In this document: positions 1 through 37,389 of the stretch, piece after piece
Numbering within the stretch: position 1 is the stretch's first letter
Layout of the letters: every line of letters starts with the position of its first letter
Notes under the pieces: model-generated
Database searches by the model: none
What the model was told of the DNA's origin: nothing
What the model saw: the letters and a program-made list of their open reading frames with translations, nothing else
Made by a program: the position numbers and the translations under genes
Assembly: GCA_017459925.1 (NCBI GenBank)
Contig: JAFUCC010000198.1
Location: 1-37,389, forward strand
Reading direction: 5' to 3'
Origin: Eggerthellaceae bacterium
GTDB taxonomy: Bacteria; Actinomycetota; Coriobacteriia; Coriobacteriales; Eggerthellaceae
Length of the DNA: 37,389 nucleotides

Positions 1-30
1 ATCGAGGAGAGGCTCGGTAAGGCGGCGTGA
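1..30 (+). CDS. Possible 3' end of a gene cut by the window edge
   Basis: Frame 1 is open from the first base and reads IEERLGKAA before a TGA at 28-30. The composition (Glu, Arg, Lys, Ala) is like a normal protein C-terminus. Nine residues are too few to identify a family, and the open frame could be chance. Confidence 0.25.
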   Translation: MEERLGKAA

Positions 31-68
31 CGCGCATGGTGTAGAATGCAACCGGTTCCGGGTGATGC

Positions 69-111
69 TGCGTTCGCTCGGGCGGGCTGAAGCCCGCGCC
101 TCGCAAACGCA
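69..111. repeat. Imperfect GC-rich palindrome
   Basis: TGCGTT at 69-74 pairs with AACGCA at 106-111, and GCGGGC pairs with GCCCGC around a TGAA loop at the centre; the bases between pair imperfectly. There is no T-tract, so a classical terminator is not evident. It lies downstream of both the possible gene end at 30 and the convergent HxlR gene, so it may end transcription from either side or be another palindromic repeat of the kind abundant in this window. Confidence 0.4.
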
Positions 112-160
112 GTCGTGACACCAACAATCGGCACACTACCATGTTGCGTGACCGAGCTCA

Positions 161-547
161 TCAATCCTGCTGCCAACCCGCCAATTTGCTGCCCATATGG
201 GTCGCGCCCCACTTGTACAGCTCGTTGAGGGTGGGAAGCAGGTCGCGGCCGTCTTGGGTGAGCGAGTACTCCACGCGCGGGGGCACGGTGTCGTACTGCT
301 CACGGTGGACCAACCCCGCTTCTTCCAGCTCGCGCAGCGACTTGGTCAGCATCATGTTCGTGATGCCTGGAATCCGGCGCTTTAATTCGTTGTAGCGTGT
401 GGCATCTGCCTCGTGCGGGTACCACAGTATCGGCAGCTTCCACTTTTGCCCGACGACGTCGAGCGCATGCAGGATGGGGCAGCGGTCCTCGGTCACGTCG
501 GCCATCGTCTCGTCGATGGGGTAGGTCACGTCCTCTTTCGCGCTCAT
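161..547 (-). CDS. HxlR-family winged-helix transcriptional regulator
   Basis: This 128-residue protein has the size and motif order of HxlR/MarR-like regulators. It shows a conserved cysteine in DRCPILHAL (about residue 23), then VGQKWKLPILWYP, then the recognition-helix region around ITNMMLTKSLRELEEAGLV and the wing QYDTVPPRVEYSLT. HxlR proteins act as dimers in the cytoplasm and often sense electrophiles or redox stress through that N-terminal cysteine, usually controlling a neighbouring oxidoreductase. The start is ATG at 545-547. The upstream side (548-700) holds a palindromic repeat and only a 12-codon reading frame, so the usual divergent target seems to be missing. The family call is secure; the ligand and target are unknown. 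Confidence 0.88.
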   Translation of the reverse strand: MSAKEDVTYPIDETMADVTEDRCPILHALDVVGQKWKLPILWYPHEADATRYNELKRRIPGITNMMLTKSLRELEEAGLVHREQYDTVPPRVEYSLTQDGRDLLPTLNELYKWGATHMGSKLAGWQQD

Positions 548-583
548 GCGTCCTCCACATACGAGTAGGTAAGAAAAAACTGG

Positions 584-612
584 GTGAAACAGGTACCTGG
601 TACCTGTTTCAC
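584..612. repeat. Palindromic repeat family A, copy 1 (perfect)
   Basis: The arms GTGAAACAGGTACC (584-597) and GGTACCTGTTTCAC (599-612) are exact reverse complements around a single central T. Related copies lie at 4836-4863, 8921-8947 and 13126-13153. This is the most symmetric copy and the only one that does not supply a gene's stop codon. It lies between the HxlR start and the first DUF3990 module. Confidence 0.9.
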
Positions 613-627
613 GAAGGGGGAGTAGCG

Positions 628-666
628 ATGCCGGAAAAGATCGCCGCCATCCAATCGAGCGTCTAG
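628..666 (+). pseudogene. 12-codon reading frame with a strong ribosome site; possible remnant of a flavodoxin-fold gene
   Basis: ATG at 628 follows GGGGGAG at a good distance and reads MPEKIAAIQSSV before TAG at 664-666. The start resembles the first strand and phosphate loop of NADPH-dependent FMN reductase or flavodoxin-like proteins (pattern KIxAIxSSxRxxxNT), which are frequent divergent partners of HxlR regulators. It may be what remains of such a gene after a deletion, or a leader peptide, or chance. Twelve residues cannot settle this. Confidence 0.25.
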
Positions 667-696
667 TTGAAAACGAGAGCCCGCGTGCTTTCGAAA

Positions 697-737
697 TACT
701 TCTATGGTAGTATTCATATGATACTTCTATAGAAGTA
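697..737. promoter_or_regulatory. Two tandem operator-like palindromes upstream of the first DUF3990 module
   Basis: TACTTCTATAGAAGTA (722-737) is a perfect 16-nt palindrome ending 10 nt before the ATG at 748. A related copy, TACTTCTATGGTAGTA (697-712), lies 25 nt upstream. The arrangement suits autoregulation by the helix-turn-helix protein encoded by the second gene of the module, as is common for toxin-antitoxin operons. Binding is inferred. Confidence 0.6.
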
Positions 738-747
738 GGAACATGAC

Positions 748-1425
748 ATGAAGAAGCTCACGTTATATCACGGCTCGCCAATCGTGGTAGAGAAGCCAAG
801 CCTCGATAAATGCAGGTCAGGTACCGATTATGGAACCGGTTTCTATTGTACCGAGCACGAAGAGCTCGCCAAGGAGTGGGCTTGTACGGCGGTACGTGGC
901 GGTTTCGCGAACAGGTACAGGCTGGACGCACGCAACCTGAGCGTATTGAACCTCGCCGATGTCGACCACGCCATGTTGCGGTGGCTGTGCCTTCTGGTGC
1001 AGAACCGCTCCGTCAGGTTGTCGACCCCGAACATGCGCCGTGGCAAGGACTGGCTCATCGAGCACTTCTCGCTTGACATATCGGCGCACGACCTCGTTAT
1101 CGGATATCGCGCCGACGACTCGTACTTCGGCTTTGTGCGGGCGTTCCTGAACAACGTCATCACATTCGAGCAGCTATCGATTGCAATGCGCCTCGGGAAG
1201 CTCGGCGAGCAGTACGTGTTGAAGACCCAGAGGGCCATTGATGCGCTGGAGTTCGAAGGTGCTGAAGCTGCCGAAAGGGCCACGTACTACCCGTTACGTA
1301 AAGCACGCGACGAAGCGGCGGCAACGGCATTCAACGAGCTGCTCGAGAAGGAAGACCGCGGCGGTGTGCTGCTGCGCGACCTGCTCGAAGGGAGGGTGGG
1401 TCTCGATGATGCGCGCATACGATGA
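748..1425 (+). CDS. DUF3990 family protein (ADP-ribosyltransferase-like), probable toxin of a two-gene module, copy 1
   Basis: This 225-residue protein shows the DUF3990 signature: YHGSP at residues 7-11, DYGTGFYCTEHEELAKEWA at about 27-45, and GYRADDSYF at 119-127. DUF3990 proteins resemble ADP-ribosyltransferases in fold and usually sit beside a small DUF3791 protein and an XRE protein; a toxic role is suspected from that context but is not shown here. The downstream XRE gene overlaps by 20 nt, so the two are translationally coupled. A second, clearly homologous pair lies at 9722-11064. The ATG at 748 follows a weak TAGGA site. I see no signal peptide, so it should be cytoplasmic. Confidence 0.82.
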   Translation: MKKLTLYHGSPIVVEKPSLDKCRSGTDYGTGFYCTEHEELAKEWACTAVRGGFANRYRLDARNLSVLNLADVDHAMLRWLCLLVQNRSVRLSTPNMRRGKDWLIEHFSLDISAHDLVIGYRADDSYFGFVRAFLNNVITFEQLSIAMRLGKLGEQYVLKTQRAIDALEFEGAEAAERATYYPLRKARDEAAATAFNELLEKEDRGGVLLRDLLEGRVGLDDARIR

Positions 1426-2047
1426 GCTGTACCTCGACGGCGCGATGGAAAATCTCGGCGAGGCTTTCGATTATGCCGCCATCGCTTGCGAGGTCGATCT
1501 GGACTTGTTTTTCAGCCTGTTCGTGACGACGGGTTTCGCAGAACGTTTTGGCGCAGGGGAACCGAAGGTGATTGCTGGGCTATCGGGCACTGAGCTGGCA
1601 ATCGAGGTGCTCTTCGAAGGCGGGGTCATGAGCGACTTCCCGCCGGCGCGCGTCGACTATGCACTCTCTGCCGAATACTGGTGCGGTTGGGCGCTTGCGT
1701 ATTGCCAGTGGAAGACGGCCCGGTCGTTTGCCGAAATCAGGCGCCATGTTTCGGCGCGTGAGATGCTCGAGCTGTACGCGCCCCTCCATGAGGCGGATGA
1801 GGATCGCTTCGTGGAGGCAATAGAGGAGCGCATCCATTTGCCGGAAGGGCCCGTTCGCCTACAAGCGCAACGGAAGCTCAGCGGCCTGACCCAACGCGCG
1901 CTCGCCGATAAGTCCGGCGTCAACCTGAGGACGTTGCAGCAATACGAATCCGGCGCTAAAGACATCAACAAGGCGGCAGCGGAAACGGTGTTGGCGTTGT
2001 CGCGCGTCCTCGGCTGCCAGATGGAGGATTTGCTCGAATACCGATGA
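1406..2047 (+). CDS. XRE-family protein with DUF3791-like N-terminus, probable antitoxin/repressor of module 1
   Basis: The protein has 213 residues from ATG 1406, chosen because GGAGG at 1391-1395 precedes it; the frame is open further upstream. Three parts are visible. Residues about 10-65 are like DUF3791, the usual small partner of DUF3990. A middle part contains YWCGWALAYCQW and LYAPLHEADEDRF. A C-terminal Cro/C1-type helix-turn-helix runs from about residue 150 (LTQRALADKSGVNLRTLQQY). The fusion of partner and DNA-binding domains suggests one protein that both neutralises the DUF3990 product and represses the operon through the palindromes at 697-737. The role is inferred from family and context. 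Confidence 0.78.
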   Translation: MMRAYDELYLDGAMENLGEAFDYAAIACEVDLDLFFSLFVTTGFAERFGAGEPKVIAGLSGTELAIEVLFEGGVMSDFPPARVDYALSAEYWCGWALAYCQWKTARSFAEIRRHVSAREMLELYAPLHEADEDRFVEAIEERIHLPEGPVRLQAQRKLSGLTQRALADKSGVNLRTLQQYESGAKDINKAAAETVLALSRVLGCQMEDLLEYR

Positions 2048-2083
2048 TGGTCAGTCGCATGATGGATGGGTTGAGGTGCGCCA

Positions 2084-3271
2084 ATGAATGGAATGATCAA
2101 ACACGTTTCGATTTCGAGTGTTGACGACTGGGGCGCGGCCTGCTTGTTCGGCGTGGAGCAAGCGGAGCGTGCGCGGGCTTTCCATGCAGGCCTTCCGAGT
2201 TATAGCCCCACCGCCCTGAGGCGGCTTAGCGGGCTGGCCGAAGGGCTCGGGCTCGGCGCCGTCTTCGTGAAGGACGAGAGCACGCGTTTCGGTCTGAACG
2301 CTTTCAAGGGCCTCGGCGGGAGCTACTGCGTCGCGCGGCTGCTCGCCGACCGTGCTGGCGTTTCCGAAAGCGAGCTGACGTTCGCGCGGCTGCAGCGGGA
2401 AGATGTCCGGCAAATTGCCAACGATCTGACGCTCGTCACGGCGACTGATGGCAATCATGGCCGGGGAATCGCTTGGACGGCTCGCGAACTCGGCTGCAAG
2501 GCGGTTGTCTACATGCCCAAGGGAAGCTCGTCCGAGCGTCTCGGCAACATTCGAGCGCTTGGCGCCCAAGCCGAGATAACCGAGCTCAATTACGACGATA
2601 CGGTGCGTCTCGCAGCTCGGCGCGCCCAAGAACATGGGTGGGAGCTGGTGCAGGATACCGCATGGGAAGGCTATGAGGAGATTCCTACCCGGATCATGCA
2701 GGGTTACACGACGCTCGCCTTGGAATCGGTCGAGCAGCTTGACGGCGAAATTCCGACCCACGTGATCTTGCAGGCAGGCGTCGGCGCCATGTCGGGTGCG
2801 GTTGCGGCGTTCTTCGCGGACCGCTTCCGCGAGGCAAGGCCGACAGTCGTGGTCGTCGAGCCGAACGCCGCAGACTGCGTTTATCGCACGGCGGTAGCTA
2901 ATGACGGCGAGCTGCGCAAGGTCGAAGGCGACCTGGGCACCATCATGGCCGGGCTGTCATGCGGGGAACCCTGCACCGTCGGCTGGGAGATGTTGCGTCG
3001 TTACGCCGACCACTTCCTGTCGGTGCCAGATGAGATCGCCGAGAAGGGCATGCGCATCCTCGCAAGGCCGGTTTCCGGCGACGCGCCGATCGTCTCGGGC
3101 GAAAGCGGCGCGGTGACCATCGGCATTCTCGCTGAGCTGATGGAAAACGAGCAACTTGCCGAACTGCGGGAAGCTATTGGTTTAGGCCCGGATTCCAAGG
3201 TCCTGTGCATCTCGACGGAAGGCGACACCGACCGCGAAAGCTACAGCCGCATCGTGTATGGAATCCAATAG
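2084..3271 (+). CDS. dpaL: Diaminopropionate ammonia-lyase (PLP-dependent)
   Basis: At 395 residues it matches the length of E. coli YgeX/DpaL. It has the fold-type II PLP pattern: the lysine in NAFKGLGGSY (K75) forms the Schiff base, TATDGNHGRGIAW contacts the cofactor, and LQAGVGAMSGAVAA (about 228-241) is the phosphate-binding loop. The family converts 2,3-diaminopropionate to pyruvate and two ammonia in the cytoplasm. The start at 2084 has GAGGTG just upstream; an ATG at 2093 is an alternative. It begins 36 nt after the XRE gene, so read-through from the toxin-like module is possible. No other genes for degrading this amino acid are nearby. Confidence 0.9.
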   Translation: MNGMIKHVSISSVDDWGAACLFGVEQAERARAFHAGLPSYSPTALRRLSGLAEGLGLGAVFVKDESTRFGLNAFKGLGGSYCVARLLADRAGVSESELTFARLQREDVRQIANDLTLVTATDGNHGRGIAWTARELGCKAVVYMPKGSSSERLGNIRALGAQAEITELNYDDTVRLAARRAQEHGWELVQDTAWEGYEEIPTRIMQGYTTLALESVEQLDGEIPTHVILQAGVGAMSGAVAAFFADRFREARPTVVVVEPNAADCVYRTAVANDGELRKVEGDLGTIMAGLSCGEPCTVGWEMLRRYADHFLSVPDEIAEKGMRILARPVSGDAPIVSGESGAVTIGILAELMENEQLAELREAIGLGPDSKVLCISTEGDTDRESYSRIVYGIQ

Positions 3272-3387
3272 AAATCAAATAAAGAAGATGGCCCGAAAGG
3301 CGTCTCATATTAGGGCAACTCATGAATATCTTCAATAACATGCTTCCTTTTGCGATATGACAAGCGAAATGGCGCTTTGACGGGGTG
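3272..3387. other. AT-richer stretch after dpaL
   Basis: About 115 nt between dpaL and a small zinc-ribbon-like frame. The base composition is visibly lower in GC than in flanking genes. I see no clear terminator with a T-tract and no recognisable gene. Confidence 0.4.
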
Positions 3388-3549
3388 ATGTACGAATGCG
3401 GTTTATGTGGCTCGAGCTCCGCCATGGTTTGTCGTACATGTACGGTCGAAATTGAACACCGGCGTACATTTAGTCAGATTTCTGCCGATTTTCAATCAGG
3501 CTTCCGAATAATGGCAAGAATGGTGGGAAATGTGTGCCCTTCAAATTAG
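3388..3549 (+). CDS. Small zinc-ribbon-like reading frame (53 residues)
   Basis: ATG at 3388 opens a 53-codon frame ending at TAG 3547-3549. Its N-terminus holds two CxxC pairs (ECGLCG and VCRTCT, cysteines at residues 4, 7, 15 and 18), the spacing of a small zinc ribbon. The upstream GGGG at 3382-3385 is too close for an ideal ribosome site. An 8-bp inverted repeat (ATGTACGA 3388-3395, TCGTACAT 3432-3439) lies inside it. It overlaps the 3' end of the convergent TetR gene by 4 nt. It could be a real microprotein, the remnant of a zinc-ribbon protein, or chance. Confidence 0.35.
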   Translation: MYECGLCGSSSAMVCRTCTVEIEHRRTFSQISADFQSGFRIMARMVGNVCPSN

Positions 3550-4115
3550 ATTACGGTTTGGTTCGCCACATTGGCTTGCGACATCACGGCCATGAGGGTT
3601 GCGCGGATGCCGTTGCCAAACTCGCCGGGTTCAAGGTCGCAACCTCTCTCGTACCACAGCGATGCAGCGGCGAGCAGGCCCGTGGCCGCGAACTCGAAGA
3701 GATACGGGGAGAAGGGGCTGCCTGCAAGGTCGAGCTCCTGCATGGCCGCCGGCTTCAGCGCTTCTTTCACCCTGCGGGCGAAGCGCTGATCGCCCGCGTC
3801 GCCAAGCAGCACTGATAGCATGTCCCCGTGCTTGACGTACACGCGCTGCACGATGGCGGCAGGGTCGGCGTTTCCTCCGGAAAGCGCGCCGATCGCTTCC
3901 GCTTCGAACAACGCCGCCAACTCGTCCTCTATGGCCACCAGCACCGCGTCCGCATCGGCGAAGTACTCGTAGAAAGTTGACCGGTGCACGCCGGCTTTCG
4001 CAATTACCGCGCTCACCGTGACGTTTCGAGGCGGGTCGGACGCGTATAGGTCCCAGTACGCGTCCATGATGCGCTTCCTCGTTTGCGCCCGCCGCTCGGG
4101 GTCCTTGTTCGCCAT
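3546..4115 (-). CDS. TetR-family transcriptional repressor
   Basis: This 189-residue regulator begins MANKDPERRAQTRKRIMDAY. The start at 4115 is chosen because a good AGGAG site precedes it and because the longer frame runs through the operator region. The N-terminal helix-turn-helix is clear: VTVSAVIAKAGVHRSTFYEYF at about residues 32-52, the TetR recognition helix. The C-terminal ligand/dimer domain resembles the all-helical domain of TetR/DhaS-type members. It is divergent from the HXXEE membrane protein at 4225, with a perfect palindrome between them at 4184-4210. This strongly suggests it represses itself and that neighbour. The inducer is unknown. Confidence 0.88.
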   Translation of the reverse strand: MANKDPERRAQTRKRIMDAYWDLYASDPPRNVTVSAVIAKAGVHRSTFYEYFADADAVLVAIEDELAALFEAEAIGALSGGNADPAAIVQRVYVKHGDMLSVLLGDAGDQRFARRVKEALKPAAMQELDLAGSPFSPYLFEFAATGLLAAASLWYERGCDLEPGEFGNGIRATLMAVMSQANVANQTVI

Positions 4116-4183
4116 GTCTGCTCCTATCGCCCGACAATTCCGCGCGCTTTGGCGGTTGAAGGTGCCAACCGCGCAGTTTAAGC

Positions 4184-4210
4184 TATTACCCGACAGTATA
4201 TCGGGTAATA
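4184..4210. promoter_or_regulatory. Perfect TetR-type operator in the divergent intergenic region
   Basis: TATTACCCGA (4184-4193) and TCGGGTAATA (4201-4210) are exact reverse complements separated by CAGTATA. The site sits between the divergent TetR gene (start 4115) and the HXXEE gene (start 4225), ending 14 nt before the latter's ATG, so a bound dimer would block its promoter. Confidence 0.8.
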
Positions 4211-4224
4211 ATGTGGGAATTGCC

Positions 4225-4839
4225 ATGAAGGCCTTTTGGGCGAAGTCGAATATCTACATCCTCACGCTGGCGGGCGTCGCCTTGGCCGTTTACATGGCGC
4301 TTACGTGGAGCTCGATGCCGGCTGGCCAGAAGGCGCTCGGGTTCTTCGTCGTGGGCATCGTGCTGCACGAGTGGGAGGAGATGCGCTTTCCCGGCGGGTT
4401 CTACGAGCTCATGGCCAAGAAGTTCGGAATCGAGGGCGCGACCGCAGAGCAGGTGGGGCTCTCGCATGGCGTCGTCACCATCGCCATCCTGTTCTTCGCG
4501 TTCCTGCCGTTTTTGCTGTGGCCCATGGTGCCCTGGGTAGCTGGGGTCCCGGCGATACTGGGCTTCTTCGAGGCATTCATCCACATCGCGGGAATCAAGA
4601 TCCACAACCTGAAGCGGCCCTACTCGCCTGGCATGGCCACGGCGCTGCTGTGCCTGCTGCCGGCTGCCATCTGCATCGTCATCTTCGCCATGTCCGATGT
4701 GCCCGCATGGCAATGGGCCTTGGCGCTTGTTTGCTACCTCGCCATATTCATCTGCATGGAATTCGGGGTCTGGGGAGTTTTCGGCATCGACCCGCGCACC
4801 TTGCCCGCCCGCGTGAGGTCCAGCTTCGCCGGGAAGTGA
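4225..4839 (+). CDS. HXXEE-motif integral membrane protein
   Basis: The 204-residue protein from ATG 4225 contains HEWEE at residues 48-52, the motif that names the HXXEE family (Pfam 'protein of unknown function with HXXEE motif'). Hydrophobic segments occur at about 10-27, 38-47, 84-125, 142-160 and 165-188, so it is polytopic. The acidic/His motif lies next to a membrane segment and could bind metal or form an active site, but no function is established. The frame is open further upstream, but ATG 4225 lies just after the operator and begins the family's typical sequence. Its TGA stop (4837-4839) lies inside palindromic repeat A copy 2. Confidence 0.8.
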   Translation: MKAFWAKSNIYILTLAGVALAVYMALTWSSMPAGQKALGFFVVGIVLHEWEEMRFPGGFYELMAKKFGIEGATAEQVGLSHGVVTIAILFFAFLPFLLWPMVPWVAGVPAILGFFEAFIHIAGIKIHNLKRPYSPGMATALLCLLPAAICIVIFAMSDVPAWQWALALVCYLAIFICMEFGVWGVFGIDPRTLPARVRSSFAGK

Positions 4840-4863
4840 AACAGGTACCTGGTAGCTGTTTCA
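4836..4863. repeat. Palindromic repeat family A, copy 2
   Basis: GTGAAACAGGTACC at 4836-4849 is identical to the left arm of copy 1. The right arm GGTAGCTGTTTCA has one change. The TGA of the upstream HXXEE gene is the TGA of the repeat's GTGAAAC edge. Confidence 0.85.
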
Positions 4864-4943
4864 TGCGTGTAGTAGACTTCACCGGTGGCGAAAACGCCAA
4901 TACGATTCGTTTTGATGCCTATCCAAGAAAGGCGGAGGAAGCG

Positions 4944-5306
4944 ATGCCCGGTTTGGGCACAGTGATAAACGTGGCCGCCATCGTGGTGGGCGGTCTTTTG
5001 GGACTTGTGGCCGGCAAGGCGGTGCTCGACTTCGTCATCATCTTGGTGATGACCTGCTCGATGGGGAAGGGCTGTGTGTTCTCGGCGCTGCCTGTCGGCG
5101 TGTTCCAGGGCTGCATCACGGCGCTCGCAGCCTTCATCGGCCCGCTCATGACCGAGAGTTCGCTCGCCGGGCTTTCCCTCGTGGGCAGCATCCTCATTTT
5201 CTGCGTGGGCGTGAACCTGGTGTGGGGCCCGAGGCTTCGTGTGGCCAACATGCTGCCCGCCATCATCGTGGCGCCCCTGCTCATGATGCTGCCCGTGGCG
5301 TGGTAG
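4944..5306 (+). pseudogene. DUF554 (YdfK-like) membrane protein with an internal deletion
   Basis: ATG 4944 follows an excellent GGAGGA site and opens MPGLGTVINVAAIVVGG, the normal DUF554 N-terminus. After about 26 residues the sequence passes directly to VLDFVIILVMTCSMGKGC and then to the family's C-terminal part (FCVGVNLVWG, RVANMLPAI). Full DUF554 proteins have about 230 residues; this one has 120, so roughly 105-110 central residues are absent while the frame is kept. Whether the short protein is made and stable is unknown; loss of function seems likely. Its TAG stop is the first base triplet of the hairpin at 5304-5335. Confidence 0.7.
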
Positions 5307-5335
5307 CCCAAAGGGGGGGTATCCCCGTTGGGCTA
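5304..5335. terminator. Hairpin starting at the DUF554 stop codon
   Basis: TAGCCCAA (5304-5311) pairs exactly with TTGGGCTA (5328-5335), and a run of G pairs with CCCC inside. The stem is strong but no T-tract follows, so it may terminate weakly or simply protect the 3' end. The gene's TAG stop forms the first arm bases. Confidence 0.55.
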
Positions 5336-5444
5336 AGTGGGTAGCTGGCATCTGCTTTTTCCGATGATGGTATGCGGTATCGCGGGCGGCAGCCTGGGGT
5401 ATCATCGCACCATCGCATCGGAGCAATGGGAAAAGGGGTAGTAA

Positions 5445-6032
5445 ATGGAAGCGGGAATGACGCGCGACGAGGCCTTCGAGCTGCTGAGCCAGCACAACAA
5501 GGAGGCGTTCCACATCGAGCACGCGGAAACGCTCGAGCAGACGCTGCGCTATTTCGCGCGCGAGTTCGATCCGGAAAACGAGGAGTTCTGGGGCATCGTC
5601 GGGCTACTGCACGACCTCGACTGGGAGGAGTTCCCGCAGCTCGAGGTTCACACGCTGAAGGCAGAGCTCTGGCTGCGCGAGGCGGGCGGCACCGACGAGC
5701 TGGTGCATGCCATCCAGTCGCACAACTTCGCGCTGGATTGCTGCCCCGACCCTGAGCTCTTCATGGAGAAGGTGCTGTACGCGACCGACGAGCTGACCGG
5801 GCTCATCGGCGCCGCGGTCCTCATGCGCCCGTCGAAGAGCGTCATGGACCTGCCGCTGAAGTCGCTCAAGAAGAAGTTCAAGGACAAGCGGTTCGCCGCC
5901 GGCTGCTCGCGCGACGTCATCCGCGAAGGCGCCGAGCTGTGCGGCTGGGAACTCGACGAGCTGATGGAGCGCACCATCGCCGCCATGCAGTCGTTCGCCC
6001 CCGACCGCGACACGTTCCAACCAGCTGAGTAG
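5445..6032 (+). CDS. HD-domain phosphohydrolase family protein
   Basis: This 195-residue soluble protein carries an HD domain: a candidate first His in FHIEHAETL (H26), the HD pair in GLLHDLDWEEFP (H56-D57), a further His at about 69 (EVHTLKAELWL) and one in QSHNF. These would bind one or two metal ions. Many small HD proteins of this type act on nucleotides or other phosphoesters; the substrate cannot be named from sequence. ATG 5445 has a GGGG-rich upstream site; ATG 5457 is an alternative. It ends convergent to the URO-D gene, with a strong shared hairpin between them. Confidence 0.8.
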   Translation: MEAGMTRDEAFELLSQHNKEAFHIEHAETLEQTLRYFAREFDPENEEFWGIVGLLHDLDWEEFPQLEVHTLKAELWLREAGGTDELVHAIQSHNFALDCCPDPELFMEKVLYATDELTGLIGAAVLMRPSKSVMDLPLKSLKKKFKDKRFAAGCSRDVIREGAELCGWELDELMERTIAAMQSFAPDRDTFQPAE

Positions 6033-6067
6033 GGGCTGATGCAAAGTCGTTTTGCAGAATGTGGCAT

Positions 6068-6104
6068 GCCCGCAGCTTCACCCTGAAGAGGCGAAGCTGC
6101 GGGC
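6068..6104. terminator. Bidirectional hairpin terminator between convergent genes
   Basis: GCCCGCAGCTTC (6068-6079) pairs perfectly over 12 bp with GAAGCTGCGGGC (6093-6104) around a 13-nt loop, followed by GCTTTG. It lies between the ends of the HD hydrolase and the URO-D-fold gene and probably stops transcription from both. Confidence 0.75.
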
Positions 6105-6124
6105 GCTTTGTCCTATTAACGATC

Positions 6125-7123
6125 CTATAGCTCGTCGAATATATCTGCGCTGATCTCGTCGATGATCTTGCTCGTTCTGGGGTACACGTCGGGGAAGGTG
6201 CTGAACGCGCCGCCTTGCGTGAGGCATGGGATGTAGTAGTTCTTCCCGCACTCGCGGACGATCTTCTCGGTATGCTCGCGAATCTCCTCGTCGGTGACGT
6301 CGCCGCGGTCGAGGTCGGCGCTTTCAACGCCGCCCATGAACGAAATCTGGCCGCCATACTTCTTTATGAGGTCGGGAATGTCGTTGCTTTGCGTCGGGCC
6401 CTGCCAGATGTCGATGCCGATCTCGATCATGTACGGCACGAGCGTGGCGCAATAGCAATCGGCGTGGTGCACGATCAGCTCGACGCCGTTGGCGCGCCAG
6501 TAGTCGCAGATCTCCTTGGTCGGCGGCAGGATGAACTCCTCGAAGATCTCCGGCGACATGAGCGTGGAAATCTTGGAACCCCAGTCGTCGTGGCGGAACA
6601 GCGCATCGGGGTGCACGTGCGCGATGACGTCGTCAGCCTTGCGCATCTCGTATTCGGCGAGCCACTTGAACAGGTCCTTCACCTCGTCGGGATACTCGTA
6701 GAACGCGCACATGAGCTCTTCCATCGATGCCTGCGAATGCGCCTGCTCGAACATGCCCGGAATCTGCATGGCGCCGACGAAGTACTCGTTTCTGTCAACG
6801 CTCTCGGCATCGGCTACGAACGGCTCCCACGCTGACTCGTCTGCTTTAACCGGCGGGCGCTTCACATAGCTCTTCCAATCTTCCATGTCCTGGATGACGA
6901 TGAGGTCGGTCGGAATATGAACCGGAATTTGGCCAGGCCAGCCGGGTTCCCATGAATACGTAACGCCCCAGGCGTTCACCTTGGTGCCCTGACCGGGGCC
7001 CGGGTTGCCGACGAGCCCCATCACAGGGTCGCGGATGTTGTGGAGGAACTCGTACTGCTTGACGAGCCTGTCGGGATTGCCTCCCTTGATCGTTTCCATG
7101 AGGTTTTGGCGTATCGTGAGCAT
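6125..7123 (-). CDS. Uroporphyrinogen-decarboxylase-fold protein, probable corrinoid-dependent methyltransferase
   Basis: This 332-residue protein belongs to the URO-D/MtaA/CmuA superfamily. The C-terminal half shows ELIVHHADCYC and, further on, YIPCLTQGGAF, the arrangement of His and Cys residues that bind zinc in methylcobamide:CoM methyltransferases. True HemE has a different N-terminal region, so haem synthesis is unlikely. Related proteins in gut Coriobacteriia and acetogens move methyl groups to or from corrinoid proteins during demethylation. The substrate and the partner corrinoid protein are not in the window. The start has a perfect AGGAGG. It is divergent from the PucR-type gene at 7383, its likely regulator. 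The nearby cobalamin cluster could supply the cofactor. Confidence 0.75.
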   Translation of the reverse strand: MLTIRQNLMETIKGGNPDRLVKQYEFLHNIRDPVMGLVGNPGPGQGTKVNAWGVTYSWEPGWPGQIPVHIPTDLIVIQDMEDWKSYVKRPPVKADESAWEPFVADAESVDRNEYFVGAMQIPGMFEQAHSQASMEELMCAFYEYPDEVKDLFKWLAEYEMRKADDVIAHVHPDALFRHDDWGSKISTLMSPEIFEEFILPPTKEICDYWRANGVELIVHHADCYCATLVPYMIEIGIDIWQGPTQSNDIPDLIKKYGGQISFMGGVESADLDRGDVTDEEIREHTEKIVRECGKNYYIPCLTQGGAFSTFPDVYPRTSKIIDEISADIFDEL

Positions 7124-7382
7124 TTCGTCCTCCTTTAGCGCTGCCGCGTTAACTTGACAGGCAAATCTATTCGGGGTTAGAGTTCAAGGCGTTGATCTTG
7201 GCTCCAGCCTCCTGCGTACCAGCCTACTTTTCCCGCAAGCGGTATGCATCGTGCCTAAACGTAGAAAAAGGTTCGCGACGACTGTGCAAACGTGCCTAGT
7301 GCTGGTGTGCGCCAGTCGGGATGGTGACGAGCGCTGGGCGTCCCAGTCATATGGGCGCAATAACGTGGAAGCGGGATAGGCC
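7124..7382. promoter_or_regulatory. Divergent intergenic region with a candidate promoter
   Basis: 259 nt separate the URO-D gene from the PucR-type gene. TTGACA at 7154-7159 followed 17 nt later by TTAGAG (7177-7182) is a plausible + strand promoter for the regulator. It would leave a leader of about 190 nt in which I find no gene or known riboswitch. The minus-strand promoter was not identified. Confidence 0.4.
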
Positions 7383-8912
7383 ATGGAATTATCGCTGCAA
7401 TTCATCGCGCAGAAGCTGGCGTTTTCATACGACGTAGACGTGCTTGACGACGATCCGACGCTCACGTATGGGACGGTGAGGGTTTTCGATGTCGCGCTCA
7501 GCACCTCGAGCAAGTTCCACCCCATCGTCATCATCTCCTCGAAAGCCCGCATCGATACAGTTGCCGATCAGTTCAGGGGCATAATCTGGATCGGGGAGGA
7601 GCGGCCGGCGTTCGGGCTTCCCGCCATCTGGATCCGCGATGATGTGTCGGAGCTGCTTCTGCTCGACCGCGTCCAGAACATTTTCGACATGTTCAATCAA
7701 TGGTGCGCCTCCGTGCAAGACGGGCTTCTGCAACATCGCTCGTTTGATGAAATCGTGCCCCTCTTGTCGCAGGTTACGATCAGTCCGTACTACTACGCGG
7801 ACGCGAGCATGCGCACGTTGGCCATCAAAGAAGATGAGACGCTCTACGCAGCGAGCAGCTCGTGGCGCATGCAGAGCGAAGTCGGCCGTCATCCGGTCGA
7901 GATTCTCGCGCGCTTCGTCTCGAGCGGCGAGCTCGACACCGTCAATTCCCGGAAGGAAGCGTGGCTGTTCGATAGCGACACGTTCCATACGCCGTTCGTA
8001 AGCAAGACCATCTTCTGCCAAGGGGACGTGTTCGGCCATCTCTTCCTGATAGAGACCTACCCGGGGCAGGCCACGTGCGACGTCGAGATCCTCGAGGCGT
8101 TTGGCAATATGCTCGAAACCCACTTGGATTTATCGTCTATGACGTACTCGTCTTCGGGCCGGCCGTACGAGCCGATGCTCATCAGCCAGATCGAAGGCTT
8201 GGCAAGCAGCGCCGCGGAAACGGATTACCTTCTGAAGCTCCTTTCGTGGGGTGCCGACGAACAGTATCGGATCGCCTTGCTGAAGCACCCTGCCGGCGAC
8301 GGGGATTCCGCTGTCGGGAATGTCGCTTCTGAAATCCAGGCGATCGAAGACAACCTCGTGACCGCCAAGGCGTTCTACCATAACGGCGCCATCGTCTGCG
8401 TCATAAACAACAGCAGGGCCGAATCCCTTTTCGCAGACAACCTGATCCTGCATTTCTGCGAACGGTTCGGGTGGAAGGTGGCCATCAGCAACGCCTCGTC
8501 CTCGTTTTCATCGTTGCAGTCCCTGTACAACCGGGCGCTGGCCACGTTCGACATCGGCTGCCAACTGAGCCCGAAGACGATTCTGTACCACTTCGACGAC
8601 TACCGGCTCCTGCTGATCTTCTCCGCAATCACGAAGAGCGGGTACGCGGACTTCCTGCTGCACGACGACCTTATCGCGCTTGCGCAGTACGACGAGGAAA
8701 ACGACTCTGAAATGGTCAGCACCCTGAAAACGTACCTCGACCTCGAGCGGAATTCCAGCAAGACTGCCGAAGCGCTCCACTTGCACCGGAATTCCGTTAC
8801 CTATCGCCTTGAGAAGATAAAGTCCCTGATGTCGAGCGACCTCGACGAACCCGAGAACAGGCTATTGCTCACGCTGTCGATTTACTACTTCCTAAGCCAG
8901 CGGGGCAAGTGA
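7383..8912 (+). CDS. PucR-type transcriptional regulator
   Basis: The 509-residue protein ends with the PucR C-terminal helix-turn-helix: a segment like LKTYLDLERNSSKTAEAL, then HLHRNSVTYRLEKI (about residues 460-473), then ENRLLLTLSIYYFL. The long N-terminal part holds a probable sensory region and a diverged GGDEF-like central domain, as in many CdaR/PucR proteins, but I cannot name a ligand. It is divergent from the URO-D-fold gene, and the ATC-hydrolase family gene lies convergent on its other side; one or both are likely targets. The start at 7383 has only a weak upstream GGGATAGG. The family call rests on the C-terminal domain. Confidence 0.82.
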   Translation: MELSLQFIAQKLAFSYDVDVLDDDPTLTYGTVRVFDVALSTSSKFHPIVIISSKARIDTVADQFRGIIWIGEERPAFGLPAIWIRDDVSELLLLDRVQNIFDMFNQWCASVQDGLLQHRSFDEIVPLLSQVTISPYYYADASMRTLAIKEDETLYAASSSWRMQSEVGRHPVEILARFVSSGELDTVNSRKEAWLFDSDTFHTPFVSKTIFCQGDVFGHLFLIETYPGQATCDVEILEAFGNMLETHLDLSSMTYSSSGRPYEPMLISQIEGLASSAAETDYLLKLLSWGADEQYRIALLKHPAGDGDSAVGNVASEIQAIEDNLVTAKAFYHNGAIVCVINNSRAESLFADNLILHFCERFGWKVAISNASSSFSSLQSLYNRALATFDIGCQLSPKTILYHFDDYRLLLIFSAITKSGYADFLLHDDLIALAQYDEENDSEMVSTLKTYLDLERNSSKTAEALHLHRNSVTYRLEKIKSLMSSDLDEPENRLLLTLSIYYFLSQRGK

Positions 8913-8920
8913 CCGATTAG

Positions 8921-8947
8921 TGAAACAGGCGCTAGGTACCAGTTTCA
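8921..8947. repeat. Palindromic repeat family A, copy 3 (degenerate)
   Basis: TGAAACAGG at 8921-8929 pairs with a changed right arm ending GTTTCA at 8947. Read on the minus strand, the repeat's edge TGAAAC supplies the TGA stop (8945-8947) of the ATC-hydrolase family gene. It separates two convergent genes and may help to end both transcripts. Confidence 0.75.
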
Positions 8948-9550
8948 TCTGATGCGCACCTTGAAGTCGCAGCGGTCGTAGCCGTAGCCGAGGGTCTTCG
9001 TGCGCTCCCACGAGATTCTGGGATGTATGTCGCCGTAGCACACGTCGTCGGCGTCGCAGAACCCGCGCACGATCTCGGGGCAGCCGTAGCGCGCGCACGC
9101 GTCCATGTAGGGACACCTGATCATGTCGAAGCTCATCTCGTCTTTCGCCAGGTACTTGTTTTCCGATGCGAACCCCGCCTGCGGGCCGAAGCTCTTCTCC
9201 GTCATGTTGAGGAAGAACTTGGGCACGATTTTGTAGAGCCCCGGAATCTTGAACAGGGCCTTGACCTTGGACGCCATGCCGCCTGCACGCCATGTGTAAT
9301 AGTCCACCAGGAAATCCGTCGTCTCTGTGCGGTCGATGCCTTCCGCAGTCATGGCGTCGAACACGGCGATAGCGGGGTAGATGCGCTCCCACGTGTGCAT
9401 GTGGCATGCCTTGGGTTCGTCTGCGTTTTCTTCCAGTAGTTCGTCGTAGCGCGCGAGGGCCTTTTGCATGATCGCTTGCGTCTTGGTGGCACCGTAGTGC
9501 TCCTCGAGGTGCGGGACGACTTGGGCGAGATATCTCACGCGCTTTGCCAT
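8945..9550 (-). CDS. L-2-amino-thiazoline-4-carboxylate (ATC) hydrolase family protein
   Basis: This 201-residue protein has the family's C-terminal signature: CPYMDACARYGCPEIVRGFC, then DDVCYGDIHP, then TKTLGYGYDRCDFKV. Founding members take part in converting ATC to cysteine in Pseudomonas, but many relatives in anaerobes occur beside methyltransferase or regulator genes and probably have other substrates. The paired cysteines suggest metal or redox chemistry. The start at 9550 has a strong AAGGAGA. The neighbouring PucR-type regulator is convergent and the URO-D-fold gene lies just beyond it, suggesting one regulated locus. Family is clear; reaction in this organism is not. Confidence 0.75.
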   Translation of the reverse strand: MAKRVRYLAQVVPHLEEHYGATKTQAIMQKALARYDELLEENADEPKACHMHTWERIYPAIAVFDAMTAEGIDRTETTDFLVDYYTWRAGGMASKVKALFKIPGLYKIVPKFFLNMTEKSFGPQAGFASENKYLAKDEMSFDMIRCPYMDACARYGCPEIVRGFCDADDVCYGDIHPRISWERTKTLGYGYDRCDFKVRIR

Positions 9551-9678
9551 GTGCGGTTCTCCTTATAGGTTAGAGGCAGCTAACTTCCGTATTCTCGCAC
9601 ATAATCGATTCGGTTTTAACTTCTGAGTTTTTGGGTGGCTCGGGCTAGTCTTGCCAGATTTGGGTTAATGTCGCCGTA

Positions 9679-9707
9679 GTGATATATACTATCACCACAG
9701 TGATATA
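9679..9707. promoter_or_regulatory. Operator-like palindromes upstream of the second DUF3990 module
   Basis: TATCAC (9690-9695) and GTGATA (9700-9705) form a 16-nt palindrome with a 4-nt centre. Another GTGATA (9679-9684) pairs with the same TATCAC, and GTGATATA recurs 21 nt apart (9679 and 9700), about two helical turns. The sites lie 15-40 nt before ATG 9722, like those before module 1 but with a different sequence, so each XRE protein may recognise its own operator. Confidence 0.55.
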
Positions 9708-9721
9708 CAAGAGGAGCGTGC

Positions 9722-10420
9722 ATGGTACAAGCAAAAGAGTTCTTCGGAAAGGACCGGGTCACGCTGTACCACGGGTCACCCAACGTGGTGAAGCAACCCG
9801 TTTACGGCGCGGGAAACCCCAACAACGATTATGGCCTCGCGTTCTACACGACGGAGCTCGAAGAGCTCGCTCTCGAGTGGGCGTGCCCCCGTGCCGGTGA
9901 CGGGTGGGCCAACGAGTACGTGCTCAAACCGCAACGGCTTTCGGTGCTCGACTTGAATTCTGGCGAGTTCAGCGTGCTGAACTGGCTGGCGGTGCTCCTC
10001 GAGCATCGCAAGGTGAGCATGGGTATTGGGATCGCGCAAGAAGCGCATGATTTCATAACGGCGGAATACGCAGTCGACGTGTCGGGTGCCGATATCGTGT
10101 ACGGTTACCGGGCCGATGACTCGTACTTCAGCATGGCCAGGCGGTTCTTGAACAACGGTATCCCCGTTCAGGTTTTGGAACAGGCCTTGTTCCTAGGCGG
10201 GCTCGGTTACCAGGTCGCCCTCATGTCGGAACGCGCTTTCAAGCAATTGGAATGGGTGGGTGCCCGCCCTGCGTCTGGCGCCGTCTGGAATCCGCGGCGC
10301 ATTAAGCGCGACGCGCAGGCACGCGCTACGGCCGCGCAGCTCGAAAGGCAAGCGGTGGCTTCCCGTAGTGGCACCTACATCGTGGACCTCATGAGAGGGG
10401 AGGGCGCATGGCAGAAGTGA
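9722..10420 (+). CDS. DUF3990 family protein (ADP-ribosyltransferase-like), probable toxin, copy 2
   Basis: This 232-residue protein is homologous to the product at 748-1425. Shared blocks include LYHGSPNVV (residues 15-23), NDYGLAFYTTELEELALEWA (about 35-54) and GYRADDSYF (128-136). The order of genes is also the same, with the XRE partner overlapping its end by 13 nt. The shared GYRADDSYF and YHGS blocks are the best candidates for the active site of the ADP-ribosyltransferase-like fold. The ATG at 9722 follows GAGGAG. No signal peptide is visible. Toxicity is inferred from the family's usual context. Confidence 0.82.
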   Translation: MVQAKEFFGKDRVTLYHGSPNVVKQPVYGAGNPNNDYGLAFYTTELEELALEWACPRAGDGWANEYVLKPQRLSVLDLNSGEFSVLNWLAVLLEHRKVSMGIGIAQEAHDFITAEYAVDVSGADIVYGYRADDSYFSMARRFLNNGIPVQVLEQALFLGGLGYQVALMSERAFKQLEWVGARPASGAVWNPRRIKRDAQARATAAQLERQAVASRSGTYIVDLMRGEGAWQK

Positions 10421-11064
10421 CGTATGCGTACATCCAGCTTCCCGACGGCTCCCTGTTTCCCACGGCGCAGGAGACGCTTGCGGAGATGTTCGACATCGGC
10501 GTGAACGAATGCGGAATCGAAGGAGGCGATCTGGTCGCGGCCTTCATCGCGTCGGGCCTCGACAGGGAATTCGAGCATCTGAACCCGGTATACGTTGCGG
10601 GCAAGTCCGCCATCGAGCTCATCGAGCTGCTCGCGCCGTTCCTCGACGTCGACGTCGACCTTCCCCGCGTCGTGGTCGCGGCGCCACTTGTCGACTACTG
10701 GGTCGGTTGGTCGGTTGCCAATTACCAATACGAGACGGGCACGCCGTATCGCCGCATGTTCGAGGCCGTGCCTTACGAGGAGTTTGCGGCATCGTACCAT
10801 CCCCTCCATGAAGCGCCCGAATCGAAGTTCATCGAGGTGTTCGAGAAGAGAATCAGGGAAAAGGGAAGCCCGACGCGATTGTCGGTTCAGCGCAGGGTGG
10901 CGGGAATGTCGCAGGCCGAGCTTGCCGAGCAGGCGGGCGTTGGCTTGCGGTCTATTCAGATGTACGAGCAACGGAACAAGAACATCAACCATGCCTCAGC
11001 CGAAACGCTGCTTCGGCTTTCACGCGTGCTTCACTGCGGCATGGAAGACCTCATGGAGCTGTAA
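10408..11064 (+). CDS. XRE-family protein with DUF3791-like N-terminus, probable antitoxin/repressor of module 2
   Basis: This 218-residue protein starts at ATG 10408 after GGAGG, inside the end of the DUF3990 gene. The N-terminal part (about 20-75) resembles DUF3791, the middle carries YWVGWSVANYQYETG and YHPLHEAPESKF, and the C-terminal helix-turn-helix includes MSQAELAEQAGVGLRSIQMY (about 166-185). The architecture is the same as the protein at 1406-2047, and the HTH region is the best conserved. It probably both binds the DUF3990 product and represses the operon. I cannot tell whether the two partner proteins cross-neutralise. Confidence 0.78.
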   Translation: MAEVTYAYIQLPDGSLFPTAQETLAEMFDIGVNECGIEGGDLVAAFIASGLDREFEHLNPVYVAGKSAIELIELLAPFLDVDVDLPRVVVAAPLVDYWVGWSVANYQYETGTPYRRMFEAVPYEEFAASYHPLHEAPESKFIEVFEKRIREKGSPTRLSVQRRVAGMSQAELAEQAGVGLRSIQMYEQRNKNINHASAETLLRLSRVLHCGMEDLMEL

Positions 11065-11130
11065 CGCGAGAACGATGCCTTTAGCGTGTCGGCCTTGCCT
11101 GGTCAGATTGACGCATCGTTTTGTCGTCGA

Positions 11131-11149
11131 ACCGCACGATTCGTGCGGT
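11131..11149. repeat. Short perfect hairpin upstream of cbiD
   Basis: ACCGCACGA (11131-11139) and TCGTGCGGT (11141-11149) are exact reverse complements with one base between. It lies after the second DUF3990 module and before cbiD, with no T-tract. It could be a weak terminator or an operator. Confidence 0.5.
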
Positions 11150-11176
11150 CAGCTCCGCAAATGCTTCGTCGTGGCT

Positions 11177-11182
11177 TACAAT
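11177..11182 (+). promoter_or_regulatory. Candidate -10 element of the cobalamin cluster
   Basis: TACAAT differs from the consensus by one base and lies 13 nt before the cbiD ATG at 11196. Transcription would start within about 7 nt of the start codon, giving an almost leaderless mRNA, which fits the lack of a ribosome site before cbiD. No good -35 hexamer is seen. Confidence 0.35.
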
Positions 11183-11195
11183 TATTCGCACTCAG

Positions 11196-12377
11196 ATGAA
11201 GCAGTTGGAAGAGTACATAACAGTCGGCACGAAGCGCATGCGCTGCGGCTACACGACGGGCACGTGCGCGTCGGCGGCAGCGCGAGCGGCAGCCGAGCTT
11301 CTGCTGCGCGGCGAACTGGTTCCAGCCGTGGTAGTTTCTACGCCCGCGGGCATCGACGTCGTGGTGGAAGTCGAGGAGCATGATTCGGGTGACGGCTGGG
11401 CGGAATGCGCCGTGCGCAAGGATTCCGGCGACGACCCCGACGTAACCAACGGGGCGCTCGTGTACGCGCGCGTCGAGCGCTGCGATGAACCCGGCATTTA
11501 CGTCGATGGGGGCGTCGGGGTGGGGCGCGTGACGCGCGAGGGCCTCGACCAGCCGGTCGGCGCGGCGGCCATCAACTCCACGCCGCGCAAGATGATCGCC
11601 GAGCAAGTTGCCGAAGCCGCCGGCGATGCCGAAGAGGCGGGCTTGCTCGTGACCGTTTCCATTCCCGCGGGCGTCGAGCTCGCAGCCAAGACGTTCAACC
11701 CGCGCCTCGGCATCGAAGGCGGCATCTCGGTCCTCGGCACATCGGGAATCGTGCGCCCCATGAGCGAAGACGCGCTCATTTCCTCGATCGAGCTCGAGAT
11801 GAAGACGCTGCGAGCGCGCGGCGTGACCGACCTGCTCGTCGTGCCGGGCAACTACGGGCGCGACTTCGCGTGTGGGCAGCTCAGCCTGAACATGGACGAG
11901 GCGGTGTCGTGCTCGAACTACTTCGGCGCCACGCTCGACGCGGCGTGCGTGCTCGGCTTCGAGCGCATGCTCATCGTCGGCCACATCGGCAAGATGGCCA
12001 AGGTGGCGGGCGGCATCATGAACACGCATTCCCGCGTGGCCGATTGCCGTGTCGAGGTGCTCGCGGCCCATGCCGCGCTCGTCGGCGCCACGCAGGACGC
12101 CGTGCGCCAGATCATGGGCGCGGCGACGACCGATGCGGCGCTCGATGTGCTCATCGCATGCGGGTTGGAAGAGGCGACGATGCGCTCGGTCATGGAAAGC
12201 CTCGCCGACAAGCTGAACCATCGCGTAGCGGGCGCGCTGCAAGTCGAGGCCATCGTGTTCTCGAACGTTCACGGCGTGCTCGGGTACACCCCGGGCGCTG
12301 CTGAGTTGCTGAAGGAAATGGGACAAAAGGGGCAGGGACTATCGTCCCAGGTTGACGGAAAGGAAGAGCTGGCATGA
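11196..12377 (+). CDS. cbiD: Cobalt-precorrin-5B C1-methyltransferase
   Basis: This 393-residue protein matches CbiD, which methylates C1 of the corrin ring in the oxygen-independent pathway. The hallmark CGYTTGTCASAAARAAAE is at residues about 16-33, and GTSGIVRPMSEDA and VPGNYGRDFA follow further on. Start: ATG 11196 gives the normal N-terminus directly before that motif, although it lacks a ribosome site; ATG 11121 in the same frame would add 25 residues without homology. Its TGA overlaps the cobM ATG (ATGA). It is the first gene of the cluster and implies the cobalt-early pathway. Confidence 0.93.
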   Translation: MKQLEEYITVGTKRMRCGYTTGTCASAAARAAAELLLRGELVPAVVVSTPAGIDVVVEVEEHDSGDGWAECAVRKDSGDDPDVTNGALVYARVERCDEPGIYVDGGVGVGRVTREGLDQPVGAAAINSTPRKMIAEQVAEAAGDAEEAGLLVTVSIPAGVELAAKTFNPRLGIEGGISVLGTSGIVRPMSEDALISSIELEMKTLRARGVTDLLVVPGNYGRDFACGQLSLNMDEAVSCSNYFGATLDAACVLGFERMLIVGHIGKMAKVAGGIMNTHSRVADCRVEVLAAHAALVGATQDAVRQIMGAATTDAALDVLIACGLEEATMRSVMESLADKLNHRVAGALQVEAIVFSNVHGVLGYTPGAAELLKEMGQKGQGLSSQVDGKEELA

Positions 12378-13129
12378 TTCATTTCGTAGGCGCAGGTTCG
12401 GGTGCGGCCGACCTCATCACGGTGCGGGGCGCCAAGCTGCTCGAAGAGGCCGATGTCATCATTTACGCGGGTTCGCTCGTGAACCCGGCGCTGCTCGAGT
12501 ACGCCCATGAGGGGTGCGAGATCCACAACTCGGCGCACATGACGCTCGAACAGGTCATCGAGGTCATGAAGGCCGCCGAGGCCGCCGGCAAGATGACGGT
12601 GCGCCTGCACACGGGCGACCCGTCGCTGTACGGCGCGCATCGCGAGCAGATGGATTTGCTTGACGAAGAGGGCATCGCCTACGACGTGGTGCCGGGCGTC
12701 TCGTCGTTCTGCGGCGCGGCTGCGGCCCTGAAGGCGGAATACACGCTGCCGAACGTGTCGCAGTCGGTCATCATCACGCGCATGGAGGGCCGCACGCCCG
12801 TGCCGGAAGGCGAGAAGCTGAAGCTCATGGCCTCGCACGGCTGCACCATGGTGCTGTTCCTTTCCACGAGCTTGCTCGAGCAGGCGCAAGAAGAGCTGCT
12901 GGCAGGCGCGTACGAGCCCGACACGCCCGCGGCCATCGTGTACAAGGCCACGTGGCCCGATGAGAAGGTGTTCCCGTGCACGGTCGGCACGCTCGCCGAG
13001 ACGGCGCGCGAGGCCGGCGTGAAGAACACGGCGCTCATCACCATCGGCGGGTTCCTGGGCAGCGCGTACGACCGCTCGCGCCTGTACGACCCCACGTTCA
13101 CGCACATGTTCCGCGAGGCGAGCGAGTGA
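12374..13129 (+). CDS. cobM: Cobalt-precorrin-4 C11-methyltransferase
   Basis: The 251-residue product (CobM/CbiF) is a SAM-dependent tetrapyrrole methylase. It starts MIHFVGAGSGAADLITVRG, has HTGDPSLYGAHREQM (about residues 78-92) and PGVSSFCGAAAAL (about 109-121), the usual SAM-binding loops of the family. It methylates C11 in cobalt-precorrin-4. The start overlaps the cbiD stop by 4 nt, so translation is coupled. Its TGA (13127-13129) lies inside palindromic repeat A copy 4. Confidence 0.93.
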   Translation: MIHFVGAGSGAADLITVRGAKLLEEADVIIYAGSLVNPALLEYAHEGCEIHNSAHMTLEQVIEVMKAAEAAGKMTVRLHTGDPSLYGAHREQMDLLDEEGIAYDVVPGVSSFCGAAAALKAEYTLPNVSQSVIITRMEGRTPVPEGEKLKLMASHGCTMVLFLSTSLLEQAQEELLAGAYEPDTPAAIVYKATWPDEKVFPCTVGTLAETAREAGVKNTALITIGGFLGSAYDRSRLYDPTFTHMFREASE

Positions 13130-13153
13130 AACAGGTACCAGGTGCCTGTTTCA
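13126..13153. repeat. Palindromic repeat family A, copy 4
   Basis: GTGAAACAGGTACC (13126-13139) and GGTGCCTGTTTCA (13141-13153) flank a single A. The repeat's edge supplies the TGA stop of cobM, exactly as copy 2 does for the HXXEE gene. It lies 18 nt before the cbiG start. Confidence 0.88.
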
Positions 13154-13171
13154 TCATGGAATGGAGCGTCG

Positions 13172-14206
13172 TTGAATAGCATCGGTTGCATTGCGTTTAC
13201 GAAAGCCGGCTGCGAGCTTGCGGCCAAGCTCGCGCGTGAACTTGCGGCGTTGCCCGCCTATGCGGACGCGGCGTTTTCCGTGAGCGGACCTGCGCGGTTC
13301 GCCGACGATGCGGGCGTCGACGCGTATGACAGCCTGGCGTCGTGGACAGCCGAGCATTTCGCCGCCGACGAGGCGCTTTTGTTCGTGGGCGCGTCGGGCA
13401 TCGCCGTGCGCGCCATCGCGCCGCACGTGAAGGACAAGTTTACCGACCCGGCGGTCATCAGCATCGACGAGGCGGGGCGCTTCGCCGTGCCGCTGTTGTC
13501 AGGCCATGTGGGCGGCGCGAACGCCCTTGCGCGCGACATCGCGGATATTGCAGGCGGCCAGGCCGTCGTGTCCACCGCCACCGATGTGAATGGCCTGTTC
13601 GCCGTCGATGAATGGGCGGTGCGCCACGGCCTCGCCATCCTCGAGCGTGACATTGCCAAGGAAATCTCATCGGCGCTGCTCGAAGGGCGCGTTGTCGGCT
13701 TCAGGTCCGATTTCGACATGGACTGGAAGCTTCCCGCCGGTGTGTCCGACGGGCCTGCCGAAATCGGCTTCGCCGTGACGCTCGACGAGGCGTCGGCGCC
13801 GTTCGCGCGCACGTTGCACTTGGTGCCGCGCGTCGTGCGCGTGGGCGTCGGCTGCCGCAGGGGCACGGCCGCCGAAGCTGTGCGCGAAGCGGTGTTCAGG
13901 GCGCTCGCCATGGCGCACGTGCCGCCGCTGGCCGTTTCCACCTTGGCATCGATCGACGTGAAAAGCGACGAACCGGCTATTCGTGCCCTCGCCCTGTCGG
14001 AAGGGTGGGATTTGAAGTTCTACACGGCTGACGAGCTCGCCGCCGTTCCGGGCGAATTCGCGCAATCCGATTTCGTCGAGAAGACGGTGGGCGTCGGCAA
14101 CGTGTGCGAGCGCGCCGCGTGCGCCGATGGCGGCACGCTGCTGCTAGGTAAGCAAGCCCAAGACGGCGTGACGGTCGCATTGGCCGTCGGACGAATGATG
14201 TTGTAG
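13172..14206 (+). CDS. cbiG: Cobalt-precorrin-5A hydrolase
   Basis: The protein has 344 residues if translation starts at TTG 13172, which follows GGAG at a good distance and gives MNSIGCIAFTKAGCELAAKLA, like other CbiG N-termini. A GTG at 13142 inside repeat A would add ten residues of no homology. Three parts follow the family order: the N-terminal domain, the central region (FVGASGIAVRAIAPHVKDK and LLSGHVGGANALARDIA), and the C-terminal CobE-like domain (VGVGCRRGTAAEAVREAV). CbiG opens the delta-lactone and releases the two-carbon fragment as acetaldehyde. Its presence with CbiD confirms the anaerobic route. Confidence 0.92.
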   Translation: MNSIGCIAFTKAGCELAAKLARELAALPAYADAAFSVSGPARFADDAGVDAYDSLASWTAEHFAADEALLFVGASGIAVRAIAPHVKDKFTDPAVISIDEAGRFAVPLLSGHVGGANALARDIADIAGGQAVVSTATDVNGLFAVDEWAVRHGLAILERDIAKEISSALLEGRVVGFRSDFDMDWKLPAGVSDGPAEIGFAVTLDEASAPFARTLHLVPRVVRVGVGCRRGTAAEAVREAVFRALAMAHVPPLAVSTLASIDVKSDEPAIRALALSEGWDLKFYTADELAAVPGEFAQSDFVEKTVGVGNVCERAACADGGTLLLGKQAQDGVTVALAVGRMML

Positions 14207-14213
14207 GTTAGTC

Positions 14214-14319
14214 CCGTAGGGACGCGATTCATCGCGCCCGCCGCCGAAGGCGGATGTATTGGTGAAAACCGATACCCCGTCGCCTCGCGGCGCGGGCTCG
14301 ATGAATCGAGCCCCTACGG
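14214..14319. repeat. Structured repeat family E (about 106 nt, long inverted arms with inner hairpins)
   Basis: The ends CCGTAGGGACGCGATTCATC (14214-14233) and GATGAATCGAGCCCCTACGG (14300-14319) are imperfect reverse complements, and the pairing extends inward through GCGCCCGCC / GGCGCGGGC. Inside lie further hairpins: CCGCC-GAA-GGCGG, and TATTGGT-GAAA-ACCGATA. The whole would fold as a multi-branched RNA or cruciform. It fills the gap between cbiG and cobJ. A short similar piece (GCGCCCCTAC) is seen at 17378-17387. Confidence 0.75.
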
Positions 14320-14343
14320 TCAGGAACGAAACAGGAGAAGGGT

Positions 14344-15084
14344 ATGACTGGAAAGCTGCTGGTCGTAGGTTTGGGTCCGGGCGGGGCCGAGGACATGTCG
14401 GGCCGCGCGCGTGCGGGCATCGAGTCGTGCGACCTCATCGCGGGCTACACGGTGTACGTCGACTTGCTGCGCGACGAGTTTCCCGACAAGGAGATCATCA
14501 CCACGCCCATGCGCAAGGAGGTCGAGCGGTGCCGTGCCGCGCTGGAAGCTGCCGCGGCTGGCCACAGCGTCGCCATGGTGTGCTCGGGCGACCCGGGCGT
14601 GTACGGCATGGCCGGACTCATCTACGAGCTGGCGGACGAGTTCCCGCCTGTCGACATCGAGGTCATCCCCGGCGTGTCGGCGTCGAACGGGGGAGCAGCC
14701 GTGCTCGGCGCGCCCCTCATGCACGACTATTGCGTCATCTCGCTTTCCGACTTGCTCACCCCGTGGGAGACGATCGAGCGCAGGCTCGTGGCGGCGGCGC
14801 AGGCCGACTTCGTCATCAGCCTGTACAATCCCTCGTCGCACAAGCGCCCCGATTACCTGCAGCGGGCGTGCGACATCCTGCTTCAGCACAAGGGCCCCGA
14901 CACCGTGTGCGGCACCGTGCGCAACATCGGGCGCGAGGGGCAGGAAGCGCATGTCATGACGCTGGCCGAGCTGCGCGACACGCAGGTCGACATGTTCACG
15001 TGCGTGTTCATCGGCAACAGCCAGACGGTCGAGCTGAACGGCAAGATGGTCACCCCGCGCGGTTACCTTCAGCGGGAGGATTAA
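14344..15084 (+). CDS. cobJ: Cobalt-precorrin-3 C17-methyltransferase
   Basis: This 246-residue tetrapyrrole methylase matches CobJ/CbiH. It starts MTGKLLVVGLGPGGAEDMSG, has VCSGDPGVYGMAGLIYEL (about residues 80-97), PGVSASNGGAAVLGAPLMHD (about 114-133) and LSDLLTPWETIERRL (about 137-151), which is typical of the ring-contracting enzyme. It methylates C17 and drives ring contraction. AGGAGAAGGG precedes the start. The stop is one base before the GTG of cbiJ. Confidence 0.93.
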   Translation: MTGKLLVVGLGPGGAEDMSGRARAGIESCDLIAGYTVYVDLLRDEFPDKEIITTPMRKEVERCRAALEAAAAGHSVAMVCSGDPGVYGMAGLIYELADEFPPVDIEVIPGVSASNGGAAVLGAPLMHDYCVISLSDLLTPWETIERRLVAAAQADFVISLYNPSSHKRPDYLQRACDILLQHKGPDTVCGTVRNIGREGQEAHVMTLAELRDTQVDMFTCVFIGNSQTVELNGKMVTPRGYLQRED

Positions 15085-15085
15085 C

Positions 15086-15982
15086 GTGGAGCGGATGGAA
15101 CGGAAACCGGGAATTCGTTCCACTTCGGTGGAGGAACGGCAGCTGGGGAAGTGGAACGAATTCCCGGTTTCCGTTCCATCTGGCAACGGCGCAACGCCGC
15201 GCGTCCTCGTGTTCGGCGGCACCACCGAAGGCCGCGAGCTCGCCACGTGGCTGGGCGAGCGCGGCGGCTGTCAGGTCGTCGTCAGCTCGCTCACGGAATA
15301 CGGCGGGTCGCTCGTCGAGGACATTCCCAACGTGACGTCGCTCACGGGACGCATGCTGCCGGACGACATGGAACGGCTCATGCGCGACGAGCGCTTCGCG
15401 TGCGTCGTCGATGCGACGCATCCGTACGCAGCTGGCGTGTCGGAAAGCATCGCGGGCGCCGCCGAGGCGTGCGGCGTGCCGCTGTTGCGGGTGCTGCGCG
15501 AAAGCGAGCCCGAGGGCCCATGGGAAGGCGTCGACAGCCCGGCTGAAGCTGCGCAGCTCATCGCGCAGAAGACGGGACCTGTCATGCTGACGACGGGCAG
15601 CAAGGACCTTCCGCTGTACGTCGCCGCCGTTCCCGACTTCGCCGAGCGGCTGTACGCGCGCATCCTTCCCGTGGCCTCGTCGCTTGCCGCGGCGGACGAA
15701 CTCAGCATCCCGACGAGCCACATCATCGCCATGCAGGGCCCCTTCTCGAAGGAGCTCAACATGGCGCTGATCCGCGAGTTCGGCATCCGCACGCTCGTGA
15801 CGAAGGCGTCGGGTGCGGCCGGTGGGTTCTGGGAGAAAGTCGAGGCGGCACAGGAATGCGGGTGCGACCTCGTGGTCATCCACCGCCCGCTCGACGAAGA
15901 GGGCCTGAGCATGGACCAGGCGAAACAGGCTATAGTGCATTATTTGATGAGTGGCAGGATGAGTAGCAGGACTGTCCTGTGA
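15086..15982 (+). CDS. cbiJ: Cobalt-precorrin-6A reductase with repeat-derived extensions at both ends
   Basis: The enzymatic core begins at about residue 38 (RVLVFGGTTEGRELATWL, the NADPH loop) and continues with VVDATHPYA, LLTTGSKDLPLY and LVTKASGAAGGFWEKV, all typical of CbiJ/CobK, which reduces precorrin-6A. The start GTG 15086 follows GGGAGGA at 15074-15080. The first 37 residues lack homology: codons for about residues 4-32 are the inverted repeat C at 15094-15180, whose 87 nt keep the frame. The last residues (MSSRTVL) and the TGA are the left half of repeat B at 15958. Without these ends the protein would be of normal size, about 255 residues. Function is probably kept, because all core motifs are intact. 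Confidence 0.9.
   Translation: MERMERKPGIRSTSVEERQLGKWNEFPVSVPSGNGATPRVLVFGGTTEGRELATWLGERGGCQVVVSSLTEYGGSLVEDIPNVTSLTGRMLPDDMERLMRDERFACVVDATHPYAAGVSESIAGAAEACGVPLLRVLRESEPEGPWEGVDSPAEAAQLIAQKTGPVMLTTGSKDLPLYVAAVPDFAERLYARILPVASSLAAADELSIPTSHIIAMQGPFSKELNMALIREFGIRTLVTKASGAAGGFWEKVEAAQECGCDLVVIHRPLDEEGLSMDQAKQAIVHYLMSGRMSSRTVL
15094..15180. repeat. Inverted repeat family C, inside the cbiJ coding sequence
   Basis: Two 30-nt arms (15094-15123 and 15151-15180) are exact reverse complements around a 27-nt spacer. Each arm is itself nearly palindromic, beginning GATGGAACG and ending CGTTCCAC. The total of 87 nt is 29 codons with no stop in the cbiJ frame. A single related unit lies in cbiA at 18126-18156. 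Confidence 0.92.
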
Positions 15983-16056
15983 CTCATTTCCTGTGAGAGG
16001 CTGCGAGCCCGGGTGATTGCCAGAAAATGAGTCACAGGACAGTCCTGCTACTCATC
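15958..16056. repeat. REPIN-like repeat family B, copy 1 (full size, 99 nt)
   Basis: Left unit 15958-15988, 37-nt spacer, right unit 16026-16056. The units have the CTG-centred form with arms beginning (A/G)ATGAGTAGCAGGA and ending with TCCTGTGACTCATT, and they are exact reverse complements of each other. The left unit encodes the last residues of CbiJ and its TGA stop (15980-15982). The right unit ends 22 nt before the cbiE-cbiT start. Confidence 0.92.
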
Positions 16057-16078
16057 ATTAGGCGAAACGGAGCATGAT

Positions 16079-17278
16079 GTGAAGGTATATCTAATCGGCA
16101 TCGGCATGGGAAACCCCGACACGCTGACGCTGGGCGCCGAGCGCGCCATCCGCGAAAGCGACCTGCTCATCGGGGCGAAGCGGCTGCTCGAGCCGTTCCA
16201 GGGCAGCGACTGCGAAAAGCTCGAGCTCATCAAGTCCGACGACATCGTCGCCGCACTTCAAGCCGCCACGTGCGAGAAGGCGAGCGTGCTCCTTTCCGGC
16301 GACGTCGGCTTCTACAGCGGCGCGACGGCGCTGTACGGCAAGCTCGCCGGCTTCGAGGTCGAGGTCATCCCCGGCATCTCGTCGCTCGTGTACTTCTGCG
16401 CGAAGCTGCGCACGCCCTGGCAAGACGCGACGCTCGTGTCGGCGCACGGCCGCGACCACGATGCGGTGGGCGCGATTCAGTCAAGTTCGAAGACGTTTTG
16501 CATAACGGGTGGCAAGACCAAGGTGGAAGACATCTGCCGTGACCTGGTGGAACGGGGGATGGGCGGCGTGTCGGTTGCAGCGGGCGAGCGCCTGTCGTAC
16601 GACGACGAGCGCATCGTGCGCGGCACGGCTGCCGAGCTCGCCGAAATGAGTTTCGCGGACTTGTCGGTCATGCTTGCCGAGAACCCGCATCCCGTGCAGC
16701 GCCCGTTCGCTGCGCCATCGTTGGCAGACGGCGACTTCGTGCGTGGGAAGGCCCCCATGACGAAAGGGGAGGTCCGCGCGCTGGCAATCGCGAAGCTGCG
16801 GATCGCCCCCGACCATGTGGTTTGGGACGTCGGCGCAGGCACGGGCTCGGTGTCGGTCGAGGCGGCGCTTGCGGCGAACCGCGGCGCCGTGTACGCCATC
16901 GAGAAGAACCCCGACGCATTGGCGCTCATGCGCGAGAACCGCGACGCCAAAGGCGCTTTCAACATGGTTCCCGTGGAAGGTGCGGCTCCCGAGGCGCTCG
17001 CCGGCTTGCCGGCGCCCGACCGCGTGTTCATCGGCGGCTCGTCGGGCAACCTCGACGCCATTGTGAACGCGGCGCTGGCCGCCAACCCGCAGGTGCGCGT
17101 CTGCGCCACGGCGGTCACGCTCGAGACGCTTGCCGACCTGCTGGCCTGCCTGCGCGCGCACGACGTGGAAGACGCCGACATCGTGCAGGTGTCGATTGCC
17201 CGCGCCGACGCGGTGGGATCGTATCACCTCATGCGCGCCGAGAACCCGGTTTACATCGTCACGTTTGAGGCCAAATGA
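16079..17278 (+). CDS. cobL: Cobalt-precorrin C5 and C15 methyltransferase/decarboxylase, CbiE-CbiT fusion (CobL type)
   Basis: The 399-residue protein joins two enzymes. Residues 1 to about 200 are CbiE, a tetrapyrrole methylase (IGIGMGNPDTLTLGAERAI, LLSGDVGFYSGA, PGISSLVYFCAKL). From about 210 comes CbiT, a class I methyltransferase with VWDVGAGTGSVSVEAAL at about 244-260 and FIGGSSGNLDAI. Together they methylate C5 and C15 and decarboxylate the acetate side chain. The start is GTG 16079 with GGAG at 16069-16072. The TGA at 17276-17278 lies in the left edge of repeat B copy 2, and copy 1 ends just upstream, so the gene is bracketed by two B elements. Confidence 0.93.
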   Translation: MKVYLIGIGMGNPDTLTLGAERAIRESDLLIGAKRLLEPFQGSDCEKLELIKSDDIVAALQAATCEKASVLLSGDVGFYSGATALYGKLAGFEVEVIPGISSLVYFCAKLRTPWQDATLVSAHGRDHDAVGAIQSSSKTFCITGGKTKVEDICRDLVERGMGGVSVAAGERLSYDDERIVRGTAAELAEMSFADLSVMLAENPHPVQRPFAAPSLADGDFVRGKAPMTKGEVRALAIAKLRIAPDHVVWDVGAGTGSVSVEAALAANRGAVYAIEKNPDALALMRENRDAKGAFNMVPVEGAAPEALAGLPAPDRVFIGGSSGNLDAIVNAALAANPQVRVCATAVTLETLADLLACLRAHDVEDADIVQVSIARADAVGSYHLMRAENPVYIVTFEAK

Positions 17279-17372
17279 GTAGCAGGACGTTCCTGATACT
17301 CATTTGGCCGAACGTCTTCCGAGTTGTACTGCATTGCATAAAATGAGTATCAGGAACGTCCTGCTACTCATT
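17274..17372. repeat. REPIN-like repeat family B, copy 2 (full size, 99 nt)
   Basis: Left unit 17274-17304, 37-nt spacer, right unit 17342-17372. Unit arms are AATGAGTAGCAGGA and TCCTGATACTCATT around CGT. The right unit is the exact reverse complement of the left. The left edge supplies the TGA of the CbiE-CbiT gene. Confidence 0.93.
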
Positions 17373-17412
17373 TGGGAGCGCCCCTACAGTGGGAAAGGAA
17401 CTGGGAGGATTA

Positions 17413-18807
17413 ATGAGTTTAACGGCACCGCGCATCGTCATCGGCGCCCCCGCAAGCGGCGGGGGCAAGACCACGTTCACGTGCGGCCTGCTGCAGGCGC
17501 TCGTGCGGCGCGGCATGGCGCCTGCCGCGTGCAAGTGCGGCCCCGATTACATCGACCCGATGTTCCACAGCGAGGTCATCGGCGCCTTTTCGCGCAACCT
17601 CGACCTGTTCTTCTCGGATGCGGCCCAGGTCCGCTCGCTCGTCGCCGACAGCGCCGCGCATAGCGACGTCGTGGTCATCGAGGGCGTCATGGGTTACTAC
17701 GACGGCATCGCGGTGAGCGACGAGGCGAGCGCGTGGGACGTCGCGCGCACGACCGACGCCCCGGCGGTGCTCGTCATCGACGGCCGAGGCCGCGCGCGTT
17801 CGATTGCCGCCGAAGTTGCCGGGTTCGCGCGCTTCCGCGCGGACAGCCACGTGGAAGGCGTCGTGCTGAACCGCGTGTCCGACATGCTGTACCCGCGCCT
17901 GAAGGACATCATCGAAACCGAGACGGGCGTGCGCGTGTACGGCTACCTGCCCGTGCTCGAGGATTGCAGCCTGGAAAGCCGCCATCTGGGATTGGTGACG
18001 GCCTCCGAGGTCGCCGACCTGCAGGTGAAGCTCGACAAGCTGGCGAGCGCGATGGAGCGCACGGTCGACATCGACGGCCTGCTGCACCTGGCTTCGTCGG
18101 CGCCTGCCCTGAACGAAGCTCCTTGGCTGGAACTGATACCGGGTTTCCGTTCCAGCGGCTACAACGCTCCGCGCATCGCCGTGGCGCACGATGACGCGTT
18201 CTGCTTCTACTACGCTGACGCCTTGCGGCTGCTGCAGCACCTCGGCGCCGAGCTCGTCGAATTCTCCCCGCTGGCCGACACGGGCCTGCCCGAGGGCGTT
18301 TCGGGCCTGTACCTGGGCGGCGGCTACCCCGAACTGCACGCGCGCGAGCTGAACGCGAACGCGCTCATGCGCACGTCGATTTCGCGCGCCATCCGCTCTG
18401 GCATGCCGACCATCGCCGAGTGCGGCGGGTTCATGTACTTGCACGACGTGCTGGAAGACTCCGACGGCGGCACGTATTCCGAGGTGGGTGTCGTGCCGGG
18501 CGCGTCGTTCAAGACCTCGAAGCTCGGGCGGTTCGGCTACATCACGCTTACCGCCGCGCACGACGGCCTTCTCGTCGACGCCGACGAGAAGCTGCGGGCG
18601 CACGAGTTCCATTACTGGGATAGCGAGACGCCTGGCAACGATTTCACGGCCGAGAAGCCGCAATCGGGCCGCTCGTGGAAGTGCGGCATGTCCACGCCTT
18701 CCATGTACGCGGGCTATCCCCACCTGTATCTGCCGGCTCATCCGCAGGCCGCCCGTCGTTTCGTCGACGCGTGCGCGGCCTACGACGGGGAAAGGGGCCA
18801 ACGATGA
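17413..18807 (+). CDS. cbiA: Cobyrinate a,c-diamide synthase
   Basis: From ATG 17413 (GGGAGGA just upstream) the protein has 464 residues; GTG 17389 in frame is an alternative. The N-terminal ATP-binding domain has the P-loop GAPASGGGKTTFTCGLL (about 9-25) and CKCGPDYIDPMFH. The C-terminal glutamine amidotransferase domain has LYLGGGYPELHA and the nucleophile cysteine in IAECGGFMYLHD (about 335-346). It amidates the a and c side chains using ATP and glutamine. Residues about 239-248 in the interdomain linker (LELIPGFRSS) are encoded by a family C palindrome at 18126-18156. The TGA overlaps the cbiP ATG. Confidence 0.93.
   Translation: MSLTAPRIVIGAPASGGGKTTFTCGLLQALVRRGMAPAACKCGPDYIDPMFHSEVIGAFSRNLDLFFSDAAQVRSLVADSAAHSDVVVIEGVMGYYDGIAVSDEASAWDVARTTDAPAVLVIDGRGRARSIAAEVAGFARFRADSHVEGVVLNRVSDMLYPRLKDIIETETGVRVYGYLPVLEDCSLESRHLGLVTASEVADLQVKLDKLASAMERTVDIDGLLHLASSAPALNEAPWLELIPGFRSSGYNAPRIAVAHDDAFCFYYADALRLLQHLGAELVEFSPLADTGLPEGVSGLYLGGGYPELHARELNANALMRTSISRAIRSGMPTIAECGGFMYLHDVLEDSDGGTYSEVGVVPGASFKTSKLGRFGYITLTAAHDGLLVDADEKLRAHEFHYWDSETPGNDFTAEKPQSGRSWKCGMSTPSMYAGYPHLYLPAHPQAARRFVDACAAYDGERGQR
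18126..18156. repeat. Single palindromic unit related to family C, inside cbiA
   Basis: The ends GCTGGAAC and GTTCCAGC pair exactly, and the interior ACCGGGTTTCCGTTCC nearly matches the family C arm of cbiJ read on the other strand. It encodes the linker between the two CbiA domains without breaking the frame. Confidence 0.75.
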
Positions 18808-20276
18808 CGGCCAAACCCATCATGGTGCAGGGCACGATGTCCGGGGCGGGCAAGAGCCTGCTTGCGGCGGGCCTGTGCCGCATCTTCGCGCAAGACGGGT
18901 ACCGCGTGGCGCCTTTCAAATCGCAGAACATGGCGCTGAACTCGTCGATTACGGCTGAAGGCGCCGAAATGGGCCGTGCGCAGGTCGTGCAAGCCGAAGC
19001 CGCCGGCGTGCCCCCCGAGGCTGCCATGAACCCGATCCTGCTGAAGCCCACGAACGACACGGGCTCGCAGGTCATCGTGAACGGCCAGGCCATCGGCACC
19101 ATGAGCGCGCGCGACTACTTCGCCTACAAGCACAACCTCATTCCCGACATCATGCGGGCCTACGACGACTTGGCCAGCCGCTTCGACATCATCGTCATCG
19201 AGGGTGCGGGCAGCCCCGCCGAGGTGAACCTGAAAGACGACGACATCGTGAACATGGGCATGGCGCGCATGGCGAAATCGCCTGTGCTGCTGGCGGGCGA
19301 CATCGACCGCGGTGGCGTGTTCGCGCAGCTGCTCGGCACGCTGATGCTGCTCGAAGACGACGAGCGGGCCATGGTGAAGGGCCTCATCGTGAACAAGTTC
19401 CGCGGCGACAAGACCATCCTCGACCCGGGGCTCGACATTCTGCGAGAGCGCAGCGGCATCCCCATCGCGGGCGTCGTGCCCTACACGCTGCTCGACATCG
19501 ACGACGAGGACAGCCTGTCCGACCGCCTGGACGTGCGGCGTGCGGGCGCGCTCGTCGACGTCGCGGTCATCCGCCTGCCGAAGGTGTCGAACTTCACCGA
19601 TTTCATCGCGCTGTCGGCTATCGACGGCGTGGGCGTGCGCTACGTGCAGCGGGCGTCCGATCTGGGCGAGCCCGACCTCATCATCCTGCCGGGCACGAAG
19701 AACACGATCGCCGATTTGAAGTGGCTGCGTGAAAGCGGCATCGAGACGGTGCTGCTGAAGCGCGCTTCTGCGGGCACACCGGTCGTCGGCATCTGCGGCG
19801 GTTACCAGATGCTCGGGCTCGAGGTCAGCGATCCGCATGGCATGGAGGGCGGCGGCACGATTCGCGGCGTCGGCCTGCTGCCGACCCGCACGGTGTTCGA
19901 GCCCGAGAAGCGACAGGTGCGCGTGGAAACCTCGCTCGGCGAGGTGGGCGGCGCGCTTGCGGCGCTGTCGGGCATGCCCGTCGAGGGTTACGAGATTCAC
20001 ATGGGCGAGACCTTCATCGACGGCGAGCCCGTCACGGCCTCGATGATCAACGAGGGCAACGTGTACGGCACCTACATCCACGGCGTCTTCGACACGAGGG
20101 AATGCGCCGAGGCGCTGGCGGGCGCCCTGTTCGAGGCGAAGGGCCTCGACGCGGCCAACGTGCAGGCAGTCGACATGAAGGCCTACAAGGAAGAGCAGTA
20201 CGACAAGCTCGCGCAAGCCATGCGCGACAACATGGACATGGACCTGATCTACCGCATCTTGGAAGCGGGCGTTTAA
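18804..20276 (+). CDS. cbiP: Cobyric acid synthase
   Basis: The 490-residue CobQ/CbiP product has the synthetase P-loop QGTMSGAGKSLLAAGL (about 7-22), then KSQNMALNSSITAEGAEMG, and a C-terminal amidotransferase domain with its cysteine in VVGICGGYQMLGLEV (about 329-343) and the partner His in YIHGVFDT. It amidates the b, d, e and g side chains of adenosyl-cobyrinate diamide. ATG 18804 overlaps the cbiA stop (ATGA) and gives the standard N-terminus; the frame is open further upstream inside cbiA but lacks homology there. Confidence 0.94.
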   Translation: MTAKPIMVQGTMSGAGKSLLAAGLCRIFAQDGYRVAPFKSQNMALNSSITAEGAEMGRAQVVQAEAAGVPPEAAMNPILLKPTNDTGSQVIVNGQAIGTMSARDYFAYKHNLIPDIMRAYDDLASRFDIIVIEGAGSPAEVNLKDDDIVNMGMARMAKSPVLLAGDIDRGGVFAQLLGTLMLLEDDERAMVKGLIVNKFRGDKTILDPGLDILRERSGIPIAGVVPYTLLDIDDEDSLSDRLDVRRAGALVDVAVIRLPKVSNFTDFIALSAIDGVGVRYVQRASDLGEPDLIILPGTKNTIADLKWLRESGIETVLLKRASAGTPVVGICGGYQMLGLEVSDPHGMEGGGTIRGVGLLPTRTVFEPEKRQVRVETSLGEVGGALAALSGMPVEGYEIHMGETFIDGEPVTASMINEGNVYGTYIHGVFDTRECAEALAGALFEAKGLDAANVQAVDMKAYKEEQYDKLAQAMRDNMDMDLIYRILEAGV

Positions 20277-20284
20277 ACGAGAAT

Positions 20285-20311
20285 TGAACATTACCCCAGG
20301 GGTGATGTTCA
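20285..20311. repeat. Palindrome family D between cbiP and cbiC
   Basis: TGAACATTACCCC (20285-20297) and GGGGTGATGTTCA (20299-20311) flank a single A with one mismatch. The odd length and single central base are like family A, but the sequence differs. It sits 9 nt after the cbiP stop and 20 nt before the cbiC start, leaving room for AGGAGGG. Confidence 0.8.
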
Positions 20312-20330
20312 AAATGATGGAGGAGGGCGT

Positions 20331-20987
20331 ATGAGCAGCCTGGACAAGTTGGAGTTCGTGAAGCCGGCCGACATCGAGGCGCGCAGCTTCGAGATTATCA
20401 CGAGCGAGCTGGGCGACAAGCAGATCGACCCGGAGAACGAGCTCGTCGTGAAGCGCGTCATCCACACGTCGGCTGACTTCGACTACGCCGACAACCTGGT
20501 GTTTTCTGAACATGCGACGACCATTGGCGTCGAGGCGTTGAAGGGCGGCTGCTCCATCGTCACCGATACGAAGATGGCGGCATCGGGCATAAACAAGCGC
20601 GTGCTCGCGAAGTTCGGCGGCGAGGTTTTCAACTTCATCTCCGATCCGGACGTGGCCGCCGAGGCGAAGGAGCGCGGCCTCACGCGCTCGGCCGTGTGCA
20701 TGGAGCGTGCCGCCGCGCTGGGCAAGCCGCTCATCTACGCCGTGGGCAACGCGCCGACGGCCCTCGTGCGCCTGTACGAGATGCTGCAAGCAGGCGAGAT
20801 GCCGTGTCCGCCCGCGCTCATCGTCGGCGTGCCCGTCGGCTTCGTGAACGTGGTTGAGTCGAAGGAGCTCATCTGCGAGCTCGACGTACCGCACATCGTG
20901 GCGCGCGGCCGCAAGGGCGGCAGCAACGTCGCCGCCGCCATCTGCAATGCGCTCCTCTACCTCGCCAGCAACAACGCCCGCGAATGA
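20331..20987 (+). CDS. cbiC: Cobalt-precorrin-8 methylmutase
   Basis: This 218-residue CbiC/CobH protein moves the C11 methyl group to C12 to give cobyrinate. The catalytic histidine motif VIHTSADFDYADNL is at about residues 43-56, and SIVTDTKMAASGINK and AVGNAPTALVRL follow. The ATG follows AGGAGGG. It comes after the amidating enzymes although it acts before them. It is the last recognisable cobalamin gene; a B repeat follows immediately after its TGA. Confidence 0.94.
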   Translation: MSSLDKLEFVKPADIEARSFEIITSELGDKQIDPENELVVKRVIHTSADFDYADNLVFSEHATTIGVEALKGGCSIVTDTKMAASGINKRVLAKFGGEVFNFISDPDVAAEAKERGLTRSAVCMERAAALGKPLIYAVGNAPTALVRLYEMLQAGEMPCPPALIVGVPVGFVNVVESKELICELDVPHIVARGRKGGSNVAAAICNALLYLASNNARE

Positions 20988-21067
20988 AATGAGTAGCAGG
21001 ACGTTCCTGATACTCATTTCCAGTTCCGCTGACGAAAATGAGTATCAGGAACGTCCTGCTACTCATT
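20988..21067. repeat. REPIN-like repeat family B, copy 3 (18-nt spacer)
   Basis: Left unit 20988-21018 and right unit 21037-21067 are exact reverse complements and have the same arms as copy 2. The spacer is 18 nt instead of 37, consistent with an internal deletion. It separates cbiC from hom. Confidence 0.92.
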
Positions 21068-21074
21068 TCCAGGG

Positions 21075-21080
21075 TATACT
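21075..21080 (+). promoter_or_regulatory. Candidate -10 element of hom
   Basis: TATACT lies 8 nt after the right unit of repeat B copy 3 and 40 nt before the hom ATG. A -35 box would fall inside the repeat, where no good match to the consensus is visible. Confidence 0.35.
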
Positions 21081-21119
21081 GGTGTGCATTCAATTTCTGC
21101 ATAGGGAAACGGAGATACC

Positions 21120-22403
21120 ATGCCTGTGAAAATCGGCCTTGTCGGCACCGGCACCGTGGGCGGCGGCTGCATCGACATCATTCAGAAGCATCGCGAAGAC
21201 TTCAAGCGCCATTACGGCATCGACATCGAGCTTGTGCGCGTGTGCTCGCTCGACCCGGCCGAAGCCGAGGCGCACGGCGTGGGCCATCTGTTCACGAGCG
21301 ACTTCCACGAAATCACGGGCGATCCGGAAATCGACCTGGTCATCGAGCTCATCGGCGGCACGGGCGTGGCGCACGCCATCGTCACCGAGGCGCTGAAGAA
21401 CGGCAAGAACGTGGTCACCGCCAACAAGGCGCTCATGGCCACGGCCGGCGAGGAAATCTTCCATCTGGCCGACGAAGCCGGCGTCGAAATCGCGTTCGAG
21501 GCCAGCGTCGGCGGCGGCATCCCCATCATCGACCCGCTGAAGCACTCGCTCATCTCCAACGAGATCTCCTCGGTGCTCGGCATCGTGAACGGCACCACCA
21601 ACTACATGCTCACACGCATGGACGAAGACGGCATGCCTTACGACGAGGTGCTCGCCGAGGCGCAGGCGAAGGGCTTCGCCGAGGCCGACCCGACCGCCGA
21701 CGTCGACGGTTTCGACGCTGCGGCCAAGATCGCCATCCTCGCCTCCATCGCGTTCAACTCGCGCGTGGTCATGAGCGACGTGCACAACGAGGGCATCCGC
21801 AACATCCAGCCCATCGATCTGGCAACGGCCCGCGACATGGGCTACTCCGTGAAGCTGCTGGCCATCGGCCATCGCCTGCCCGAGGGTGTCGACGTGCGCG
21901 TGCATCCCACGATGATCCCGCGCTCGCACCAGCTGGCGCACGTGAACGGCGTCGACAACGCCATCTACGTCACCGGCGACGCGGTCGGCGAGACGATGTT
22001 CTTCGGCGCCGGCGCGGGTTCGGGCCCGGCTGCGAGCGCCGTCATGGGCGACGTGCTGGAAGTGTCGCGCCACATCACGCTGGGCGTGCCGCCGATCGTC
22101 GGCTGCACGTGCACCGACGAGCTGCCCATCGTTCCCATGGACAACCTCGAGACCCGCTATTACATCCGCTTCGTCGTGCCCGACCGCACGGGCGTGCTCG
22201 CTGCCGCGGCCGAGGTCTTCGCGAAGCACGACGTGTCGCTGCGCTCGGTCGTGCAGGAGGGCACGCGCGAGCGCGACGCCGTGAACCTGATCTTCGTCAC
22301 GCACACCGCCCGCGAGAAGAACATCCGCACGGCGCTGGCCGAGCTCGGTGCCATGGAAGACATGCTGCTCGCCGACCCGACCGTCATCCGCGTGGAGGAC
22401 TAA
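21120..22403 (+). CDS. hom: Homoserine dehydrogenase
   Basis: The 427-residue enzyme reduces aspartate semialdehyde to homoserine for threonine and methionine synthesis. It shows the NAD(P) loop GLVGTGTVGGG (about 5-15), VVTANKALMA (about 99-108), GIVNGTTNYMLT (about 155-166) and DVDGFDAAAKIAILA (about 196-210). The C-terminus has an ACT-domain pattern (IRFVVPDRTGVLAAAAEVF), suggesting feedback control by an amino acid. The ATG follows ACGGAGA. The next gene starts directly after its stop. Confidence 0.95.
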   Translation: MPVKIGLVGTGTVGGGCIDIIQKHREDFKRHYGIDIELVRVCSLDPAEAEAHGVGHLFTSDFHEITGDPEIDLVIELIGGTGVAHAIVTEALKNGKNVVTANKALMATAGEEIFHLADEAGVEIAFEASVGGGIPIIDPLKHSLISNEISSVLGIVNGTTNYMLTRMDEDGMPYDEVLAEAQAKGFAEADPTADVDGFDAAAKIAILASIAFNSRVVMSDVHNEGIRNIQPIDLATARDMGYSVKLLAIGHRLPEGVDVRVHPTMIPRSHQLAHVNGVDNAIYVTGDAVGETMFFGAGAGSGPAASAVMGDVLEVSRHITLGVPPIVGCTCTDELPIVPMDNLETRYYIRFVVPDRTGVLAAAAEVFAKHDVSLRSVVQEGTRERDAVNLIFVTHTAREKNIRTALAELGAMEDMLLADPTVIRVED

Positions 22404-23063
22404 GTGGCCGGCTTCATCTTCGACATGGACGGCTGCCTGCTCGACAGCATCAACCTCTGGTTCGATTCCGAGCAGTACGTGCTCGACATGGTCGGCGCCA
22501 AGCTGACGAAAGACGAGCGCGACGAGCTGAACACGCTGACGCTCGAAGAGGCCGGCGATTGGTTCCATGACAAGTTCGGCGTCATGGGCAGCGGGGAAGA
22601 GGTCGCCCGCACGATTGTCGATTACATGATCGACTCGTACCGCAACAAGGTGCAGCCGAACCCCGGCGTCACCGAGTTCGTGGCGGCCCTGCACAACGCC
22701 GGGGCGCCCATGTGCGTGCTCTCGTCGAGCCCGCAGGAGTTCTTGCAAGCCGGCCTTGGGCATGCGGATCTGAAGCAGTACTTCGAAGAGGACCTCATCA
22801 TATCGGCCGAGGACCGCGGGTGGACGAAGCGCAACCCCGAAACCTTCCAGCGCGCGTGCGCGCTGCTCGGCACCGAACCTGCCGAAACGTGGCTGTTCGA
22901 CGACAGCTGGTACGCGGTGCAAACAGCGCACGAAACGGGCTTGCACGTGGTCGGCACCCACAGCTCCGACCGATGCGGCACTCACGAAGAGCTCGGTCGC
23001 TACGCAGACAAGGTCATCGACGACTTCACCGCCCTGAACCCCGCCGATTTCCTGAATGAGTAG
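22404..23063 (+). CDS. HAD-family hydrolase (phosphatase-like)
   Basis: This 219-residue protein has the HAD motifs in order: FDMDGCLLDS near the N-terminus (nucleophile and acid aspartates), SSSPQE in the middle, the lysine region TKRNPETF, and FDDSWYAV. It resembles beta-phosphoglucomutase or phosphoglycolate phosphatase-like members; the substrate is unknown. The GTG start follows the hom TAA directly, with GGAGG inside the end of hom, so the genes are coupled. A role in homoserine or threonine metabolism is possible but not shown. The last two residues (NE) and TAG are encoded by repeat B copy 4. Confidence 0.85.
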   Translation: MAGFIFDMDGCLLDSINLWFDSEQYVLDMVGAKLTKDERDELNTLTLEEAGDWFHDKFGVMGSGEEVARTIVDYMIDSYRNKVQPNPGVTEFVAALHNAGAPMCVLSSSPQEFLQAGLGHADLKQYFEEDLIISAEDRGWTKRNPETFQRACALLGTEPAETWLFDDSWYAVQTAHETGLHVVGTHSSDRCGTHEELGRYADKVIDDFTALNPADFLNE

Positions 23064-23125
23064 CAGAACTGTCCTGTGACTCATTCTCTGAGAAAATGAG
23101 TCACAGGACAGTCCTGCTACTCATT
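23055..23125. repeat. REPIN-like repeat family B, copy 4 (9-nt spacer), ending two convergent genes
   Basis: Left unit 23055-23085 and right unit 23095-23125 are reverse complements with one mismatch, of the CTG-centred type seen in copy 1. The HAD gene (+) and the P1 peptidase gene (-) both end Asn-Glu-stop using AATGAGTAG from opposite edges of this element. It probably also acts as a bidirectional terminator-like hairpin. Confidence 0.93.
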
Positions 23126-24100
23126 CCTCTGCGCGACGGTCTCCGCGCAGGGCAGGCCGTAAGCGTCTTGCGCACTGCGCACTGCTGCCAGTATCGCCTG
23201 CGCCACGACGTCTGCGGCGAGCATTCCCACGAGATCGGTGTCGGCTTCGACTTCGCAGGTGGAAAGCGCGTACAGGCTGTCGCCGTCCATCGACGTGTGA
23301 ACGGGGCGAATCGTCCGCGCCAAGCCGTCGTGCCCCATGCCGGCAACCTTGCAGAGCTGCGCCTTCGTCAGGTTGGCGTTCGTGAGGATGGCGCCGATGG
23401 TCGTGTTCGTCACGACATCCGATTTCGCAGCCGCGGCTTTTTCGGCAAGGTCGTACAGAACCTCCGCGGTCGACCTAAAGGAATTTCCGTCCTCTGCCAG
23501 CAGGCCCGCCACCGTCTTTCCCGATGCGGGATCGCTCACATCGCCGATTGCGTTCACGACGACGATGGCGCCAACCTGCACGTCGCCGACCTGCACCGCG
23601 AAGCTCCCGATGCCCGACTTCATGCAGAACTCGGGGCCGCACGCCTTCCCCACGGTGGCTCCGCAACCTGCTCCGTAGTTTCCGTCGCGGTAGTTGCCGG
23701 TCTCGGCATTTGCGCAGGCAGCGTAGCCCATTTCGGCATCCGGACGCGCAGAAGGGTCTCCTACGAGCAGATCGAAGATGTCCGATTGGCACACGATGGG
23801 CACATGCGCCGGGCCGACCTCCACGCCGATGCCGCGTTCTTCCAGATACCGCATGGCGCCGCCAGCCGCATCGAGCCCGAACGCGCTTCCCCCGGCGAGC
23901 AGCACGGCGTGAATGCGCTCGGCAGCCGCCAACGGGTCGAGCGTGCGCGTGTCGCGAGAAGCGGGGCCGCCGCCCCGCACGTCGATTCCAGCGGCCATGC
24001 CCTGTTCGCGGATTATCGCCGTCACGCCAGTGGCGCCAGCAACATCCTCAACCTGCCCGATTTTGAACCCGGCGATATCGGTGATGGCAATCGTGTTCAT
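23117..24100 (-). CDS. P1 family peptidase (DmpA/NylC-like, self-processing)
   Basis: The 327-residue protein belongs to the N-terminal-nucleophile family S58. LLAGGSAFGLDAAGGAMRYL (about 67-86) is the family signature. VVTNTTIGAILTNANLT, around residue 235, matches the site where NylC cleaves itself before a threonine that becomes the nucleophile. Members are aminopeptidases or amidases; some hydrolyse beta-peptides or nylon oligomers. The substrate is unknown. The start has GGAAG upstream. It ends inside repeat B copy 4 and lies downstream of coaX on the same strand. Confidence 0.88.
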   Translation of the reverse strand: MNTIAITDIAGFKIGQVEDVAGATGVTAIIREQGMAAGIDVRGGGPASRDTRTLDPLAAAERIHAVLLAGGSAFGLDAAGGAMRYLEERGIGVEVGPAHVPIVCQSDIFDLLVGDPSARPDAEMGYAACANAETGNYRDGNYGAGCGATVGKACGPEFCMKSGIGSFAVQVGDVQVGAIVVVNAIGDVSDPASGKTVAGLLAEDGNSFRSTAEVLYDLAEKAAAAKSDVVTNTTIGAILTNANLTKAQLCKVAGMGHDGLARTIRPVHTSMDGDSLYALSTCEVEADTDLVGMLAADVVAQAILAAVRSAQDAYGLPCAETVAQRNE

Positions 24101-24151
24101 AAGCGCTTCCGTTCAACAAGCCGACCGGTAAGGCACATCGGCCGGCCACCG

Positions 24152-24925
24152 TTACTTCCTGTTCGCGTTGCGGATGGCGAGCAGCCCCCGCAGCGCCAGA
24201 TCGTCGCGAATCTCGAACTCGTGATGCGTGCAGGCGCAGACAACGCGCGCCCAGCGGCCGGTGGCCACAAGTGCTGTTTCGCAACCAAGCTCGTCCCACA
24301 TGGCTTCGACGAGGCCGTCCACCTTCGCGGTTTCTCCGAGCACGATTCCCGCGCGGACGGCGTCGAGCGTGGTGCGGCCCACGACCTGCGTTGGCGCTTG
24401 CAGGTCGGTTTCCGTCAACTGCGCGGCGGCACCGCTTAAGGCCTCCATCGAAACGCGCAAGCCGGGTGCGATGGCTCCGCCGGCGAGCGAGCCCTTTTCG
24501 CCCACGACCGTGAACGTCGTCGCCGCTCCGAAGTCGACGACGATGACGGGAGCCCCGAAGATCGCCTTGGCGGCGACGGCGCAAGCCACGCGATCGCCTC
24601 CGACTTGGCCGGGGTCCTTGTAATCCATGGCAATGCCGCTCTTCAATCCCGGGCCCACGATGAGCGCGCGCTTTCCGCTAAGCGTCGCCAATGCCTCGGA
24701 CCATGCCGCCGTCAAAGCGGGCACGACCGAGCACATGATGGCGTCGTCAGGTGCGGGCAGGTCTTTCACGTTCAGGAACGTCCATGCGCATTGCATCGCC
24801 TCGTCGGCCGTGATGTTCGCGCTCGTCGAGACGCTCCATGTGGAAAGCAGCTCGTCGCCCGCGAAAAGGCCAAGGGTCGTCTCTGCGTTTTCTATCGTCA
24901 CTGCAAGTACGGTCGGTTCGCCCAT
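24152..24925 (-). CDS. coaX: Type III pantothenate kinase homologue with altered first motif
   Basis: The protein has 257 residues, the usual CoaX length. Two family motifs are well kept: PGQVGGDRVACAVAAKAI (about 105-122), with the proposed catalytic Asp in GGDR, and VIVVDFGAATTFTVV (about 128-142). The first motif is not: families have VDIGNT near residue 6, here it is VTIENAETTLGLF, so the phosphate-loop aspartate is replaced by threonine and glycine by glutamate. CoaX makes 4'-phosphopantothenate for coenzyme A. This copy may work poorly, use another geometry, or have a different role. GGGAAG precedes the start. Confidence 0.78.
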   Translation of the reverse strand: MGEPTVLAVTIENAETTLGLFAGDELLSTWSVSTSANITADEAMQCAWTFLNVKDLPAPDDAIMCSVVPALTAAWSEALATLSGKRALIVGPGLKSGIAMDYKDPGQVGGDRVACAVAAKAIFGAPVIVVDFGAATTFTVVGEKGSLAGGAIAPGLRVSMEALSGAAAQLTETDLQAPTQVVGRTTLDAVRAGIVLGETAKVDGLVEAMWDELGCETALVATGRWARVVCACTHHEFEIRDDLALRGLLAIRNANRK

Positions 24926-25060
24926 GTTCGCTTCCCATCCGCCGTTTGTTTACGAATCGACATCAGTGTACCAATAGCGCGCCGCGCCTTGCTGCGTTAT
25001 AGTTCGAGATGTAACCCGACTTTCCGCCAAGGGAAAGCGGATATGCGAAAAGAGGCAATC
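24926..25060. other. Divergent intergenic region, coaX / OPT transporter
   Basis: About 135 nt hold the divergent starts and ribosome sites. I see no repeat or convincing promoter pair. Confidence 0.4.
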
Positions 25061-26740
25061 ATGAACGAGCTGAAGGGTCAGCTGACTCTGCGCGGCGTCA
25101 TCATCGGATGCGTCGGCTGCGTCATCATCACGGCCGCATCGATGTACACGGCGCTGAAGATGGGCGCGCTTCCGTGGCCGATCATCTTCGTGGCGCTGGT
25201 CTCCTACTTTTTCCTACGCGTGCTGGGCTCGCGCTCGCTCAACGAGGCGAACGTGACGCACACCATCATGTCCGCTGGCTCGATGGTCGCAGGCGGTTTG
25301 GCGTTCACCATTCCCGGCATATTCATCTTGGGGCTCGGGGACGTGCCTCTGTGGCAGATGCTGCTCGTGGCGCTGGCGGGTTCCATCTTGGGGCTCATCG
25401 GCTGCGCGGTGTTCCGCGCGAATTTCATCGAGAAGCAACAGCTCGAGTTCCCCATCGGCCAGGCTGCTGCCGAGACGCTGAAAGCGGGCGACGCTGGCGG
25501 GAAAGTCGGCGCGCAGCTGTTCGGCGCCATGGGCTTCGCCGGCGCGTGGGCCGCTTTGCGCGATGCGGTGGGCGTCATTCCCGCCATGCTGTTCGGTGGC
25601 GTGGCGATTCCCGGCATCACGTTCGGCATCTACCTCAGCCCCATGATGCTTGCCGTGGGCTTCTTGGTGGGCGCGGTGGCCATGGTGGCATGGTTCGGCG
25701 GCGCGCTCGTTCAGCTTCTCATCGTCGCAGGCGGTTCAAGCGCGGGATTGTTCGACGTCGCCACAGGACAGGCCATCAACTCCAGTTTGGGAATGGGGCT
25801 TATGATGGGCTGCGGCATCGCCGTCGTGTGCAAGGGCATCCTGCCGAAGGCGCTGCGCGCGCTTAAGAACCGCGGAAGCGGGGAGGGCGTGTCTGGTGAC
25901 GAGCTTCAAGCCGCCAGCGCCAATGCCCTCGCCGGTAAGCGCAACCTCAGCGCCGGCGTGCTCGGCCTTCTGGGAGCCGTCGTGTCGCTGCTCATCTGCT
26001 TCGCGCTGGGCATCGGGCCGCTCGGCAGCGTCATCGTGGTGTTGCTGTCGTTTGCCACGGTTGCTATGAGCGCGCAGTCCGTTGGCCAGACGGGCATCGA
26101 CCCCATGGAAATCTTCGGCCTCATCGTGCTCTTGTTCGTGGCGCTCGTGGGCGATACGCCGCAAGTGCAGCTGTTCTTCGTCGCGGGCGTCATTGCCGTG
26201 GCGTGCGGCATCGGCGGCGACGTCATGAACGACTTCAAGGCCGGTCACGTGCTCGGCACGAACCCCCGGGCGCAGCTCGTGGGCCAGGCGATCGGCGGCG
26301 TCATCGGCGCGGTCGTGGCGGCAGGCACGCTGTATGCGCTCGTGTCTGCATACGGGCCCGATGCGTTCGGGGTTGGCCACGATTTCGTCGCCGCGCAGGC
26401 CAGCGTCGTGGCCACGCTCGTCGGCGGCATCCCGAATGCCCCGGCGTTCATCATCGGGCTCGTCGTCGGGTTCGGCATCTACTTGCTGGGCGGTCCTGCC
26501 ATGATGATCGGCCTGGGCGTGTACTTGCCGTTCTACATGTCGTTCACGGCGTTCCTCGGTTGCCTTGCGAAATGGATCTACGACGCGGTTGCCAAAGCCC
26601 GTCGCAAGGACCTGCCTGAAGCCGAGCAACGTGCTGCGCGCGAGAAGTCGAACCAAGCCGGCCTCGTCGTGGCCTCGGGTTTGCTCGGCGGCGAGTCGAT
26701 CGTCGGCGTGTGCATGGCGTTGGCCGCCGTGTTCATGTAG
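25061..26740 (+). CDS. OPT-family oligopeptide transporter
   Basis: This very hydrophobic protein (559 residues from ATG 25061, preceded by AAAAGAGG) has about 14 membrane segments. Family features include an N-terminal segment GQLTLRGVIIGCVGCVII, NEANVTHTIMSAGSM, and VFRANFIEKQQLEFPIGQAAAETLKAG (about 122-148). OPT proteins import oligopeptides, or metal chelates in the YSL branch, by proton symport. The prokaryotic branch usually has 600-650 residues, so this one is slightly short. An in-frame ATG at 25043 has a weaker ribosome site. It is divergent from coaX; a link to peptide use with the nearby P1 peptidase is possible. Confidence 0.88.
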   Translation: MNELKGQLTLRGVIIGCVGCVIITAASMYTALKMGALPWPIIFVALVSYFFLRVLGSRSLNEANVTHTIMSAGSMVAGGLAFTIPGIFILGLGDVPLWQMLLVALAGSILGLIGCAVFRANFIEKQQLEFPIGQAAAETLKAGDAGGKVGAQLFGAMGFAGAWAALRDAVGVIPAMLFGGVAIPGITFGIYLSPMMLAVGFLVGAVAMVAWFGGALVQLLIVAGGSSAGLFDVATGQAINSSLGMGLMMGCGIAVVCKGILPKALRALKNRGSGEGVSGDELQAASANALAGKRNLSAGVLGLLGAVVSLLICFALGIGPLGSVIVVLLSFATVAMSAQSVGQTGIDPMEIFGLIVLLFVALVGDTPQVQLFFVAGVIAVACGIGGDVMNDFKAGHVLGTNPRAQLVGQAIGGVIGAVVAAGTLYALVSAYGPDAFGVGHDFVAAQASVVATLVGGIPNAPAFIIGLVVGFGIYLLGGPAMMIGLGVYLPFYMSFTAFLGCLAKWIYDAVAKARRKDLPEAEQRAAREKSNQAGLVVASGLLGGESIVGVCMALAAVFM

Positions 26741-26790
26741 AAAACAACCCACCGGCGAGCCGCAAGCCGTGCTCTTCCCAGTTGAATAGT

Positions 26791-28089
26791 CTAATTCCAG
26801 GGCCTAAGGCGCGGTTTCATGTCTTGCGTAATGCGTTCGAGCTGATCGGAGGCTGCGTCTGGCAGTATTGTGCGCCTCTCTTCGACGCCTTCCATGATGC
26901 TGTCTCGCATATCTTGGTATAAGCGCGAAATAACGTTTTTCCCAAGTCGCAGGTCCTCGCCGAAGAGCCGCCAATCATCGAAAGTGATGTCGTCGATGAT
27001 CTGGTGATCGCCTATGCAGAAGCCAAGCTTTCTGTCATAGCCTAGCACCGTCGTGCATACGGCGTCGTACATCGGCGCGAGCTTTGCTGCATCCCATGAA
27101 GGGCTATACAAAAACGAATGGTTCTTCAAATGGTTGTCGCAATTGCCAATGAAGTAATTGAATAGCGTCATGCGGGCGAATTTCCGCTTGTCGGCAATCG
27201 AGTCGGCAGATGTCTTTGCAATGAGGTTTCCGATGACTTGGGCATAGCACACAGTGTCTTCGATTTCATACTTTGCGTAAGAAGGCCATCCCAGCGCTTG
27301 GCAAAAGTCTTCTTGGTGCAAACGTAAGGGAACAATATGGCCATCGAGGTGATTTGATGGTTCCTCTTCGGGAAACCATCTGTCGAAGCGTTGGGATACG
27401 AAAAGCTGCTCGAATTCCGGGATCGTCGATGAAGCTGCGATTTCAAGCCCGCATGCTTTCGCCAGCTCCATGCAAGCGAGTTCGTTGCCTGCAAGCTGGC
27501 TCCCTGAGCTGGCAATTTTTAGAATGTGCGTGGAAGGCGCCGTCCCTCGGGGTTCATACCAGTGCTCCGGATCAGGGTGTTTCTCTGCGTCAATGTGCAA
27601 CGGGTCGATATAAACTCCGATTTTCGATTGCGCTCCAGCAAGCGACAGCCTTGTCGAGGAGAGGTCGTTTACCACGGCTTCCACTGGCGCATGGCAAAGA
27701 TCCGCCAAATGATCTTTCGTGATGGGCGTGAAATGGGGCTCTTCAATATCATCGCTGGTTGCACGGAAGCGGATGGCGCCAATGCATTCTGATCCCAAGT
27801 GGGAAAGAAGGCCAAGGAAGTCGCTGGGGCTCACGTGAAAACGTCGTGCCAGTTCAGTGCGCGTTCTGCCTTCAGGTGCCATGCCTTCGAAGAAGCCCTG
27901 GTATTCGAAGCGAGTGAAGGGCTCTTCTCGTAATGGCAGGGAATGCGAAATGGCTTGTGCGTTTGCTGATTCGAGGTAGCTTGGGGAGTATTGGAATGTC
28001 CAGGTCGAATTGTCGGCGGCGGAGTCGCCGTCAAATGTTCCGACCTGCTGAAATTGACCAGCATATTCTCTGAGCACCTCTAACGCCAC
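26791..28089 (-). CDS. hipA: HipA-family serine/threonine kinase toxin
   Basis: The 432-residue protein has the HipA pattern: N-terminal domain with FFEGMAPEGRTR, the Gly-rich loop SLAGAQSKIGV (about 149-159), THILK, VSQRFDR, the catalytic loop NYFIGNCDNHLKNHSFL with its Asp and Asn, and the metal-binding Asp in APMYDAV. HipA kinases phosphorylate targets such as glutamyl-tRNA synthetase and arrest growth; this target is unknown. GTG start 28089 overlaps the hipB end by 10 nt. Base composition is visibly lower in GC than in neighbours, suggesting transfer. All catalytic residues seem present. Confidence 0.9.
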   Translation of the reverse strand: MALEVLREYAGQFQQVGTFDGDSAADNSTWTFQYSPSYLESANAQAISHSLPLREEPFTRFEYQGFFEGMAPEGRTRTELARRFHVSPSDFLGLLSHLGSECIGAIRFRATSDDIEEPHFTPITKDHLADLCHAPVEAVVNDLSSTRLSLAGAQSKIGVYIDPLHIDAEKHPDPEHWYEPRGTAPSTHILKIASSGSQLAGNELACMELAKACGLEIAASSTIPEFEQLFVSQRFDRWFPEEEPSNHLDGHIVPLRLHQEDFCQALGWPSYAKYEIEDTVCYAQVIGNLIAKTSADSIADKRKFARMTLFNYFIGNCDNHLKNHSFLYSPSWDAAKLAPMYDAVCTTVLGYDRKLGFCIGDHQIIDDITFDDWRLFGEDLRLGKNVISRLYQDMRDSIMEGVEERRTILPDAASDQLERITQDMKPRLRPWN

Positions 28090-28310
28090 GTCCCATCACC
28101 TCTCTCCGCGATAGCGAAATCAAGCCCAAGGCTGTTTGCGATTTGCAGGATTTGCCCGATATTCGCGCCGGGTTTTCCGCGTTCGACTTCGCTTAGGAAC
28201 CGAATGCTGCAGCTATTGGCTTCTGCGACTTCAGCGAGTGTGTAGCCAAGTTTTTTTCTGCGTTTGCGTATGAGCGAGCCAATATCGGCTGGCGATTGAA
28301 CAGCGATCAA
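28080..28310 (-). CDS. hipB: HipB-like XRE antitoxin/repressor
   Basis: This 76-residue protein is a compact Cro/C1-type helix-turn-helix: IGSLIRKRRKKLGYTLAEVA, then SIRFLSEVERGKPGANIGQI. It overlaps hipA and starts with TTG 28310 after GGGAG. It should bind HipA and repress the operon through three palindromes just upstream; the nearest of these covers its own ribosome site. Confidence 0.9.
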   Translation of the reverse strand: MIAVQSPADIGSLIRKRRKKLGYTLAEVAEANSCSIRFLSEVERGKPGANIGQILQIANSLGLDFAIAERGDGTWR

Positions 28311-28322
28311 GTCTTACTCCCA

Positions 28323-28417
28323 TTTTCCCGTTCGGGACATTTCTAAGAGAATGATATCATATTTTCCCAAATGGGAAAATATTAGATATAAGGTTAATAA
28401 TTTCCCATTTGGGAAAA
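28323..28417. promoter_or_regulatory. Three evenly spaced HipB-type operators
   Basis: The palindrome TTTCCC-N4-GGGAAA occurs at 28401-28416 (centre ATTT) and 28363-28378 (centre AAAT), and a degenerate copy TTTTCCC-GTTC-GGGA lies at 28323-28337. Centres are 39 and 38 nt apart. Such tandem sites with a constant pitch are typical of hipBA control. The farthest copy lies about 75 nt before the divergent gene at 28493 and might affect it too. Confidence 0.8.
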
Positions 28418-28492
28418 CGGCAATGTGTCATCTCGAGGCTTAGTCTGCATATTCGTGGTATTACAATTCCAGTACGGGTCGATCGGAGCATT

Positions 28493-28912
28493 ATGGCGGA
28501 TTTGGCAGGATACACGTTCAACTACAATGCGGGCGGCGCGCAGCAGCCCACGCAGCTGTTGGGCTGGCAGATTTGCCTGGCGCATCCCGAGACGCAGTCG
28601 CTCGAAGATGCCGACAACTACGCCGATTACGCCGTGAACCGCGACCAAATCGTGCAGATGCTCGGCATCGGCATGACGCGCGGGCAGAACGCCTACGACC
28701 TGAACGGCCAGCTGTTCGTGGTGCTCGTTGCCGAACAGCGGGGAAATTCGCCCGAGCCGCATCCCATCGACCAGTCGCATCAGCTGTACGGGCCGGCGGC
28801 GCCCGTCATCGCCGAGGAATTGCTGAAGGGAAGCGACCACGGCATGCTCGCCGTCTTTCCGAACGGCCATATCGTTCCCTTCACCCCGCCGACCGAGGCT
28901 TCTGCGCTGTAA
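28493..28912 (+). CDS. Unrecognised soluble protein of 139 residues
   Basis: The start ATG 28493 follows GGAG and gives MADLAGYTFNYNAGG. I do not recognise the family. Visible features: a polar, acidic sequence without membrane segments; QLLGWQICLAHPETQSLEDA; then VVLVAEQRGNSPEPHPIDQS; then AVFPNGHIVPFTPP near the end, which looks like beta strands ending in a conserved-type turn. Codon use is like the high-GC core genes, unlike the neighbouring hipBA. It is divergent from hipBA and convergent with the small membrane protein at 29099. Confidence 0.6.
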   Translation: MADLAGYTFNYNAGGAQQPTQLLGWQICLAHPETQSLEDADNYADYAVNRDQIVQMLGIGMTRGQNAYDLNGQLFVVLVAEQRGNSPEPHPIDQSHQLYGPAAPVIAEELLKGSDHGMLAVFPNGHIVPFTPPTEASAL

Positions 28913-29098
28913 CGGCAACTTTTTGCCTTACTGTGCGTCCAATTCTAGTTTGGTGAGTGAAAACGACATTCTGAAAAGGAAATGTACGCCTGCCAGCCTT
29001 TCAGCACGTACATAAGCCAAGAATCCTTGGAAGTGTAAGCTCGAAAACGTCTCTCGTCGCGCATTTGCCGGTAAAAATGGCGTTTTGATTTCGCGTTC
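28913..29098. other. 186-nt gap between convergent genes
   Basis: No gene, repeat family or clear terminator is seen. The stretch is AT-richer than the flanking genes. Confidence 0.4.
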
Positions 29099-29467
29099 TT
29101 AATCCTTGCCGCCGAGGACGCTGTTCACGATGGCGCTCACGATGCTGATGATGATGCTGCCGATGAACGCAGCGCCGAACCCGTCGACGGCGATGCCGCT
29201 TCCGAACAGGCCGGTGGCGGCCCATGCCGCCAATTCCAACAGCAGCGCGTTCACGATGACGTAGAAGATGCCCAGCGTCAGCACGGTGATGGGCAGGCTG
29301 ATGAACTGCAAGATCGGCTTCAACACGATGTTGATGAGCGATAGCACGAGCGCGCCGATGGCGATGGCGATGACCGCATCGTTGCCCACGGTGGTGATGC
29401 CCGGCACAAGCCAGACGGCTGCGCCCACGGCGATTGCGGTTGCGATCCAGCGGATGATGAAATTCAT
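29099..29467 (-). CDS. Phage holin family 4 superfamily membrane protein (housekeeping type)
   Basis: The 122-residue protein from ATG 29467 has four hydrophobic segments and the pattern of Pfam 'Phage_holin_4_2': MNFIIRWIATAIAVGAAVWL, GITTVGNDAVIAIAIGALVL, then LINIVLKPILQFISLPITVL, then GIFYVIVNALLL. Despite the name, most members are ordinary bacterial membrane proteins of unknown function; no phage genes are nearby. The frame extends upstream to a TTG, but the ATG matches family starts. A long inverted repeat lies just upstream. Confidence 0.8.
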   Translation of the reverse strand: MNFIIRWIATAIAVGAAVWLVPGITTVGNDAVIAIAIGALVLSLINIVLKPILQFISLPITVLTLGIFYVIVNALLLELAAWAATGLFGSGIAVDGFGAAFIGSIIISIVSAIVNSVLGGKD

Positions 29468-29483
29468 GATGGCCCTTTCGGCT

Positions 29484-29579
29484 GCGGGACGGCGGGGCAA
29501 CCCTCAGTCGCTCAAACAGTCCTCGCAAGCTTCGCTTGCTGCGGAACTCGCTTTGTGAGGGCAGCCCCGCCGTCCCTGC
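29484..29579. repeat. Long inverted repeat family F (about 96 nt)
   Basis: GCGGGACGGCGGGGC (29484-29498) plus AACCCTCA pair with TGAGGGCAG plus CCCCGCCGTCCCTGC (ending 29579), with small mismatches. The interior contains a second hairpin (GCAAGC-TTC-GCTTGC). It lies between the divergent holin-like and rRNA methyltransferase genes, upstream of both starts. Confidence 0.8.
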
Positions 29580-29631
29580 GATGCAACATTCATGTGTGAA
29601 ACGGTATCATGTTTTCTGTTGGAAGGGTGGC

Positions 29632-30819
29632 ATGGTCAATCAATCGTCAAATCCCGTTTGTTCGGCGTCCCGCGCATGCGGGGCGTGCCAGCATGTGGGC
29701 GAGCCGTATGCCGAGCAGCTACGCGCGAAGGACGCGCGGGTGGCCGAGCTGTTCTCGGGCGAGGCGTTCGCCAAGGCCGAGCTGCGTCCCATCATCGGAA
29801 TGGACGAGCCGTTCCACTACCGCAACAAGGTCATCTCGCCGTTCGCTCCGGGAAAGCGCGGGCCGAACGGCGGCCGCGAAATCCTGACGGGCATGTACGT
29901 CGCAGGCACGCACAAGCTCGTGAACACCGACGGCTGCTTGGTCGAAAACGAGCAAGCGCAGCAGGTCGTGCGCTCCATCCGCCAGCTCATGCGCAAGCAC
30001 CGCATCGAGCCTTATGACGAAGACCGCGGCGCCGGGTTCTTGCGCCATGTGGTCGTGCGCGTGGGTCATGAAAGCGGGGAAGTGCTCGTGACGCTCGTCA
30101 CGAACGCCGACGAGTTTCCCGCATCGAAGGCGTTTTGCCGTGCGCTCGTGAAGCAGTGCCCGTTCATCACCACGATCGTGCAGAACGTGAACACGCGCCA
30201 GACCAACGTCATCCTGGGGCAGGACGAGCGGCGCCTGTACGGGCCGGGGTTCATCCTAGACACGCTCTGCGGGCTGAGCTTCCGCATTTCGTCGCAGTCG
30301 TTCTACCAGGTGAACGCCGTGCAGACCACGGTGCTGTACGAAACGGCGATACAGCTTGCCCAACTCGGCGATGCGCGGTCGGTCATCGACGCGTATTGCG
30401 GCACGGGAACAATCGGGCTGGTCGCCGCGAAGCGCGGCGCTGCGCAGGTTACAGGCGTCGATTCGGTGGAATCGGCCATTCGCGACGCCCGTGAGAACGC
30501 GCGCCACAACGGCATCGAAAACGCCCGCTTCGTCGCGGCGGACGCCACGGCGTTCATGCGCGACATGGCAGCGGCGGGAGAGAACGCTGACGTCGTGTTG
30601 ATGGACCCGCCACGTGCGGGGTCGACGCCCGAGTTCCTCGATGCGTGCGCGCAGCTTGCGCCGAAGCGCATAGTGTACGTCAGCTGCAATCCCGAAACCC
30701 AGGTGCGCGACCTGCGCCACCTGGTCGAGCGCGGATACAAAACCCAAGTCGTGCAGCCAGTCGACATGTTCCCCCATACCGAGCATGTCGAGACGGTCGT
30801 TCTGCTGTCAAGGAAATGA
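29632..30819 (+). CDS. 23S rRNA (uracil-C5)-methyltransferase, RlmD/RumA family
   Basis: The protein has 395 residues from ATG 29632 (GGAAGGG upstream). An N-terminal iron-sulphur site is visible: cysteines at 10, 16 and 19 (CX5CX2C) and a fourth in NTDGCLVEN. The C-terminal SAM domain has AYCGTGTIGLVAAKRG, MDPPRAGS and the catalytic-cysteine motif YVSCNPETQVRDL. It makes 5-methyluridine in 23S rRNA. The usual N-terminal TRAM domain is absent, as in some short relatives. Whether it modifies U747, U1939 or both is not clear from sequence. Confidence 0.85.
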   Translation: MVNQSSNPVCSASRACGACQHVGEPYAEQLRAKDARVAELFSGEAFAKAELRPIIGMDEPFHYRNKVISPFAPGKRGPNGGREILTGMYVAGTHKLVNTDGCLVENEQAQQVVRSIRQLMRKHRIEPYDEDRGAGFLRHVVVRVGHESGEVLVTLVTNADEFPASKAFCRALVKQCPFITTIVQNVNTRQTNVILGQDERRLYGPGFILDTLCGLSFRISSQSFYQVNAVQTTVLYETAIQLAQLGDARSVIDAYCGTGTIGLVAAKRGAAQVTGVDSVESAIRDARENARHNGIENARFVAADATAFMRDMAAAGENADVVLMDPPRAGSTPEFLDACAQLAPKRIVYVSCNPETQVRDLRHLVERGYKTQVVQPVDMFPHTEHVETVVLLSRK

Positions 30820-30904
30820 GAACGATAACGGCAAAAATGTGAGAATGAGACTATCGGGAGTTTTAGAAGAACAGAAGAAACGGTTGAAACAGGAAGGAAA
30901 ACCT

Positions 30905-31954
30905 GTGAAAAAAGCATTAACACTTATTTGGTCAGTGACATTGGCACTTTGTCTTTGCCTGACAGCTTGCGGAGATAATAACAACAGCACAAGCAATGAA
31001 TCATCGGCATCGGTAGAATCTCCCAGCGACGAACTCAGAAACAAACCACAGTCTGAACTTGCGGTGTACCTGTATAACTACTGGCGGAATGATATTCCGG
31101 AAGGGAGCGAAAAAGAACTGCCGAAAAATTACCGGACATGCGCATCCGAATTCCACGATTATGATGAATTCGGAGAAGAGGAAGGCCTCGAGAAAGATTA
31201 TCAGCCCGACCTAACCGGCCTTGACACACTGAATGCGTCCGGATCCGGTTATTTCAATGAAGCACAGTTTGCAAAAATGGTTGAAACACTCCGTTCCGAA
31301 TATGACGGTACCATCTACGACGTGGATTTGCGCCGGGAGCCTCACGGACAATTTAACGATACATCCGTAACGTGGTACAGCAAATTCAACCTGTATATGG
31401 TTGAATTGAGTGATGCGGAGGCCGATGTTCAAGCAGGGGAATTCATGCAGGCAGCCGAAGGGACGTCCCAGGTGCTTTATGATTCCGATGATTATCCGGA
31501 TCCATCAAAAACCATTCCAATTGAAGTGACCGACGTGACCACCGAAGATGAACTTTGTGCGAAATATGATGTGAATTATGTTCATATTCCCTGCACTGAC
31601 CATATTTGTCCCTCAGATGCCGAGTTTGACATGTTCATCCGAATGGTACGGGATCTTCCCGAAAACGCATGGCTCCATATTCACTGCAGCGGAGGAAAAG
31701 GCCGGGCTACGACTTTTCTCGTTCTCTATGACATGATGCGCAACCCCGGCGTCTCCCTGAAGGATATAGCCTACCGTCAGGCTTATCTGGGAAAGAAGAA
31801 CGTGCTGAACCCGGGCAAAGATGGTAGCTGGAAGGAACCCTACGTCACAGAACGTGCTGAAATAATGCCAAAACTTTACGACTATGTGCAGGCGAATTAT
31901 GAGAGCGGCTTCACACAGCTGTGGTCCGAATATAGACAGGCTAAAGGTTTCTGA
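30905..31954 (+). CDS. PTP-like phytase (cysteine phosphatase) lipoprotein
   Basis: Start GTG 30905 follows AGGAAGGA and gives a lipoprotein signal: a hydrophobic stretch and lipobox LTAC with Cys22. The mature 328 residues contain DVDLRREPHGQFND (about 139-152), VTWYSKFN, TDHICP (possible general-acid loop, about 231-236) and the phosphatase P-loop HCSGGKGRATT (C261, R267). This order is that of PTP-like inositol polyphosphatases known from Selenomonas and related anaerobes, which degrade phytate. It would act at the cell surface. The gene is markedly AT-rich and uses different codons from all neighbours, indicating recent transfer. One residue is inserted after the P-loop Arg (RATT instead of the common RTT). 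Confidence 0.82.
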   Translation: MKKALTLIWSVTLALCLCLTACGDNNNSTSNESSASVESPSDELRNKPQSELAVYLYNYWRNDIPEGSEKELPKNYRTCASEFHDYDEFGEEEGLEKDYQPDLTGLDTLNASGSGYFNEAQFAKMVETLRSEYDGTIYDVDLRREPHGQFNDTSVTWYSKFNLYMVELSDAEADVQAGEFMQAAEGTSQVLYDSDDYPDPSKTIPIEVTDVTTEDELCAKYDVNYVHIPCTDHICPSDAEFDMFIRMVRDLPENAWLHIHCSGGKGRATTFLVLYDMMRNPGVSLKDIAYRQAYLGKKNVLNPGKDGSWKEPYVTERAEIMPKLYDYVQANYESGFTQLWSEYRQAKGF

Positions 31955-32223
31955 CATAGTTTCTAATCATTCGATTAGACATGTTCCCTCAAACTGGTAT
32001 GTGCCACGTGATAGCAAAATTGTTTCCTCGTGCCACATCGAAACGGTGGCTTCGATTGCCAAGCCCCCGATTTCCCAATCAATCGCGCATTCTCACCTAC
32101 AAGGGCCTCCGCAGTCTCTATAATGGTTCGCGCTCAAATAGTGTTGAAGAAGTCGTCTAATACGTATGCGAGGCTGCGAGGGGGAGTTTGCAGCCGGCTC
32201 CATATGCTTCAGGGGGAAGCATT
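31955..32223. other. 269-nt gap, AT-rich near the phosphatase gene
   Basis: A small hairpin (CTAATC 31963-31968, GATTAG 31973-31978) follows the phosphatase stop and could be a weak terminator. The AT-rich character fades by about 32,150, where GC content returns to the local norm; this may mark the end of the acquired segment. No gene is seen. Confidence 0.4.
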
Positions 32224-33603
<1,380 letters not shown>

Positions 33604-33680
33604 TCCCAAGAGCGCAAACGACCGCCGCCGATAGGCTGTCAAGCCCTGCATATTGGCAGGATATTCCCCGCTGTTAGCCG

Positions 33681-33686
33681 TATAAT
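33681..33686 (+). promoter_or_regulatory. Candidate -10 element before the second diguanylate cyclase
   Basis: A perfect TATAAT lies 54 nt before ATG 33741. No good -35 hexamer is seen at 16-18 nt upstream; TTGGCA at 33653-33658 is 22 nt away. Confidence 0.45.
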
Positions 33687-33740
33687 GCTGGTGTCGGCCC
33701 TTCATCGTCGCTTGTCTAAGCAGGCCGGCAGAGGCGGGGG

Positions 33741-35489
33741 ATGCATTCGATTCGCGTAAAGATCACGGCGGCCACCATTGCGGCGATCATCATCAGCGTG
33801 TTGGCGCTGGGCTTCATCGCCGTATTCACCATTGGCGTGGAAAGCGACGAAGCTTCGACCGAGAAGATGCAGCTCATCAGCGAGAACGCGCAGAAGTCGC
33901 TCGATGGGTACCTGAACAGCCTGAAGCAGTCGGTCGACATGGCCGACTTCGTGGCGGAAGATTCACTGTCGCAGATTCGCCTCGAGGACTACAACATTCC
34001 CAACGCGTCCTCGCGCGCCGTGAACCAAACGCCCGAGCAGGCGCAGAAGCTCGACGAGTTCCTGACGTCGCATTTCTCCCTTGTGCGGAGCGCGTTCGGC
34101 AGCGTGGCCAATTCCACGAGCGGCGTCGAGGAATACTATTACTGCATCAACGCCAACCTCGGCTCGTCCAGCCACGGCTTCTTCTATTCGAAGGTGGGCC
34201 TTTCCGACTTTCAGGAGCAACCGCCCATAAACTCGCATAACCTCGACCCGCGCGAGGTCGACCGCGACATCTGGTACTTCGCGCCCATTCAGGCAGGTTC
34301 GCCCGTTTGGGTTGGCCCCTACCGGGACCGTTACCACGATGACGCTTCGGTGATTTCGTACGTGGTGCCGACGTACAAGGACAACACGCTCATCGGCGTT
34401 ATCGGCATGGATATCCTCATGGAAACGTTGGTTTCCCAGATCAGTTCCATTCAGGTGTACGACACGGGGTTTGCCTGCCTGCTCGACCAGGACGGCCACA
34501 TCCTGTACCACCCCGACATGGAAGAGGGAAGCGTGCCGCAGGCCATTGACGACCTGCTCAGCTCAGGAGTCTTCCAACAGGAAAGCAGCAACGGGGAAAT
34601 GATCCGTTATAACGTGGACGGCGAGGAGCGCCAGCTCGCGTTTTCGACGCTCACCAACGGCATGAAAGTCGTGGTTGCCGCGCCGGTGAGCGAGATCGCG
34701 GCGTCCCAGCGGACGTTGACCGAGCTTATCTCGGTCATAGCGAGCATCATCCTCGTCATTTTCACCGTCTTCATCTTGGTGGTCATGGATGCCATCACCG
34801 ACCCGCTGAAGCGACTCACGGCTGCTTCCCGTAAACTCGCGTCCGGCGATTACGATGTCGAACTCGATTATGATGGGAAAGACGAGGTCGGCGTTCTCAC
34901 CGACTCGTTCAGGCAGATGCGCGACGAGCTGCGGACCTACATTACCGATTTGAACAGCCGCGCTTCGACGGACGCCCTTACAGGCGTGAGGAACAAGGGA
35001 GCCTACGACGCCCTGGTCGCCAAGATCGATGGGACGATAGACGCAAGCGGCGAGGGCGAACCCCCGAAGTTCGGCCTCATCGTGCTCGATTGCAACGACC
35101 TGAAGCAGATCAACGACGAATACGGGCATGCGAACGGCGACGTGTACCTTCAGAGCGCGCGCAGGGTCATCTGCCGGGTGTTTGCCCATAGCGCCGTGTT
35201 CCGCATCGGTGGCGACGAGTTCGCGGTCGTCTTGCAAGGCGAGGACTTCGACAACAGGGGCCGACTGCTCGACGCGTTCGACGAGATGGTCGAAGAGGTG
35301 AATGCCGTTGTTTCCGAACCTTGGAAGCGCGTCAACATAGCCAAGGGTGTGGCCACGTTCACGCCGGGCCAAGACAAAAGCGTTGAGGACGTGTTCAACC
35401 GCGCTGACGAGCGCATGTACGAGGACAAGCAGCAATACAGGCGCCGGCGCGACCGCGCCGCTGCCGAGGCAAGCGCGGATAACGGGTAG
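33741..35489 (+). CDS. Cache-HAMP-GGDEF diguanylate cyclase, no I-site
   Basis: The 582-residue protein has a first membrane segment (about 9-31), a large extracytoplasmic domain of dCache type (WYFAPIQAGSPVWVGPYRD, VVPTYKDNTLIGVIGMDI, DGHILYHPDM), a second membrane segment (about 332-353), a HAMP region (TDPLKRLTAASRKLASGDY) and GGDEF at 490-494 (VFRIGGDEFAVVLQ). The position of the inhibition site reads FAHS (481-484), so RxxD is absent and feedback inhibition should be lost. Cache domains of this form often bind small metabolites. The tilS gene starts 6 nt downstream, so the two are probably co-transcribed. Confidence 0.88.
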   Translation: MHSIRVKITAATIAAIIISVLALGFIAVFTIGVESDEASTEKMQLISENAQKSLDGYLNSLKQSVDMADFVAEDSLSQIRLEDYNIPNASSRAVNQTPEQAQKLDEFLTSHFSLVRSAFGSVANSTSGVEEYYYCINANLGSSSHGFFYSKVGLSDFQEQPPINSHNLDPREVDRDIWYFAPIQAGSPVWVGPYRDRYHDDASVISYVVPTYKDNTLIGVIGMDILMETLVSQISSIQVYDTGFACLLDQDGHILYHPDMEEGSVPQAIDDLLSSGVFQQESSNGEMIRYNVDGEERQLAFSTLTNGMKVVVAAPVSEIAASQRTLTELISVIASIILVIFTVFILVVMDAITDPLKRLTAASRKLASGDYDVELDYDGKDEVGVLTDSFRQMRDELRTYITDLNSRASTDALTGVRNKGAYDALVAKIDGTIDASGEGEPPKFGLIVLDCNDLKQINDEYGHANGDVYLQSARRVICRVFAHSAVFRIGGDEFAVVLQGEDFDNRGRLLDAFDEMVEEVNAVVSEPWKRVNIAKGVATFTPGQDKSVEDVFNRADERMYEDKQQYRRRRDRAAAEASADNG

Positions 35490-35494
35490 GCGCC

Positions 35495-36580
35495 ATGATA
35501 GACCTGCTGTTCAGAACCGAGCTCGTACTTGCGAGCCGCGGGCTTGTGGAAGCGAACGATCCCGTGCTGCTCATGGTGTCGGGCGGATCGGATTCCACGG
35601 CGATGGCCTACCTTGCCCGCGGGCTGCGCGAACGGGGCGCAATCGGGCCGCTCGCCATGCTGCATGTGAACCACCGGCTTCGCGGCGGGGCCGCCGACGA
35701 GGACGCCGAGTTCGCGCGGCAGCTCGCCGAGGTGCTGGATATCCCCTTCACGTGCGCGACGATCGAAGTCGGCGCCATCGCGGAAGCAGAGCACGGCAAC
35801 GTGGAGGCGGTTGCGCGCCGCGAGCGTTACGCGGCTGCCCATGACGCGCTCGCCGACCTATGCCGGCGCGAGGAGGCGCCGGTGTCGCGGGGGCGCATTT
35901 TCGTGGCGCACACGGTCGACGACCGCATCGAGAACTTCTACATGCGCTCTATCGTGGGCACGGGCCCGGGTGGCTTCAGGTCGATGCTGTACCGCAACGG
36001 CCAGGTGGTGCGCCCCGTGCTCGACGCGAGCCGCGAGGAGTTGAGGGATTACATCGCCCGCCGGGCGAAGGACGGGTTCCCAGTCGCGCGCGACGCCGCA
36101 GGCGCGCTGTGGCGTGAAGACGCCACTAACGAGCACACCGACCGGTTCCGCGCGTACGTCCGCCACGAGATCATCCCGCGGGCAGAGGAACGCAATCCGA
36201 AACTGCGCGAGACGCTCATGCGCACGATGAACCTCATCGCCGACGAGGACGACATGGTGTCCGCCATGGCCGATGAAGTCGCTGCCAAGAACGTGCAGTG
36301 GCTGGGCGAAGGGGAGGGGTGCCTCATCGCGCCCGCGTTCGCCGTCGTGCCCGTGCCGTTGCAGCGCCGTGTGGTGTCGGGCGCGCTTGCGCAGATGCTC
36401 GGCGCCGACGAGCGCATCGACACGGCCACCATCGAAGCGGTGCTCGCCGGGTTTTCGGACGGCAAGCCCAACGGCGGCTACGTCGTGAACGTGCAGGGCA
36501 ACCTGGCCGTCAGCGCCAACAAGCAAGGCGTGCGCATCGAGCCCATGGCCGCCTTCCGCACGCGCCGGAAGAGGGTGTGA
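35495..36580 (+). CDS. tilS: tRNA(Ile)-lysidine synthase
   Basis: This 361-residue enzyme has the PP-loop SGGSDSTAMAYL at residues 29-40, MLHVNHRLRGGAADEDAEF (about 53-71) and AHTVDDRIENFYMRSI (about 141-156). It uses ATP to attach lysine to C34 of the tRNA that reads AUA codons, which makes it essential in most bacteria. The start ATG 35495 lies 6 nt after the cyclase stop. The protein is a compact form with a short C-terminal region. Confidence 0.92.
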   Translation: MIDLLFRTELVLASRGLVEANDPVLLMVSGGSDSTAMAYLARGLRERGAIGPLAMLHVNHRLRGGAADEDAEFARQLAEVLDIPFTCATIEVGAIAEAEHGNVEAVARRERYAAAHDALADLCRREEAPVSRGRIFVAHTVDDRIENFYMRSIVGTGPGGFRSMLYRNGQVVRPVLDASREELRDYIARRAKDGFPVARDAAGALWREDATNEHTDRFRAYVRHEIIPRAEERNPKLRETLMRTMNLIADEDDMVSAMADEVAAKNVQWLGEGEGCLIAPAFAVVPVPLQRRVVSGALAQMLGADERIDTATIEAVLAGFSDGKPNGGYVVNVQGNLAVSANKQGVRIEPMAAFRTRRKRV

Positions 36581-36585
36581 TGTGT

Positions 36586-36702
36586 CAGAAGGATAATGAG
36601 CATCAGGACGTTCCTGCGACTCATTACCGGGAGACGTGACAGAGGTTGGGACACTCTGAGCAAATGAGTCGCAGGAACGTCCTGATGCTCATTATCCTTC
36701 TG
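36586..36702. repeat. REPIN-like repeat family B, copy 5, extended to 40-bp perfect arms
   Basis: The core units at 36595-36625 and 36663-36693 are separated by 37 nt. Perfect pairing extends 9 nt outwards (CAGAAGGAT and ATCCTTCTG), so that 36586-36625 and 36663-36702 are exact reverse complements over 40 nt. Arms differ from other copies (GCATC and GTCGC in place of GTAGC), yet both halves carry the same changes. It lies between tilS and maf. Confidence 0.93.
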
Positions 36703-36725
36703 GCATATCCGTAGGAGGAATGAGC

Positions 36726-37340
36726 ATGGATTACGACATCGTATTGGCAAGCGCTTCGCCGCGCCGCCGCGAGCTTTTGGCGCAAACAGGCGTCGAGTTC
36801 CGCGTGCATGCGGTCGACGTCGACGAATCGCTCGACGAGCGGCTGGCGGAAGATCCGGTCGAAGCGGTGAAGAAGCTGGCAGAGCGCAAGGCGAAAGCCG
36901 CGGTCGAGCAGCTTGTCACGCCCGATTACGACGGCACGATGGTCGTGCTGGGTTCCGACACCATGGTGGTGTTCCGCGGCGAGATCTTCGGCAAGCCGCG
37001 TGATGCCGCCGATGCCGAGCGCATGCTGCGCGCGCTTTCCGGGCACGGGCACGACGTTCACACCGCCGTGTCGTTTTGGGCGGTCAACGCTCCGAAAGGG
37101 GAAGACGTCGGCCTGTTCTACCGCACGTTCGTCGACACGACCTACGTGTACTTCCGCGAGCTTTCCGACGAGGAAATCGCCGCCTACATCGAAAGCGGTG
37201 ACCCCTTCGACAAAGCCGGCTCGTACGGCATCCAATCGGGCGGAGGCGCCTTCGTCGACCACATCGAGGGCAACCTCGACACCGTCATCGGCTTTCCCGT
37301 CGAGCGTCTGAAGGCCGAGTTCCCCGACATCTTCGGATAG
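36726..37340 (+). CDS. maf: Maf-family nucleotide pyrophosphatase
   Basis: The 204-residue protein begins MDYDIVLASASPRRRELL, the Maf signature, and has SDTMVVFRGEIFGKP and the C-terminal YFRELSDEEIAAYIESGDPFDKAG. Maf proteins hydrolyse non-canonical or modified nucleoside triphosphates (for example m7GTP, dTTP or UTP) to monophosphates; the subgroup cannot be fixed here. ATG 36726 is preferred because GGAGG (36714-36718) is 7 nt away; ATG 36720 is too close to it. B repeats flank the gene on both sides, and its TAG abuts the second one. Confidence 0.9.
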   Translation: MDYDIVLASASPRRRELLAQTGVEFRVHAVDVDESLDERLAEDPVEAVKKLAERKAKAAVEQLVTPDYDGTMVVLGSDTMVVFRGEIFGKPRDAADAERMLRALSGHGHDVHTAVSFWAVNAPKGEDVGLFYRTFVDTTYVYFRELSDEEIAAYIESGDPFDKAGSYGIQSGGGAFVDHIEGNLDTVIGFPVERLKAEFPDIFG

Positions 37341-37389
37341 AATGAGTAGCAGGACGTTCCTGTTACTCATTTCTAATGAGTAACAGGAA
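37341..37389. repeat. REPIN-like repeat family B, copy 6 (3-nt spacer, cut by window end)
   Basis: Left unit 37341-37371 (arms AATGAGTAGCAGGA and TCCTGTTACTCATT), a 3-nt spacer, then the first 15 bases of the right unit (AATGAGTAACAGGAA). The visible part of the right unit matches the reverse complement of the left exactly. Confidence 0.88.

Follow-up and report, generated by a model that had tools for sequence, protein, structure and literature searches.

The cobalt-precorrin-6A reductase gene cbiJ of an uncultured gut bacterium of the family Eggerthellaceae is a single open frame in which both ends of the protein are encoded by palindromic repeats of two families, here called C and B, with the enzyme core between them intact. 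The window is the whole analyzed stretch of 37,389 nucleotides on contig JAFUCC010000198.1; the genome to which it belongs (G000) was assembled from a metagenome, its contamination being 8%, and the comparison rests on one close relative, G012. We consider it likely that a C-family REPIN was inserted into the first codons of cbiJ, that a B-family REPIN was inserted later at the 3' end, and that the resulting tails are passengers. The main elements of the window are as follows.

14344-15084, plus strand: upstream corrin methyltransferase gene of the cobJ/cbiH type, whose stop lies 1 nt ahead of the cbiJ GTG
15074-15079, plus strand: Shine-Dalgarno sequence GGGAGG, 6 nt before GTG 15086, present also in G012 and in other relatives without the full repeat
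15086-15982, plus strand: cbiJ frame, GTG start, 298 aa, repeat-coded residues at both ends
15094-15180, no strand: REPIN-like doublet C, inverted REP units 15096-15122 and 15152-15178, 21-nt loop, 29 in-frame codons
15200-15928, plus strand: conserved CbiJ core, residues 39-281, Pfam PF02571, pLDDT mostly >90, dN/dS 0.17 versus G012
15947-15958, plus strand: truncated echo of the B REP outer end (ATGAGTGGCAGG), coding MSGR
15958-16056, no strand: REPIN B copy at the cbiJ 3' end, source of MSSRTVL and the stop codon
17271-17375, no strand: REPIN B at the cbiET 3' end, altering the C-terminus and supplying the stop
18128-18154, no strand: single C REP within cbiA (17389-18807), in frame and in place of a variable linker between two domains, net +3 aa versus G012
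20986-21069, no strand: REPIN B abutting the cbiC stop, upstream sequence the same as in G012
23054-23126, no strand: REPIN B at the 3' end of a HAD-family gene, adding residues NE and the stop TAG

CbiJ and its repeat-encoded ends

The cbiJ frame starts at GTG 15086, crosses palindrome C without interruption, and stops at TGA 15980-15982. The arms of C (15094-15126 and 15148-15180, 33 nt each) are 100% complementary, and the hairpin, which starts 8 nt past the first base of the start codon, has a predicted fold of -90.4 kcal/mol (z -8.5). As the initial annotation had claimed, the N-terminal extension holds this 87-nt inverted repeat whole, 15094-15180 lying entirely in frame as 29 stop-free codons. 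The repeat-coded stretch corresponds to residues 3-32, and the tryptic peptides predicted within residues 1-38 include STSVEER, QLGK, and WNEFPVSVPSGNGATPR. At the opposite end, the arms of B (15958-15993 and 16021-16056) are 97% complementary, and the left arm codes MSSRTVL and the stop from ATG 15959 to TGA 15982, which agrees with the origin proposed for this terminus.

The catalytic core, also described earlier as intact, is indeed so: the Pfam CbiJ match covers protein residues 39-281 and profile positions 1-231 of 234, all family-invariant residues are present in a 49-sequence alignment, and the alignment with the solved precorrin-6A reductase (PDB 4x7g) starts at residue 39. The protein shares with the CbiJ/CobK family (PF02571; PDB 4x7g) the whole core and the invariant residues; what sets it apart is an N-terminal extension of 37 residues and a C-terminal tail that has been replaced. 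Purifying selection acts on the core, whose dN/dS against G012 is 0.17 (0.09-0.14 for the neighbouring operon genes). In the AlphaFold model, pLDDT is mostly above 90 in the core and low in the last residues of the B tail, and the extension is predicted to be disordered (pLDDT about 42-50). Given the disordered extension and the conserved core, CbiJ looks functional and the tails look like passengers; the enzyme probably bears a useless tail at each end.

Some traces of insertion may remain around the B copy. A truncated copy of the B REP outer end, 11-13 nt long, lies directly outside the full B REP in the same orientation at 15947-15971 and at 33 other places in the genome, that is, in 34 cases with a control of 0; these echoes are perhaps the footprint of repeated insertion. 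In addition, AGGCGAAAC flanks the cbiJ REPIN B on both sides (about 15920-15930 and 16058-16068), possibly as an imperfect target duplication.

Repeat families B, C, and A

Family B has about 444 units in G000 and 2 in G012, with 0 hits of the reversed-pattern control, and forms five doublets of inverted REP units with 1-37-nt spacers in the window. Four Y1-transposase (RAYT) genes were found in G000, one of which, L002 (Y1_Tnp, PF01797), has B doublets on both flanks; the other three each have their own palindromes, and a distinct palindrome lies close to most of the 28 RAYT-type loci retrieved for the genus. No Y1 (RAYT) match was detected in G012. Since L002 is flanked by B, and G012 is without a Y1 match and almost without B, family B is a REPIN family with its RAYT. 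Next to this RAYT, at L002:480-1450, antitoxin-like and PIN-like genes were recognized by eye between two B doublets, and the PIN-like ORF finishes in the B-coded residues NEYQDVPATHFQ.

Family C, searched with the wider pattern GGAAC N5 CCGG N6 GTTCC, has 59 units in G000 (control 1), and doublets of two inverted units occur at many loci; G012 has a single clear unit plus a diverged one in cbiJ. Chance palindromes are ruled out by the copy numbers and reversed-pattern controls (444 B versus 0; 59 C versus 1). Of about 32 C places seen on the fetched loci, on which placement was judged, most are extragenic, and those in cbiJ, cbiA, and one amidase gene (about 3/32) were judged coding; long ORFs over the other C loci are mostly antisense or out-of-frame artefacts, or have clear later starts. 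Among these 28 loci, none was found to be flanked by true C units, the assembly of G000 being incomplete. The palindrome of the L004 RAYT has the same outer ends as C (TGGAAC/GTTCCA) and a different core. The REPINs may have been moved by RAYT proteins; what was observed on this point is that sister genomes lack them at the corresponding places, apart from the half of C in cbiJ of G012.

Family A (27 units) has the same layout as C. A hybrid palindrome at G000:C194:18638-18664, with one family A-like and one family C-like half, suggests that the two families are related. In the window, a family A unit is situated at 13126-13153, at the junction of a corrin methyltransferase gene and cbiG, where it overlaps the stop codon of the first gene and the called start of the second; it is absent in G012.

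The families also differ in stop content. Stops are absent from all frames in 11 of 16 distinct C units and confined to one frame in the other five, whereas no frame of the cbiJ B copy is free of stops; the B doublet at 20986-21069 has one frame open. In this small sample, the stop content fits the location of C inside frames and of B at gene ends. The nearly stop-free C units and the cbiJ B copy, closed in every frame and placed at a gene end, suggest why some REP families enter genes.

These elements resemble several described systems. REPINs consist of two inverted REP units with a spacer, have family-specific Y1 transposase genes with the same REP on their flanks, and occur in hundreds of mostly extragenic copies (Bertels and Rainey, PMC3116915). 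B and C share with them the inverted doublets and the mostly extragenic placement, B also its hundreds of copies and B-flanked Y1 gene; they differ in the Coriobacteriia host, in not belonging to the families described, in a few copies within coding sequence, and in that the C RAYT was not found. REPs of the GTAG/CGTC type have been described inside genes of several genera as single units or dimers, with cases at gene ends, cases of two insertions in one gene, and cases in which the REP supplies a stop codon (PMC3733652). All these features recur here, except that the sister genome shows half-copy and empty states and that two families affect one enzyme. An invariant GTAG or CGTC tag was not seen: the B positions after GAGT vary (AG, AT, AC, CG, CA), and C has no tag.

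The initial annotation had drawn a parallel with the Rickettsia palindromic elements (RPEs), which are about 150 bp long and lie in ORFs in nearly half of the cases (reviewed in PMC10969869). The likeness holds insofar as in-frame palindromes add residues to housekeeping proteins in both cases. However, C is 87 nt long and mostly intergenic, the elements are REPs/REPINs tied to RAYT-type families, and precedents exist beyond Rickettsia (PMC3733652); on the basis of placement we reject membership among RPEs, about 3/32 C places being in genes versus nearly half (PMC10969869). Intragenic REPs are thus already described in several genera (PMC3733652), and the present case, a clean instance of something known though uncommon, extends REP-tailed proteins to Coriobacteriia with unusually good comparative support. 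Among the papers searched, none on REPs in Eggerthella was relevant.

The cbiJ locus in related genomes

The comparison with related species that the initial annotation had advised was made for both ends of cbiJ. In G012 (the same assembly as L016), the CbiJ core and the DNA around cbiJ are each 92% identical to those of the window. The gene of G012 (L016), which begins GTGGAGCAAATGGAGCGGAAACCGGAAACGCGTTCCACGTTGCCGCGCGTC, carries VEQMERKPETRSTLPRVLVFGG with a single in-frame C unit of 27 bp, whose left boundary agrees with that in the window; the window gene is longer by 69 nt, a multiple of three. C is absent from cbiJ of the distant genus members L007-L012, and B is likewise absent from the more distant members of the genus. 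There, cbiJ begins 4-14 codons before VLVFGG, and where the upstream gene is common, the Shine-Dalgarno sequence at its end is common too. Removal of the 29 C codons leaves a 9-codon leader, within the range of the distant relatives, and the leaders EGSGKPEVLVF (L009-L011) and VE(R)..SGNGATPRVLVF (window) resemble each other on either side of the C insertion. This likeness favours insertion of the whole doublet with subsequent loss of half in G012, and we suggest this polarity. At the 3' end, G012 CbiJ finishes as ELEKVLGL without B, its terminal MDQAKQELEKVLGL and stop overlapping the next start; the window has MDQAKQAIVHYLMSGRMSSRTVL and a stop, with B and a rebuilt start region. As G012 has the in-frame half of C without B, and distant members have neither, the C insertion appears to predate the split of the window strain and G012, and B appears to be later. 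The relatives thus uphold the view that two repeat families altered both ends of one cobalamin enzyme by insertion and spared its core, with the correction that C is not private to this strain, its in-frame half being kept by the nearest relative. The states with no element, half an element, and the full element form a datable series for a REPIN that the gene of a core metabolic enzyme has retained without loss of its reading frame.

Elements of both families lie at other genes as well. The B doublets at the 3' ends of cbiET, cbiC, and the HAD-family gene have no counterpart at the corresponding places of G012. The C REP inside cbiA is not explicable by a different start and so supports coding C units. 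The same is indicated by an amidase (PF01510) lipoprotein gene elsewhere in the genome, L173, in which a C doublet (L173:1525-1620) stands in place of the Shine-Dalgarno sequence and start; in G012 (L204) this site is empty and intact, with both signals (GGGGAGAACGCATGCGAAGG). In L173, no in-frame ATG, GTG, or TTG occurs between the doublet and the signal-peptide core.

The following scenario is, in our view, the likely account of these data. Before the split from G012, a C-family REPIN would have entered cbiJ within its first codons, downstream of the GTG start and ahead of the strand that opens the core, and would have been kept because its 29 codons are stop-free in the cbiJ frame and add merely a disordered tail. 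In G012 the right half would afterwards have been deleted without a change of frame. At a more recent date, a member of family B, multiplied to hundreds of copies via its RAYT transposase, would have been inserted at the 3' end, replacing the last cbiJ codons and providing the stop. Both elements would be passengers, CbiJ function having been kept. Translation would start at GTG 15086, aided by its coupling to the upstream gene's end; this coupling is invoked because the very stable hairpin begins so close to the start codon.

Probable translation of the N-terminal extension

The cbiJ frame offers four starts: GTG 15086, which has a Shine-Dalgarno sequence, ATG 15095, GTG 15128, which is part of the loop, and GTG 15209. 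Between palindrome C and the CbiJ core, the frame has no ATG, GTG, or TTG. The sole start after C, GTG 15209, has no Shine-Dalgarno sequence and falls within the strand that opens the core (residues 39-44 of the AlphaFold model), so none of the starts both skips the palindrome and spares this strand. On these grounds, the extension is probably translated.

An untranslated palindrome, with ribosomes beginning downstream and the open frame being an annotation artefact, as argued for many N-terminal REPs of Pseudomonas and Stenotrophomonas, seems unlikely to us. Most N-terminal REPs of P. putida, C. koseri, and S. maltophilia were judged probably non-coding (PMC3733652), and the truB locus of G000 is such a case. 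Moreover, 27% of shuffled 87-nt C sequences are stop-free in the cbiJ frame, so a stop-free frame by itself counts for little; the shuffles and truB, with its proper later start, rule out the open frame as sufficient proof of translation. However, a start at GTG 15209 would cut strand 39-44, the best Shine-Dalgarno sequence and start lie before the palindrome and are common to relatives, and the frame is kept by the half-copy of G012 as well. We therefore retain translation from GTG 15086 as the preferred reading, and such loci warn against the trimming of starts by gene callers.

The hairpin itself, of about -77 to -90 kcal/mol beside the start, could strongly reduce cbiJ translation. Because it begins 8 nt past the first base of the start codon, ribosomes that finish the upstream gene at 15084 are probably needed for efficient initiation. 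One may ask whether the hairpin was retained as a regulatory element tying cbiJ translation to completion of the upstream gene, the residues being incidental. Its stability and position, the upstream stop 1 nt before GTG, and the perfect complementarity of the arms would agree with this role, yet the right half is gone in G012, and thus the full hairpin is not conserved; perfect arms are equally expected of a recently inserted or homogenised REPIN, and C REPINs adjoin many unrelated genes. Such retention is accordingly improbable in our opinion, and marginally more so is a translational gate, in which the doublet is itself translated and serves as a coupling device allowing efficient cbiJ initiation only by re-initiation after the upstream gene. 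Least of all do we expect that the tails were co-opted for protein function, for instance, partner binding in the cobalamin pathway: the frame is kept in two species and residues from a C REP are present in CbiA of the same operon too, but the extension is predicted to be disordered, is absent from other genus members, and differs by 23 residues between sisters, and the CbiA insert sits in a hypervariable linker. The elements are thus best regarded as passengers of a working CbiJ.

Finally, at L192:1550-1624 (minus strand) a C doublet directly precedes truB, the frame being open through C and followed by a normal Shine-Dalgarno sequence and ATG (AAGGAGACGAAAATG); truB also has REPs in several other genera (PMC3733652).
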